DNA from: Alphaproteobacteria bacterium
GTDB taxonomy: Bacteria; Pseudomonadota; Alphaproteobacteria; Micropepsales; Micropepsaceae
NCBI GenBank assembly: GCA_947473475.1
Contig: CANJBZ010000027.1
Location: forward strand, 1-58,472
Direction: 5' to 3'
Length of the DNA: 58,472 nucleotides
Below are positions 1-58,472 of the stretch, one piece after another; the stretch's first letter is position 1; every line of letters begins with the position of its first letter. The position numbers and the translations under genes were made by a program. The notes beneath the pieces were generated by a model, which ran no database searches, had not been told where the DNA came from, and was given only the letters and a program-made list of their open reading frames with translations.

Positions 1-2
1 CC

Positions 3-98
3 AATGTCTCCGCGTCGCTGAACGTGCGCCAAGACGCCAACAACCTTAAAGGCGTCACCGATATTCAGCTCCGCCTCGGCACCGGACTTAGATTTTAG
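3..98 (+). CDS. C-terminal end of an outer-membrane beta-barrel protein (partial)
   Basis: The frame starting at base 3 is open from the window edge to a TAG at 96-98 and gives 31 residues. They alternate polar and hydrophobic residues (…DIQLRLGTGLRF) and end in a terminal phenylalanine. That is the usual last beta strand and C-terminal Phe recognised by the BAM machinery in outer-membrane barrels such as autotransporters and porins. Only the tail is present, so the family cannot be named. It converges on the small lipoprotein-like gene on the minus strand. Confidence 0.5.
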   Translation, partial: NVSASLNVRQDANNLKGVTDIQLRLGTGLRF

Positions 99-324
99 TC
101 ACAGCCCCTCAAACAACGCCGTCGATAGATACCGTTCCGCGAAGGACGGGATAATCGTCACGATCTGTTTGCCGGCCATTTCCGGAATGAACAGGCAGAC
201 CGTATCGGTGGTCATTCGAACACGGTCCTCTCGCATGTGGCGGGGCGGACGATACCGGTTGATTCTGATTACATCCGGCAATCGCCAAAGCCATCGCCGC
301 CAGCAACATCGCATTGCGCTTCAT
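99..324 (-). pseudogene. small lipoprotein gene, apparently frameshifted
   Basis: An ATG at 324 follows a GGGGGCGAAT stretch that can act as a ribosome binding site. It opens with a lipoprotein signal (MKRNAMLLAAMALAIAGC, lipobox AIAGC). After about 30 residues this frame becomes low-complexity and non-protein-like, ending at 109. The neighbouring frame, ending at 99, instead reads a protein-like stretch (VRMTTDTVCLFIPEMAGK, then a C-terminal ALFEGL). The simplest reading is one small exported lipoprotein of about 70 residues with a single-base slip near a C-rich run around 236-250. It could be a true frameshift, a sequencing error, or a genuine short protein in the first frame. Confidence 0.4.
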
Positions 325-404
325 ATTCGCCCCCAGTTCACGGTTTCTCTGATCACCGATACGCAGGAGCCATTCTAGCCCCTCAACGGGAGAGGGGGGC
401 CGCG

Positions 405-3400
405 TTATTCCGCCGCGATGACCTGCTCGGCCTCGGACAGGTTCACCGACACGAGCTGGCTGACGCCCCGCTCGGCCATGGTCACGCCGAACAGCCGCTC
501 CATGCGCGACATGGTCAGCGCGTGGTGGGTGATGATGAGGTAGCGCGTATCGGCCAGCCGCGTCATTTCGTCGAGCAGGCGGCAGAAGCGGTCCACATTG
601 GCGTCGTCCAGCGGCGCGTCCACTTCGTCCAGCACGCAGATCGGGGCCGGATTGACCAGGAACACCGCGAAAATCAGCGAGACGGCGGTCAGCGCCTGTT
701 CACCGCCCGACAGCAGCGACAGCGTGGTCAACTTCTTGCCCGGCGGCTTGGCCAGAATTTCCAGCCCGGCTTCCAGCGGGTCTTCGGATTCGGTGAAAGT
801 CAGCCGTGCCTCGCCACCCTGGAACAGTTCCTTGAACAGCCGCTCGAAATTGGCGTTCACCTTCTCGAAGGATTCGAGTAACCGCTCGCGTCCCTCGCGG
901 TTCAGTGTCTGGATGCCCTTGCGTAAGTGCGCGATGGCGCCTTCCAGATCGGTGCGATCGGCGATTAAAGCCGTCAGCCGTTGCTCGTGCTCCTGGGCTT
1001 CTTCTTCGGCGCGCAGGTTTACGCCGCCCAGCTGCTCGCGCTCGGCCTTCAGCTTCTCGACTTTCTTTTCGGCCTGTTCGACCGGCGGCAGTTCGGAATC
1101 TTCCTTCAGCTCCGCGCGCACCACCAAGTCGGCGGGCGTGGCGTCGAGTTCGTCGCGAATGCGCGTGTGCAATTCGGCAAGCCGCGTGGCGGTGGATTCG
1201 GCCCGCGCTTCGGCGCCCGCGCGTCCTTCGCGCGCTTCGGTCAGCGCATGGTTGGCAGCCTTGGCGAGCTTATCGGCTTGGGCCTGCTCGGTTTCGGCGA
1301 TGGCGCGCGCGTCGGCGGCTTGCTTGCGGGCGCTTTCCGCCGTGTCGATGGCATCGCTGAGTGCCGAACGGCGCGTGGCGATGTCGGCGGGCTTGGCGTC
1401 AAGCACGGCCAGCTCTTCGTTCATTGCTACGATGCGTTCGGCCAGCGCATCGATCTGGCGCAAGGCGGCGCTGCGCCGGCCGGACCAACGGGTGTTCTCT
1501 TCCGTAATGGCGCGCAGCCGGTTGGTGCGGGCCAGAGCCTCGCGCCGGATCGTTTCCAAATTCGCGCGCGCTTCGCTGGCGGCGGTACGCGCATCGCTCG
1601 CAAGGCTACGCGCGGCGTTGAGCTGTTCCGCAAGGTGGGCGCCGTCCGGCAGCGCGGCCAATGCTTCGGCGGCGGCTTCCGTTGCCCGCCGCGCATTTTC
1701 GCGCACGGCTTCAAGATTTTTCAGGTCGGCTTGCAGTGTCGCCAGACGCCCGGCGCGTTCGGCGGCGAGCCGTGCGGCGCGTGCGGCTTCATCCTGCGCG
1801 GCCATTAATTCGCGTTCTGTGTCGCGCACGATGCGGACGGCGGCGCGTGCCGCTTCGGTGGAAGCTGCGGCATGCGTTTGCGCCGCGGCATAGGCGGCAT
1901 GCGCATCGGCGCGGATCGCTTTGACGCCGACCAATTCCTCTTCCAGCGCCGACAGCCGGTTGCGCTGTTCCAGGCGGATCGCCGCCTGACTCTTCGCGTC
2001 GGAGGATGAGGCATAGCCGTCCCAGCGCCACAGATCGCCGCGCTGCGAAACGAGCCGCTGCCCGGCCACCAAATTCTTCTGCGCGTCGCGGCCTTCTTCA
2101 GGCGTGACCACGCCGGTAAAGGCAAGCCGCCGCGTCAGCGCATGCGGTGCGCCCACGAAGTTCGACAGAGCCGTGCCGGCGGGCAGGGCGGGCGGTTCGG
2201 CATAGTCGCCGAGATCGCGCCAATGCTGCGGGGCGGATTCATCGAGCGGCGCGTCCAGATCATCGCCAAGCGCGGCGGCAATTGCCGCTTCGTAGCCCGG
2301 CTGCACCTTCAGCGCGTCGATCAGCGGCGGCCACAGATCGTTGCCGGTCGGACGCAGCAGATTGGCGAGGACGCGGATTTCCGCTTCCAGCTTGTGAACG
2401 TTGCGCTCAGCAATTTCCAGCGGCGCGCGGGCGGCGGTCTCGGCGCGTGCTGCCTCGGCTTGCGTGGTTTCCGCGGCTTCGGCAGCGGTGCGCGTTTCCG
2501 TCACGCGCCCACGCACGTCTTCGACACGTGCCTGCGCCGCGCCGACATCGGGTGAGTTCGCCACTTCTTGCGCGGCGGCATCGAGCCGAGGCTGCAACAT
2601 CCCGCGCTGTGCATCGGCGCGGTTGACCTGCGCGGTGCTGTCATTGCGGGCGCGTTCGTAGCTGGCGCGCTTGGCGTTCAGGTCGGCGAATTCCGCGTTC
2701 AGGCGTTCGAGCGAACGCTCGCGCTCTTTCAGCGCTTCCGACAGACGCTGCACCAGCTCTTCGGCTTCGGCGAGCTTGTCGACAGCATGTACGTTGGCGG
2801 CTTCGAGTTCCTGCGATTCGCCTTCGAGATCGGCAAGGGCGGAGGCGGCGTCGTGTTCCAGCGTGCGCTCGCGCTGTTGGTCTTGGTCCGCTACCCCAAT
2901 GCGCTGACGCAAGCGCTGCGCTTCATCGCGCGCGCGGGCTTCCTCCGCATCCAGCGCATTGCGCTCGTGCAGCAATCGCTGAAGGGCCGCGCCTTTGACG
3001 GCTTCTTCCTCGCGCAAGGGCGGCAACGCCGCCGCTGCATTGGCTTGGCGTGTGGAGGTTTGGCTTGCGGTTTCGGTGCGTTCCACGACCAGCGCCGCGG
3101 CGGCGGTCAAGGCTTCCGCCGCGCTCGATGCCAGTTTCTCCAAATCCTGCCAGCGCAGCAGAAACAGAAGCGCTTCGGCCTTATGGATCAGGCCGGACAG
3201 ATTGCGGTAGCGGACCGCCTGCCGGGCTTGGCGCTTCAAGCCCTGAAGCTGGCCTTCGACCTCCGTAATGATATCGTTCAAGCGGCCGAGGTTGGTTTCC
3301 GCACCCTTCAGCCGCAGCTCCGCTTCGTGGCGGCGCTGATGCAGGCCGGAAATGCCCGCAGCTTCTTCCAGAATGGCGCGGCGTGCCAGCGGCTTCTGAT

Positions 3401-3860
3401 TGATCAGGATCGAAATCTGACCCTGGCGCACCAGCGCCGGGGACGACGATCCGGTGGACGCGTCGGCAAAGAAAATCTGCACGTCGCGCTGACGGACTTC
3501 GCGGCCATTGATTCGGTAAACCGAACCGGCTTCGCGCTCGATCCGGCGGGTGATCTCGATGACGTCGAATTCGGTATAGGGGGCCGGAGCGCTGCGGTCC
3601 GTGTTGTCGATAAACAGCGTCACTTCGGCATTGTTGCGTGCCGGACGCGCGCCGCTGCCGGCGAAAATCACATCGTCCATGCCTGCGCCGCGCATGGAGG
3701 TCGGGCGATTCTCGCCCATCACCCAGCGCATGGCTTCCAGCAAATTGGACTTGCCGCACCCATTGGGTCCGACAACGCCCGTCAATCCCGGCTCGATAAT
3801 CAGCTCGGTCGGATCGACGAATGACTTAAAGCCACTCAGTCTAAGGCGGGTGAACTTCAA
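405..3860 (-). CDS. smc: chromosome segregation protein SMC
   Basis: SMC is the ATPase core of bacterial condensin; it works with ScpA/ScpB to organise and segregate the chromosome. The 1,151-residue product has the full architecture. An N-terminal ATPase half carries the Walker A GPNGCGKS at residues 31-38. Long Ala/Glu/Arg-rich coiled coils flank a central hinge at about 490-640. The C-terminal half has the ABC signature LSGGE near 1050 and Walker B CVLDEVDAP near 1075-1083. Length is typical for the family. It is the last gene of a minus-strand run after dciA and a thioredoxin-fold lipoprotein, an order common in alphaproteobacteria. Two long plus-strand ORFs lying across it are codon-bias shadows. 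Confidence 0.97.
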   Translation of the reverse strand: MKFTRLRLSGFKSFVDPTELIIEPGLTGVVGPNGCGKSNLLEAMRWVMGENRPTSMRGAGMDDVIFAGSGARPARNNAEVTLFIDNTDRSAPAPYTEFDVIEITRRIEREAGSVYRINGREVRQRDVQIFFADASTGSSSPALVRQGQISILINQKPLARRAILEEAAGISGLHQRRHEAELRLKGAETNLGRLNDIITEVEGQLQGLKRQARQAVRYRNLSGLIHKAEALLFLLRWQDLEKLASSAAEALTAAAALVVERTETASQTSTRQANAAAALPPLREEEAVKGAALQRLLHERNALDAEEARARDEAQRLRQRIGVADQDQQRERTLEHDAASALADLEGESQELEAANVHAVDKLAEAEELVQRLSEALKERERSLERLNAEFADLNAKRASYERARNDSTAQVNRADAQRGMLQPRLDAAAQEVANSPDVGAAQARVEDVRGRVTETRTAAEAAETTQAEAARAETAARAPLEIAERNVHKLEAEIRVLANLLRPTGNDLWPPLIDALKVQPGYEAAIAAALGDDLDAPLDESAPQHWRDLGDYAEPPALPAGTALSNFVGAPHALTRRLAFTGVVTPEEGRDAQKNLVAGQRLVSQRGDLWRWDGYASSSDAKSQAAIRLEQRNRLSALEEELVGVKAIRADAHAAYAAAQTHAAASTEAARAAVRIVRDTERELMAAQDEAARAARLAAERAGRLATLQADLKNLEAVRENARRATEAAAEALAALPDGAHLAEQLNAARSLASDARTAASEARANLETIRREALARTNRLRAITEENTRWSGRRSAALRQIDALAERIVAMNEELAVLDAKPADIATRRSALSDAIDTAESARKQAADARAIAETEQAQADKLAKAANHALTEAREGRAGAEARAESTATRLAELHTRIRDELDATPADLVVRAELKEDSELPPVEQAEKKVEKLKAEREQLGGVNLRAEEEAQEHEQRLTALIADRTDLEGAIAHLRKGIQTLNREGRERLLESFEKVNANFERLFKELFQGGEARLTFTESEDPLEAGLEILAKPPGKKLTTLSLLSGGEQALTAVSLIFAVFLVNPAPICVLDEVDAPLDDANVDRFCRLLDEMTRLADTRYLIITHHALTMSRMERLFGVTMAERGVSQLVSVNLSEAEQVIAAE

Positions 3861-3895
3861 TGTTCGCTTCCTGTTACGCCCGCCTTAAAGAAGGA

Positions 3896-4564
3896 TCACT
3901 TCTTTACCAGCGGGTCCAAAATCTTCTTCAAATCCGCGTAGCTAATTTCGCCTGCGTGGGATTCGCCGTTGATGATGAACGTGGGTGTGGAATTCACGTT
4001 GAACTTGGTCTGACCTTCCATCCAATTCCCATCGACCAGCGCCAGGTTCTTCATGTCGTCGGCGCAGGATTTGACCTGATCGGCGGACATTCCGGCGATG
4101 CGGCCCATTTGGGTCAGACCTTCGAGAATGTCCTCCTTGTTCAGCGTCCCATTGCCGTCAAAATCTTTGATCCAATTCATCTGATTCTTGAACAGCAGAT
4201 CAATGAACGAAAAGAATTGATCCCCAGGCAAACAACGTGCGACCGCCGAAGCCATGCGCGCCGCGCCATCCAGCGGATATTCGCGGAACACGACCTTGAC
4301 CTTGCCGGTGTCCACATAATCCTTGTTAATCAGGGGGATGACGTCCTTCTGGAAGGCCGCGCAGTGCGGGCACGTCATCGACGCATATTCTATGATGGTG
4401 ACAGAGGCATCCTTGTTGCCATGCACCATGTCGGTCGGCTTCAGCTCGACAGTGGTTCCGCCGGTCACGCGCGACAATGTGCTGCCGGATTGGCCGCAGC
4501 CCGAAAGGCCGAGCGCAAGGAGAACGGACGCAACGGCACTCAAGGCGCGAAGTTTGGTGTTCAT
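3896..4564 (-). CDS. DsbA-family thioredoxin-fold lipoprotein
   Basis: The 222-residue protein starts with a lipoprotein signal (lipobox LGLSGC, Cys near residue 23), so it should be membrane-anchored and face the periplasm. The mature part is a DsbA/DSBA-like thioredoxin fold. It has the redox motif CPHC in YASMTCPHCAAF near residue 65, a helical insert, and a cis-Pro region (STPTFIINGE) near the C terminus. Such proteins oxidise or isomerise disulfides in exported proteins. It sits 35 bases upstream of smc and 66 bases downstream of dciA on the same strand, so co-transcription is likely. Whether it is an oxidase (DsbA) or a reductase-type partner cannot be told from sequence alone. Confidence 0.88.
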   Translation of the reverse strand: MNTKLRALSAVASVLLALGLSGCGQSGSTLSRVTGGTTVELKPTDMVHGNKDASVTIIEYASMTCPHCAAFQKDVIPLINKDYVDTGKVKVVFREYPLDGAARMASAVARCLPGDQFFSFIDLLFKNQMNWIKDFDGNGTLNKEDILEGLTQMGRIAGMSADQVKSCADDMKNLALVDGNWMEGQTKFNVNSTPTFIINGESHAGEISYADLKKILDPLVKK

Positions 4565-4630
4565 CGGCGGATATCCCTTGGTCTTTCAGCTAAGTTTTGG
4601 CAGAGCGGGCGTCCGGGTTCAATCGGTGCG

Positions 4631-5128
4631 TCAAAACCGGCTTGTTTTCAGGGTTTTCACCCTGGCGCGCAGGCGGGCCAGACGGTCCAGGGCATCGGGC
4701 AGAGTGGGCGGGTCTGACTCCGCCGGGGGAAGCGGCGAGGGGTGATTCGGTGGTTCGGCGGGGGATTCGAGCCTGCCGGGGACCAGCTTCAGCCGTGCGA
4801 CCCGGTTGGCGCCGAGATAGGCGTTCAGCCGCTGCACCAACTCCCGGGTCTGGTGCTGGAGCAGAACGGCGGCGCCGGATTCGCATTTCAGCGTCAGGGT
4901 GGCCCCCGATTCGCCGTCCTGCCATTTCAGCGGCCGGGCGACGCGTGCCACGGCCGGGCCCGCAATGTCCGCCCAGCGCAGGACCAAGCCTGGATCGGTG
5001 AAGCCGGCCCTGGCAAAGGCGCCGCCCGTCTCATTGATGGCCACTTCCCCAGCGCCCCGTACCCAATTGTTACGGGGATAGGTGCGGGGAGAGTCTTGCC
5101 GGTCGGTCGGTTTCGCGCTTCTGCTCAT
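4631..5128 (-). CDS. dciA: DciA/DUF721-family protein, probable replicative helicase loader
   Basis: A 165-residue protein of the DUF721 (DciA) family, whose members help load or activate the replicative helicase DnaB in bacteria lacking DnaC. The conserved module spans about residues 35-110 (GLVLRWADIAGPAVARVARP, then LTLKCESGAAVLLQHQT and LNAYLGANRVARLKLVPG). A Pro-rich linker and a short charged tail follow. The DUF721–Dsb–SMC order with a divergent mutY recurs in alphaproteobacteria. Its ATG lies only two bases from the divergent mutY ATG, so each gene's leader must lie inside the other. Confidence 0.85.
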   Translation of the reverse strand: MSRSAKPTDRQDSPRTYPRNNWVRGAGEVAINETGGAFARAGFTDPGLVLRWADIAGPAVARVARPLKWQDGESGATLTLKCESGAAVLLQHQTRELVQRLNAYLGANRVARLKLVPGRLESPAEPPNHPSPLPPAESDPPTLPDALDRLARLRARVKTLKTSRF

Positions 5129-5130
5129 AC

Positions 5131-6273
5131 ATGGCCGTCCTCAAGAGACGACAGCATAAGCGGCAGGACCATGCGGAGGCGAGCCCCACGCTGGCTCTGC
5201 TTGCCTGGTATGATGTGTACAAACGCGATCTTCCCTGGCGCGCCAAGGCGGGCGAGGCTGCCGATCCGTACCGCGTCTGGCTGTCCGAGATCATGCTGCA
5301 GCAGACAACCGTCGCGGCGGTTGCGCCCTACTATCGTGCCTTCCTGAAGCGCTGGCCGACCGTCAAGCGGCTGGCGGCGGCTTCGCAGGATGATGTGCTA
5401 GGGGCCTGGGCTGGGCTTGGCTACTACTCGCGGGCGCGCAACCTGCATCGTGCGGCGCAAACCGTGGCCGGCGAGATGAGCGGGGTGTTTCCGGGATCGT
5501 CGGAGGCGTTGCGCAAGCTGCCGGGGGTGGGCGCGTACACGGCGGCGGCCATCGCGGCGATTGCCCATGGTGAACGCGTCGCGGCCATGGACGCCAATGC
5601 GGAGCGCGTCATTGCCCGCCTGTTTGCCGTGGAGGAGCCTCTGCCAAAGGCGAGGCAGACGCTGGCTGCCCTGGCGGAGCCGCTGGTGCCGGAAGGCAGG
5701 GCGGGGGATTTCGCGCAAGGTTTGATGGATTTGGGCTCTTCGATCTGCGTGTCGAAGAAGCCGCTCTGCGATGCGTGCCCGATTGCGGCGTTTTGTGAAG
5801 GGCGGCGGCGCGGAATTGCCGAAACGTTGCCGCGCAAGACACCTAAGGCCGCACGGCCATTGAAGCGGGGGGCGGCTTTCGTAGCGTTTGACGCCAAAGG
5901 CGCCGTCTATCTGGAACGGCGCCCGGAAAACGGCCTTCTCGGGGCGATGCTGCAGCCGCCTCTAAGCGAATGGCTGCCGGATTTCCCCGCCCGCACCCGA
6001 GCGCTGCAACAAGCGCCGTTTTCCGCAGGCTGGAAAAAACAGCCCGGCATCGTGCGCCACGGCTTCACCCATTTCGAACTGGAGTTGGAAGTCTACGTCG
6101 CCAGCTTTCCCGCTCGCCCCAATGGCGAGGGCATGTGGCTGAGCCCGAAGGAGCTGAAGACTGCCGCGCTCCCGACGCTGATGAGGAAAGTGCTCGCCTG
6201 CGCCAACGAGACCCCGTCGCTGCCATCGCTTTTGGACTTTGAACCATCCGTGAAGAGGGGAAGGTTACCCTGA
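5131..6273 (+). CDS. mutY: A/G-specific adenine DNA glycosylase MutY
   Basis: MutY removes adenine mispaired with 8-oxoguanine in base-excision repair. The 380-residue protein has the expected parts: the catalytic Glu53 in LSEIMLQQTTV; a helix-hairpin-helix LPGVGAYTAAAI at about 130-142 followed by catalytic Asp154 in AAMDANAERV; and the [4Fe-4S] ligands Cys206, Cys213, Cys216 and Cys222 (C-x6-C-x2-C-x5-C). A C-terminal Nudix-like domain at about 240-365 recognises 8-oxoG. No clear Shine-Dalgarno sequence precedes the ATG. The start is two bases from the divergent dciA start, so translation may be leaderless or nearly so. Confidence 0.96.
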   Translation: MAVLKRRQHKRQDHAEASPTLALLAWYDVYKRDLPWRAKAGEAADPYRVWLSEIMLQQTTVAAVAPYYRAFLKRWPTVKRLAAASQDDVLGAWAGLGYYSRARNLHRAAQTVAGEMSGVFPGSSEALRKLPGVGAYTAAAIAAIAHGERVAAMDANAERVIARLFAVEEPLPKARQTLAALAEPLVPEGRAGDFAQGLMDLGSSICVSKKPLCDACPIAAFCEGRRRGIAETLPRKTPKAARPLKRGAAFVAFDAKGAVYLERRPENGLLGAMLQPPLSEWLPDFPARTRALQQAPFSAGWKKQPGIVRHGFTHFELELEVYVASFPARPNGEGMWLSPKELKTAALPTLMRKVLACANETPSLPSLLDFEPSVKRGRLP

Positions 6274-6349
6274 TAGCGCGGCGGCCTTTTTGTTGAACGG
6301 CGGGCAGAGTAACTTGCAGCCATTGAAACATTCACGCTGGATCGAACCG

Positions 6350-7165
6350 ATGGGCAACCGAAAGTTAGTAACGCTATTGGTAGGCGCGGCCCTATGCGGC
6401 TGCGCCGGGGCGGCCCTGGCGGGCGACAGCAACGATGAGGCTCCGAATTTCGCGGGCGTTTGGGAGCGCGCCAACGAATCCCGGTTCTTTCCTGTGCCTG
6501 GGGACAATGAGGGCAAGCCCTTGGATCAGCTTCCCAGTAAAATTCGCGGCGTCGTCGCCGGCGACTTCAACAATCCCATACTTCAGCCCTGGGCGCGCGA
6601 GATCGTGAAACACAATGCCGAGCTGGAGCAGAAGCAGGAACATGTCGATACCGCGCACGGCACTTGCTGGCCGTCCGGCGTTCCCGAAGTGCTGAACCTG
6701 CGCGAGCCCGTCGAGTTCCTGCAGCAAAAGGACAAGATCACCATCATCTATCAGCGCGATCACCAAAGCCGGGTGATTTGGCTCACCGATAAGCATTCGC
6801 CGAATGTGAAACCGTCCTGGTACGGAGAATCCATCGGCCGTTACGAAGGTGACACGCTGGTGGTCGACACGGTCGGCCAGGCGGTGAAGCCGATGTCTGT
6901 CGTGGATTCTTTCGGCACCCCGCACACCGACAAGATTCATGTGACGGAGCGTTACCGTATCGTCTCCGACCAGCGCGGCAAGGGCTTGGAAGTCGTCTTC
7001 CGGGTGGACGACCCCGGCGCCTTCACCATGCCTTGGAAAGGTATGGTCACGTACCGCCCCAGCCGAGGCGGCAAGTTCGAGGAAGTCGTGTGCGCCGAAA
7101 ACAACCGCACCTTCGACGGCACCCTCATCGGCGAAATTCCCGAAGCGAAAACGGCGGATTTTTAA
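6350..7165 (+). CDS. exported protein of unknown function
   Basis: The ATG at 6350 is preferred over one at 6290 because it begins directly with a signal peptide (MGNRKLVTLLVGAALCGCAG, cleavage likely after ALA). The mature protein, about 245 residues, opens with PNFAGVWER and later has the block GESIGRYEGDTLVVDTVG and a YRIVSDQRG segment. I associate this pattern with a widespread family of periplasmic proteins of unknown function in Proteobacteria and Acidobacteria. No catalytic motif is evident. It follows mutY by 76 bases; no functional link is apparent. Confidence 0.7.
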   Translation: MGNRKLVTLLVGAALCGCAGAALAGDSNDEAPNFAGVWERANESRFFPVPGDNEGKPLDQLPSKIRGVVAGDFNNPILQPWAREIVKHNAELEQKQEHVDTAHGTCWPSGVPEVLNLREPVEFLQQKDKITIIYQRDHQSRVIWLTDKHSPNVKPSWYGESIGRYEGDTLVVDTVGQAVKPMSVVDSFGTPHTDKIHVTERYRIVSDQRGKGLEVVFRVDDPGAFTMPWKGMVTYRPSRGGKFEEVVCAENNRTFDGTLIGEIPEAKTADF

Positions 7166-7173
7166 AGGGCGTT

Positions 7174-7308
7174 TGTCATTCCCGGCGTCGTGACGCGGTT
7201 GGCGTCACGACGGGAAGGGAATTCATTTGTCGCCGTTTGCGCTCAAATCTTCGCCGATTGGGTTCCCTTCCCTCGCATCGCCTGCCGCGATGCTCGCCGG
7301 GAACGACA
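7174..7308. repeat. palindromic intergenic element bounded by TGTCATTCCCGGC arms
   Basis: Fills most of the 195-base gap between the exported protein and the DUF1801 gene. The outer arms TGTCATTCCCGGC (7174-7186) and GCCGGGAACGACA (7296-7308) are inverted and match at 12 of 13 positions. Inside lies a perfect 10-bp inverted repeat, GTCGTGACGC (7187-7196) and GCGTCACGAC (7202-7211), with a five-base loop. The transcript could fold into a large hairpin and act as a terminator. The GTCATTCCCGGC type of repeat is common between genes in alphaproteobacteria. Confidence 0.6.
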
Positions 7309-7360
7309 CACATCGTACGAAAATCCGCTTGAGCATACGCCTGATGCAAACCCTCCGCGG

Positions 7361-7759
7361 CTAGGTTTGCTTCGGCTTCTTTTTGCTGCCGGCGCGGGCG
7401 GCGGCATCCGACGCGTTCAGCGTCACAGCGGCTTTGATAAGCGCCTTGAAGGCTTTCTCGTTGATCTTGTCGTTTTCGCCGATGTCGATGGCGCGGCGTA
7501 TGTTGCCGTCCAAACTGGAATTGAACAGGCCTGACGGGTCTTCCAGAGACGCGCCTTTCGCAAATGTCAGTTTCACCGCGCTTTTGTAAGTCTCTCCGGT
7601 GCAGATGATGCCATCATGCGACCACACCGGAACGCCATCGGGCTTTGACGGCTTACGCCATTTCACTTCTTCGACGATGAGTGGGTCGCCTTCCTTTATG
7701 AGACGCCGCACATGCGCGAGGGTTTCATCCCGCCAATCAAGTGCGTTCTTCCGGTTCAT
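7361..7759 (-). CDS. DUF1801 domain protein
   Basis: A 132-residue cytosolic protein of the DUF1801 (YdhG-like) fold. Recognisable blocks are a helical N terminus (DETLAHVRRLIKEGDPLIVEEVKW), then KPDGVPVWSHDGIICTGETYK, VKLTFAKGASLEDPSGLFN, and a C-terminal helical part ending in a basic tail. Function is unknown; some members are described as iron-chaperone-like or heme-binding, which I do not claim here. The ATG at 7759 is chosen over a TTG at 7798 because GGGAG lies about 9 bases upstream of it. Confidence 0.72.
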   Translation of the reverse strand: MNRKNALDWRDETLAHVRRLIKEGDPLIVEEVKWRKPSKPDGVPVWSHDGIICTGETYKSAVKLTFAKGASLEDPSGLFNSSLDGNIRRAIDIGENDKINEKAFKALIKAAVTLNASDAAARAGSKKKPKQT

Positions 7760-7825
7760 AGAGGATTGCTCCCTTGATGCTTCGCAGCTCTTTGGCAAGC
7801 GGCGGACCTAAGTTATTATCTTTGT

Positions 7826-9451
<1,626 letters not shown>

Positions 9452-9472
<21 letters not shown>

Positions 9473-10087
9473 CCCAGGACTCACAGGACGCAACATCTGG
9501 TAGACGGGCGCAAAACTGCGACGGTGATGCACGCAGGGACCGAGCTGATTCAGCGCCACAAGGTGCTGCTGGGTGCCGTAACCTTTGTTGCTGCCCCAGC
9601 CATAACCGGGGAACTGTTCGTGCAAGGCGCGCATCATCCGGTCGCGCGTGACCTTGGCGATGATCGATGCGGCTGCAATCGAAACCGACTTGGCATCGCC
9701 TTCCACCAGCGTTTCGCAGCGGCAGGGAAGGGCGGGGGCATCGTTGCCATCCACCAGTGCGAAATTCGCCGCCACCGAAAGCGCCCGCACCGCGCGCGCC
9801 ATCGCCAGATGTGTAGCCTGCCGTATGTTCACCAGATCGATTTCATCGACGCTGGCTTCTCCGACGCCTACGATGCAGGCTTCCATGATGCGGAGGTAAG
9901 CTTCCTCGCGCGCCTGTTCGGTCATCTGCTTGGAGTCGTTCAGGCCCTTAGGGATCCGCTTGCGGTCCAGAATGACCGCAGCCGCCACCACCGGTCCGGC
10001 CAGCGGACCGCGCCCCGCTTCATCGACGCCGGCAATCGGCCCTTCGACCGTCTTCAGCCAGCGCGATTCATAGATGTAATGCGGCAT
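9452..10087 (-). CDS. rnhB: ribonuclease HII
   Basis: RNase HII cuts RNA in RNA/DNA hybrids, including single misincorporated ribonucleotides. The 211-residue protein shows the signature AGVDEAGRGPLAGPVVAAAVIL at about residues 19-40 with the catalytic Asp-Glu pair. It also has GLNDSKQMTEQAR, a further catalytic Asp in FALVDGNDAP, and SIIAKVTRDRMM followed by GYGTQQHL. Length fits type II enzymes. It lies directly upstream of ccrM on the same strand, a pairing often seen in alphaproteobacteria. Confidence 0.95.
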
Positions 10088-10246
10088 GGGTGGGCCCGGA
10101 CGTTCCTTCCCGAGTCATAGCCCAGTCGCGGGTATCCACCGCAAGCCCAATCGCGATTACCCACACACATCCCACCGGGCCACGAACGGGGCGCGGTGGA
10201 GAGGCGGCAGGGCTATCGCACATTCGAAAAATTCTGGCCGAAATTG

Positions 10247-10390
10247 CCTCCCCCTTGTGGGGAGGCCGAAATTGATCGCGCCTTACGCGAGCAATTTCGG
10301 GTGGGGGGAGACTGTCCGCGGCAATCCCCCCACCCGAAATCCCTCGCGGCTGAAGCCGCGAGGGATTTCGACCTCCCCACAAGGGGGAGG
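10247..10390. repeat. 144-bp palindromic intergenic element (family A, copy 1)
   Basis: Lies in the 397-base gap 10088-10484 between rnhB and the radical SAM gene; nothing else is recognisable in that gap. It is bounded by two perfectly inverted 19-bp ends at 10247-10265 and 10372-10390 (left end CCTCCCCCTTGTGGGGAGG), each itself nearly palindromic. Inner arms AATTTCGGGTGGGGGGA and TCCCCCCACCCGAAAT are also inverted, and a CCTCGCGGCT/AGCCGCGAGG hairpin sits near the right end. A second, diverged copy is at 28426-28556. It carries no ORF, as expected of a non-autonomous MITE-like or REP-like element. Confidence 0.75.
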
Positions 10391-10484
10391 TAATTCAATA
10401 TGCGATCCCCGTGCCACACGCGTGGGGGAAGAAACGGAGCGAATCGTTTTCCCGTAAGCTTTCTTATCTCCTCCAATTTAGCTG

Positions 10485-11579
10485 CTAACCGAACAGCTTG
10501 AGTTGATCGCCGGTTTGCGCTGGGCGTTTGAATTTCGATGTGTCCAACTCCACGCGCATTCTGTTCAGCCCGAGCCGCTTCACAGAAATTGCAAACCGCT
10601 GCGCCAGCATCTGCGCGTAAGGCCCCATGCCGGTCATGCGCGTGCCCCAGTTTGAATCGTAATCCTTGCCGCCACGCATCGAGCGCACCAGCGACATCAC
10701 ATGCTTGGCGCGATCGGGGACTTGGTCTTCCAGCCACTCGCGGAATAGGTCTTTGATTTCGAGCGGCAGCCGCAACAACGTGTAGCCCGCCTGCTTCACA
10801 CCGGCCTTCGCCGCCGCCGCCAGAATGGACTTCATTTCGTCGTCATTGAGCGCGGGAATGATCGGCGCTGTCATCACCACCGTCGGGATGCCCGCCGCGG
10901 AAAGCGCCCGCAGCGTTTCCAGCCGGCGCTCCGGCGTTGCGGCGCGCGGCTCCATGATGCGGGCGAGCTTGCGATCCAACGTCGTGATCGACAGCGCCAC
11001 CTTCGCCAGCCCCTCGGCTGCCATGGGCGCCAGAATATCGATATCGCGGGCGATCAGCGCCGACTTGGTGACAATGCCGACCGGGTTCTTGAACTTCGCG
11101 AGCACCTCAAGGATGGAGCGCGTCACCCGGTATTCGCGTTCGATCGGCTGATAGGGATCGGTGTTTGTCCCCATCGCAATCACCTGCGGCACGTAACTGG
11201 GCTTGCTTAGCTCCGCTTCCAGAAGCTTCGCCGCGTCCGGTTTGAACAGAATTTTGCTTTCGAAATCCAACCCCGGCGACATCCCCAGATACGCATGCGT
11301 CGGCCGCGCGAAACAGTAGATGCAGCCGTGTTCGCACCCCCGGTACGGGTTGATGGACTGGTTGAACGAAATATCCGGCGAGGTATTGCGCGTGATGATG
11401 GTTCGGGTCGCATCGCGAAGCACTTCGGTGCGAATGGGCGGCGGCTCTTCGTCCTCGTGCCGCCAGCCATCGTCGAAACCGACACGCCGTTCCGCGTCGT
11501 AGCGGCTGGAATCGTTGGAGCGGGCGCCGCGTCCCTTTAAAAGCCTTGGGTCGGCTGCTGCGTCGAGTACTTGGGTCAT
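10485..11579 (-). CDS. PA0069-family radical SAM protein
   Basis: A 364-residue radical SAM enzyme of the PA0069/SplB-like group. The AdoMet [4Fe-4S] cluster motif is C-x3-C-x2-C (GCEHGCIYC, Cys82, Cys86, Cys89), preceded by the family block ISFNQSINPYRGC. IAMGTNTDPYQPIE and the TIM-barrel strands follow. Members are annotated as putative DNA-repair photolyase-like proteins, but the substrate is not known. An ATG at 11579 is preferred to one at 11618 because the family begins near MTQVLDAAADPRLLKGRG. The IS1595-family element inserted 52 bases upstream of this start, so its promoter may be altered. Confidence 0.86.
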   Translation of the reverse strand: MTQVLDAAADPRLLKGRGARSNDSSRYDAERRVGFDDGWRHEDEEPPPIRTEVLRDATRTIITRNTSPDISFNQSINPYRGCEHGCIYCFARPTHAYLGMSPGLDFESKILFKPDAAKLLEAELSKPSYVPQVIAMGTNTDPYQPIEREYRVTRSILEVLAKFKNPVGIVTKSALIARDIDILAPMAAEGLAKVALSITTLDRKLARIMEPRAATPERRLETLRALSAAGIPTVVMTAPIIPALNDDEMKSILAAAAKAGVKQAGYTLLRLPLEIKDLFREWLEDQVPDRAKHVMSLVRSMRGGKDYDSNWGTRMTGMGPYAQMLAQRFAISVKRLGLNRMRVELDTSKFKRPAQTGDQLKLFG

Positions 11580-11630
11580 AAAGCAGTTTAGCAAGCGCAA
11601 AGAACAAAGCAAGAACAAATGGATTGAACG

Positions 11631-11638
11631 ATTTAGAT
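11631..11638. repeat. 8-bp target-site duplication, left copy
   Basis: ATTTAGAT directly before the left terminal inverted repeat. The same eight bases follow the right end at 13711-13718. An 8-bp duplication is characteristic of IS1595-family transposition and fixes the element's borders. Confidence 0.9.
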
Positions 11639-11663
11639 GGCGATATTATACTTGACGTTCCCA
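11639..11663 (+). repeat. left terminal inverted repeat of the IS1595-family element
   Basis: Begins GGCGATATTATACTT and ends CGTTCCCA. It matches the complement of the right end except at two central positions (GA here, TG there). Confidence 0.9.
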
Positions 11664-11701
11664 AGTACGAGATATAGACTTTGATCATAAGGAGTTAGCT
11701 T

Positions 11702-12628
11702 ATGTCTAAGTCGATCTTTTCCCAGCCCCACTTCACCGATGAAGCCGCCGCTTACGCCTTCGTCGAAAAGCACCTTTGGGCCGATGGCCGGGTTTGCCCG
11801 CATTGCGGCGTGGTGGACCGTTCCGGCGCTTTGAAGGGCAAGACGAACCGGGTTGGCCTCTACAAGTGCTATGCCTGCCGGAAGCCGTTTACGGTCAAGA
11901 TCGGGACGATCTTTGAGGCCAGCCACATCGCCATGCGCGACTGGCTTTGCGCCATTCACCTGATCTGCTCCAGCAAGAAGGGCGTCTCCGCTAACCAGCT
12001 TCATCGCACGCTGGGCATTACGCTCAAGTCTGCATGGTTCATGTCGCACCGCATCCGCGAGGCAATGAAGCCTTCCGGCAAAGGCGTTCCTATGGGCGGC
12101 CTTGGCGGCTTTGTTGAGATTGACGAAACCTACATCGGACACAAGGCCGACCGGCCTATGAAGACCGGCGTGGGCCATAAGAATGCGGTTGTTGCGCTGG
12201 TTGAGCGCGGCGGACGTGTCCGCTCGCTGTACATGCCGATGCTTCGGAAGCGCGATATGCACGACGTAATCAGGCACTACGTCTCGCCCGAGACGCATAT
12301 CCGCACCGATGAATCCGTTCTGTTCCCCGGCATCGGTAAGCATTTCAAGAGCCACAAAACGGTGAACCACAGCCGTGGCGAATATGTTCGCGGCGATGCT
12401 TCCACCAATACGGTCGAAGGTGTGTTCAGCATCTTTAAGCGTGGCATGGTCGGCACGTACCAACATTGCGCCGAACAGCATTTGCAGCGGTATCTGGCGG
12501 AGTTCGATTTCCGCTACAGCAACCGCGAGCGGCTTGGCGTTGGCGATGAAGCCCGCGCGGTTCGCGCTCTGAAAGGCGCAAGCGGAAAGCGTCTCACGTA
12601 TCGAACGACTAGTGGGGCGCCCTTCTGA
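11702..12628 (+). CDS. IS1595-family (ISXO2-like) transposase
   Basis: A 308-residue transposase. A zinc ribbon lies at about residues 33-65 (CPHCGVVDR … YKCYACRKPF). The DDE catalytic core follows: first Asp in FVEIDETYIG near 140, second in HIRTDESVLF near 200, and the third-acidic region NTVEGVFSIFKRGMVG near 238. These match the ISXO2-type domain of IS1595 transposases. The ATG has a good ribosome binding site (AAGGAG, nine bases upstream). The frame is intact, so the element may be active. A 445-residue antisense ORF over it is a shadow. Confidence 0.95.
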   Translation: MSKSIFSQPHFTDEAAAYAFVEKHLWADGRVCPHCGVVDRSGALKGKTNRVGLYKCYACRKPFTVKIGTIFEASHIAMRDWLCAIHLICSSKKGVSANQLHRTLGITLKSAWFMSHRIREAMKPSGKGVPMGGLGGFVEIDETYIGHKADRPMKTGVGHKNAVVALVERGGRVRSLYMPMLRKRDMHDVIRHYVSPETHIRTDESVLFPGIGKHFKSHKTVNHSRGEYVRGDASTNTVEGVFSIFKRGMVGTYQHCAEQHLQRYLAEFDFRYSNRERLGVGDEARAVRALKGASGKRLTYRTTSGAPF

Positions 12629-12705
12629 TCGCGACTTCAGAAAGGGCCGTGATATGCTTCGCCTCATCCTTCTCTTGCTAGAAGCGACCCGGAGTTGACG
12701 CGAAA

Positions 12706-12846
12706 ATGCGGTATCAAAGATCGGACGGGAGTTGGGGGTGTCTGACGCTTGATCTGCGGAAATACGATCCGCTGCCACCACGTTTGCCCGCCAAGCGGCG
12801 TTCATGGTGGCAGCGGATTGGCGATGTGATCTTGAGGCGGCCCTGA
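12706..12846 (+). CDS. IS passenger ORF 1, 46-residue basic protein
   Basis: An ATG at 12706 opens a 46-residue frame (MRYQRSDGSWGCLTLDLRKY, ending WWQRIGDVILRRP). It is rich in Arg and Trp and ends in a TGATG overlap with the next ORF, which argues that it is translated. I do not recognise the family. It lies inside the IS borders, 77 bases after the transposase stop. Confidence 0.45.
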   Translation: MRYQRSDGSWGCLTLDLRKYDPLPPRLPAKRRSWWQRIGDVILRRP

Positions 12847-13007
12847 TGCCAAAGAAGAAGACTGTTCTAACGGAACAAGACCGCGCCAAGCGGTTGCGTG
12901 AGGCTGCACGCGAACTCGAAACCGACAATGACCCTGGATCGTTTGAGCGGGCGTTCGGAAAAGTCGTCAAGACTACCCACCCATCAAAATCTGGTTCTGC
13001 GGAGTGA
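12846..13007 (+). CDS. IS passenger ORF 2, 53-residue charged protein
   Basis: Starts with the ATG that overlaps the preceding stop codon (TGATG). The product MPKKKTVLTEQDRAKRLREA … is strongly charged and helical, with the block DPGSFERAFGKVV near residues 29-41. Similar short proteins with a 'DP-x-FERAF' block occur beside other mobile genes in alphaproteobacteria, as far as I recall. An upstream in-frame ATG at 12804 is less likely because it would nest in ORF 1. Its last 35 bases overlap the 3' end of the convergent RusA-like gene. Possibly a small partner of the RusA-like protein (inference). Confidence 0.55.
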   Translation: MPKKKTVLTEQDRAKRLREAARELETDNDPGSFERAFGKVVKTTHPSKSGSAE

Positions 13008-13602
13008 CGCGGAGAACCTTGACTGTAATGTCAGCTTGAATCCGAACGGCATGGCGTTTTTTCTCGCCGCGACCGAGCAGTCGCCCGGTTCGCACAGAAA
13101 AATCCGATATCAAACGGTCATTCTCAAGGAGGCAATACAGAGGGACCGCAGTTGGCTCCTCGCCGTTTGCCTCCGCTTGCACATTGGGGATTTGCAAGCC
13201 ATCGAAAAAGCATTTTATCCGATTATCTAGGTCGCCACCTGCCTCAAAAAGATGTTTCGGTTCTTCGTGACGCAGAAAAAGCATGTCAATGGCGCAGGCG
13301 AGGTGAAGGCTATTTCGCACTATGGGAATGTAGTTCCGAATTGGCGCGCAAAGATCGACGAAGCCGTGCGGCACCTCACCGATTGGCTCGGTGTATTCAC
13401 TTAACCTCATACCCGACACCGCCATCATGCTGTGGCCGGATTCTGGCACTCGAGCCGTCCGTGCCAATTGCCGCAAGATGATATGGCTGTCCCACAGGTC
13501 GGCCATTTGATCGTGAAGTTCATTGCGAATCCGGCTCGCATAGACGGCCCTCTTGCCATCCCCCGCTGGCAAGTCACCGTCATAGACCAGCGTGAATTTC
13601 AT
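12973..13602 (-). CDS. IS passenger gene: RusA-like endonuclease candidate
   Basis: A 209-residue protein whose central block GGDLDNRIKCFFDGLQIP (about residues 119-136) fits the D-x-D-N-x-x-K-x3-D pattern of the RusA Holliday-junction resolvase fold, where the acidic residues bind metal and Lys is catalytic. The N terminus (MKFTLVYDGDLPAGDGKR … ELHDQMADLW) resembles larger RusA-like proteins of unknown role. The ATG at 13602 is chosen over one at 13665 because GGAGGGG lies nine bases upstream and the homologous part begins there. It is antisense to the transposase and entirely inside the IS. Endonuclease activity is an inference from the motif. Confidence 0.55.
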   Translation of the reverse strand: MKFTLVYDGDLPAGDGKRAVYASRIRNELHDQMADLWDSHIILRQLARTARVPESGHSMMAVSGMRLSEYTEPIGEVPHGFVDLCAPIRNYIPIVRNSLHLACAIDMLFLRHEEPKHLFEAGGDLDNRIKCFFDGLQIPNVQAEANGEEPTAVPLYCLLENDRLISDFSVRTGRLLGRGEKKRHAVRIQADITVKVLRVTPQNQILMGG

Positions 13603-13685
13603 AAGATTGAGCCCCTCCGACGCCTGTCGAAGCGCTTCCCAGTACGACCAAGGCAGCGCAGTCATGTCAGACTACCCCTCGCGCC

Positions 13686-13710
13686 TGGGAACGCAAAGTA
13701 TAATATCGCC
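13686..13710 (-). repeat. right terminal inverted repeat of the IS1595-family element
   Basis: Reads GTATAATATCGCC at the outer edge on the plus strand. It is the complement of the left end at 23 of 25 positions and is followed at once by the ATTTAGAT duplication. Confidence 0.9.
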
Positions 13711-13718
13711 ATTTAGAT
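13711..13718. repeat. 8-bp target-site duplication, right copy
   Basis: ATTTAGAT immediately after the right terminal repeat, identical to 11631-11638. Confidence 0.9.
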
Positions 13719-13827
13719 CAATCGGTTCAGCGGCGGTTCATGTAAGAGTGACCACCATCGACCGTGAAATGGGTTGATCTTGGCAATACACAGCGACCAT
13801 CCGTATTGCTCATCGTAGGAGAGTGAA

Positions 13828-14427
13828 ATGAGGGTGTTGCTCAAAGCCTTGCTCGCGGCTGCGCTGATCGTGCCTCTCTTGGTGGAAACCGCGGAGGCGG
13901 CAGAGGGTGGCCGTGGAGGTGGCCGTGCAGGCGGCCAGGGTGGTGGAGGCGGCGGCCCGCCACCAAACGTAGGCCCGCAAGGCGCTCCAGGCCCGCAGGG
14001 GGCAGGCCCAGGTGTGGGGAGAGGCGGCGGTGGCGGTTTTGGCCGCGGCGATGGAGTGCGCGGCGGCGGCTATGGCCGCGGTGATGGATTCCGCGGCGGC
14101 GGTTATCGCGGCCGGGATCGCTTTTATGGCAGCGTCTTCATCGGTCCGGGTTTCGGCCCCGGCTGGTACGACCCGTTCTGGGGGCCTTATTACGGGGCTT
14201 ATGGCTATGGCTCTCCATATTACGCACCGCCGCGCGTCGTGGAGCGCGACTACGGGCCGCCCCCGGCCGACTATCTGATTCCGCCCGATGGGCCGCCACC
14301 GCCGCAGAATTGGTACCACTGCCAAAATCCCGAAGGGTATTACCCGTATGTGCGGGAGTGTAACGGCGCGTGGGAAGCCGTACCCGTAACGCCGCCGCCC
14401 GACGGTCCGCGCCCGCAAGGCGGTTAG
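13828..14427 (+). CDS. Gly/Pro/Tyr-rich exported protein
   Basis: A 199-residue protein with a signal peptide (MRVLLKALLAAALIVPLLVE, cleavage near AEA). A low-complexity Gly/Arg region of RGGG and GDGxRGGGYGR repeats covers residues 30-105, then a Tyr/Gly/Pro-rich segment. It closes with a conserved-looking module, NWYHCQNPEGYYPYVRECNG followed by AWEAVP. Many proteobacterial exported proteins share this 'W-Y-x-C … GYYPYV … C … W-x-x-VP' ending; the two Cys may pair. Function unknown. The start has TAGGAGAG upstream. It lies just beyond the IS right end, so its original upstream region was split from its promoter side by the insertion. Confidence 0.75.
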   Translation: MRVLLKALLAAALIVPLLVETAEAAEGGRGGGRAGGQGGGGGGPPPNVGPQGAPGPQGAGPGVGRGGGGGFGRGDGVRGGGYGRGDGFRGGGYRGRDRFYGSVFIGPGFGPGWYDPFWGPYYGAYGYGSPYYAPPRVVERDYGPPPADYLIPPDGPPPPQNWYHCQNPEGYYPYVRECNGAWEAVPVTPPPDGPRPQGG

Positions 14428-14441
14428 GGTTGGCATACAGG

Positions 14442-14468
14442 AAAGGCTCGGGGCGACCTGCGCCTTTT
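14442..14468. terminator. possible bidirectional terminator
   Basis: AAAGGC and GCCTTTT form a short inverted repeat around a 14-base centre between the convergent Gly-rich and PaiB-like genes. The 3' arm runs into TTTT. The stem is short, so this is tentative. Confidence 0.3.
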
Positions 14469-14478
14469 CTTATGGCGT

Positions 14479-15102
14479 TCAGCGCGACATGAGCGCAGCC
14501 ACGGCGCGGTCGGACGGGCGATCGCTGGCGCCAAGCCCCGCGGCGACGCCGGCTTGGTCCTCGGCGTTTCTGTTCTGGCTCATTTTCCGTTTGCCTTCCA
14601 AACGGGCAATGGGAATCCGCAGGCCGATAATTGCTTTAAGCTGTGTACGGATGAATTCCTCGGGCGCATCGGTGACGGCCCATGGATCGGCGCGGGGACT
14701 CTCGTGCCGATCGGTCAACCGCGTAACGACCTGATACAGACGCTGCACGTCGTCGAAAAATTCGACCGGACCGTAAGCCTGAACCGTCATGTAATTCCAG
14801 GTCGGCACGACCTTCCCGTGCTCTTGCTTGGACGGATAAAAGGATGGGCTGACGTAGGCATCCGGTCCCATGAACAGCACCAAGGCATCCCCGGCCGCCG
14901 CCAGCGTCCATTGCGGGTTCGCGCGCGCCACATGACCGTAAAGCGTGCCATAGGGGCCTTCATCGGGCGCCAAAATGAGTGGCAACGGCGTAGCAATCAT
15001 GCCTTCGGCCGTAGCGGTGACAAGAGTCGCCAAACGGGCCTCGCGCATTGTCGCGTGCAGGATCGAGAGGTCTTCCTCACGGAACGCTGGGGGAACGTAC
15101 AC
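14479..15102 (-). CDS. PaiB-family FMN-binding protein
   Basis: A 207-residue protein of the PaiB family (split-barrel flavin-binding fold, annotated as FMN-binding negative transcriptional regulators). It has the family start MYVPPAFREEDLS. The core is GTLYGHVARANPQW at about residues 52-65, DAYVSPSFYPSKQEHGKVVPTWNY at about 81-104, and LKAIIGLRIPIARLEGKRKMSQNR near the C terminus. In Bacillus, PaiB acts with PaiA in protease and sporulation control; the role here is unknown. Length is normal. Confidence 0.88.
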   Translation of the reverse strand: MYVPPAFREEDLSILHATMREARLATLVTATAEGMIATPLPLILAPDEGPYGTLYGHVARANPQWTLAAAGDALVLFMGPDAYVSPSFYPSKQEHGKVVPTWNYMTVQAYGPVEFFDDVQRLYQVVTRLTDRHESPRADPWAVTDAPEEFIRTQLKAIIGLRIPIARLEGKRKMSQNRNAEDQAGVAAGLGASDRPSDRAVAALMSR

Positions 15103-15306
15103 GGACGGCTCCTTTGGTGATGCGTAATAACTCCGAACAGGCGGAGCGTCATCCCGAATGTCTGCGCAGGTCTTTGAGGAAATTTACGACGCGCTCTGTC
15201 CTTGCCGGTGCAACAAGGCAGCCGTCTGGAATTGTGCGATCTCCAGAGCGCAATCCGACGAAGTGGACGCCGGTTCGTCGTTAGATTGCGCGCCAAACTA
15301 AGGAAT

Positions 15307-15348
15307 CTAGAGTATGATCCGATTCCTTTTGATCGGATCATGCTCTAG
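15307..15348. repeat. CTAGAG-type palindrome in the PaiB/moaB gap
   Basis: Left arm CTAGAGTATGATCCGAT (15307-15323) and right arm ATCGGATCATGCTCTAG (15332-15348) pair at 16 of 17 positions around an 8-base loop. CTAGAGCATGATCC-type sequences are a common dispersed alphaproteobacterial intergenic repeat. The rest of the 303-base gap (15103-15405) shows nothing I can assign. Confidence 0.6.
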
Positions 15349-15405
15349 GGCAGCGGGCTCGTTCGGGTTTGCGCCGGCGGATGGCTCGTTCATGGCAGGA
15401 AGCCG

Positions 15406-15945
15406 CTATTTCCGGCGCAGATGTTCTTCCAGGCGCGGCATGATCTCGATGAAGTTGCACGGCTTGTGCCGGTAATCGAGCTGCGCCTTCAAGATACCGT
15501 CCCAGCCGTCTTTCACGGCGCCGGGAGAACCGGGCAGAGCGAACAGATAGGTGCCCTTCGCCACGCCCGCACAGGCGCGCGACTGAATGGTGGAGGTGCC
15601 GATCTTGTCGTAGCTGATGCGGTGGAACACGGCGGAGAAGCCGTCGATCTCTTTTTCGAACACACTGCGGAATGCTTCGGGCGTAACATCGCGCCCCGTC
15701 AGTCCGGTGCCGCCCGTGGAGATGATGACGTCGATTTCCGGATCGGCGATCCATTCGATCAGCCGGTCGACAATGCGGTTCTTGTCGTCCGGTACGATGG
15801 CGCGGCCGGAGACATGATGCCCGGCATCGCGCACCCGCGCTTCCAGCGTGTCGCCTGAAACGTCGTTCTCACGCGTGCGCGTGTCCGACACCGTCAGGAT
15901 GGCGATGCGGACCGGGATGAACTCGCGTGAATGTGTATCTGCCAT
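15406..15945 (-). CDS. moaB: molybdenum cofactor biosynthesis protein MoaB
   Basis: A 179-residue MoaB/MogA-type protein, which binds molybdopterin and is thought to adenylylate it before molybdenum insertion. Motifs include RIAILTVSDTRTRENDVSGD, the binding loop VIISTGGTGLTGRDVTPE at about residues 72-89, and LFALPGSPGAVKDGWD near the C terminus. The ATG at 15945 is preferred to one at 15996 because the family starts close to this Met. It begins one base after the stop of the upstream lytic transglycosylase gene (TGA-C-ATG), so translation is probably coupled. Confidence 0.92.
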   Translation of the reverse strand: MADTHSREFIPVRIAILTVSDTRTRENDVSGDTLEARVRDAGHHVSGRAIVPDDKNRIVDRLIEWIADPEIDVIISTGGTGLTGRDVTPEAFRSVFEKEIDGFSAVFHRISYDKIGTSTIQSRACAGVAKGTYLFALPGSPGAVKDGWDGILKAQLDYRHKPCNFIEIMPRLEEHLRRK

Positions 15946-15946
15946 G

Positions 15947-17635
15947 TCATTGCGCGGGAGGAGACTCGTAAGTCGGCCAGCCACCGGCGGCGGCATCGTC
16001 CAGACCCGCCGTGGGTTGGCCGAGACGAAGACGATACATCCAAAGATTGGTCATCACACGCTTAACATAGTCGCGTGTTTCTGAGAGCGGGATCGTTTCG
16101 ATGAAAAGCAGCGGATCGGCGTCACGGTCGCGCAGTCCCTGCCACTTCGCAAGATTGCCTTCGCCGGCGTTATAGGCGGCGGCAACGCTGAACAGATTGC
16201 CGTTCTGACGGACAACCAGATCGCGCAGATAATTCTGCGCCAAGGTCATGCTGTAGGTCGGGTCGTTCAGGCGGGCGATGTTTCGTCCGGCCAGCGTAGC
16301 GTCATGCGCGATGATGACGGCGGTTTGCGGCATGATCTGCATGATTCCACGGGCGCCGGCTTTCGACAGGGCGCTGGGCTCGAAGCGGCTTTCCTGGCGC
16401 GCGATTGCCAGCACGAAAGCGGGGTCCATCGCGTAACCGCCCTTGGGTTCATACGGCGGCACGGGATAGAGGCTTGTCAGCCTGATAGATGGAGCAGCGG
16501 TTTCGGCCGCGCGCAGTTCCATCGCGGGAGCGCCAAGATTGCGGGCCAGTGCGGCAAAGGCCGCATCGAGGTCGGGCGAGATTTGGCCGAAGGCGCGGGA
16601 AAGCTCAGGCTGGACATTGTCGGAACGGCCGATCTGCCACAGCGCAACCGCGCGGTGCGCCGCCTTGTCCTGCATCAGATTGGAGAAGGCGATCGTGTCC
16701 AAAGCCGGTTCGGAGAATTCGGCCTTCATATCGTTGCCGAGAACGCGTTTGGCCAGCAGACCGTAGAAGGTGTCGGATTCCGCGGCCGCACGTTCGTACA
16801 GCGTGAGAACGCGATCGGGTTTGCCGCTACGGGTCCAGCTCTTGGCCGCCCAGAAGGCGGCAGCCGCATAGGTACGCCGTGCTTTGGATGCATAGACGAC
16901 GGCCTCGAAGTGACTTGCTGCATTCTCAAACTGACCAAGCCGGTAAGCGGCCAGCCCTGCCGTCCAATGGCACTGAATGGCGGCAACACCGCCACGGGCG
17001 ATGACCTCTTCGGCCAGCGCCAGGGCTGCTTCGTCCTTAACGGTGCCAAGATAGGCCGTGGCCACATAGGCCGTCAGCCGGTCTAGATCGGCTTGCGACA
17101 GACCCGACCGCGTCTGCGCCAGGCGCTTCACGGCGGCATGGGCCGCTTCGGGCCGGTCGTCACGCACCAGAGACCGCAGTTGCTCCGCGATGCGCACGGC
17201 GGCAGGCGACTGAAGCGACATATTCTCGAAGGGAAGGCCGTCGCCCGCCGAACCACGCCAATGCGCACGCAGAGGCGCCGGGACGGATGTCTTCTTCGGC
17301 GCCCGCTTAACCGCCAGCTTGTAAATCTCATCGGCCCCGGCAAGATCGCCGTAGCTCTCCAGCCAACTCTTCAGCTCAGGAAATTTCGTCCGGTAGTGCG
17401 CACCGAGATAGCGATCCTGCAGCACATAGCCGACAAGGACGTCGTCCTGGAGCTTGCCCAGGAGCTTATCGGCTTTGGCGAACTGTCCGGTTTTCTGCGC
17501 CGCGAAAATCTCGCCATAGAGTTTGACGTCGTCCGGCGAGAGCACCGTGGAAGCGGTGACGGGATCGGCCGCAGCGGTGTTAACCGCGGCAAAGCAACAA
17601 AATGCTGTGAGGGCTGCGACGGCGAATGTTTTCAA
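15947..17635 (-). CDS. soluble lytic murein transglycosylase (Slt family)
   Basis: Cleaves the glycan strands of peptidoglycan to 1,6-anhydromuropeptides in the periplasm. The 562-residue protein has a signal peptide (MKTFAVAALTAFCCFAAVNT), a long helical superhelix (about 40-380), and a C-terminal SLT domain. Catalytic Glu415 lies in IARQESRFEPSALSKAGARG, followed by GIMQIMPQTA and AAAYNAGEGNLAKW. The layout matches Slt70-type enzymes, slightly shorter than the E. coli protein. It is upstream of and nearly overlaps moaB. Confidence 0.92.
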   Translation of the reverse strand: MKTFAVAALTAFCCFAAVNTAAADPVTASTVLSPDDVKLYGEIFAAQKTGQFAKADKLLGKLQDDVLVGYVLQDRYLGAHYRTKFPELKSWLESYGDLAGADEIYKLAVKRAPKKTSVPAPLRAHWRGSAGDGLPFENMSLQSPAAVRIAEQLRSLVRDDRPEAAHAAVKRLAQTRSGLSQADLDRLTAYVATAYLGTVKDEAALALAEEVIARGGVAAIQCHWTAGLAAYRLGQFENAASHFEAVVYASKARRTYAAAAFWAAKSWTRSGKPDRVLTLYERAAAESDTFYGLLAKRVLGNDMKAEFSEPALDTIAFSNLMQDKAAHRAVALWQIGRSDNVQPELSRAFGQISPDLDAAFAALARNLGAPAMELRAAETAAPSIRLTSLYPVPPYEPKGGYAMDPAFVLAIARQESRFEPSALSKAGARGIMQIMPQTAVIIAHDATLAGRNIARLNDPTYSMTLAQNYLRDLVVRQNGNLFSVAAAYNAGEGNLAKWQGLRDRDADPLLFIETIPLSETRDYVKRVMTNLWMYRLRLGQPTAGLDDAAAGGWPTYESPPAQ

Positions 17636-17683
17636 TGCGTGGTTTTCCTCTAGCTAGTGCCTATGGTGGCCAAGGTTAACCGG

Positions 17684-18571
17684 TCAAGCAAGCCCAAGCT
17701 CGGCGATTTTTTCGGAAATTGCCAAAAGATCAAGCCATGCCAATCGCTTAGCGGAAGGTTGACGCAGCAGAAAAGCAGGGTGAAGCGTGGGCATGACGGG
17801 CACTGGCCGCTCCAGTTGGGGATTTTGGTAGACCTCCCAGCGGCCCCGGGCGCGCATGATGCCCTCGGTTGACCCCAGCACGTGGCGGACCGAAACGGCG
17901 CCTAACAGGACCAGCACACGAGGCTGAACCAGCGCGATATGGCGGTGCAGGAAGGGCATGCAGGCGGCGGCTTCTTCCGGCGAGGGGTCGCGATTCTGCG
18001 GTGGACGCCAGTTCAGCACATTGGTGATGTAGACCTTGGTCCGGTCCAATCCCGCTGCCGCCAACATGCGATCGAGCAGCTTTCCCGCCCGCCCGACGAA
18101 GGGCAGGCCCTGCTCGTCTTCGTCCCGCCCGGGCGCTTCGCCGATGAGCATGATCCCATGCTCGGGCGTGCCGTCGGCGAAGACGGTGTTCTTGGCCGCG
18201 CGCTTCAGCTCACCCATCCCATCGAAGTTGATTAGCGCCTGCTTCAGCTCCGCAAGCGTGGCGCAGGAGGCAGCCAGCGCGCGTGCCGCCCCCGCGGACG
18301 TCGATAAGGAAACGGCCTCGGCTGAAGCAACCGTGTGGGCCGGAGCCTCCGGGCGGCGAATCTCGCGCGGTGGTAATGCCGCGGGGCGCATTCCGGCGGC
18401 GTACGCGGAAGGTTGGGGAGAGAACCCCGCAGCTTCCGGCCCTCCGGTCCGCAAGGCCGGTTGCGGGGGAGCGGCGCGGAAACGATTGACCGGCTCCTCG
18501 GCGGTAGCTTCGTCTGCCCCGGCCTCGATCAGCCAGGTCAGTGTCGCCAAAGTTTCCGCTCGCACGCTCAT
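17684..18571 (-). CDS. uracil-DNA glycosylase, family 4-like
   Basis: Removes uracil from DNA. The C-terminal about 200 residues match the family 4/5 UDG fold: motif 1 GEAPGRDEDEQGLPFVGRAG, then VYITNVLNWRPPQNRDPSPEE, and motif 2 PTLHPAFLLRQPSAKR. A Pro/Ala-rich N-terminal region of about 95 residues precedes it. Counting from the alternative ATG at 18589, only Cys109 and Cys210 of the four usual [4Fe-4S] ligands are present; the other positions hold Met125 and Trp194. The start at 18571 (MSVRAETLATLTWLIEAGAD) fits the family better. It is divergent from the ETF-QO gene. Confidence 0.85.
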   Translation of the reverse strand: MSVRAETLATLTWLIEAGADEATAEEPVNRFRAAPPQPALRTGGPEAAGFSPQPSAYAAGMRPAALPPREIRRPEAPAHTVASAEAVSLSTSAGAARALAASCATLAELKQALINFDGMGELKRAAKNTVFADGTPEHGIMLIGEAPGRDEDEQGLPFVGRAGKLLDRMLAAAGLDRTKVYITNVLNWRPPQNRDPSPEEAAACMPFLHRHIALVQPRVLVLLGAVSVRHVLGSTEGIMRARGRWEVYQNPQLERPVPVMPTLHPAFLLRQPSAKRLAWLDLLAISEKIAELGLA

Positions 18572-18645
18572 ATTGCGATGATAGGCCATTGGCGGCGGGG
18601 CGTCAGCCTTGCCTCACCGCTTGTTACGTCTCTAAGAACAAGTCC

Positions 18646-20295
18646 ATGAGCGAATCCCGCGAAAGCATGGAATTTGACGTGGTGATTGCCGGCGCGGGTC
18701 CCGCCGGTCTGTCCGCCGCCATCCGCCTGAAACAACTCGCACCCGATCTCAGCGTCTGCGTTGTCGAGAAGGGGGCCGAAGTCGGCGCCCACATCCTCTC
18801 GGGCGCGGTGATCGATCCGATCGGGCTGAACGCGCTTTTCCCCGACTGGAAGGAGCGGGGCGCGCCGCTCGGCACACCCGTAACGGACGACCGTTTCTAT
18901 TTTCTAGGCCCCGCCGGCCGGTTGCGCCTGCCGAATTTTCTGATGCCGCCGCTGATGAGCAATCACGGCAACTACATCGCGAGTCTCGGAATGGTGTGCC
19001 GCTGGCTGGGGCAGCAGGCCGAAGCGCTCGGCGTGGAGATTTACCCCGGCTTCGCCGCGGCCGATCTTGAGTTTGGCCCCGCAGGCGAAGTTACCGGCGT
19101 CATCACCGGCGATATGGGCGTTGGCCGCGATGGGCAAGAGAAGGCGAATTACACGCCGGGCATGGTGCTGCGCGGGAAATATGTGCTGATCGCGGAGGGC
19201 GCACGCGGGTCGCTGGCCAAGACGCTCATTGCGCGCTTCGGGCTGGCCGAAGACCGGGCGCCACAAACCTATGGCCTCGGCTTGAAAGAGTTGTGGGAGC
19301 TGCCGGCCCAAAAGCACAATCCCGGCCTCGTCATGCACAGTATGGGCTGGCCGCTCGACAATCACACCGGCGGCGGCTCATTCATTTATCAGTATGGGGA
19401 GCGGCTCGCCTCGGTCGGCTTTGTGGTCCATCTGGACTACCGCAATCCCTATCTGTCGCCCTTCGACGAGTTTCAGCGGTTCAAGACCCACCCGCTCATC
19501 CGGCCCATGCTGGAAGGCGGGCGGCGTATCGCCTATGGCGCCCGGACCATTACCGAGGGCGGGTTTCAGGCGGTGCCGAAACTTGTTTTTCCAGGCGGCG
19601 CGCTGATCGGCTGCGCTGCGGGCTTCGTCAACGTCCCCCGTATCAAAGGCAGTCATAATGCGATCCTGACGGGCATGTTGGCGGCGGATGCTGCCGCTGC
19701 GGCGCTGTCCGAAGGACGGGCAGGGGACCTGCTGACGGGGTACGAGGACGCTTACCGCCAATCACCCGTTTTCAAAGATCTCAAACGGGTGCGGAATGTG
19801 AAGCCGCTATGGTCCCGCTATGGCACTGCGCTCGGCGTACCGCTCGGCGCGCTCGACATGTGGACCAACCAGCTTTTCGGCTTCAGCCCGTTCGGTACGC
19901 TGAAAAGCAAAGGGCCGGACTACGCGCAGCTGGTTCCGGCGAAAGACGCAAAAGCGATCGCCTACCCTAGGCCTGACGGCGTCGTCAGCTTCGATAAACT
20001 GTCCTCCGTCTTCCTGTCGGGAACACGACATGATGAGGACGAGCCCATTCACCTCAAGTTGAAAGATTCCAGCCTACCAATAGGTGAGAATTTGCCGGTC
20101 TATGCCGAGCCGGCGCAAAGGTACTGCCCGGCAGGCGTCTTTGAGGTGGTGACCGGCGCCGAGGGGGCGCCTCGCTTCGTAATTAATGCCGCGAATTGTG
20201 TGCACTGCAAGACCTGCGACATCAAAGATCCGGCGCAGAATATTACGTGGACTACGCCGGAGGGGGGCGACGGGCCGGCCTACGGAAACATGTGA
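18646..20295 (+). CDS. electron transfer flavoprotein-ubiquinone oxidoreductase
   Basis: ETF-QO passes electrons from ETF, reduced by acyl-CoA and other dehydrogenases, to ubiquinone in the inner membrane. The 549-residue protein has an N-terminal FAD Rossmann motif (VVIAGAGPAGLSAAIRLKQL), the core with GGSFIYQYG and LIGCAAGFVNVPRIKGSHNA, and a C-terminal ferredoxin-like segment, NCVHCKTCDIKDPAQNITW, carrying [4Fe-4S] cysteines. The ending GGDGPAYGNM is typical of the family. An in-frame ATG at 18541 would add 35 non-homologous residues inside the divergent UDG gene, so 18646 is preferred. Confidence 0.95.
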   Translation: MSESRESMEFDVVIAGAGPAGLSAAIRLKQLAPDLSVCVVEKGAEVGAHILSGAVIDPIGLNALFPDWKERGAPLGTPVTDDRFYFLGPAGRLRLPNFLMPPLMSNHGNYIASLGMVCRWLGQQAEALGVEIYPGFAAADLEFGPAGEVTGVITGDMGVGRDGQEKANYTPGMVLRGKYVLIAEGARGSLAKTLIARFGLAEDRAPQTYGLGLKELWELPAQKHNPGLVMHSMGWPLDNHTGGGSFIYQYGERLASVGFVVHLDYRNPYLSPFDEFQRFKTHPLIRPMLEGGRRIAYGARTITEGGFQAVPKLVFPGGALIGCAAGFVNVPRIKGSHNAILTGMLAADAAAAALSEGRAGDLLTGYEDAYRQSPVFKDLKRVRNVKPLWSRYGTALGVPLGALDMWTNQLFGFSPFGTLKSKGPDYAQLVPAKDAKAIAYPRPDGVVSFDKLSSVFLSGTRHDEDEPIHLKLKDSSLPIGENLPVYAEPAQRYCPAGVFEVVTGAEGAPRFVINAANCVHCKTCDIKDPAQNITWTTPEGGDGPAYGNM

Positions 20296-20359
20296 CGGAC
20301 CCTGTGACGGCCCTGGCAAATACGGGTATGGTTCCGCCAGCTAAGAGGAAGCAAAAGCC

Positions 20360-22072
20360 GTGCAATTGAAAAAATTATTGGCCCTTGCGTCCGGTTTGTC
20401 GGCGCTCTCGCTTGCCGCTTGCAGCACCCCTGGAACCATGCCGATGCAGGCCAAGGTCACGGAAACACCGCAGGCCAATTCGATGGCCGGCACCTACCTC
20501 GCGGCGAACTTTGCCGCTTCTCAGGGCGATGTCAAAGCAGCCACCGGCTACTACGCCAACACGCTGAAGGACGATCCGTCTAACTCCGATATTCTGGAGC
20601 GCACATTCCTGTTCGCCGCGGAAGCGGGCGACATTGACCACGCGCTGAGCCTCACCGACCGCGTGCTGGCGGGCGATCCGGAAAACCGCCCCGCGCATCT
20701 GGTGCGTGAGGTCGGCGCCCTCGTTAAAAAAGATTATCCGGCGGTTATCGCCGACGTTGACGGGCCTGCGCGTGGATTGTTTGCCGTGCTCACCAACAGC
20801 GTGGTCACCGCCTGGGCGCGGGCCGGTATGAAGGACGCCGACGGCGCCATTACGGCGCTGGATGCTCTCTCCAATCAGCGCGGCGTTGAAGGCCTTCGGC
20901 TGATGCATCGCGCACTGATCTACGATTATCTCGGTCGCGATAAAGACGCGGACGACAGCTACAAGCAGGCGCTTTCCGTGATGGGAACCGGCCCGCGCAC
21001 GGCCGATGCCTATGGCCGCTATTTGGCGCGGCACGGACGTGCGGACGAAGCCAAGACGCTCTACGAGCGCGCGCTTCGGGACAATCCCGGCAATCCGCTG
21101 GCGATCACGGCGTTGAAGGACATCGCCGCCAAGAAAGTACCGCAGCCGCTGGTCGGTACTCCGGCGGAAGGCGTGTCCGAGGCCCTGTTTGGAATTGCTG
21201 CTTCGCTGAACGATCAGCGCAGCGCGGACGTGGCGATCCTGTATTTGAATTTGACGCTGTACGCGCGTCCCGATTTCGACCTTGCGCGGGTGCTGCTCGC
21301 CAATCGCTACGAGCAGATGCAGAAGTTCGATTTGGCCAATGGTCTGTATGCGCGGATACCCGCCACATCGCCCTATTACGGCATGACGCAGGTGCAATCG
21401 GCCATCAATGACGGCCGCTTGGGTCAGAGCAATATGGGCATCACCAGATTGCGGGCGCTTTCGGCGATGATGCCGCAGGAAAGCGACATCTGGACGGCGC
21501 TCGGTGATTTGCTGCGTCAAGGCGATCAATACTCCGAAGCAGCGGGGGCGTATGACAAAGCCATCGCCATCATTCCGCCAGGCGACCGGCGGCTGACCGG
21601 CTTGTTCTACGCGCGCGGCGTTTCGCTGGAGCGGTCGAGCCGTTGGGAAGCGGCGGAACGCGACTTCCGCGCCGCGCTGAAGATCAATCCGGATCGTGCC
21701 GATGTGCTGAATTACCTTGGCTATAGCTGGGTCGATAAGGGCATGAATCTGGACGAGGCGGTTGCGATGCTGGAAAAAGCACGCGCACTTCGCCCGCTCG
21801 ACGGCGCCATCGCAGACTCCGTGGGCTGGGCCTATTACCGGCTCGGCCGCTATCAGGATGCCGCGCGCGCCCTGGAAGAGGCTGTGCAGCTTGCCCCGGC
21901 AGCCGCTGATGTGAACGAGCATTTGGGCGATGCTTATTGGCGCGTGGGACGCAGGATTGACGCGCGCTTCCAGTGGCAGCACGCGCTTCAAAGCAATGCC
22001 GACGCCAAACAGAAAGTCGTTCTCGAACGCAAACTGCAATTCGGCCTCGACGCCGTCTCCGCCTCGCAGTGA
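20360..22072 (+). CDS. TPR-repeat lipoprotein
   Basis: A 570-residue protein starting with GTG after AAGAGGAAGC. A lipoprotein signal (LSALSLAACS, Cys near residue 21) should anchor it to a membrane facing the periplasm. The mature protein is a tetratricopeptide superhelix. Clear repeats include RADVLNYLGYSWVDKGMNLD, DGAIADSVGWAYYRLGRYQD and AADVNEHLGDAYWRVGRRID in the last 150 residues, plus weaker units earlier. This is a scaffold type used in envelope assembly; the partner is unknown. It is followed after 47 bases by ispE, a neighbourhood seen in other alphaproteobacteria. Confidence 0.85.
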   Translation: MQLKKLLALASGLSALSLAACSTPGTMPMQAKVTETPQANSMAGTYLAANFAASQGDVKAATGYYANTLKDDPSNSDILERTFLFAAEAGDIDHALSLTDRVLAGDPENRPAHLVREVGALVKKDYPAVIADVDGPARGLFAVLTNSVVTAWARAGMKDADGAITALDALSNQRGVEGLRLMHRALIYDYLGRDKDADDSYKQALSVMGTGPRTADAYGRYLARHGRADEAKTLYERALRDNPGNPLAITALKDIAAKKVPQPLVGTPAEGVSEALFGIAASLNDQRSADVAILYLNLTLYARPDFDLARVLLANRYEQMQKFDLANGLYARIPATSPYYGMTQVQSAINDGRLGQSNMGITRLRALSAMMPQESDIWTALGDLLRQGDQYSEAAGAYDKAIAIIPPGDRRLTGLFYARGVSLERSSRWEAAERDFRAALKINPDRADVLNYLGYSWVDKGMNLDEAVAMLEKARALRPLDGAIADSVGWAYYRLGRYQDAARALEEAVQLAPAAADVNEHLGDAYWRVGRRIDARFQWQHALQSNADAKQKVVLERKLQFGLDAVSASQ

Positions 22073-22076
22073 TTTA

Positions 22077-22103
22077 ATCCTCCCCCGCTGCGCAGGGGAG
22101 GAT
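22077..22103. repeat. short GC-rich palindrome before ispE
   Basis: ATCCTCCCC (22077-22085) and GGGGAGGAT (22095-22103) are perfectly inverted around a nine-base centre. The hairpin lies between the TPR gene stop and the ispE GTG start. It resembles the terminal arms of the longer palindromic repeats elsewhere in the window and may also attenuate or stabilise the transcript. Confidence 0.5.
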
Positions 22104-22119
22104 CACTTGGGCGAAATCT

Positions 22120-23094
22120 GTGACGCAGCGAAACGTACCTGAAACAATCGAGGTCTTCGCTCCGGCGAAGATCAATCTGTTTCTGCACGTCGGCGAGCGC
22201 CGTGACGACGGTTACCACGCGCTGGAAAGCCTCATCGCCTTCGCCGAAGCCAGCGACCATCTTACATTCGCACCGGCCTCTGATATCTCGCTTTCGATTA
22301 CCGGCCGCTTCGGCAAAGGCCTCTCCGCTGGTCGCGATAATCTGATTTTAAAAGCCGCACAGGCTTTAATCGCCTCGCCCCCCCTGGGGGAGAGGCCGTG
22401 CGCGGCGCAGCCGCGCGCGGGTGAGGGGGCGGTCTCTCCACCGCGCAAACCCGGCGCCGCAATCACCCTCGAAAAGAACCTCCCCGTCGCCTCCGGTATC
22501 GGCGGCGGTTCGGCGGACGCAGCCGCCGCCCTGCGCGGCCTGAACAAACTTTGGAATTTGGGCCATTCCGAAGACGCGCTTGCGCATATCGCCGCAACAT
22601 TAGGATCGGACGTTCCGGCCTGCGTCTACTCCCGTCCGTGCTGGATGGAGGGTCGAGGCGAGCGCGTCATCCTCGTCCCGCCGATGGCCCAATTCCCGCT
22701 GATCCTCATCAATCCTGGCGTGATGGTGCCGACGGGACCCGTGTTCGGCAGTCTGAACGCGCGCACCGGCTTGGGCGCGAAGCCGCCCGCAGGCGCAATG
22801 ACAACGGTGTGGGATCTGGTCGGCTACCTCAGCGGCGCGGTGAATGATTTGGAAGCGCCCGCATCGCATGTTGCGCCTGTCATCGAAGAGGTCTTGGCCG
22901 CGCTCGATCGCGAACCGGGTTGTGTTCTGGCGCAAATGTCAGGCAGCGGCGCGACCTGTTTCGGCCTGTTCGATCAGCAGCAATTCGCCATCGGCGCCGC
23001 TGAACGCATCGCGCAGGATCATCCGGACTGGTGGGTGAGGCTCACACGCATTGCGGCGCCGGATATCGGCTGGCCGCGCGACGGCACTCAATAA
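22120..23094 (+). CDS. ispE: 4-diphosphocytidyl-2-C-methyl-D-erythritol kinase
   Basis: IspE phosphorylates CDP-methylerythritol in the non-mevalonate isoprenoid pathway. The 324-residue product starts at a GTG. It has the GHMP-kinase pattern: substrate Lys in VFAPAKINLFLHV (residue 17), ATP loop PVASGIGGGSADAA at 122-135, and the C-terminal motif AQMSGSGATCFGLF near 272. It is about 30-40 residues longer than usual. The surplus lies at about residues 86-113, just before the ATP loop, and is encoded by a GC-rich palindromic element inserted in frame. The 3' end overlaps the convergent polyprenyl synthase gene by seven bases. Confidence 0.93.
   Translation: MTQRNVPETIEVFAPAKINLFLHVGERRDDGYHALESLIAFAEASDHLTFAPASDISLSITGRFGKGLSAGRDNLILKAAQALIASPPLGERPCAAQPRAGEGAVSPPRKPGAAITLEKNLPVASGIGGGSADAAAALRGLNKLWNLGHSEDALAHIAATLGSDVPACVYSRPCWMEGRGERVILVPPMAQFPLILINPGVMVPTGPVFGSLNARTGLGAKPPAGAMTTVWDLVGYLSGAVNDLEAPASHVAPVIEEVLAALDREPGCVLAQMSGSGATCFGLFDQQQFAIGAAERIAQDHPDWWVRLTRIAAPDIGWPRDGTQ
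22373..22460. repeat. palindromic element inserted in frame within ispE (family B)
   Basis: Starts with a CCTC-GCCCCC / GGGGG-AGAGG hairpin (22373-22395), continues with a GCGCGGC/GCCGCGC hairpin, and contains GGGTGAGGGGGCGGTCTCTC at 22419-22438. That 20-mer is identical to 26237-26256 in the glyQ–glyS spacer. It encodes the extra peptide SPPLGERPCAAQPRAGEG and following residues in IspE. The right border is approximate. Confidence 0.75.
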
Positions 23095-24107
23095 GCCCGT
23101 TCGACCACGAATTCGACGATGTCGGTCAGTGCCGCTTTGATCTCGCTGTCGGGGCATAGAGAAAGCGCGCTTTGCGCGGCTTGCGCGTAGCTGCGCGCCC
23201 GTTCGATGGTCTCGCCCAGCGCGCCGCCGCGTTCCAGATATTCGATGGCGCGTGTCAGATCGCCTTCTTCCTGCACGCCCACTTCGATGGTCTTGCGCCA
23301 GAAGCGGCGTTCCTCTTCGCTCGCGCGCTGCAACGATAGGATTACCGGCAGCGTCACTTTCGCTTCGCGGAAATCATCGCCCACCGATTTGCCCATGACC
23401 GCCTGACGTCCCGAATAATCCAGCGCATCGTCCACCAGTTGAAATGCGATTCCGAGATTGCGGCCATAATCGCGCAACGCATCAGTATGAGCATGGGACG
23501 CGCCCGCGGTCATGGCGCCGGCCTCTGCCGCCGCGGCGAACAGGGCCGCGGTCTTGGCGGTAATGACCTTCAAATAATCGCCTTCCGTGGTCGCCAAATT
23601 TTTTGCCGAGCGAAGCTGCAAGACTTCGCCTTCCGCGATGATCGCGGAGGCATTGGCCAAAACCGCCAGCACGGACGGCATGCCGGTTTCCACCATCAGC
23701 TGAAAGGCCCGGCTGAACAGGAAATCCCCGACCAGAATGGACGGCTTGTTGCCCCACAGCACGTTGGCGGCGGGCCGCCCGCGGCGCAGGGCGCTTTCGT
23801 CCACCACGTCGTCATGCAGCAGTGTCGCGGTATGGATGAACTCGACGGCGGCGGCGAGCTTCAGGTGCGCTTGCCCCGTGTAGCCGTACTGACGGGCGGC
23901 AGCGAGCGTGATCAGCGGCCGCAGCCGTTTGCCGCCGGAATCCACAAGGTGCTGGCCGAGTTGGGGAATCAGCGCCACTTCGCTGATCATGCGGGAATGG
24001 ATGACCGTATCGACCGCCGCCAGATCGTCGCCGACGAGTGACGCCAGCCGCTCCACCGGGTTGATCCGGGATGGCAGAGAAGCGGTTTCCCGCGGATTCG
24101 TGCTCAT
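23088..24107 (-). CDS. ispB: polyprenyl diphosphate synthase (octaprenyl/decaprenyl type)
   Basis: A trans-isoprenyl diphosphate synthase that makes the ubiquinone side chain. The 339-residue protein has both Asp-rich Mg-binding motifs: DDVVD in TATLLHDDVVDESALRRGRP at about residues 97-101, and DDALD in FQLVDDALDYSGR near 227. It also has GGKRLRPLITLAAA near the N terminus and GKSVGDDFREAKVTLPVIL. Chain length cannot be read from the sequence; ubiquinone-10 synthesis is likely for an alphaproteobacterium. It converges on ispE with a seven-base overlap. Confidence 0.9.
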   Translation of the reverse strand: MSTNPRETASLPSRINPVERLASLVGDDLAAVDTVIHSRMISEVALIPQLGQHLVDSGGKRLRPLITLAAARQYGYTGQAHLKLAAAVEFIHTATLLHDDVVDESALRRGRPAANVLWGNKPSILVGDFLFSRAFQLMVETGMPSVLAVLANASAIIAEGEVLQLRSAKNLATTEGDYLKVITAKTAALFAAAAEAGAMTAGASHAHTDALRDYGRNLGIAFQLVDDALDYSGRQAVMGKSVGDDFREAKVTLPVILSLQRASEEERRFWRKTIEVGVQEEGDLTRAIEYLERGGALGETIERARSYAQAAQSALSLCPDSEIKAALTDIVEFVVERAY

Positions 24108-24206
24108 GAGCGCTTGCCGCCTGTTGTCGTTCGCGCCATTTAGGTAATGCCTGCCCGGCCGGTCAAGGAACCGCCCAAAAATCTGGCTGGGATTTGCGGA
24201 ACCCTG

Positions 24207-24428
24207 ATGAAAGAGCTCTTACGCACCAACAATTTTGTTTACCTGTCCTTCGCCCAGGCGGTGCTGAAGGAGGCGGGGGTCGAGCATTTGGTCTTCGATG
24301 TGCATATGAGCGTCATGGAGGGCAGTTTGGGCGTGTTGCCGCGCCGCCTGATGGTGGCGGACGACGATCTGGATCGGGCCAAGCAAATTCTGACCGAAGC
24401 GGAGCCTCCCGAGCCCGGCTGGACGTGA
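24207..24428 (+). CDS. DUF2007 family protein
   Basis: A 73-residue cytosolic protein matching the DUF2007 ('putative signal transducing') fold: MKELLRTNNFVYLSFAQAVL, AGVEHLVFDVHMSVMEGSLG, and LPRRLMVADDDLDRAKQIL. Function unknown. An upstream ATG at 24147 lies in frame, but the family begins at MKELLRTN, so 24207 is preferred. Its TGA overlaps the GTG of the following methyltransferase gene (GTGA), indicating coupling. Confidence 0.85.
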   Translation: MKELLRTNNFVYLSFAQAVLKEAGVEHLVFDVHMSVMEGSLGVLPRRLMVADDDLDRAKQILTEAEPPEPGWT

Positions 24429-25153
24429 CGGCGGACGGCCACACGCTCGACGGTTTTCTGAACCGGCGGCTGACCATCGCCCAACCCAAGCGCGGATTTC
24501 GGGCCGGACACGACACGGTTCTGCTGGCGGCGGCGGTCCCCGCGGAGGCCGGTTCTCTTGTGCTGGAATTGGGGTCTGGGGCCGGGGTGGCGAGCCTGTG
24601 TCTGGCGTCCCGCGTGCCGGGCGCCAGTGTGGCGGGCGTCGAAATCGATCCGGACTTGGTTAATCTCGCAAACGAGAATGCAGCCCGTAATGCGATGGCG
24701 GGGAGGGTGCGGTTCGAGGCAGGCGATGTGTTGCAATTTGCCCAAATCGCCGCGTTCGACCACGTCCTGTTGAATCCGCCCTTCTATCCGGCCAGCGGCC
24801 AGGAATCGCCTTATGCGGCCCGGGACCGGGCGATGCGCGACGCGGATCGGGCGCTCGCTGACTGGATGCGCGTGGCGCTCTCGGCGGTGAAGGACGGCGG
24901 TACGGTCACCGCGGTCCTTCGCGCCGACCGTGCGGATGAACTGCTGGACCCGGCACGCGGGCTGGCGGGCATCGTGTTTCCGTTGTTTCCCCGTCCAAGC
25001 GAGCCCCCAAAGCGCGCCATCGTTCAGGTGACAAAGGGCCGGGAGGGAAAGCCCGAAACCGCGCCCGGCCTGGTGCTGCACGAAGCGGATGGGCGGAACA
25101 CGGCGGCCGCCGAGGCCGTTCTCCGTCACGGGGAAGCACTGAGGCTCACTTGA
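24425..25153 (+). CDS. tRNA1(Val) adenine-N6 methyltransferase family protein (TrmN6-like)
   Basis: A 242-residue class I methyltransferase starting at the GTG that overlaps the DUF2007 stop. The AdoMet-binding loop is LVLELGSGAGVASLCLA at about residues 42-58, with an acidic VAGVEIDPDLV next. The catalytic NPPF of amino-methylating enzymes is in DHVLLNPPFYPASG near 115. The N-terminal LNRRLTIAQPKRGFRAGHDTVLL matches the YfiC/TrmN6 group that methylates A37 of tRNA1(Val). The exact substrate here is inferred from family resemblance. Confidence 0.85.
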   Translation: MTADGHTLDGFLNRRLTIAQPKRGFRAGHDTVLLAAAVPAEAGSLVLELGSGAGVASLCLASRVPGASVAGVEIDPDLVNLANENAARNAMAGRVRFEAGDVLQFAQIAAFDHVLLNPPFYPASGQESPYAARDRAMRDADRALADWMRVALSAVKDGGTVTAVLRADRADELLDPARGLAGIVFPLFPRPSEPPKRAIVQVTKGREGKPETAPGLVLHEADGRNTAAAEAVLRHGEALRLT

Positions 25154-25252
25154 ATGCAGGCACCCTTACCTGCCAACCGGCGCTCAAAAGCCCGCGCTTG
25201 ACCGCAGGTTCAGGGCGCGGCTATCTGCGCCCGTCCTCTTTTCGAGCCCCCC

Positions 25253-26143
25253 TTGTCCGCAAACCCGGTTACCACCGCCACCTTTCAGGGCCTGATCCTG
25301 ACGCTGCAGAATTTCTGGGCGGCGCAAGGCTGTCTGATCCTGCAACCCTATGACATGGAAGTGGGGGCGGGGACCTCGCACCCGGCCACTACGCTGCGGG
25401 CGCTTGGCCCTAAGCCGTGGCGGGCTGCCTATGTGCAGCCGTCGCGCCGTCCCAAGGACGGCCGCTATGGCGAGAACCCCAACCGGCTGCAGCACTATTA
25501 CCAGTATCAGGTGATCCTGAAGCCGTCGCCCAGCAACGTGCAGGACCTTTATCTGGAATCCCTCCGGACGCTCGGCATCGATCCCATGCGGCACGACATC
25601 CGCTTCGTGGAAGATGATTGGGAGAACCCGACGCTCGGCGCCTGGGGCCTCGGCTGGGAAGTCTGGTGCGACGGCATGGAGGTGACTCAGTTCACCTATT
25701 TCCAGCAGGTCGGCGGTTTCGACTGCGCGCCGGTGTCGGCGGAAATCACCTACGGCCTGGAACGGCTCGCGATGTATGTGCAGGGCGTTGAGAACGTCTA
25801 CGACCTGAAGTTCAACGAACACTTCCGCTATGGTGAAGTGTTCCACCAGAACGAGCGCGAATACTCGGCCTATAATTTCGAGCATTCGGATACGGAAATT
25901 CTGTTCCGGCATTTCACGGACGCGGAGAAGGAGTGCAAAAATTTGCTCTCCGCCGGATTGGCGCTGCCCGCCTACGACCAATGCTTGAAGGCCAGCCATA
26001 ATTTCAATCTCCTGGATGCACGTGGCGTGATCTCGGTGACGGAACGGGCCGCCTATATCGGCCGTGTACGGACATTGGCGAAAGCCTGCTGCGAAGCCTG
26101 GCTCGCCAGCGGCCAAGGCGAATACACCCCGAGGCGCCCATGA
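25253..26143 (+). CDS. glyQ: glycyl-tRNA synthetase alpha subunit
   Basis: The alpha chain of the tetrameric bacterial GlyRS; it carries the class II catalytic core for glycine activation. The 296-residue protein has [36 protein letters not shown], motif 2 [40 protein letters not shown] (motif 3 region) and [19 protein letters not shown]. The start is a TTG at 25253: no ATG or GTG lies nearby in frame, and homology begins within ten residues. glyS follows after a 183-base repeat-filled spacer. Confidence 0.95.
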
Positions 26144-26166
26144 TGGACGCTATGCAATTCCTTCCT

Positions 26167-26304
26167 TCCCACCCTCCACTCAAGGGGAGGGTAGGGTGTT
26201 CTCCAATTCCCTCTCCCCCCCAGGGGGAGAGGGTCAGGGTGAGGGGGCGGTCTCTCGACCTGCAGACCCGTCGCGTTCGACCCTCCCTTAGGGAGAGGGT
26301 AGGT
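26167..26304. repeat. palindromic element in the glyQ–glyS spacer (family B)
   Basis: Occupies nearly all of the 183-base gap between glyQ and glyS. Outer parts ACCCTCCACTCAAGGGGAGGGT and CCCTCCCTTAGGGAGAGGGT are related hairpins. The central hairpin pairs CCCTCTCCCCC (26209-26219) with GGGGGAGAGGG (26223-26233). It is followed by GGGTGAGGGGGCGGTCTCTC (26237-26256), which is also present inside ispE. The operon is presumably transcribed through it. Confidence 0.75.
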
Positions 26305-26326
26305 TTTTCATTCAACGGAGCGGCTT

Positions 26327-28411
26327 ATGGCTGATCTGCTGCTCGAACTTTTCTCTGAAGAAATCCCCGCGCGCATGCAGGTGCAAGCCGCGAAGGATTT
26401 GGAGCGTCTCGTCGTCGGCGCGCTGTCCGATCGCGGTCTGTTGTTCGAAGCGGCAAAGGCTTTTGCCGGACCCCGGCGGCTGACGCTGGCCATCACCGGC
26501 CTGCCGTTCAAACAGCCCGATGTTTCGGAAGAGAAGAAAGGCCCGCGTGTCGGTGCGCCGGAAAAGGCTATCGAGGGCTTTCTCAAATCGGTTGGCGTCA
26601 CGCTCGACCAATGCGAAAAGCGCAACGACGCCAAAGGCGAGTTCTACGTTGCGGTGATCGCGCGCAAGGGCCGCGAAACCATGGAGGTGCTGTCCGAAAT
26701 TCTGCCTGAGGCCATCGGCAAATTGCCTTGGCCGAAGAGCATGCGCTGGGGCGATGGCGCATTCCGCTGGGTCCGTCCCCTGCACAGCATCCTCGCCACC
26801 TTCGACGGCGAAATCATCCCCTTTGAAATCGTTCTTTCCTCCCCCTTCGTTACGGGGGAGGTGGCGCGCAGCGCCGGAGGGGGCGCAGGGCGCGCCGTCC
26901 GCAGCGGCAACACCACGCGCGGTCACCGTTTCCTCTCGCAAGGCGAAATTACCGTTCGCCGCTTCGAGGATTACGAAGAAAGCTTGCGTAACGCCCATGT
27001 CATTTTGGAGGGGCAGGAGCGGCGCGAAACCATCCTGCACGATGCCAAGCAGAAGGCGTTCGCGCTCGGGCTGGAGTTGATCGACGACGAAGGCCTCGCC
27101 AATGAAGTGATGGGCTTGGCGGAATGGCCGGTGGTGCTGATCGGCCAGATCGATCCGGCCTTTATGGACGTGCCGGCGGAAATTCTTCAGACCTCCATGC
27201 GCACGCATCAGAAATATTTCGCGCTGCGCGATCCAGCGCGGGGCAAACTGGCCAATCGTTTCGCTGTCGTTTCCAACATGCTTGCCGACGATGGCGGTTA
27301 CGAGATCGTCGCCGGCAATGAGCGCGTGCTGCGCGCGCGCCTGTCCGACGCAAAGTTTTTCTGGGACCAGGACCGCAAGGTCAAACTGTCCGACCGTGTC
27401 GATACTCTGAAAGACATCGTCTTCCACGCCAAACTCGGCACGCAGATGGAGCGGGTTAGCCGTATCGAAGCCTTGGCAGGTGAAATCGCGCAGGCACTGA
27501 ATCTTTCCCCGGTGGAGGTAGAGCAGGCCAAACGCGCCGCGCATCTGTGCAAGGCGGATCTGACGACCGGCGTCGTGGGCGAGTTCCCCGAACTGCAAGG
27601 CGTCATGGGCCGCTATTATGCGCTGCATGACGGCGAACCGCAGGAAGTCGCCGACGCCATCCGCGACCACTACAAGCCGGTGGGGCCATCCGATGCCGTG
27701 CCGACATCGCCGGTGTCCATCGCTGTCGCGTTGGCCGACAAACTCGACACGCTCACTGGCTTCTTCGCCATCGACGAAAAGCCGACTGGCTCCGGCGATC
27801 CCTACGCGCTCCGTCGTGCCGCGCTCGGCGTTATTCGCATCGTTCTGGAAAAGAATGTCCGGCTGGGGCTCAAAACGGTCCGCAAATTCGGCGATGATTT
27901 GCTGGCCTTCTTCGCCGATCGTCTAAAGGTAGCGTTGCGCGACAAGGGTACCCGCCACGATTTGGTCGAAGCCGTGTTCGCTCTTGGTAACGAAGACGAT
28001 CTGGTGCGGTTGGTGCGCCGTGTAGAGGCTTTGCAGGCCTTCCTGAAGACCGACGACGGCGCCAATTTGCTCACCGGCTATCGCCGCGCCGCCAATATCC
28101 TTCGCATCGAAGAGAAGAAGGACAAGACCGAATATCGCGGTGTGCCGGACGGACTAAAGCAGGATGAGGAAATCGCGCTGCAACGCGCGCTCACTCACAC
28201 AAAGGTTGAAGCTGCCAAGGCGCTGCACGCGGAAGATTTCGAAGCCGCCATGAAGGCGCTGGCCTCCTTGCGCGTTCCGGTGGACCGTTTCTTCGACAAA
28301 GTAACGGTCAACACCGACGACAAGCTTCTGCGCGAGAACCGCCTAAAGCTTCTGTCGCAAATCGTCGAAACCGCGCACCAGGTCGCCGATTTTTCGAAGA
28401 TCGAGGGATAG
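26327..28411 (+). CDS. glyS: glycyl-tRNA synthetase beta subunit
   Basis: The beta chain of GlyRS, needed for tRNA recognition. The 694-residue protein has the family N terminus [22 protein letters not shown], the blocks [19 protein letters not shown] and [11 protein letters not shown] (about 195-205), [12 protein letters not shown], an HD-like domain near 400-560 ([40 protein letters not shown]) and a C-terminal anticodon-binding helix region. Between FEIVL and [10 protein letters not shown] it carries about 22 extra Gly/Ala/Arg-rich residues (about 171-192), encoded by a palindromic element. Confidence 0.95.
26838..26903. repeat. palindromic element inserted in frame within glyS
   Basis: CCTCCCCC (26838-26845) and GGGGGAGG (26854-26861) form a hairpin, followed by a GGCGC/GCGCC hairpin and GGAGGGGGCGCAGGGCG. 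The layout matches the intergenic palindromes. It encodes the extra peptide [20 protein letters not shown] in GlyS. The right border is approximate. Confidence 0.65.
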
Positions 28412-28425
28412 CCGCAAGCCCTTTA

Positions 28426-28556
28426 CCTCCCACTTGTGGGGAGGTCGAAATTGCGAAGCAATTTCGGGTGGGGGGAGCCTGTCCGGAAGCAGCCCCCCAC
28501 CCGAAATGCCTCGCGGCCTTGCAGCTCAGCATTTCGATCTCCCCGCATGGGGGAGG
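28426..28556. repeat. palindromic intergenic element (family A, copy 2)
   Basis: Shares its plan and long stretches with 10247-10390. The left end is CCTCCCACTTGTGGGGAGG, then TCGAAATTGC, AATTTCGGGTGGGGGGAG, a CTGTCCG centre, CCCCCCACCCGAAATG, CCTCGCGGC, and a right end CTCCCCGCATGGGGGAGG. It sits in the 378-base gap between glyS and ppdK (28412-28789). The remainder, 28557-28789, must hold the ppdK leader, but I see no clear promoter or riboswitch there; AAGAAGGAACCGGGG precedes the ppdK ATG as its ribosome binding site. Confidence 0.75.
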
Positions 28557-28789
28557 TGATGATTGGGCTGTCATCTTCCGCACTTCCCGCCGCAGCCCGA
28601 TCGGGTAGAATGGTTTCGCGTCGTACGGGCTGGCCGTTTCGGGGGCATCTGCGTTGTTGCAGGGGGCTTCCGGGATCAGACCGTTAACTACTCGCGCGGT
28701 AGCTATGCCCGCTAAAGCATTCGTGACGTGAACGACATTCGAGGAAACGTCCCCGGGCGGGCCAAACCATTAAAGAAGGAACCGGGGTT

Positions 28790-31480
<2,691 letters not shown>

Positions 31481-31513
31481 CCGCACACGGATCATCCGTA
31501 GAAAGACGGTTTT

Positions 31514-31540
31514 CATATCGTGACGCGGCGTCACGATATG
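31514..31540. promoter_or_regulatory. 27-bp near-perfect palindrome, operator or ppdK terminator
   Basis: CATATCGTGACGC (31514-31526) and GCGTCACGATATG (31528-31540) are perfectly inverted around a single G. They lie 34 bases after the ppdK stop and 12 bases before a good -35 box. Such a tight centre suits a dimeric protein-binding site better than a hairpin, but a TTTTTGTTT run follows, so a terminator is possible. Its core TCGTGACGC / GCGTCACGA recurs at 7188-7210. Confidence 0.5.
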
Positions 31541-31552
31541 TGTCATTTTTGT

Positions 31553-31581
31553 TTGACAGACCCTGCGCAACACTGTTAGCA
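31553..31581 (+). promoter_or_regulatory. predicted sigma70-type promoter for the cell wall hydrolase gene
   Basis: A consensus -35 TTGACA at 31553-31558 is separated by 17 bases from a weak -10 TTAGCA at 31576-31581, about 48 bases before the ATG at 31630. It is preceded by the 27-bp palindrome. Confidence 0.4.
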
Positions 31582-31629
31582 AAACCCCAAGGGCGGGCCG
31601 CTACGTGCTCAAAAGGGAAATGTTCTTGC

Positions 31630-32391
31630 ATGAAATATTCCGTGGGGAAGGCCCATCGGCGTGCAGACTGTGCGGTAGTAGGCGCGATAGCGCTGGCTGC
31701 GGTCACTGGCGTGTCGGCGCAAGAATTTAATCATTACACGTATGAATCTTATCTTCTGAAACAGCTTCCCGCATCGGTGGAAGTGACCGCATCGCCGGTT
31801 GCACTGGCCCGGGCGCATCGCGCCGCCGAATCCGAATGCCTTGCCGAAGTCATGTATTACGAAGCGCGCGGCGAAGGGGTCGACGGCGAAAAGGCCGTTG
31901 CCGAAGTCGTCCTGCAGCGGGCGAAGAGCCCCGATTATCCTGAAACGGTCTGCGGCGTTGTCTATGATGGCGCAGTGACCGCTTCGCTTTTGCCTGACCG
32001 CCACGATTGCCAGTTCTCGTTCGCCTGCGATGGATCGGTCCGGCGGCCGCGTGATGCCGAAACGTGGACGCGCGTGCGCGTGCTTGCGGAAAGGATCATG
32101 ACCGGCGCGGTGAAGCTTTCCGGAATTACGCATAACGCCACGTCCTATCACAGCGTGGACGTCGCCCCCTCATGGGCCGGCGACATGATCCAGACGGCGC
32201 AGATCGGCAACCACGTCTTCTACAAGCCCGATCCTTTGGCGGACGCCAAACTGGCGCAGGCCACCGCAAAGCCGATCGATTCTCTATCGGGTTTCTTGTT
32301 TCAGGCGACGGCGCCGCTCGAGACGGCAATCCCGTCAGAGGAAATCCAGACCCAGATCCAAATTCCGGGCGCTGTGGGTGATGGCGCCTGA
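31630..32391 (+). CDS. exported cell wall hydrolase, SleB (Hydrolase_2) family
   Basis: A 253-residue protein. The ATG at 31630 begins a signal-peptide-like segment (AVVGAIALAAVTGVSAQ). The catalytic domain at about residues 60-175 matches the SleB/CwlJ cell wall hydrolase fold: ECLAEVMYYEARGEGVDGEKAVAEVV with the catalytic Glu, RAKSPDYPETVCGVVYDG, CQFSFACDG and ATSYHSVDVAPSWA. Members cut peptidoglycan; in non-spore-formers they are thought to act in wall remodelling. An ORF start at 31402 lies inside ppdK and is rejected. The last 57 bases overlap the convergent nadC. Confidence 0.85.
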   Translation: MKYSVGKAHRRADCAVVGAIALAAVTGVSAQEFNHYTYESYLLKQLPASVEVTASPVALARAHRAAESECLAEVMYYEARGEGVDGEKAVAEVVLQRAKSPDYPETVCGVVYDGAVTASLLPDRHDCQFSFACDGSVRRPRDAETWTRVRVLAERIMTGAVKLSGITHNATSYHSVDVAPSWAGDMIQTAQIGNHVFYKPDPLADAKLAQATAKPIDSLSGFLFQATAPLETAIPSEEIQTQIQIPGAVGDGA

Positions 32392-33225
32392 GGATATGTA
32401 GTCCACGCCGGATTCGGCGATGGCGCGTACCCGGTCCAGCGTAACGCCGCCCGAGGCTTCCAGTTTCGCGCGGCCCTTTGTGATCGCCACCGCGCGCGCC
32501 ATGGTTTCGGGCGGCATGTTGTCGAGCAGAATCGCGTCGATGCCGAACGAGAGCGCGGTTTCCAACTGTTCCAGCGTGTCGACCTCGATTTCTATTTTCA
32601 CCATGGGACCGAGCCGTCCGCGCAGCGCGTTCACCACGGCTTCAATGCCGCCTGCCGCCGCGATGTGGTTGTCCTTGACCAAAACGGCATCGTCCAGCCC
32701 GAAGCGGTGATTGAGCCCGCCGCCGCAACGCACGGCGTATTTTTCCAGCACACGCAGGCCCGGCGTTGTCTTCCGTGTACAGATGATGCGGGCGTTGGTT
32801 CCAGCCACGCGCGAGACAAGCTGATGGGTGGCAGTGGCCACGCCGGACAGATGCCCCATGAAATTCAGCGCCACGCGCTCGGCGGTCAGAATGGCGCGGG
32901 CAGGGCCGTTTAAATCGGCAATGACATCGCCCTTGGCGACGACCGTTCCATCGGCTGCGCGCGGAACAAGGCGAACATCCGGGTCGATCAGGCGAAACGC
33001 AAGCTCCGCCGCGATCAGCCCGGCGACGACGCCTGGCTCTCGTGCGGCGATGACAGCCCGCACCATCGCGTCTTCGGAGATAATCGCATCCGTGGTGATG
33101 TCGCCGGCGCGGCCCAAATCTTCCGTCAGCGCCTGCCGCACCAGCGGCTCGATCAGAATGGTGTGCGGCGGATTGGTATGGGGCAGGGCGAGCCGGCTTT
33201 GCGGCTTTGGCTCGTTAGCGCCCAT
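32335..33225 (-). CDS. nadC: nicotinate-nucleotide pyrophosphorylase (carboxylating)
   Basis: Quinolinate phosphoribosyltransferase, which converts quinolinate + PRPP to nicotinate mononucleotide in de novo NAD synthesis. The 296-residue protein has ALTEDLGRAGDITTDAII, NFMGHLSGVATATHQLV, ICTRKTTPGLRVLEKYAVRCGGG (phosphate/PRPP site) and VEIEVDTLEQL, ending YISSGAITHSARNLDLGLDF. Its ATG overlaps the nadA stop (TGATG). Its 3' end overlaps the convergent hydrolase gene. Confidence 0.95.
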   Translation of the reverse strand: MGANEPKPQSRLALPHTNPPHTILIEPLVRQALTEDLGRAGDITTDAIISEDAMVRAVIAAREPGVVAGLIAAELAFRLIDPDVRLVPRAADGTVVAKGDVIADLNGPARAILTAERVALNFMGHLSGVATATHQLVSRVAGTNARIICTRKTTPGLRVLEKYAVRCGGGLNHRFGLDDAVLVKDNHIAAAGGIEAVVNALRGRLGPMVKIEIEVDTLEQLETALSFGIDAILLDNMPPETMARAVAITKGRAKLEASGGVTLDRVRAIAESGVDYISSGAITHSARNLDLGLDFL

Positions 33226-34265
33226 CAGGCCGCCTCGCGCTGCAAGCGCCGGGTGTTGGGCTTAACCCGCAGCATCGCTTCCACGGCGGCGCGGGCGCGA
33301 ACCGCGATGAGTTCGTCCACGAAGACTTCCGTCGTCAGCGTTTCCAACGAATGCAGGATCTTCGGCAGCGTAATCCGCTTCATGTGCGGGCACAGATTGC
33401 ACGGCCGCACGAAAGACACGTCCGGAAATTCCACCGCGACGTTGTCGCTCATGGAGCATTCCGTCACCAGCACAACGCGGTTGGGACGCTTCTGTCCGAC
33501 ATAGGAGATCATGCCCGAGGTCGAGCCGGCGAAATCGGCTTCCGCGACGACTTCGGGCGAACATTCTGGATGCGCCAGCACCACCAGTCCTGGATTGGCC
33601 GCGCGCATGCCGCGGATGTCCTCGGCGGTGAAGCGCTCGTGCACTTCGCAATGGCCCTTCCAGGTGATGATCCGTACCGACGTCTGCTTGGCGACGTTCA
33701 GCGCCAGAAATTCGTCGGGGATCATGACGACGGTATCGACGCCCCATTCGGCGGCAATCGATTCCACCACATCCACCGCATTGGAGGACGTGCAACAAAT
33801 GTCGGATTCGGCTTTCACGTCGGCCGATGTGTTCACATAGGTGATGACGGGAAGACCGGGATATTTCTGTTTCAGCAGCCGCACATCCGCGCCGGTGATG
33901 GAGGCGGCAAGAGAACAGCCGGCCTGCATATCGGGGATCAGCACGGTTTTCTGCGGCGAGAGAATCTTCGCCGTCTCGGCCATGAAATGCACGCCTGCCT
34001 GCACGATGATCTTGGCATCGGTCTTGGCGGCTTCGCGCGCGAGCTGCAGCGAGTCGCCGACGAAATCGGCGACGCAGTGGAAAATTTCCGGCGTCATGTA
34101 ATTGTGCGCCAGCACCACCGCCTGTTTCTCTCGCTTCACGCGGTTGATCGCGTCCACATAGGGGGCGAACACCGGCCATTCCATTTCCGGCACGACGTGT
34201 TTCACCCGCTGGTAGAGCGGGGCGGTGTTGGCGGCGACTTCGGCTGTGTAAGGCAGCTGTTTCAT
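33225..34265 (-). CDS. nadA: quinolinate synthase A
   Basis: Condenses iminoaspartate with dihydroxyacetone phosphate to quinolinate; a [4Fe-4S] enzyme. The 346-residue protein has [31 protein letters not shown], and three cluster cysteines in [20 protein letters not shown] and [10 protein letters not shown], spaced as in other NadA proteins, plus [21 protein letters not shown]. It is preceded by two operator-like palindromes and by nadQ on the same strand. nadB is absent from this operon, so iminoaspartate must come from an aspartate oxidase or dehydrogenase encoded elsewhere. Confidence 0.96.
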
Positions 34266-34276
34266 GACACTCTCGT

Positions 34277-34295
34277 TATGCTCTATATGAGCATA
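34277..34295. promoter_or_regulatory. NadQ-type operator candidate 1, proximal to nadA
   Basis: TATGCTCTATATGAGCATA is a perfect 7-5-7 inverted repeat centred about 21 bases upstream of the nadA ATG. A TTGACC hexamer (minus strand, 34308-34303) lies just upstream. The position and the adjacent NadQ-family regulator gene suggest repression of nadAC when NAD is sufficient. Confidence 0.6.
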
Positions 34296-34337
34296 TATAG
34301 GGGGTCAAAAAAGGCCGAAAACGATCGGCAGCGCCCT

Positions 34338-34356
34338 TATGCTATATTTGAGTATT
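34338..34356. promoter_or_regulatory. NadQ-type operator candidate 2
   Basis: TATGCTATATTTGAGTATT matches the proximal operator at 15 of 19 positions, including the TATGCT and GAG-AT half-sites. On the minus strand it follows a TTGACG hexamer (34365-34360), so it would cover a -35/-10 spacer. It lies between the nadQ stop and nadA. Confidence 0.5.
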
Positions 34357-34378
34357 AGCCGTCAAGGGCCACGCAACC

Positions 34379-35383
34379 TTATCGCAGCCGGGCCGGGGGA
34401 AGGCGCACGCCGGGGGCTGGGCGTTCGCGCAGTACCTCCCGCCGGAAGCGGAATTGCTCGGCGGGGCGCCCGCCGCTCTTGCGGGACAGACGCCCAGTGC
34501 CTTCCACGAGGCCTTGAGCCTCCACCAGCCGGCGGAAGTTCTGTTTGTGCAGGCGTATGCCGGACAGCGCCTCGACCGTCCGCTGCAGCTCCAGCAGGGT
34601 GAACTCGGGCGGCATCAGCTCGAACACGACCGGGCGGTATTTCATCTTTGCGCGCAGCCGCCCCATCGCGGTGGCCAGGATACGCCGGTGGTCGAACACC
34701 ATGTCGGCCCCAAGCGGCGGGATGGGCCCCCCCGCAGGCGCCGCATGGCGGTCGCGCTGGGCTTCCCGCACCAGACCCGCTTCATAGAGCAGCTCGTACC
34801 GCTCCAGCACCTTTTCCTCATCCCAGGCGATGGCGTCTGTTCCGAAGCACAGCCGCACCCGGCTGGCACGGCGGTCACGCACCTCTGCCTTGGGGGCGGC
34901 GCCCACAAATTGCTCCAACCGGGGCACGATAAGTGCGCCGATGATTGCCGGCTCCTGCTCGCGCCAGTCTTCCCAGGGAAAATAGGAATACCAGTCCCGC
35001 CACATCGTATCGGGGGCACCACGCCCGTCCTGAGGCCGCGTCAGGGCGAGATAGCCGACGGACAGCACGCGCGGCCCTTCACCTGCGAGGGTCAGATGCC
35101 GCCCGCGGTCACCGAAGGTATAGAGCTGCTCGACATAACCCAATTGGAGCCGGGTCTGTTCTTCCACCCAATTGCGCAAACCCGATTCCAGGGTGCGATG
35201 GGCGAGCGGGTCGAAGGTGCCGAAGGGCAGAGCGTCAGCGCCATCGCGATGCACCACCAGCACACGCGGGCGTTCTTCGGCGACCGAGACGATGGCCGCC
35301 GACAGGCCCAGAAGCACCGCATGGGGATCGCCGGCGATCTCCTCATCCCGCACCGGGCTTTCCGTTTTGCGGCCCGCAGCCAT
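34379..35383 (-). CDS. nadQ: NadQ-family Nudix-like transcriptional regulator of NAD synthesis
   Basis: A 334-residue regulator with an N-terminal Nudix-like domain (about 20-190: RPRVLVVHRDGADALPFGTFD, RTLESGLRNWVEEQTRLQLG) whose Nudix box is degenerate. A C-terminal winged-helix part follows (PPEFTLLELQRTVEALSGIR, NFRRLVEAQGLVEGTG, GRPAEQFRF). This architecture fits the COG4111/NadQ group, described in alphaproteobacteria as a regulator of NAD biosynthesis genes, and relates to NrtR. It is directly upstream of nadA and nadC. Its ATG overlaps the stop of the phosphatase-like gene (TGATG). Confidence 0.8.
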   Translation of the reverse strand: MAAGRKTESPVRDEEIAGDPHAVLLGLSAAIVSVAEERPRVLVVHRDGADALPFGTFDPLAHRTLESGLRNWVEEQTRLQLGYVEQLYTFGDRGRHLTLAGEGPRVLSVGYLALTRPQDGRGAPDTMWRDWYSYFPWEDWREQEPAIIGALIVPRLEQFVGAAPKAEVRDRRASRVRLCFGTDAIAWDEEKVLERYELLYEAGLVREAQRDRHAAPAGGPIPPLGADMVFDHRRILATAMGRLRAKMKYRPVVFELMPPEFTLLELQRTVEALSGIRLHKQNFRRLVEAQGLVEGTGRLSRKSGGRPAEQFRFRREVLRERPAPGVRLPPARLR

Positions 35384-35904
35384 CAGAGCTCTTCCAAGGT
35401 GAGCGGCAATTCCACCAGTTCACCCTCCCAGGCGGGACGCGCCGGGCCCAGCGCGTCGACCGCGGCAATCATCCGTCCTTCACGGCTCAAAAGCGCGTCG
35501 GCGTAACGAATCATCAGCCGGTTCGGACGGGCATGGGGCGCGCGCAGGCGCAATGCCCGGGCGATGGCAGCCTCGTGTCCAGGGCCATGAAGGTCGCACA
35601 ACACAATATAGGCCCCGGCGGTCGAGCGGCTGATTCCCGCCCAGCAATGCACCAGAAACGGTGCTGTGCGATCCCAGCTTTGGGCGAAGCCAAGCAATGC
35701 GGCGATGTGGTTTTGATCGGGGACGACGCTGCCTTCCTCCGCTTCTGTGATGTCATGCACCGAAAGCCGCAAATGCCGGCCGGGAAGGATCGACTCCGGC
35801 GTCTCCACATGCGGCTCGACCATCAGGGTGAGCACATGCGACGGGCGATGCCGGCGCACGGTATCGTTGAGCAGGGAATAGGGCGAAATCAGGATCTGGG
35901 ACAT
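35383..35904 (-). CDS. protein tyrosine/dual-specificity phosphatase-like protein
   Basis: A 173-residue cytosolic protein with the cysteine phosphatase signature C-x5-R in FLVHCWAGISRSTAGAYIV (Cys near residue 88). An upstream Asp-containing loop (LRLSVHDITEAEEG) could supply the general acid. The family is annotated as a tyrosine phosphatase in alphaproteobacteria. The ATG at 35904 is preferred to one at 35967 because homology begins at MSQILISPYSLL. It overlaps nadQ (TGATG), so it heads the nadQ-nadA-nadC run, a link to NAD control that I cannot explain. Confidence 0.8.
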   Translation of the reverse strand: MSQILISPYSLLNDTVRRHRPSHVLTLMVEPHVETPESILPGRHLRLSVHDITEAEEGSVVPDQNHIAALLGFAQSWDRTAPFLVHCWAGISRSTAGAYIVLCDLHGPGHEAAIARALRLRAPHARPNRLMIRYADALLSREGRMIAAVDALGPARPAWEGELVELPLTLEEL

Positions 35905-36000
35905 TGTGGCAGTGTAACAGGAAAACGGCGTTTGCCCGCCATAAACGGGCTTTGTGCTTCGCCGCAAAGGGCCGGCGAGGGCATACCAAGCCGGTACCGT

Positions 36001-37596
36001 TTATTGGGAAGGATCGAACACGAAGAGCTGCGTATCGGGTGGAATTTGCTCCTGCGCGATCAACTCGTAACCCACACCGGCGGCCAGTTCCACGATGCCC
36101 TCACTGACGAAATCGTTGACCCAGCCCATGCCGCGCCGCGCGGGCGGAGGAAATGCCGGATCGTACGTCACATAGGAGAAAATAATGCGCGCCTTGGATG
36201 CCGCGAGCCAGCGCCAGAAGGCTTGCGGATCGGTGAGATATTCCATGACGCCCAGAACGGTAATATGGGTCACGCCCTCCTGCGGCGGATACTCTCCGCT
36301 ATTGAGGTCGCAGACGATGGTGCGTTCGTCGCGGGACACCAGATCGGAAGGAATATAGCGGCAATTTTCCGGCAACATTTTCTCGATCATCATCTTGCCG
36401 CAGCCGACATCGAGAACGGTTGCCCCGCCAGGCACATAGCTCGCGGCGCGTTCGCTGCGGTAACTCCATGCGTCGTGCAAATTGTTAGGGTTGGCCCAGT
36501 GTACGGCGTCGCTGGGTTGCGGTCCCGCCTTGGGAGCCACGGCTTGCGGCCGGGCGCCGGATTGAGCCAGCAGAACATGCGCCTTCTCCCAGGCGTCCGC
36601 CGCGGAACTGGCCAGAAGGCAGATGTCGAGCGGCCGCGACCATGATTCGTAAAAGGAAAAGTTCTTGCCGTAATTGTTGTTGAGCAGAACATGGGGAATG
36701 CCCATGAGCGTGCAGAGAATGTGCGCATGCAGGCGGTCGGTCACCACCACCCGCCCAGCGGAAAGAAGCCGCATCGCACGGCTGACCCAAAATCGCGAGC
36801 GCTGATCGAAATCCAATGCCTGGAATTTCCTCGCGCTCTCGCCGCCGGCGATTTTCAAACAATACCAATCCGAGACCAGGAGGTTTGCCCCAGACACGGC
36901 GACCACGCTGTTGGTTTCGATACCGTCATCGAAGACGCCGAGATTGGCCTCGCTGTCGCGCAGATCGCGCAAGCCCGTCGCCTCAGCGATAACAGAACTA
37001 TAGACGCCTTCCCTGTCGGTCCGGTTGAGCCACATGACGTCGAAATTCGCGGAGCCTTGGCGGGGCTGCACGCCCAGCATGAAGGCGGCATCGCTCGCGT
37101 ACACGATACGGGCAGCGTTGCCGAAATGTCTGGTAAGCACATGGAACGACAAAGCATCGCGGGCGGCTATGGTGACTTTCCCGTGCGCGGCGAATGCCTC
37201 CACCGATTGCGCGAGTTTCGTATCCGAGAAGAACATCGCGGTTTGCGGAAAAATGACGACGTCATTGTGGGGGAAATCGCGCAGCACCTGCAGGCGGAAC
37301 TCGTGGTAGAGGCCATAGATGTCGCCGAAATTGCCGCCGCCATGTAAGAGGATCGCACCTTGTCCCAGCGCTGCGGCCATGGTGGCAGGAGCGTAGGTCT
37401 GCACAGAACATTGATAGACCGGGACGATGCCCAGGGCCGCGAGCAACGCCTTTTCGCCGAGCCAGATCGCGTGATCGCCGGAATTGAACGAATCGGGATA
37501 GTCGATCAAGGCATATCGTTTGCCTACGTCGAGTAGCGGAGCAAACGTCGAGAAGAAATTCTGCCTGAGCCGCTCGACCAATTGGCCGTGCTGCAT
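36001..37596 (-). CDS. polysaccharide pyruvyltransferase fused to a SAM methyltransferase
   Basis: A 531-residue two-domain protein. Residues 1-350 match polysaccharide pyruvyltransferases (PssK/EpsI-like), which add ketal pyruvate from PEP to exopolysaccharide sugars: ALIDYPDSFNSGDHAIWLGE, ILLHGGGNFGDIYG, and the C-terminal site VVVTDRLHAHILCTLMGIPH. After a linker, residues 385-530 form a class I methyltransferase (TVLDVGCGKMMIEKMLPE, FWRWLAASKARIIFSYVTY). The combination suggests pyruvylation and methylation of the same glycan, an inference. No signal peptide. It is divergent from the chemoreceptor gene. Confidence 0.82.
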   Translation of the reverse strand: MQHGQLVERLRQNFFSTFAPLLDVGKRYALIDYPDSFNSGDHAIWLGEKALLAALGIVPVYQCSVQTYAPATMAAALGQGAILLHGGGNFGDIYGLYHEFRLQVLRDFPHNDVVIFPQTAMFFSDTKLAQSVEAFAAHGKVTIAARDALSFHVLTRHFGNAARIVYASDAAFMLGVQPRQGSANFDVMWLNRTDREGVYSSVIAEATGLRDLRDSEANLGVFDDGIETNSVVAVSGANLLVSDWYCLKIAGGESARKFQALDFDQRSRFWVSRAMRLLSAGRVVVTDRLHAHILCTLMGIPHVLLNNNYGKNFSFYESWSRPLDICLLASSAADAWEKAHVLLAQSGARPQAVAPKAGPQPSDAVHWANPNNLHDAWSYRSERAASYVPGGATVLDVGCGKMMIEKMLPENCRYIPSDLVSRDERTIVCDLNSGEYPPQEGVTHITVLGVMEYLTDPQAFWRWLAASKARIIFSYVTYDPAFPPPARRGMGWVNDFVSEGIVELAAGVGYELIAQEQIPPDTQLFVFDPSQ

Positions 37597-37912
37597 GTGT
37601 TACCTCTTGGGCTGGATTGACCTACAGCGATGAACTCGCATACCTGGAATGTGGCGGGATTCATAGGGCTGCGGGCGCGGCTCCGGTATCGCAATCCGTG
37701 CGTTGCGGCCGGCACGTTTGATGCGCAAGTTCTTCCACGATGTTCCGGCGCCCTTAGCGGCGGCGAATCCCCCAAACTTCGGGTTGGCCGCCACCGGTGC
37801 GCGCGACATTCACCGTTTTTTAGGCGCGGGGCCTGTACGCCCAAGTTCAAGAAATTTTGGCGGAGGCTCCATCTGTCCCGCTTTAGCTCACGATTCCATA
37901 AAGAGGACCGAC
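37597..37912. other. divergent intergenic region, nothing assigned
   Basis: 316 bases between the divergent pyruvyltransferase and chemoreceptor genes. It must hold both promoters, but I see no convincing -35/-10 pair, repeat or RNA motif. AAAGAGGACC just before 37913 is the chemoreceptor ribosome binding site. The open frame running back to 37703 is not protein-like. Confidence 0.5.
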
Positions 37913-39349
37913 ATGTTCCTTCGCCGTGACAATGGTACCCAAGCCGTATTGGACGCACTCGACAATTCTCTGGCCATCATCGAATTCACGCCGGAAGGAA
38001 CGGTCCTACGTGCCAATGCCAACTTCTGCACGGCTTTGGGATATGCGTCCGCGGAAATTGTGGGGCAACACCACAGCATGTTCGTCGATCTAGCCTACGC
38101 CCAAGGTGCGGAGTACCGTGCATTCTGGGACAAGCTGCGCCGCGGTGAGTTCGACGTCCAACAATATCCTCGGCTCGGTAAAGGCGGACGGACGGTTTGG
38201 ATTCATGCAACCTATAACCCGGTTCGAGGAGCGGACGGGCGCGTTAACAAGGTTGTGAAAATTGCGACCGATATCACCGACCGCGTGAATGCGGTGGCTG
38301 CCCTGGGGAACGCTTTGGCGGATTTGGCGGCAGGCAAGCTTGATCGGCGCCTTGACGAGAAGTTCCCAGCCCACTTGGAAAAGATCCGGGAATACTTCAA
38401 CCAGGCGGGCGAAGCGCTGCAAAATGCGATGGCTAAGGTCGATACGTGCACGCATACGATTGCAGAGGCCGCCGGAGAGATCGGTCAGGCGTCCGACGAT
38501 CTCTCGCGCCGCACCGAGCAGCAGGCGGCCTCTCTTGAGGAAACGGCGGCAGCTCTCGAAGAGATTACTGCCACTGTGAAGAAGACTGCGGCAAACGCGC
38601 GCGAGGCGACCAATACCGTTGTAAGTGCGAAGCAAGCTGCGGAGACCGGCGGGCAGGTCATGGGAACGGCGGTCAATGCGATGGATGCGATTGCGCAATC
38701 TTCCAGACAGATCACCGACATTATCGGTGTGATCGACGAGATCGCGTTCCAGACCAACCTGCTCGCCCTCAATGCCGGCGTTGAAGCTGCGCGTGCCGGC
38801 GATGCGGGCAGGGGCTTTGCGGTGGTGGCCTCGGAAGTGCGGGCCTTGGCGCAACGCTCGTCGGAAGCGGCAAAGCAGATCAAGTCTCTGATCAAGGAAT
38901 CCGGTGAACACGTGAATCTGGGAGTCAAATATGTGGGCGAAACCGGCGTCGCGCTGAAGCGGATCGTCGATCAAGTCCTGCAGGTCCACTCGCTGGTTTC
39001 CGAAATGGCCCAGGCCGCCGGACAGCAGTCTTCCGGCATTGAGCAGGTTAATGTCGCTGTCACCCAGATGGATCAGGTCACCCAGAAGAACGCGGCCATG
39101 GTTGAACAATCCACCGCAGCCACGCGCAATCTGGTGGACGAGACAAAAGTACTCAATGAACTGTTGAGCTTTTTCTCGGTCGGGAATACCCCCAGCGCGG
39201 TGACGGCAAGCAAAGCGCGGCCCCGCGCAAATTCACGCCCGGCCGTTTCGCCGCCAAAGCAGGACCACGCCAAACCCGTCGCAAGGCTGGCCGCCGCAGG
39301 CGGAAGAGGTGCGCCGGTTAGCTCGGGCGATGAATGGACGGAATTCTGA
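37913..39349 (+). CDS. soluble PAS-domain methyl-accepting chemotaxis protein
   Basis: A 478-residue chemoreceptor with no membrane segment. It has an N-terminal PAS domain (about 8-125: ALDNSLAIIEFTPEGTVLRA, ALGYASAEIVGQHHSMFV, GGRTVWIHATYNPVRGADGR), a short linker, and the signalling coiled coil. The conserved hairpin tip is IDEIAFQTNLLALNAGVEAA, then RGFAVVASEVRALAQRSSEAAKQIK near 300. The C terminus EWTEF fits the W-x-x-F pentapeptide that tethers CheR. The PAS may bind heme or flavin for redox or oxygen sensing. The ATG at 37913 follows AGAGGACC. Confidence 0.93.
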   Translation: MFLRRDNGTQAVLDALDNSLAIIEFTPEGTVLRANANFCTALGYASAEIVGQHHSMFVDLAYAQGAEYRAFWDKLRRGEFDVQQYPRLGKGGRTVWIHATYNPVRGADGRVNKVVKIATDITDRVNAVAALGNALADLAAGKLDRRLDEKFPAHLEKIREYFNQAGEALQNAMAKVDTCTHTIAEAAGEIGQASDDLSRRTEQQAASLEETAAALEEITATVKKTAANAREATNTVVSAKQAAETGGQVMGTAVNAMDAIAQSSRQITDIIGVIDEIAFQTNLLALNAGVEAARAGDAGRGFAVVASEVRALAQRSSEAAKQIKSLIKESGEHVNLGVKYVGETGVALKRIVDQVLQVHSLVSEMAQAAGQQSSGIEQVNVAVTQMDQVTQKNAAMVEQSTAATRNLVDETKVLNELLSFFSVGNTPSAVTASKARPRANSRPAVSPPKQDHAKPVARLAAAGGRGAPVSSGDEWTEF

Positions 39350-39395
39350 GAGTGGGAGACACGGCGTCGCGGCGGGCTACGACCGTGGGCGCCGG

Positions 39396-39995
39396 CTAAT
39401 CGCTCAGCCGCCGGAAGCGGTCGAGGAATTGCTCCTGTGCGTCGGTTGACGGCAGCGGTGTCAGCCGCGGCGGGGTTACGCCGCGCGGGGCGCCGAAGAA
39501 TTTGCGCCCTTCCTCAATACCGAACCCGGCCAGTTGGGTGGCTTCGAAATAGGCGGAGATGTGGTCGGCGCGTTTGATGAGCGCGACGTCTTCCGCAGTG
39601 TTTTCGGGGGGCAGGCCGAAGCGGATGTGGATGGCGCGGGCCAATCTGTTCTCGAACGCTTTATAGTCAAGTCCGACCGCAGTTTTGAACGGGCTGATCA
39701 AGTCACCGATCACATATTCGGCCGCGTCGTGCAGCAGAGCCGCCAACCGCAGTGATCGCGCCGCTTTGGGCCGCAGCTCATGGACGAAGCGTTCGACCAG
39801 CAAACAGTGCTGTGCCACGGAAAACGCGTGCGCACCGTTGGTCTGCCCGTTCCAGCGGGCGACGCGTGCCAAGCCATGCGCGATATCCTCGATCTCGATA
39901 TCCAGGGGTGACGGGTCCAGCAGGTCGAGCCGCCGCCCGCTCAGCATGCGCTGCCAGGCGCGTGGCGGGTTCGCTGGGGACTTTCTGGGCGGCAT
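39396..39995 (-). CDS. HD-domain hydrolase (YfbR-like)
   Basis: A 199-residue HD-superfamily metal-dependent phosphohydrolase. The HD motif is in LAALLHDAAEYVIGDLISP near residues 87-92, with an upstream His in AFSVAQHCLLVERFV and a downstream Asp in LIKRADHISAYFEA, giving the H…HD…D metal set. The order LDIEIEDIAHGLARVARWNGQT followed by the HD core resembles 5'-deoxynucleotidase YfbR-type proteins. The substrate is not certain. Confidence 0.82.
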   Translation of the reverse strand: MPPRKSPANPPRAWQRMLSGRRLDLLDPSPLDIEIEDIAHGLARVARWNGQTNGAHAFSVAQHCLLVERFVHELRPKAARSLRLAALLHDAAEYVIGDLISPFKTAVGLDYKAFENRLARAIHIRFGLPPENTAEDVALIKRADHISAYFEATQLAGFGIEEGRKFFGAPRGVTPPRLTPLPSTDAQEQFLDRFRRLSD

Positions 39996-40060
39996 GGCCG
40001 TTGTTTGCCTCTCTTCGTTCGCCGTCGGATAATAGGCACGCCGCCAAGCGGAAGGACACC

Positions 40061-40927
40061 ATGCCCATAGCGAAGATACTTGCCCCGGTCACCGGCGGCG
40101 CCCGCGACGCGGCCGTGCTCGCCAATGCGGTTCAGGCCGCGAAGCCGTTCAACGCGCATGTGGTGGCGTTCTTCGTCCGCCCCGATTTGAGCGAGGCGCT
40201 CGCCTTCTTCACCGATGGCGTATCGGGCGTTGTCGTCGAGGAAGTCGTCAAGGCGACGAAGGACGCCGGCGACGATGCGGCGAAACGAATCGAAGATTCG
40301 ATCGATGCCATCTGTGCGACGGCAGGTGTAACGCGGGTGAAACAGCCGAGGCGCAGCACCGGCGTAACGCTGTCCGTCAAAGAGGTGCGGGGAAATTTCG
40401 GCGACCAATTGACGGCCGCCGCCCGCCTTTCCGATCTGGTGGTCTTCGGGCCCATCCGTGAGAACGATCAGGCCGGGCTGGCCGAGGCTTTCGTTCAAGT
40501 GCTGGTTGAAACCGACCGGCCGGTTCTGCGCGCCACCGATGAGGCGCCGGGAACCTTTGCCCGCCGTGTCGCTATCGGTTGGGACGGCAAGACGGCGGCC
40601 GCCCAGGCGGTGAGTGCCGCGATGCCGTACCTCGCCAAGGCCGATTCGGTCGAGATTCTCAGCATCCAGCGTCCCCCGATGAAGGCGGAGGCCACCGAGA
40701 GCCTTAAGGAATATCTGGCGCTGCATGGCGTTTCCTGCACCGAAAGGCTGATCGACCCGGGCAACCGCCGAATCGGCGAGGCGCTGCTCGGTGCGGCAGC
40801 GGCGGGGAATGCGGACCTTTTGGTCGTCGGCGGTTATGGCCGGGGGCGCCTCAGGGAAAGCCTTATCGGCGGGGTAACCCGCCATGTCATTGCCCATGCC
40901 GGTCTTGCGGTTTTCATGGTTCGTTAG
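40061..40927 (+). CDS. universal stress protein (tandem UspA domains)
   Basis: A 288-residue protein made of two Usp folds. The first (1-145) starts MPIAKILAPVTGGARDAAVL. The second (about 165-288) starts FARRVAIGWDGKTAAAQAVS and ends with the ATP-binding type loop VVGGYGRGRLRESLIGGVTR. The ATG at 40061 is favoured because GAAGGACACC precedes it and homology begins there; an in-frame ATG at 39752 lies inside the divergent HD gene. Likely cytoplasmic, stress-related; the specific role is unknown. Confidence 0.87.
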   Translation: MPIAKILAPVTGGARDAAVLANAVQAAKPFNAHVVAFFVRPDLSEALAFFTDGVSGVVVEEVVKATKDAGDDAAKRIEDSIDAICATAGVTRVKQPRRSTGVTLSVKEVRGNFGDQLTAAARLSDLVVFGPIRENDQAGLAEAFVQVLVETDRPVLRATDEAPGTFARRVAIGWDGKTAAAQAVSAAMPYLAKADSVEILSIQRPPMKAEATESLKEYLALHGVSCTERLIDPGNRRIGEALLGAAAAGNADLLVVGGYGRGRLRESLIGGVTRHVIAHAGLAVFMVR

Positions 40928-41036
40928 CTCTCGGAAGAGGAAAATGTGCCTACAAATCAGGCACATGGAGATTTCGAAACCTCTTGTTTACGAACTCACG
41001 ATATGAGGGAACGGCAGACAAAACGGATCAGTCTGG

Positions 41037-42446
41037 ATGCCGTCTTTAGTGGCCGCCCAAAGCGAGGGAGAGACGGCGCGCTCCTGTCCTCTCTGCGCCC
41101 CCGTCCTCGACACCTGGGCGAGCGTCTCCGGCCGTTGGAGTTTCGCGCTTTCGATTGGCATCGGCTTTTTGATTGGTGTGACGCTTCCCACTGCCGCGGG
41201 AAGCCCTTTGGCGGGTGCTCTGATCAGCCTTGGAGCGCTCGGCATTGCAGCAATGGCCGCTTATCAAGGTTTGGCGCGGCGCAACGAGATCGAACAGCTT
41301 CAGCAGAGATTGCAGGACGAAGCGAGCTATCACGCCTTTGTCGATGCCGCGCTTGAAGGCTTTTTCCGTACCACCCGCGATGGCCGCTATTTGATCGTCA
41401 ATCCGGCGCTGGCGCGCATTTACGGCTACGATTCGCCGGAGCAGTTGCGTGCGGAGCTGACCAATATCGGCGATAGCCTTTATGTCGATCCCGCGCGCCG
41501 AACCGAATTCGAACGTCAGATGAACGAAATCGGCTTTGTGAACAATTTCGTGTCGCAAATCCGGCGCCGGGACGGCAGCGTGATTTGGATTTCGGAAAAC
41601 GCCCGCACGGTAAAGGACGCGGACGATCAGTTCCTGTTCTACGAAGGCACCTGCGAGGACATCAGCCTGGAGCGTGCCTCCGAAGAGGCGATGCGGCACG
41701 CGCTTCTTGAAACGCAGGACGCGTCCCGCGCAAAGGCGGCATTTCTCGCGGCCATGAGCCACGAACTGAAAACGCCGCTGAACGCGGTGATCGGGTTTTC
41801 CGATGTTATGCGGCAGGAATTGTTCGGCAAAATCGAACAGGAACGCTATCGCGGCTATGTCGTGGACATTCACGATAACGGCCGCAAGTTGCTGCGGATG
41901 ATTAACGACATCCTCGATCTCTCGCGTGTCGAGGGCAAACTTCTCGATCTCGACGACGATTCTGTCAATGTGGAGGATGCCGTTACGGCCGCCTGCAATG
42001 CGGTGACCGGGGACAAGCCCGATGCACCGCCAGTCCATATCGAGATTCCTTCCGATCTACCGTTGCTTCGTGTGGACCCGCGCCGCCTGCGTCAGGTACT
42101 GACCCATTTGATGGCGAACGCGATCAAATTCACCCCTGCCGACGGACATGTCACGGTGCGCGCCGGGGTTATGGACGATGGCGCATTCGGCATTGCGATT
42201 GCCGATACGGGCATTGGAATTCACCCCGATCGCATCGGCCATGCGCTGGAGCCGTTCAAACAGCTCGACGGGCGTCTGGCGCGGCGGTTCGACGGTGTCG
42301 GGCTGGGGCTTCCCTTGGCCAACGCGTTGGTCAAAGCTCACGATGGGGCGCTGTCGATACAGAGCGCTCCAGGCGCCGGAACCACGGTGACGGTGCGTTT
42401 CCCGCCGGAGCGTATTGTCGAGGTCGCCCGCGCCGCCTGCGCCTAA
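41037..42446 (+). CDS. PAS-domain sensor histidine kinase
   Basis: A 469-residue two-component kinase. A short N terminus with CPLC is followed by two membrane helices (about 34-53 and 57-77), so most of the protein is cytosolic. A PAS/PAC domain lies at about 90-215 (FVDAALEGFFRTTRDGRYLI, QIRRRDGSVIWISENARTV). The HisKA domain has phospho-His in FLAAMSHELKTPLNAVIGFS near 243. The HATPase_c domain has HLMANAIKFTP, IADTGIGIHPD and GVGLGLPLANALVKAHDG. No response regulator gene lies beside it. The start is tentative; no strong ribosome binding site is visible. Confidence 0.92.
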   Translation: MPSLVAAQSEGETARSCPLCAPVLDTWASVSGRWSFALSIGIGFLIGVTLPTAAGSPLAGALISLGALGIAAMAAYQGLARRNEIEQLQQRLQDEASYHAFVDAALEGFFRTTRDGRYLIVNPALARIYGYDSPEQLRAELTNIGDSLYVDPARRTEFERQMNEIGFVNNFVSQIRRRDGSVIWISENARTVKDADDQFLFYEGTCEDISLERASEEAMRHALLETQDASRAKAAFLAAMSHELKTPLNAVIGFSDVMRQELFGKIEQERYRGYVVDIHDNGRKLLRMINDILDLSRVEGKLLDLDDDSVNVEDAVTAACNAVTGDKPDAPPVHIEIPSDLPLLRVDPRRLRQVLTHLMANAIKFTPADGHVTVRAGVMDDGAFGIAIADTGIGIHPDRIGHALEPFKQLDGRLARRFDGVGLGLPLANALVKAHDGALSIQSAPGAGTTVTVRFPPERIVEVARAACA

Positions 42447-42485
42447 CGCCTCGCGCGCAAGGTTTGCTTGCGCTACATCTTTCCC

Positions 42486-43196
42486 ATGCGTGAAAAAGAC
42501 GACGCCGCTTTGGTGCTGTTTTCGGGCGGTCAGGATTCGACGACGTGCCTGGCCTGGGCATTGGAGCGGTTCACGCACGTTGAAACCGTCGGCTTCGTTT
42601 ATGGCCAGCGGCATGTGGCCGAAATCGACGCGCGTGTGCGGGTGCTGGGCCAGCTGCGCCGGGAATTCGCGCCATGGCGCGCGTCCTTGGGTGAGGACCA
42701 TCTGCTTTCCTTGGATGTATTGGCGCAAATCGGCGGCTCGGCGTTGACCGATAATGTCGCCATCGCGATGCGCGCGGACGGTCTGCCGACAACTTTTGTG
42801 CCGGGGCGCAATCTGATGTTTCTGACCGCCGCTGCTGCGTTGGGCACGCGGCGCGGCATTCGCGATCTCGTCGGGGGCATGTGCGAGACGGACTATTCCG
42901 GCTATCCCGATTGCCGCCAGGACACGATGGCCGCGATGCAGCTGGCGCTGAAGCTGGGATTCGCGGAAGATTTCACCATCCACACGCCGCTGATGCATAT
43001 CGACAAGGCAGAGACCTGGCGTATGGCCCAGCATCTGGGCGGCGAAGCGTTGGTCGCGCTGATCGTTGAGGAAACGGTGACCTGCTACGAAGGCGACCGC
43101 GTTCATCGACACGACTGGGGTTATGGCTGCGGCGTGTGTCCCGCTTGCGCGTTGCGGGCGGCCGGATACGGCCGATACCGCGGTGAGGCGGCATGA
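42486..43196 (+). CDS. queC: 7-cyano-7-deazaguanine synthase
   Basis: QueC converts 7-carboxy-7-deazaguanine to preQ0 with ATP and ammonia in queuosine synthesis. The 236-residue protein has the PP-loop [19 protein letters not shown] at about residues 8-26, [37 protein letters not shown], and the C-terminal zinc cysteines (TCYEGD … [10 protein letters not shown]). The ATG at 42486 is preferred to a TTG at 42468. The stop overlaps the queE ATG (ATGA). Confidence 0.95.
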
Positions 43197-43828
43197 CCTA
43201 TCAGGTCAAGGAAATCTTCTACACGCTGCAGGGCGAAGGCGCGCGCGCCGGGCGGCCGGCTGTGTTCTTGCGCTTCGCGGGCTGCAATCTTTGGAGTGGA
43301 CGCGAGGAAGATCGTGCGTCCGCCATCTGCAAATTCTGCGACACGGATTTTGTGGGCACCAACGGTCCGGGTGGGGGCAAGTTCACAACGCCAGACGCGC
43401 TGGCCAGCGCCGTGGCTGCTACGTGGCCAAAGGCCGGGCAGGGCGAGCCCTACGTTGTTTGCACCGGCGGCGAGCCCTTGTTGCAACTGGATGAGCCGTT
43501 GATTCGGGCGTTGCACGGTAAGGGATTTGAGATCGCCATTGAGAGCAACGGTACCATTGCACCGCCCCCCGGCATCGATTGGATCTGCATCAGCCCAAAG
43601 GCGGAAAGCAACGTCATAGTTTCCCAGGGCCACGAGCTGAAGCTGGTGTTTCCGCAGAAGAACGGCGCGCCGGAGCGGTATGCCGCGTTGGACTTCGAGA
43701 ACTTCTACCTTCAGCCCATGGACGGGCCGGATCGTCTGCGCCACACTGCGGCGGCCGTCCGGTATTGTCTGGAGCATCCGCAGTGGCGGTTGAGCTTGCA
43801 GACCCACAAGCTCATCGGAATACCTTAA
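43193..43828 (+). CDS. queE: 7-carboxy-7-deazaguanine synthase
   Basis: A radical SAM enzyme that contracts 6-carboxy-tetrahydropterin to CDG. The 211-residue protein has [21 protein letters not shown], then a cluster motif C-x14-C-x2-C (CNLWSG … [12 protein letters not shown]) rather than the canonical C-x3-C-x2-C. This longer spacing is known for the Burkholderia-type QueE. The GGEP motif ([11 protein letters not shown]) near residue 92 binds AdoMet. It overlaps queC by four bases. Confidence 0.95.
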
Positions 43829-43889
43829 CGCGTACCGGCCCGTGGCCGGACGCTTGACGCGGGCTTTAGGGCCTGCCAAACGGCCCTCC

Positions 43890-44261
43890 ATGAAACGAGC
43901 CTTGACCGAGATTACGCAGCAATTCGGCTTCGACGCCGCGCATTTTCTTGAGCAATCGCCATTGGGTTCCAACCGGCGGATGCACGGCCATAGCTTTTAC
44001 GCCGAGGTTACGCTGCGCGGGGAGCCGGACGCGGACAAGGGCTGGGTGCGCGATTTTACGGGCGTAAATACGGCGCTTTCCGAGGTTCGTGGCGAACTCG
44101 ACCATCAGCTCCTGAACGAGATTGCCGGGCTCGGCGCGCCGACGCTGGAGAACCTCGCGCGCTATATATACCGCGAGGCGAAGAACCGCATGCCGGAAGT
44201 CTGCCGCGTGCGCCTGTCGCGCCCGTCGTCGGGCCAGTCCTGCGTTTATGAGGAAAGCTGA
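43890..44261 (+). CDS. queD: 6-carboxy-5,6,7,8-tetrahydropterin synthase-like protein
   Basis: The QueD position in the operon; QueD makes 6-carboxytetrahydropterin from dihydroneopterin triphosphate. The 123-residue protein keeps the T-fold zinc ligands His18 (FDAAHFL), His32 and His34 (MHGHSF), and the LDHQLLN catalytic Asp-His region. The residue four before His32, the catalytic Cys in E. coli QueD, is Asn28 here (SNRRMHGHS). The C terminus ([13 protein letters not shown]) also differs from the E. coli form. The ATG at 43890 is preferred to a GTG at 43842, since homology starts there. It may be a Cys-independent QueD variant. Confidence 0.85.
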
Positions 44262-44263
44262 CC

Positions 44264-44722
44264 ATGGCGCGGGACAAAAAGCCGTTGCAGCTCGGGCGGA
44301 CCGTTCCGGTCCCCGTATCGTCTAAGGATGCGGTGCTGGACACCGTTCCCAACCCGCATGCGGATACGGATTATTTTGTGCGCTTCACGGCGCCGGAATT
44401 CACCACGCTTTGCCCGATCACCGGTCAGCCGGATTTCGCGCATTTCGTCATCGACTACTGCCCCGGCAAGAGCCTGATGGAATCCAAATCGTTCAAGCTG
44501 TTTCTCTCCAGCTTTCGCAACGAAGCCTCGTTCCACGAAGATTGCACGCTGACGATCGGCAAGCGCATCGTCGCGGCGATCAAGCCGAAATATCTGCGCA
44601 TCGCGGGCTTCTGGTATCCGCGCGGCGGTATTCCCATCGATGTGTTCTGGCAAACGGGGCGTCCGCCCAAGGACGTCTGGCCACCGGACTTGGACGTGGA
44701 GCCTTATCGCGGCCGCGGCTGA
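44264..44722 (+). CDS. queF: NADPH-dependent 7-cyano-7-deazaguanine reductase
   Basis: QueF reduces the nitrile preQ0 to the amine preQ1. The 152-residue protein is the short, unimodular (YkvM-type) form. The nucleophilic Cys is in [20 protein letters not shown] at about residue 50, the QueF substrate motif is [15 protein letters not shown], and the zinc/proton-relay region is FHEDCTLTI. It follows queD by two bases. Its 3' end overlaps the convergent tag gene by 19 bases. The later genes of the pathway (tgt, queA, queG/queH) are not in this window. Confidence 0.95.
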
Positions 44723-45303
44723 CGGGCGAGCTGCGCACACGGCTTGTAGCGGTGGCAGCCCACAATGTGGTCGTTGACCATGCCGACGGCTTGCGCAAAG
44801 GCGTAAACGATCACCGGCCCGCAGAATTTGAAGCCACGGCTTTTCAGCTCTTTCGCCAGCTTCTCGCTCATTTCCGTTTTGGCGGGAATGTCCTGCATGG
44901 TTTTGAAGCGGTTCATGCGCGCAGGCGCGTCCGCGAACTTCCAGATCAGGCCGGAAAAGCCGCCCGGTTCCTTGTCCATGATGTCGAGCCATTGACGTGC
45001 GCCGCCGATGGCGGCTTCGATTTTGGCGCGGCTGCGGATGATCGTTTCATCGCCCAGAAGCCGTGCGACGTCCTTATCGCCATAGCGCGCGATTTTTCCC
45101 GGGGCAAAGCCGCTGAACGCTCTGCGGAAATTCTCGCGCTTGCGCAGGATCGTGATCCAGGACAACCCCGCCTGGAATCCGTCCAGCACCAGTTTTTCGT
45201 ACAGCGCGCGGTCGTCATATTCGGGAACGCCCCATTCCTCGTCGTGATAGGCGCGATAGAGCGGGTCTTCACCCGGCCACGAACAGCGAACGACGTCAGA
45301 CAT
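44704..45303 (-). CDS. tag: DNA-3-methyladenine glycosylase I
   Basis: Excises 3-methyladenine from alkylated DNA. The 199-residue protein has the Tag signature: [21 protein letters not shown] at the N terminus with the zinc Cys, [31 protein letters not shown], and the C-terminal [21 protein letters not shown] … GCHRY with further zinc ligands. Its ATG overlaps the last eight bases of ygfZ on the same strand, so the two are co-translated. Confidence 0.95.
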
Positions 45304-46147
45304 GGCGCCACGGAGCCTTGCGTAAAGTCAGCGGGCGACCGGCAGCGGTGATGGGCGCCTTCGCCGTTTGGGCTTCATCCAAGCGGTCCAAGCGCACCAG
45401 CGCCAGCGCCTGGTTTGTTTGGCCGCTTGCAAGTATCCCGATCTCGCGGCCCTCCGATTCGATCGATGTGCCGGCAGCCGGCAAAGCGTCCGTGCTTTCC
45501 ACGATCACAAAGCGGCGGCGTGCGGTCGCGCGATGCTTCATGCGGGACGTGACCTCCTGGCCCACGTAACAGCCCTTTTTGAAGTTCACCCCGTTGAGCT
45601 CCTCAAAGCCCGCATCGAGCGCGAAGACGGAGTCGGACGGCAGGTCGGCGCTATCGGGCACGCCCAGCCCAACGCGGTGCGCCGCGTAATCGCCGCCCGG
45701 CAATCCGGCCAGCGCGCGTGCCAGCACGTCACGCGTGCCTATCATGCGTGAACCAAGGTCCGGAAGCCTCGGATCGCCATAGGTAATCGCTCCCACGGGC
45801 AAGGGGGGAAGCACGTCATCGTCTGCCCAGACGGCAGCCACTGCGAGCTCGGGTTGTACGGCGATGTCGATCTTTGCCCGCAAGCGATACATCGAAAGCC
45901 GCTTGACCAAATCCGCGGTGCGCGCAGTAGCGCAATCGAGGAGAAAGCGGTTCTCCGTCTCATGGACAATGAAGAACTCGAACAGGATTTTGCCCTGGGG
46001 CGTCAGCAGCGCGGCGTAAAGGGCGCGGCCTTCCGCGCAGCTCGCCATGTCGTTGGTGATGAGGCCTTGCAGGAAATCGCGCGTCTGCGGTCCGCAGAGC
46101 GCGATCACGGCGCGGTCGTCGAGAAGGGACGCATGAGCCATGGCCAT
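45296..46147 (-). CDS. ygfZ: YgfZ/GcvT (CAF17-like) iron-sulfur cluster protein
   Basis: A folate-binding YgfZ-type protein that helps build or repair certain Fe-S enzymes. The 283-residue product has HASLLDDRAVIALCGPQTRD at the start, DFLQGLITNDM, LYAALLTPQGKILFEFFI, and the hallmark K-G-C-Y-x-G-Q-E (GVNFKKGCYVGQEVTSRMKH) near residue 200. The ATG at 46147 (MAMAHASL) is chosen; two residues further is a second Met. The long open frame upstream is not protein-like and covers a tandem repeat. Confidence 0.9.
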   Translation of the reverse strand: MAMAHASLLDDRAVIALCGPQTRDFLQGLITNDMASCAEGRALYAALLTPQGKILFEFFIVHETENRFLLDCATARTADLVKRLSMYRLRAKIDIAVQPELAVAAVWADDDVLPPLPVGAITYGDPRLPDLGSRMIGTRDVLARALAGLPGGDYAAHRVGLGVPDSADLPSDSVFALDAGFEELNGVNFKKGCYVGQEVTSRMKHRATARRRFVIVESTDALPAAGTSIESEGREIGILASGQTNQALALVRLDRLDEAQTAKAPITAAGRPLTLRKAPWRHV

Positions 46148-46180
46148 CAGGTAGAGCGCCCGCCAGCCCGAGACAAGGCC

Positions 46181-46216
46181 CCAGAGACAATGCCAGAGAC
46201 AATGCCAGAGACAATA
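46181..46216. repeat. 12-bp tandem repeat, three units
   Basis: CCAGAGACAATG at 46181-46192 and 46193-46204, then CCAGAGACAATA at 46205-46216, preceded by a degenerate unit CCGAGACAAGGC at 46168-46179. It lies in the 122-base divergent spacer between ygfZ and the glycosyltransferase gene, where it could move or space promoter elements. Confidence 0.85.
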
Positions 46217-46269
46217 GTTGCCAAGTTCAAAGGCGCTGTCGTACTTGTGCTGACCCTTGCAGAGGTTCC

Positions 46270-47316
46270 ATGGCGCTGAAAATCCTGACCATGCTCGCCG
46301 GAGCATCCGTAGGCGGCGCCGAAACCTTCTTCGTTTCTTTGACGCTGGCGCTCGCCCGGGCGGGTCTCGGCGTGCGGCCGGTCTTGAAACCCAACCCGGC
46401 CCGGCAGCAGACCTTTTCGCGCGCCGGGCTTTCTTACGCGACGGCGCCATTTCGCTCGGTTCTGGATTTCTCAACCGCGAGTGTGCTTCGCCATACGGTG
46501 AAGGATTTTGCGCCCGACATCGTGCTGGCATTTGCGGGCAGGGCGGCATCGTTCGCCCCAAAGGGCCGGCATACGGTGATTGGCCGGCTTGGAGGCTATT
46601 ACAATCTCAGGAATTTCCGGTCGTGCGATTATCTGGTGTGTAACGCGCCCGACCTTGTCCGCTACGTCCGGGAAGGCGGCTGGCCCGCGGAGAAGGTATT
46701 CCTGATTCCGAACTTTCCCTTTGTCCCGGATGCGCCCGCGCTGGACCGTGCGCTATTCCATACGCCGCAGGATGCGCCGCTGGCCGTGGCGCTGGGCCGC
46801 CTGCATCCCAATAAGGGGCTGGACGTCCTGATAAGGGCTGCTGGTGAAATCCCTGAGCTATTCGTCTGGATCGCGGGCGAGGGCCCCGAGCGGCAGAATT
46901 TGGAAAAACTGGTGCGCGACTTGGGCTTGGGGCGCCGGGTCAAATTCCTGGGTTGGCGAGATGACCGGGCCGCTCTCTACAAAGCGGCCGACTTGTGCGT
47001 TTATCCGTCCCGCGAGGAGCCCTTCGGCAATGTGGTGGTCGAGGCCTGGTCGTGCGGCATTCCGATCGTCACCACGGCCAGCACCGGGCCGGCCTGGCTG
47101 ACACGCAAGGACGAGGATGCCATCGTCACGCCGGTTGACGATACTGCGGCCTTTGCCGCTGGCATCCGGCGTGTCATTGCGTGCAAGGCGTTGGCGGCGA
47201 GTCTGGTGTCGGCTGGCCGCCGCCGCATTGAGCAGGACTTTTCCGAGGACGCCATCGTGCGGCGCTACAGTGAATTGTTTGAAAAGGCCCGATTGATCGA
47301 AAAGGCGAGCCGGTAA
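46270..47316 (+). CDS. glycosyltransferase family 4 protein
   Basis: A 348-residue GT-B fold glycosyltransferase. The N-terminal domain (MALKILTMLAGASVGGAETF) binds acceptor. The C-terminal domain has LAVALGRLHPNKGLDVLIRA and WIAGEGPERQNLEKL. Its nucleotide-sugar E-x7-E motif is in PSREEPFGNVVVEAWSCGIPIV (about residues 255-263). Probably cytoplasmic-face glycan or lipopolysaccharide assembly; donor and acceptor unknown. Its TAA overlaps the ATG of asnB (TAATG), and the pyrC-like gene follows, so the three form one operon. Confidence 0.9.
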   Translation: MALKILTMLAGASVGGAETFFVSLTLALARAGLGVRPVLKPNPARQQTFSRAGLSYATAPFRSVLDFSTASVLRHTVKDFAPDIVLAFAGRAASFAPKGRHTVIGRLGGYYNLRNFRSCDYLVCNAPDLVRYVREGGWPAEKVFLIPNFPFVPDAPALDRALFHTPQDAPLAVALGRLHPNKGLDVLIRAAGEIPELFVWIAGEGPERQNLEKLVRDLGLGRRVKFLGWRDDRAALYKAADLCVYPSREEPFGNVVVEAWSCGIPIVTTASTGPAWLTRKDEDAIVTPVDDTAAFAAGIRRVIACKALAASLVSAGRRRIEQDFSEDAIVRRYSELFEKARLIEKASR

Positions 47317-49088
47317 TGTGCGGCATCGCCGGCATCGTCACGACCGTTACGAACAAGCCGCCAGGGACTGTTCTCGACAGTTTCCTGCGTTCGCTTTCGC
47401 ATCGCGGCCCGGACGGAGACGGACGGTACGAAGCGCCGGGCGTGGGATTTGTTCAGACGCGCCTTGCCATCATCGATCTGTCGACCGGCGATCAGCCGCT
47501 CTATGGCAAGCCCGGAACGGCGCTTGTCGCCAATGGCGAAATCTACAATTACGTCGAGCTGAAACGCGATTTCCCGGACTTTCCGTTCAAGACGCGCTCT
47601 GATTGCGAACTGCCCTTAGCAACGTATGGACGTGACGGTGAAAATTTCGCGCGTGACCTGCGCGGCATGTATGCCATTGCGCTGCACGACGCGCGTGAAC
47701 AGGCCGTGTATCTCGCGCGTGACCCGTTCGGCATCAAGCCGCTGTATTATGCCGAATATTCCGGCGGCATCGTCTTTGCTTCCGAGCTGCAGGCGCTTCT
47801 CAGGACAAATCTGCTGTCGCGCAAGATTCGTCCCGAGGCGGCAACTGAACTTGTGCAGCTGCAATTTACCACGGGCCGCCAGACTATTTTTGAGGGCATC
47901 CATCGCGTCGCGCCGGGTGAGACGCTTGTCCTGCGCGGTGGACGGATCGCGGGGCGTCATCACCGGCACGCATTGCCCGAAGCGCGTCCTCGCCCGCTCG
48001 GCGAAGATGAGGCGCTGAAGCTGCTGGACGCCGCGCTGATGAACAGCGTCATGGTGCATCAGCGTTCCGATGTGCCCTACGGCATGTTTCTGTCCGCGGG
48101 CGTGGATTCGTCCGCCGTGCTGGCGTGCATGGCGCGGCTCAACGACAAGCCGGTTCGCGCCTTCACCGCGGGCTTCCCGAAAAGCGCCGCGCATGACGAG
48201 CGCAAACAGGCCGGCATCATTGCGAAATCCGTCGGCGCTGAACACATCGAAGTCGCAGTCACCGAAGAAGATTTCTGGACAAAGCTTCCGGCGATTGCGG
48301 CGGCGCTGGACGACCCTGTGGCCGATTACGCGGCGCTTCCGACCTATCTGCTGGCGGCCGAAGCGGCCAAGGAGTTGAAGGTTGTTCTGACCGGCGAAGG
48401 CGGCGATGAATTGTTTGCCGGTTATGGCCGTTATCGCAGCGCCTTGCGCTCTCCATTTCTGGGCGGTCGCGCGATGCGCAAGCGGGGGTTCCTCGACCGT
48501 TTCGGCGTGCTCAGGGACAGTTCGCGCCATTGGCGCGATGGAATTGCGGCGGCGGAGCGGCGGCTAACGGTCCCCGACTACACGCGGTTGCAGCAGGCGC
48601 AGGCGCTCGATTGTGCCGATTGGCTGCCGAACGATCTGCTCGTCAAGATTGACCGCTGCTTGATGTCACACGGTCTGGAGGGGCGCACACCGCTGCTCGA
48701 TCCGGTGGTGGCCGATTTCGCGTTCCGCCTTCCCGATGCGCTGAAAATTTCCAAAGGCCGCGGCAAATATCTGCTGCGCCGCTGGCTGGAAAAGGCGCTT
48801 CCTGCCGCTGATCCGTTCGCGGACAAACATGGCTTCACCGTGCCGGTCGCCGAATGGATGCAGCCGCGCGCGCGGCTGCTGGCGCCTCTGCTGGGCGCCT
48901 CCGCCGGATTGGCCGAGATATGCCATCCGCAAAAAGTGGAAGCGCTCTTCCGCTCGTTCGCCGATCGAGGCGGCAAGCATGAAGGCAGCGCCTGCTGGCA
49001 GCTTTTGTTTTACGCGCTGTGGCACGCAATTCACGCCGGACAAGTGGCGGCCGATGGCGATGTGTTCGCGGTTCTGGAGGCGAAATGA
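47316..49088 (+). CDS. asnB: asparagine synthase (glutamine-hydrolysing)
   Basis: A 590-residue class B asparagine synthetase-type protein. The N-terminal glutaminase has the nucleophile Cys2 (MCGIAGIV) and HRGPDGDGRYEAPGVGFVQTRLAI. The C-terminal synthetase has the PP-loop FLSAGVDSSAVLACMARLND near residue 258, and VVLTGEGGDELFAGYGRYR. AsnB-like proteins beside glycosyltransferases often amidate a cell-surface glycan rather than free aspartate, so the substrate is uncertain. It overlaps both neighbours (TAATG, ATGA). Confidence 0.9.
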   Translation: MCGIAGIVTTVTNKPPGTVLDSFLRSLSHRGPDGDGRYEAPGVGFVQTRLAIIDLSTGDQPLYGKPGTALVANGEIYNYVELKRDFPDFPFKTRSDCELPLATYGRDGENFARDLRGMYAIALHDAREQAVYLARDPFGIKPLYYAEYSGGIVFASELQALLRTNLLSRKIRPEAATELVQLQFTTGRQTIFEGIHRVAPGETLVLRGGRIAGRHHRHALPEARPRPLGEDEALKLLDAALMNSVMVHQRSDVPYGMFLSAGVDSSAVLACMARLNDKPVRAFTAGFPKSAAHDERKQAGIIAKSVGAEHIEVAVTEEDFWTKLPAIAAALDDPVADYAALPTYLLAAEAAKELKVVLTGEGGDELFAGYGRYRSALRSPFLGGRAMRKRGFLDRFGVLRDSSRHWRDGIAAAERRLTVPDYTRLQQAQALDCADWLPNDLLVKIDRCLMSHGLEGRTPLLDPVVADFAFRLPDALKISKGRGKYLLRRWLEKALPAADPFADKHGFTVPVAEWMQPRARLLAPLLGASAGLAEICHPQKVEALFRSFADRGGKHEGSACWQLLFYALWHAIHAGQVAADGDVFAVLEAK

Positions 49089-50428
49089 CGGAAACCTTCG
49101 ATCTGATTATTCGCGGCGGTACGGCGGTGACGCCATTCGGGACGATGCAGACCGATATCGGGGTGCGCGGACAATCGATTGCCGCCATCGGGGCGCTGGA
49201 CAACGCCGTCGCGGCCGAAACGCTGGATGCGCGCGGGCTCCATATCCTGCCGGGCGTGATCGACACGCATGTGCATTTCCGCGAGCCGGGCAATCTCGAA
49301 AAGGAAGACATGGAAACCGGCAGCCGCGCGGCCGTTCTCGGCGGTGTGACGGCGGTCTTCGAGATGCCCAATACCAATCCGCCGACGACAACGCGGATTT
49401 TGGTCGAGGACAAACTCAAGCGCGCCCGCGAACGGATGTATTGCGACCACGCTTTTTACATCGGCGCATCGACGGCCAATATCGGCGCGCTGTTTGCGTT
49501 GGAGCGTCTGCCCGGTGTTGCCGGCATCAAAGCGTTCCTCGGGTCTTCGACCGGTTCGCTGCTGCTGGATAAGGAAGACGCAATCCTCGCGGCGCTGAAG
49601 GGCGGCACACGGCGGATAGCGGTGCACTCCGAAGACGAAGCGCGGCTGAAAGCACGCGCCAACATGGCCATGCCCGGCGATCCGTCCACGCATCCTGTGT
49701 GGCGCGACGTCGAAACAGCGCGGTTCTCGACTGAACGTGTCCTGCGTCTGGCGAGGGCGGCCGGGCGGCGGCTGCATATTCTGCACGTTACCAGCGCCGA
49801 AGAACTCCCGCTGATTGCCGCGTCGCACGATCTGGCGACAGTGGAGGCGGCGGTGCCGCATCTGACACTCGCCGCTCCCGAGTGCTACGAACGGCTTGGG
49901 ACCTACGCGCAAATCAACCCGCCCATTCGGGATGCGCGCCATCGTGACGCACTCTGGCGCGCCATCGCCAGCGGCTTGATCGATGTCGTTGGATCGGACC
50001 ATGCGCCGCACACCCGCGCCGATAAGGAAGGCATCTATCCGCAGACGGCCTCCGGCCTGACCGGCGTGCAGACGCTTGTGACCATCATGCTCGATCACGT
50101 GAATGCGGGCCGGCTCACGCTGGAGCGAATGGCCGATTTAACGAGCGCAGGGCCAGCCCGCGTGTTCGGCATCGCCGCCAAGGGACGCATCGCCGAAGGC
50201 TATGACGCCGATTTTACCATCGTCGATTTGAAAGCGCAGCGGCGCATCGAGAATCGCTGGATCGCGTCGCGCTGCGGCTGGACGCCCTATGACGGGATGC
50301 AAACAACCGGCTGGCCCGCCTCGACCGTGATCCGCGGGCAGATCGTCATGCGCGAAGGCGAAGCGGCGGCAATGCCCGCCGGGCGGCCCTTACGCTTCCT
50401 GGAAAGCCTTGAGCCTACTGCAGCTTGA
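49085..50428 (+). CDS. pyrC: dihydroorotase (class I, PyrC/AllB superfamily)
   Basis: A 447-residue amidohydrolase starting in the ATGA overlap with asnB. Metal ligands are seen in PGVIDTHVHFREPGNLEKED (about residues 56-75), IAVHSEDEARLK, LHILHVTSAEELP, and the catalytic Asp in VVGSDHAPHTRADKEGIYPQ. RDARHRDALWRAI and GVQTLVTIMLDHV are typical of bacterial dihydroorotases in pyrimidine synthesis. Allantoinase is the main alternative. Its placement after asnB is unusual for a pyrimidine gene. The 3' end overlaps the usg remnant by 14 bases. Confidence 0.87.
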   Translation: MTETFDLIIRGGTAVTPFGTMQTDIGVRGQSIAAIGALDNAVAAETLDARGLHILPGVIDTHVHFREPGNLEKEDMETGSRAAVLGGVTAVFEMPNTNPPTTTRILVEDKLKRARERMYCDHAFYIGASTANIGALFALERLPGVAGIKAFLGSSTGSLLLDKEDAILAALKGGTRRIAVHSEDEARLKARANMAMPGDPSTHPVWRDVETARFSTERVLRLARAAGRRLHILHVTSAEELPLIAASHDLATVEAAVPHLTLAAPECYERLGTYAQINPPIRDARHRDALWRAIASGLIDVVGSDHAPHTRADKEGIYPQTASGLTGVQTLVTIMLDHVNAGRLTLERMADLTSAGPARVFGIAAKGRIAEGYDADFTIVDLKAQRRIENRWIASRCGWTPYDGMQTTGWPASTVIRGQIVMREGEAAAMPAGRPLRFLESLEPTAA

Positions 50429-50614
50429 ACTCTCCGCTGTAATATTTCAGTTCGGATGGCGCGATGATGCCGGTGGCTGCGACCGAAAACGCGGCGCCAG
50501 ATCGTATTCCTGCCAAACATAGATTTGAAGAAGAACGGGATGATCGGGCCGGTGATAGAGTATTTCGACCGTGGCCAATCGGTAACCTTCCAATCTACGT
50601 TCGAATTCGCGCAT
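50415..50614 (-). pseudogene. usg: decayed Usg-family gene
   Basis: From the ATG at 50614 the minus strand reads MREFERRLEGYRLATVEILY, then HRPDHPVLLQIYVWQEYDLAPR: a clear match to the N-terminal half of the small alphaproteobacterial Usg protein (usually about 90 residues). The frame then leaves the family and stops at 50447 after 55 residues. A different frame gives IIAPSELKYYSGEFKLQ ending at 50415, which resembles the normal Usg C terminus. The conserved middle (the FLDFW and LHSV region, as I recall it) is missing. This is best explained by an internal deletion of roughly 70-90 bases with loss of frame. Confidence 0.65.
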
Positions 50615-50920
50615 GTCCTCACTCTCTTACGCACCAGACTGAATGAAAATACGTACCGCATTGCAAAGTTTCGCTCGCGGTGCATGCCACCAAACGGAGC
50701 GAGCAGGCGTTGTAACTGTCCGTGTGGGATGCAGCAGGCAAGGAAGCATTGGCCGGCTCTTGTCCCGGCGCAAGACTTGGCCTGCTGACTGTTCGTGCTT
50801 GACGGCGTACCTGAAATTCGGCTGGTTGCCGGGCGCGACCGGAAACCCGTAAAACGATTTCACTTCTGACCGCCGCCTTCTGGCAGTCAGGCGGAGCGAG
50901 ATGGAGGAGCCTTCGTTCCG
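50615..50920. other. intergenic region upstream of the LysE-type gene, nothing assigned
   Basis: About 306 bases between the usg remnant and the LysE-type gene. It must carry the exporter's promoter, but no clear promoter, RNA motif or repeat was found. GGAGGAG at about 50903 is the likely ribosome binding site. Short ORFs here are not protein-like. Confidence 0.5.
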
Positions 50921-51574
50921 ATGTATGTTCTGCTTCTCATCAGTACCGGAATTGTTATCGGGCTTATCGTCGCCGCGCCCATCGGTCCGGTTAACCTCAT
51001 TTGCATCCGCAGGACGCTGGCCTACGGGCCCGTTAACGGATTTGTGTCCGGCCTTGGCGCCGCGCTGGGCGACGGCGTTTTCGCGATTGTGACGGCATTC
51101 GGCCTGACGGCCATTTCTCAATGGATCGAGGGGTTTTCAACGCCGCTGCGTCTGGTGGGCGGCGTGATGCTGCTGGTCTTCGGCATCCACATCTTCCGTT
51201 CCGACGTTTCACAATTGCGCGACGCGGAAGGCGGGTCTTTGCGAGAAAGCGGCAGCCGCTCGCTGTTGCGCACGATTGCGTCTACCTTTGCATTAACGAT
51301 TACAAATCCGGCGACGCTGTTTGGCTTCACGGCCTTGTTCACCGGCATCGGCAGCCTTGCGGGAGGGCAGACGACCTTTCTCGACGCCGCATTGATGGTG
51401 GCGGGGGTGATCGCGGGTTCGACGATATGGTGGTTCATGCTGACGGCGTTGATCGGCATCTTCCACCGGCACATCGACACGGCGGTGATGCGCAACATCA
51501 ATCATTTTTTCGGGATAGCGGTGACCGGCTTCGGCGTCGTCGTGCTCGGCGACATCGCGCTGAAACTGATCTGA
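50921..51574 (+). CDS. LysE/RhtB-family amino acid exporter
   Basis: A 217-residue integral inner-membrane protein with about six hydrophobic helices. The N terminus IGLIVAAPIGPVNLICIRRT followed by LAYGPVNGFVSGLGAALGDG is the LysE/RhtB signature. STFALTITNPATLFGFTALF is the conserved Asn-Pro helix near residue 125. Such proteins export amino acids or small metabolites. The substrate cannot be deduced. Confidence 0.9.
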   Translation: MYVLLLISTGIVIGLIVAAPIGPVNLICIRRTLAYGPVNGFVSGLGAALGDGVFAIVTAFGLTAISQWIEGFSTPLRLVGGVMLLVFGIHIFRSDVSQLRDAEGGSLRESGSRSLLRTIASTFALTITNPATLFGFTALFTGIGSLAGGQTTFLDAALMVAGVIAGSTIWWFMLTALIGIFHRHIDTAVMRNINHFFGIAVTGFGVVVLGDIALKLI

Positions 51575-52684
51575 TTATTTTCCGGCCGTCAGCCCGGAAA
51601 GCCAGCTTTGCCATTCCAGCGCCCGCGATGCCCAGGTGTAATGCTGGCGCACGAAGGCGATCTGCGTTTCGCGCCGGAACGCAGCCTTGCCGGGATTGAG
51701 CTTCATATCCATCAACGCATCGATGCTCATGGCCGCGAAATCGCGCGCCAATGCGGCTGGATTTTCGCTTGGCGGGATCATGCGGCCAAATCCAGCGAGT
51801 GTTTCCGGCAGCGCGCCCAATCCCGTCGTCAGCACCGTTGCCCCCATTGCCATCGCTTCCAGCGCGGCAATGCAGGAGGTTTCGGCGTAAGTGGAGGGGT
51901 AGGCGAGGGCCGCCGCTTCGCGCAAGGCATCGGCCAACGCAGGTTGTGAAACCGGACCGATATATTCGACGCCGGGTGTGGCGAGGCAGCGATCGTACAA
52001 ATCTTTGTACTGATTGTCTTCGGGGCCGCCGCGCGTCGTGGACAGTCCCGAATAGACGCGCAGCACAGCGCCCGGCACGGCGGCGCGGATTGCAGGAAAG
52101 GCGGGCAGCAGCACATCCAGCCCGCGATAGGGCGCGCTCGTATAGGCTAGCACCGGCGGACTTCCGCGCGTAAACCAAGGTTCGGCTAGGGGCTCGCGTT
52201 CGAGAAACACGGGGGCGACTGCGTTGCGTTTGACCGAAGCGCGCTCGCGGGGAAGCCAAAATGTCTGGCAGTATTCGTCAAGCTGCCACTGGCTTACGAA
52301 CGCAAAGCCCGTCCACGCTTTGCGTTCGCGGGAATATTCCAGCGGCTCGATCGGCGGCTGATCGTCGGCGTGCCCCGTCCACAGCACCATCGGCTTGGTG
52401 ACGCCCATGTCCCGCAATTGCCGCCCGCAGGCTTCGTTGACGACGACGAGCGCATCGGCGCCGTTCAGAAAATCCTGGTTGAGCACGTCTTTGTGATTGA
52501 GGCATTCAACGCCGCTATAAACCCCAGGTTCGGATGGGCTGGCCAGCAGTACGACCTGATGCCCCAGCTTCGCCAGTTCGGCGGACAGATAGGACACGCC
52601 GGCCTCGGTGCCGCCGATGGCCCGCCGATAGGGCGTTTCCACCGTGTAATCCACGATCGTTCGATGGACAAAGATAATGCGCAA
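51575..52684 (-). CDS. glycosyltransferase family 4 protein
   Basis: A GT-B fold glycosyltransferase of about 369 residues. The N terminus LRIIFVHRTIVDYTVETPYRRAIGG carries the Gly loop (IGGTEAGVSYLSAELAKLGH). The C-terminal domain has PPVLAYTSAPYRGLDVLLPA and the E-x7-E region PSTYAETSCIAALEAMAMGA. The likely start is a TTG at 52684, just after the Nudix stop (TGA CTCG TTG) with AAGG upstream; a GTG at 52741 would extend it into the Nudix gene. The acceptor is unknown; it forms a unit with the Nudix gene. Confidence 0.82.
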   Translation of the reverse strand: MRIIFVHRTIVDYTVETPYRRAIGGTEAGVSYLSAELAKLGHQVVLLASPSEPGVYSGVECLNHKDVLNQDFLNGADALVVVNEACGRQLRDMGVTKPMVLWTGHADDQPPIEPLEYSRERKAWTGFAFVSQWQLDEYCQTFWLPRERASVKRNAVAPVFLEREPLAEPWFTRGSPPVLAYTSAPYRGLDVLLPAFPAIRAAVPGAVLRVYSGLSTTRGGPEDNQYKDLYDRCLATPGVEYIGPVSQPALADALREAAALAYPSTYAETSCIAALEAMAMGATVLTTGLGALPETLAGFGRMIPPSENPAALARDFAAMSIDALMDMKLNPGKAAFRRETQIAFVRQHYTWASRALEWQSWLSGLTAGK

Positions 52685-52689
52685 ACGAG

Positions 52690-53115
52690 TCAGCCTTGCA
52701 TCCGCGCCGCCGCGTCGATGATCCGCCGCGTCTCTGTCCACAGGTGATATTCGTCGAGTGCGTCGTAGGCAACCCAGCGCGCTTCCGCCGCGTCGCTGCC
52801 TGCCATCAGCGTTCCCGACACCGGCCGCACTAGAAAATCGATCAGAACATAATGACGGATCACGGCGCCCGCCACGTCGCGGGTGAGGGAATCGACCACA
52901 TCGATCAGCCCCGTGACTTCCACCTCAAGCCCGGTTTCCTCGTACACCTCGCGGACGATTCCTTCGCGGACCGATTCGCCCCATTCGAGCCGTCCGCCGG
53001 GAATGCTCCATTCGCCGCGGCGAGGTTCCTGGCCGCGGCGTATCAGGACGATCTCGTTCCGGCGGTTCCAAATGACGGCGCCGACAGCGGCGATGGGCGG
53101 GGAGGGTGGCTGCAT
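52690..53115 (-). CDS. Nudix hydrolase
   Basis: A 141-residue Nudix enzyme. The complete Nudix box G-x5-E-x7-R-E-x2-E-E-x-G is present (GGRLEWGESVREGIVREVYEETGLEV, about residues 38-63), after WNRRNEIVLIRRGQEPRRGEWSIPG. These enzymes hydrolyse nucleoside diphosphates linked to another group, for example oxidised nucleotides or nucleotide sugars. The ATG at 53115 (MQPPSPPIAAVGAVIWNR) is preferred to one at 53370, which would lie inside the divergent FKBP gene. Confidence 0.88.
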   Translation of the reverse strand: MQPPSPPIAAVGAVIWNRRNEIVLIRRGQEPRRGEWSIPGGRLEWGESVREGIVREVYEETGLEVEVTGLIDVVDSLTRDVAGAVIRHYVLIDFLVRPVSGTLMAGSDAAEARWVAYDALDEYHLWTETRRIIDAAARMQG

Positions 53116-53215
53116 ATGCGTATTCTGCACGGCTGCGCTGGTGAAATCACCTGCTTGGCTTCCCAGACTTGCCCTTTGCGGGTATGAAAGCCGCCGCACG
53201 CTCCAGGAGATAAGA

Positions 53216-53803
53216 ATGTCACTAAAGACTACGGCGGCCGTGGCCGCGCTCTGCGCCTTCGGCTTGCTTGCCGGATGCAACCAGCAACAAGCAAGCGCAC
53301 CCGCGCCCGCACCGGCCGCTGAGCCGGCCGCCGTTCCACCCGCAACGGAGCAAACCTCTTTGACACCCAATCAAGGTCCCCCGGCTGCCGCGGATACTTC
53401 TCCGGCCGCGAACAAGAAATTCCTGGAAGACAACGCCAAGCGCGAAGGCGTGAAGACCACGCAGGACGGCTTGCAATACCGCGTCATCAAAGCCGGCGCC
53501 GGCAAGACGCCGACAGCGCCGACCGATAACGTGACCGTGCTGTACAAGGGCCAGCTCATCACCGGCATGGTCTTCGACCAGACGATGGAAGGCATGCCGG
53601 CGACGTTCCCGGCGGGCGCCCTCATCCCCGGCTGGGTTGAAGCCTTGCGGATGATGAAGGAAGGCGATGAGTGGGAGCTCGTGATCCCGGCCGAACTCGG
53701 CTATGGCGAAGCGGGCGCCGGTGGCGTCATTCCGCCGAACCAGACGCTGGTCTTCCAGATGGCGCTGCTGAAGGTCGCCCCCGAGGGCGCACCGCCGCCT
53801 TGA
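53216..53803 (+). CDS. FKBP-type peptidyl-prolyl isomerase lipoprotein
   Basis: A 195-residue periplasmic foldase. A lipoprotein signal comes first (MSLKTTAAVAALCAFGLLAG, Cys at about 21), then an Ala/Pro-rich linker, a short helix (KFLEDNAKREGVKTT), and an FKBP domain at about 85-190: LQYRVIKAGAGKTPTAPTDN, VTVLYKGQLITGMVFDQT, GWVEALRMMKEGDEWELVIP, ELGYGEAGAGGVIPPNQTL. This resembles Mip/FkpA-type proteins but with a shorter dimerisation part. The ATG follows AGGAG. Confidence 0.93.
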   Translation: MSLKTTAAVAALCAFGLLAGCNQQQASAPAPAPAAEPAAVPPATEQTSLTPNQGPPAAADTSPAANKKFLEDNAKREGVKTTQDGLQYRVIKAGAGKTPTAPTDNVTVLYKGQLITGMVFDQTMEGMPATFPAGALIPGWVEALRMMKEGDEWELVIPAELGYGEAGAGGVIPPNQTLVFQMALLKVAPEGAPPP

Positions 53804-53812
53804 ACCACAGCC

Positions 53813-55225
53813 TCATAACTGAGGCAGTAGCTTTCCCGGATTGAGGATGTTGTTGGGGTCGAGCGTGCGTTTCAGCGCACGCATGACCTCAACTTCAGCC
53901 GCGCTCTTGTAGAGCGCAATGGCTTCGTTCTTGGCGAGGCCGAGCCCGTGCTCCGCCGAAATGGAGCCGCGAAACATCTGCACCGTATCGTGCACAGCCC
54001 GCTCGATGCCGCCGCGCGCGGCAAGAAGCGCCGCGTCATGGCCGGGCGCCTGAACCGCAAAATGCAAATTGCCGTCGCCGACATGGCCGAAGGTGAAGGG
54101 CCGTGCTTCTGGCAGCACCCGCCGTACGGCTTCGGTTCCTTCTCGAATGAATTCAGGGATGCGCGACAGCGGCACGGTGATGTCGTTGGAGATGGAAGCG
54201 CCGTCCTGCCGCTGAGCTTCGGGGATCGCTTCGCGCAAGCGCCAGAGCGCCTCGCGGTCGCGCGCTGTCTTAGCAAATACGGCGTCCACGACGTCGCCTT
54301 GCTCCACGGCGGCGGCAAGTGCCTCTTGCAGAGCTTCGGTCGCATCGAAGGCCGACGGATTGGACACTTCGAGGAGGACGCTCCATCCAGTATGCGCCGG
54401 GATCGGATCGACCGTGCCGGGAACGTGCTTCAGCACGAGGTCGAGCGCGCGCCGCTCGATGAGTTCGAACGCCGTCACCAATCCGCCAGTCGCGTGTTGC
54501 AGCCCGTTCAACAAAACGACCGCGCGATCCACGTCGGCCAGCGCGACAAACACCGTCGAATAGCCGGCGGGTCTAGGAAACAATTTCAGCTGTACGGCGG
54601 TGATGATGCCAAGCGTGCCTTCGGCGCCGATGAAAAGCTGCTTCAGATCGTAGCCGGTGTTGTCCTTGCGCAAGCCGCGCATGAGATCGAGCACACGCCC
54701 ATCGGCCAGCACGACTTCCAGCCCCAGCACAAGATCGCGCGTCATGCCGTAGCGCAGCACGTTCACGCCGCCGGCATTGGTGGAAATATTGCCGCCCACC
54801 GTGCAGGAGCCTTCCGCGGCAAGGCTCAGCGGAAACAGGCGTCCGGCTTCGTCCGCCGCTTTTTGGGCGCTCGCCAGCACGACGCCAGCTTCCACAATCA
54901 TGGCGTTGTCGTCCGGGGTAACGCTGCGGATGCGGTTCATCCGCGCCAGCGACAGAAGAACTTCCCCTTGCGTGGGAATCTGCCCGCCGGCAAGCCCAGT
55001 GTTGCCGCCCTGGGGCACAACGGCTGTGCCCGTCTCGTCACAGATTGCAAGGATGCGCGCGACTTGGGCCGTGGCGTTCGGCTTCAACAGAAGGGGCGTC
55101 GTGCCTTTCCAGCGGCCACGCCATTCCGACAGATGCGGCGCGATTTCGGAGGGCTCTTGCGTCCAGGCGCCCGGTCCGGCGGCGTCTTTCAGGCGTTCGA
55201 TGGTTGCGGGCGCGGGGGCATGCAT
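53813..55225 (-). CDS. FAD-binding oxidase, D-2-hydroxyacid dehydrogenase type (GlcD family)
   Basis: A 470-residue flavoprotein with an N-terminal FAD_binding_4 domain (TAVVPQGGNTGLAGGQIP, EGSCTVGGNISTNAGGVNVL, LRKDNTGYDLKQLFIGAEGT) and a C-terminal FAD-oxidase domain (FGHVGDGNLHFAVQAPG; SISAEHGLGLAKNEAI; DPNNILNPGKLLPQL). The family oxidises D-lactate, glycolate or D-2-hydroxyglutarate; which one cannot be settled. The start at 55225 comes four bases after the stop of the Sua5 gene, so the two are a transcription unit. A 456-residue antisense ORF over it is a shadow. Confidence 0.9.
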   Translation of the reverse strand: MHAPAPATIERLKDAAGPGAWTQEPSEIAPHLSEWRGRWKGTTPLLLKPNATAQVARILAICDETGTAVVPQGGNTGLAGGQIPTQGEVLLSLARMNRIRSVTPDDNAMIVEAGVVLASAQKAADEAGRLFPLSLAAEGSCTVGGNISTNAGGVNVLRYGMTRDLVLGLEVVLADGRVLDLMRGLRKDNTGYDLKQLFIGAEGTLGIITAVQLKLFPRPAGYSTVFVALADVDRAVVLLNGLQHATGGLVTAFELIERRALDLVLKHVPGTVDPIPAHTGWSVLLEVSNPSAFDATEALQEALAAAVEQGDVVDAVFAKTARDREALWRLREAIPEAQRQDGASISNDITVPLSRIPEFIREGTEAVRRVLPEARPFTFGHVGDGNLHFAVQAPGHDAALLAARGGIERAVHDTVQMFRGSISAEHGLGLAKNEAIALYKSAAEVEVMRALKRTLDPNNILNPGKLLPQL

Positions 55226-55229
55226 GCCC

Positions 55230-56204
55230 TCACTCTTCGCGCGGGTGCGCGGCGCGTGCAAGGCGGTCGTTTATGGCCTCGCCGAGGTCGTGGTCCGGTA
55301 TCGGCATCACGGCAATGATATGGGCCCCGGTGCGGTCCAGGCTACGCAGCATATGGAATAGATTGGCGGCGGCTTCCTGCAAATCGCCTGCCGGGCTTAG
55401 GTTATGAACGAAGCTGGCGCGGGGCGGAACATTCGGGCCGAACGCCAGCAGTGCTTCGCCGGGATACACACCGGTCGCGTTCAGGCGCAGTTTGGCCCGC
55501 GGCGCATAATGGCTCGCCAGCATGCCGGGCGCCTGGATGACGCCGCCCGCCGCAACGCCCAGCGGCCCCAGAACCTGCTCGATGGCGCTGCGCGCAATAG
55601 CGCCGGGCCGCAGCAGAATCGGCTTTTCCCCATCGAAGCCGACCACGGTGGATTCAATGCCGAAGGGGCAGGGGCCGCCATCCAAAATCACCTCGACGCG
55701 TCCCTGCAAATCCTCCGCGACATCGCTGACGCGGGTGGGACTGACCCGGCCCGAACGGTTGGCGCTCGGCGCTGCGATTGGGACACCCGCCGCCTCGACA
55801 AGCGCGCGCGCAACATCGTGGGCAGGAGAACGTACCGCGGCCGTCGGCAAGCCCGCGCTGGCCAATTGCGCCAAAGGGCAGGGCTCGCGCCGGGGCAGAA
55901 CCAGCGTCAATGGTCCCGGCCAGAAAGCGCCGGCAAGCGCAGAGGCCAGGGAATTGAATGTCACCAGCTCGTTTGCCTCGTCCTGGTCGCGCACATGGAT
56001 AATCAGCGGATTGAAGCGCGGGCGCTCTTTGGCGGCAAAGATTTTTGCGACGGCCCGTTCGTCCAACGCATTGGCGCCCAGGCCATAAACCGTCTCCGTC
56101 GGGAACGCGACAAGCGCGCCGTCGCGCAGCAGAGACCCTGCTTCGTGGATGTTGGCTTCCGTCGCCGGCAGGATGCGGGTCATGGCACGCGCAATGGCAG
56201 TCAT
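55230..56204 (-). CDS. sua5: L-threonylcarbamoyladenylate synthase, Sua5 type
   Basis: Makes threonylcarbamoyl-AMP for the t6A37 modification of tRNAs reading ANN codons. The 324-residue protein has the YrdC/TsaC domain (ALVAFPTETVYGLGANALDE, KERPRFNPLIIHV, PSANRSGRVSPTRVSDVAED, GIESTVVGF) and the extra C-terminal Sua5 domain (APGMLASHYAPRAKLRL onward), which distinguishes Sua5 from short TsaC. Length fits. It is upstream of the FAD oxidase gene on the same strand. Confidence 0.95.
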   Translation of the reverse strand: MTAIARAMTRILPATEANIHEAGSLLRDGALVAFPTETVYGLGANALDERAVAKIFAAKERPRFNPLIIHVRDQDEANELVTFNSLASALAGAFWPGPLTLVLPRREPCPLAQLASAGLPTAAVRSPAHDVARALVEAAGVPIAAPSANRSGRVSPTRVSDVAEDLQGRVEVILDGGPCPFGIESTVVGFDGEKPILLRPGAIARSAIEQVLGPLGVAAGGVIQAPGMLASHYAPRAKLRLNATGVYPGEALLAFGPNVPPRASFVHNLSPAGDLQEAAANLFHMLRSLDRTGAHIIAVMPIPDHDLGEAINDRLARAAHPREE

Positions 56205-56324
56205 AGTTGGGCTCTAAGATCCCCAGAGTGAGCTATCGTGTTCCGGTGTCTGTAAAAAATCTTCAGTCTGGGTATAATGAATAGGCCCTTAAATACCACG
56301 GCCAAAAAAAACGGGGGGGAGAAC

Positions 56325-56777
56325 ATGGCGACTGCAGCAGTATCTCAGAGCAATGACGATCTTGGTAAACTTGTCTTACGCGTCACCGTTGGCGCCTTAA
56401 TCGTGTTTCACGGTCTTGCGCTTGCGACCGGCGATAATGGAATTCCGAACAATCTCGTCCGCTGGGGCCTGCCGGCCCAGCTGATGTGGGTTGGCTTCCT
56501 GGTCGAATTCTTCGGCGGCGTCGGAATGATCTTAGGCATCTACGCACGGCTCGGCGGCTTTGCGCTGGGCGTGTTCATGATGCTGGCCCTGTTTATGGCC
56601 CATAGCGGCCTGATGGGGTCGCAGAACCACTGGTTCATGGTTGCGAACAACCCGGCCGGTAATCACTGGGACCATTATTTCCTGGAAACGCAGATGTTCT
56701 ACATGCTCGGGGCGTTCGCGGTGGCGCTTTTGGGCGCGGGCCGTCACGGGCTGAATATCGGCGGTAAGTGGAACTGA
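56325..56777 (+). CDS. DoxX-family membrane protein (copy 1)
   Basis: A 150-residue integral membrane protein with four predicted helices. It has the DoxX pattern LGKLVLRVTVGALIVFHGLAL, then GFLVEFFGGVGMILGIYARLG, GVFMMLALFMAH, and the ending FAVALLGAGRHGLNIGGKWN. The role in this group is unclear; some members act in redox or thiol metabolism. The ATG at 56325 follows GGGGGGAGAAC. It is paralogous to the next gene. Confidence 0.87.
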   Translation: MATAAVSQSNDDLGKLVLRVTVGALIVFHGLALATGDNGIPNNLVRWGLPAQLMWVGFLVEFFGGVGMILGIYARLGGFALGVFMMLALFMAHSGLMGSQNHWFMVANNPAGNHWDHYFLETQMFYMLGAFAVALLGAGRHGLNIGGKWN

Positions 56778-56852
56778 CGTCTTAGCCTCGCTTTGATCCG
56801 CGCGGGGCCGGGGGCTCCGTGCGGGTTATGCTTAAAGGCTCAGGAGAGGCGC

Positions 56853-57311
56853 ATGGCATCGATCGGTTTTACGGGCAGGCGCAGCGCGTCGCGCGGCATG
56901 TCCGCTACGCGAGAAGATGTTGCAAAGCTGGTTCTGCGCGTTTCTGTCTGCGCGATGATTATGATCCGCGGCTGGGCGGTTCTCCACGGAGAACAGGCCA
57001 TCCGCGATACGCTCATGCGTTGGCATATGCCGACGGAGCTTGCCTATAGCTCCCTGTTCTTCGAAGAATTTGCTCCCCTGATGGTGATACTGGGCGTTTA
57101 TGCGCGGGTGGGGGCATCGGCCATGGTCTTCTGGATGGTTATGGCGTTCGCGCTGGCGCATGTGGATACGGGCCACCTGCTTCAGCTGGATGCCGTCAAT
57201 GTCGGCTGGCGGGTAGAAGGGCCGTTCTTCTTCCTCGTGTGCAGTCTGTGCGTGGCGCTTTTAGGCGCCGGGCGTTACGGCCTGAATATTGGCGGAACGT
57301 GGAACGACTGA
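56853..57311 (+). CDS. DoxX-family membrane protein (copy 2)
   Basis: A 152-residue membrane protein sharing the framework of copy 1: EDVAKLVLRVSVCAMIMIRG, FFEEFAPLMVILGVYARVGA, and the end CVALLGAGRYGLNIGGTWND. It has an extra Arg/Ser-rich N-terminal stretch and different residues in the first helix (IRGWAVLHG against FHGLALATG). The start has CAGGAGAGGC upstream. It is 75 bases after copy 1, a tandem duplication with divergence. Confidence 0.85.
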   Translation: MASIGFTGRRSASRGMSATREDVAKLVLRVSVCAMIMIRGWAVLHGEQAIRDTLMRWHMPTELAYSSLFFEEFAPLMVILGVYARVGASAMVFWMVMAFALAHVDTGHLLQLDAVNVGWRVEGPFFFLVCSLCVALLGAGRYGLNIGGTWND

Positions 57312-58327
57312 GCTTTCAGCGCCGGGTTTTGTTGCTGGCTGCCGGAATGGCGGCCGCCGGTGGGATAAGCCTTGCTGCCTTGGTGCCGGACGATAGCTGG
57401 GCGGCGGCGCGTAAGCGGACGCCGAGGAAACCCAAGATCGCAGTGGTTCAGTGTCCGGCCGAGGGCAGCCAGACGGTCGCCTTCGCGAAAGCCCTCAACG
57501 GCGCCAGCTTCATGACGCAGGATGGGCGCGAGATACGCCTCGCCGGAATCATGGCGCCTGCGGACGCCGGGGAGGTTGTGCCTTCGACAACGACCGACGC
57601 GGCCCGCGATTCCCTGGCGCGTGTGCTGAAGGCGGGAAGCGTAACGCTTGCCGCCACGGATCGTCCTGACCGTTACGGTCGGGTTGTTGCCCAGGTTTTT
57701 GCTGGCGGTGTGTGGGTGCAGGGCAGGCTCTTGAACGACGGCGTTGCGCGCGCCGCGCCCGACCGCGCGAGCGATCCCTGCGGCCGCCAATTGGCGCAAG
57801 CCGAAGACGAAGCCCGTACGGCCCAAGCCGGACACTGGCATGACGGCGTTTTCGCTTTGCGTGCGCCGGAGCAGCTCCGCAGCCGTGTGGGAACGTTTCA
57901 GGTGGTGGAAGGTGTGGTGACAACGTCCGGCGCCAACAAGGGCCGCGCTTACATCAATTTCGGCGCCAATTACAAAACCGATTTCACTGTTACGGTCGGC
58001 CAGGACGATCTGAAGCTGTTTCGCCAAATGCGCTTCGACGTGAAAAAACTCGCCGGTAAACATGTGCGCGTGTACGGCTGGGTCGAACAATTCAACGGCC
58101 CGGAGATGGAAATTTCTACGCCCACAGCGATTCAGGTGTTGGACGAGCCCGCACCGGAAATTGCCGAAAAGACGGCCAAAGTCGAGAAGCCCGCGAAGTC
58201 TCGCGTCGTAGCAGAAAAGAAAAAGCGGGTTCGGACGAAGAAGACTGCCAGTACGGAAAAGCCTGCCAAAAAACAGGTCACGACCGGAAAGAAAAAGCGG
58301 ACGCGGAAGAAGAAGGCAGAGACCTAG
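57299..58327 (+). CDS. exported SNase-like (thermonuclease fold) protein with Lys-rich tail
   Basis: Starts at a GTG overlapping the DoxX gene end; an ATG at 57347 is an alternative. The N terminus (VERLSFQRRVLLLAAGMAAAGG) is a signal or anchor segment. A staphylococcal-nuclease-like domain lies at about residues 65-180 (FMTQDGREIRLAGIMAPADA, ATDRPDRYGRVVAQVF, WVQGRLLNDGVARAAP). Then comes a second beta domain (FQVVEGVVTTSGANKGRAYI) and a Lys/Arg-rich tail. The key catalytic Arg/Glu set of nucleases is not obvious, so it may be non-catalytic. The stop codon coincides with the probable left edge of the IS5-family element, so the tail may be truncated. Confidence 0.75.
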   Translation: MERLSFQRRVLLLAAGMAAAGGISLAALVPDDSWAAARKRTPRKPKIAVVQCPAEGSQTVAFAKALNGASFMTQDGREIRLAGIMAPADAGEVVPSTTTDAARDSLARVLKAGSVTLAATDRPDRYGRVVAQVFAGGVWVQGRLLNDGVARAAPDRASDPCGRQLAQAEDEARTAQAGHWHDGVFALRAPEQLRSRVGTFQVVEGVVTTSGANKGRAYINFGANYKTDFTVTVGQDDLKLFRQMRFDVKKLAGKHVRVYGWVEQFNGPEMEISTPTAIQVLDEPAPEIAEKTAKVEKPAKSRVVAEKKKRVRTKKTASTEKPAKKQVTTGKKKRTRKKKAET

Positions 58328-58472
58328 GGCGTGTCGTCATTTAAGGGATTCGTAAATCAGTAAAAGTGTGATTCATAGGGAGCTTCCTGAAGGAGGCTTG
58401 CGATGGAACGCCATGCGTTGCGCGACGATCAATTCGCCCGGATTGAAAAATTCCTTCCGGGTCGCCCCGGCA
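58328..58472 (+). mobile_element. left end of an IS5-family insertion sequence (partial)
   Basis: The sequence after the SNase-like gene, beginning near GGGCGTGTCGTCATTTAAGG, has the look of an IS5-family terminal repeat. It is followed after about 75 bases by a transposase start. The right end lies beyond the window, so the terminal repeat and any target duplication cannot be verified. Confidence 0.6.
58403..58472 (+). CDS. IS5-family transposase, N-terminal fragment
   Basis: MERHALRDDQFARIEKFLPG and following residues run to the window edge. This matches the N-terminal DUF4096-type domain of IS5-family (IS427-like) transposases. A strong ribosome binding site, GAAGGAGG, precedes the ATG. 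Confidence 0.85.
   Translation, partial: MERHALRDDQFARIEKFLPGRPG

Follow-up and report, generated by a model that had tools for sequence, protein, structure and literature searches.

glyS, encoding the beta subunit of glycyl-tRNA synthetase, lies at 26327–28411 (+) of the window, by which we mean the entire 58,472-nt stretch analysed, and bears an in-frame insert. Its 694-aa open reading frame aligns over the full length to E. coli GlyS (7yse, E 6e-118) and is the single match in the genome, which amounts to 3.87 Mb in a fragmented assembly of 66 contigs. By GlyS, the genome is nearest to uncultured Alphaproteobacteria. An earlier note on this DNA had proposed about 22 extra GlyS residues; comparison with other GlyS and with 7yse confirmed them and fixed their exact extent at codons 169–190 (26831–26896, +), where 22 residues replace approximately 2 ancestral codons, a net gain of 20 residues or 60 nt. 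Relatives mostly read PFE(I/F)-(A)G-(V/I)xSGN at this site, and E. coli GlyS 7yse, with no insert, shows a 20-residue gap there. The comparison comprised 109 aligned GlyS, of which one fragment ends short of the site, leaving 108 informative sequences, same-genus, family and class relatives included, and the insert was found in none of them. The site is a loop whose length varies in some distant lineages, none of which has the insert sequence; a conserved loop lacking the palindrome, which the note had named as the case that would speak against an element, was not seen in this alignment. The two nearest sampled GlyS, from genomes G001 (82% over its match) and G006 (78%), both lack the insert, and the insertion is therefore recent, postdating the splits from both.

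AlphaFold modelling of GlyS, based on a 37-sequence alignment, gave a mean pLDDT of 91, with values below 50 only at residues 173–187, within the insert and between strands 167–169 and 190–194. If translated, the insert is most likely a disordered loop between two strands, without useful function. Such a loop, in an essential single-copy enzyme that is normal in other respects, fits a tolerated insertion, and we infer that the segment is both translated and neutral. Elsewhere in the protein, near query residues 516–524, GlyS of other genera in the family have insertions, each specific to its lineage, that reach about 90 residues (L048, L050, L056, L057). Just 3′ of glyS, an inverted pair of short C-rich/G-rich hairpins occupies 28426–28556. 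An Rfam search returned two matches only, neither of which reached the gathering score: one, to whalefall-1, lies downstream of glyS and overlaps one hairpin of this pair, and the other covers ispE on the opposite strand.

Architecture of the repeat unit

The element core in glyS, as matched by positions 1–55 of a covariance model, spans 26835–26886 (+; 70.8 bits, E 6e-14); the glyS copy is itself among the 20 sequences behind the model, and blastn recovers the family independently of it. By sequence and fold, the C-rich/G-rich hairpin 1 (26838–26861, +) pairs CCTCCCCC with GGGGGAGG around the loop TTCGTTAC, and a second hairpin, GGCGC GCA GCGCC (26863–26875, +), occupies the position of the second loop. 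Both the palindrome formed by these arms and the GGCGC hairpin had been described before, and both are present in the sequence. They are followed by a purine tail, GGAGGGGG (26876–26883, +), which is the exact mirror image of GGGGGAGG and is a putative third strand. The consensus of oriented copies reads TTT-CCTCCCCCGT-TGTT-ACGGGGGAGG-TGG-(hairpin 2)-AC-GGAGGGGG-CGC. The first loop, 8 nt in glyS, is 4 nt in the consensus with the stem extended, while the second loop, 14 nt in glyS, is longer in many copies (to about 30 nt, more in a few) and foldable as a hairpin; unit length is mostly 50–65 bp.

Hairpin 2 is highly variable in sequence among copies, yet its pairing is kept. Across 16 variants, picked for near-identical stem and loop lengths, a choice that favours pairing, 97.5% of cells were paired as against 71% in shuffles, and double-sided changes affected 20 cells as against 7, with all slid controls far lower. 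The tail follows a second rule. Among 88 elements picked by hairpin 1 and hairpin 2 alone, it fits the mirror of its own purine arm, with A answered by A or T, in 70, compared with 2.4% for other arm types (here and in the covariation test the elements are related copies, and the 70 fits are not 70 independent events). The arm types include GGGGGAGG, GGGGGAAG, GGGGAGAG and GGGGAGGG, from this genome and from other genera. Pairing of the tail with the 5′ arm, considered in place of a third strand, needs A where several subfamilies have T, which makes it a less general rule than mirroring. When 80 alphaproteobacterial loci were scanned for hairpins more broadly, with no demand for hairpin 2, mirror fits (34) and direct fits (36) were not separated, because tandem hairpins confuse such a scan; the stricter 88-element scan does separate them. 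In one unit the first loop itself contains another palindrome, and the second loops of two others share an extra module (G000:C61:8861-8941; C2:29705-29796; C43:24824-24913), as if elements nest.

Three other features of the window belong to this comparison. In ispE, a related in-frame element (22374–22430, +) consists of a GGGGGAGAG arm, a hairpin second loop and a GGTGAGGGGG tail. In-frame elements in two genes had been claimed in the earlier note, and both are indeed there with the same layout, but by sequence the ispE copy is to be assigned to another subfamily: when the ispE insert was searched with blastn, it matched elsewhere by stem or tail only, and a single subfamily for the two was rejected. 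The distinct ispE subfamily, the putative mirror-image third strand and the avoidance of genes by most copies all go beyond that note. Among aligned relatives, a comparable ispE insert occurs only in G001, as a TMECO-like unit (see below) with a 3-nt second loop, and at this site G001 and the present genome have the same unusual stem mismatch (CTCGCCCCC/GGGGGAGAG); these two sequences suggest that a single old insertion later had its second loop exchanged. The stretch separating glyQ from glyS contains CCCTCTCCCCCCCAGGGGGAGAGGGTCAGGGTGAGGGGG (26208–26250, +), a triplex motif with a 3-nt second loop that matches the TMECO pattern of PMC4666352. The third feature, at 10247–10390 (no strand assigned), is an intergenic inverted pair of a related subfamily, with a CCTCCCCCTTGTGGGGAGG stem, long unrelated second hairpins and a GGTGGGGGGA tail.

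A dispersed family with copies inside genes

Searching the 3.87 Mb genome with an 83-bp glyS segment, blastn found at least 46 places (45 beyond the segment itself; best E 4e-15), and the covariance model at least 141 at E ≤ 1 and at least 69 at E < 1e-6, all of these counts being lower bounds. A chance palindrome is ruled out by the dispersed copies that both methods recover. Matches at E ≤ 0.01 occur in 6 of 6 same-genus genomes and in 31 of 36 genomes of the family; in other families they were found in only 5 of 24 genomes, mostly few and weak. By codon-usage score, most of the 69 strong copies are intergenic. Copies also cluster: 47 of 124 places (E below 0.006) lie within 250 bp of another, where approximately one neighbour is expected by chance, and the neighbour pairs are inverted in 23 of 24 cases.

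The consensus is stop-free in 5 of its 6 frames, which, together with in-frame copies in several genes, supports the proposal of an element family that tolerates translation. A genome-wide search for coding copies yielded glyS, maf, a dnaE2-like gene (two copies), a spermidine-synthase-like gene and probably midA, and comparison of reading frames, also suggested in the note, showed that different frames and both orientations are in use. Copies were called coding only when open, by a codon score for which the window served as training set and, for a few genes, by homology, so the in-gene counts cover open copies.

maf (L011, G000:C10 near 6656) is a small gene with two in-frame insertions that represent two or more subfamilies: a copy with FSSPVVTGEVARASATKGA and a separate inverted pair of a third subfamily. 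Neither insertion is present in maf of 10 relatives. The dnaE2-like error-prone polymerase gene contains an in-frame inverted pair, read as SPSPVTTGEE (antisense) and LSSPVVTGEV (sense), which is absent from the relatives compared; in the polymerase gene of G009 (L312), SPSPSRGE stands at the same site, like a read-through triplex motif, and the polymerase loop seems to accept different elements. Two adjacent in-frame units lie in the MFS/spermidine-synthase gene, which in at least 3 relatives reads across the site with no such insert. The midA-like methyltransferase gene has one copy, probably an in-frame unit, in another frame. A solved homologue has a loop of about the same length there, and in relatives this loop is not much shorter; because of this similarity the copy may have replaced an existing loop. 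One further unit (C4:76584-76635, L285), after the end of leuS and directly before the likely lptE start, adjoins a likely start codon and was not counted as coding.

Mode of spread and alternative readings

It is highly probable, in our view, that the glyS insert is an in-frame copy of a dispersed, non-autonomous repeat built as a hairpin-looped class II triplex motif. The repeat would have entered glyS in frame after the split from the nearest sampled relatives, as a unit of pyrimidine arm, purine arm, second hairpin and mirror purine tail. The tail could run antiparallel along the purine arm as a third strand, and the sequence is consistent with formation of such a class II (purine-motif) triplex. 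Most copies would persist between genes, and the few in-gene copies where the reading frame is preserved by their length and the insertion falls in a loop that tolerates it; the glyS copy would be translated as a disordered loop. Spread may proceed by replication- or repair-linked copying and not by a resident REP transposase.

Y1_Tnp (RAYT) genes were absent from this genome in a search limited to the Y1_Tnp family, with control genomes positive. Among relatives, the presence of Y1_Tnp does not track copy number: G016, a single contig, has 44 copies and no Y1_Tnp, and G014 has three Y1_Tnp and no copies. Mobilisation by a RAYT is countered by this absence and lack of tracking. Direct repeats of at least 5 nt flank 6 of 58 copies, compared with 7.3 in shuffles, giving no sign of target-site duplication, and inverted flanks were none above shuffles. 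These results weigh against the most serious alternative, which we consider possible though rather unlikely, that the unit is a miniature transposon of the REP or RPE kind, mobilised in trans by some transposase (a RAYT or another), and that its mirror tail is no more than a by-product of a G-rich sequence. The family does resemble REPs and BIMEs in copy number, inverted pairs and intergenic bias, and intragenic REPs have been reported in DnaE2 and tRNA synthetase genes (PMC3733652); however, tails match their own arm far more than other arm types, which argues against a G-rich by-product.

The remaining alternatives concern the glyS copy itself. Removal of the element by splicing or bypass before or during translation, leaving GlyS unchanged, might be imagined for a strong hairpin in an essential gene, but appears very improbable: the glyS, maf and polymerase copies are stop-free and divisible by three in net length, neither of which would be needed if the element were removed, an argument that is weak since only open copies were called coding. 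The fragmented 66-contig assembly and the repeated nature of the element could likewise have led to a chimera in which a repeat was misjoined into glyS; in-frame joins in several genes, and a glyS copy distinct from all others (best other blastn match 88%), make such an artefact scarcely more credible. Least plausible of all is a natural GlyS loop or adaptive addition that is palindromic by coincidence, since, for all that site length varies in some lineages and AlphaFold gives a loop, the same DNA recurs at dozens of other genomic sites, the insert is absent from all other GlyS covering the site, and it is predicted to be disordered.

Comparison with known repeats

Based on these analyses, the glyS unit, as an in-frame copy of a dispersed repeat, acts like Rickettsia palindromic elements and intragenic REPs and fits neither definition, having no RAYT gene, REP tag or detected target duplication. 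The target-site duplication expected of a MITE was not above shuffles in the 58 copies analysed. Small palindromes, often in inverted pairs, are shared with GTAG REPs and their RAYTs (PMC3733652, PMC2817692), but the consensus has no GTAG-tagged hairpin and no Y1_Tnp gene was found in the genome. The intragenic REPs of Di Nocera 2013 (PMC3733652), those in DnaE2 and tRNA synthetase genes included, are of the CGTC and GTAG types. CGTC REPs, which have no dedicated transposase, resemble the present family in being alphaproteobacterial, palindromic, mostly intergenic, often in inverted dimers and in part intragenic. A CGTC REP is, however, a single 8–9 bp stem, almost always with A-T first pairs and mostly with a CCA end (PMC3733652), whereas the hairpins of the family consensus lack both A-T first pairs and a CCA tail; one subfamily happens to have a CGTC next to hairpin 2, read on the reverse strand.

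The classical case of in-frame palindromes is that of the Rickettsia palindromic elements (Ogata 2000; reviewed in PMC2229807), and a palindromic repeat in frame in conserved protein genes is what we find here. Those elements are 105–146 bp long with terminal inverted repeats and belong to Rickettsia; the present unit, mostly 50–65 bp and of another layout, is set apart from them by this description. In-frame insertion of palindromes now extends to uncultured Alphaproteobacteria, in a lineage whose genome measures 3.9 Mb, and offers a natural set of housekeeping proteins in which loops are encoded by elements read in several frames.

Our literature searches turned up no paper on exactly this combination of features. 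The closest structural counterpart is TMECO, CCCTCNCCC-N3-6-GGGNGAGGG-N3-GGGNGAGGG, among the class II triplex motifs described by Holder et al. 2015 (PMC4666352), which formed a triplex in vitro and not clearly in vivo. Both have dispersed proteobacterial copies and the order pyrimidine arm, loop, purine arm, loop, mirror purine strand. The glyS unit has complementary pyrimidine and purine arms with a short first loop (CCTCCCCC/GGGGGAGG) and a third strand mirroring the purine arm (G to G, A to A or T). In place of the 3-nt second loop of TMECO, or the 1–6 nt loops allowed in the ITxF search (PMC4666352), it has a hairpin with compensatory changes, and intrastrand triplex searches with loops limited to 6 nt would miss this hairpin-looped class. 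We tentatively raise the possibility, to which we give somewhat less than even odds, that hairpin-looped intrastrand triplex units are an unrecognised class of alphaproteobacterial repeats. Such units would keep a three-strand code of pyrimidine arm, purine arm and mirror tail, exchange the second hairpin freely, and enter housekeeping genes at coding loops, as translated inserts. Unlike TMECO as described, some copies lie in frame inside genes, which links intragenic palindromes to triplex-forming repeats.
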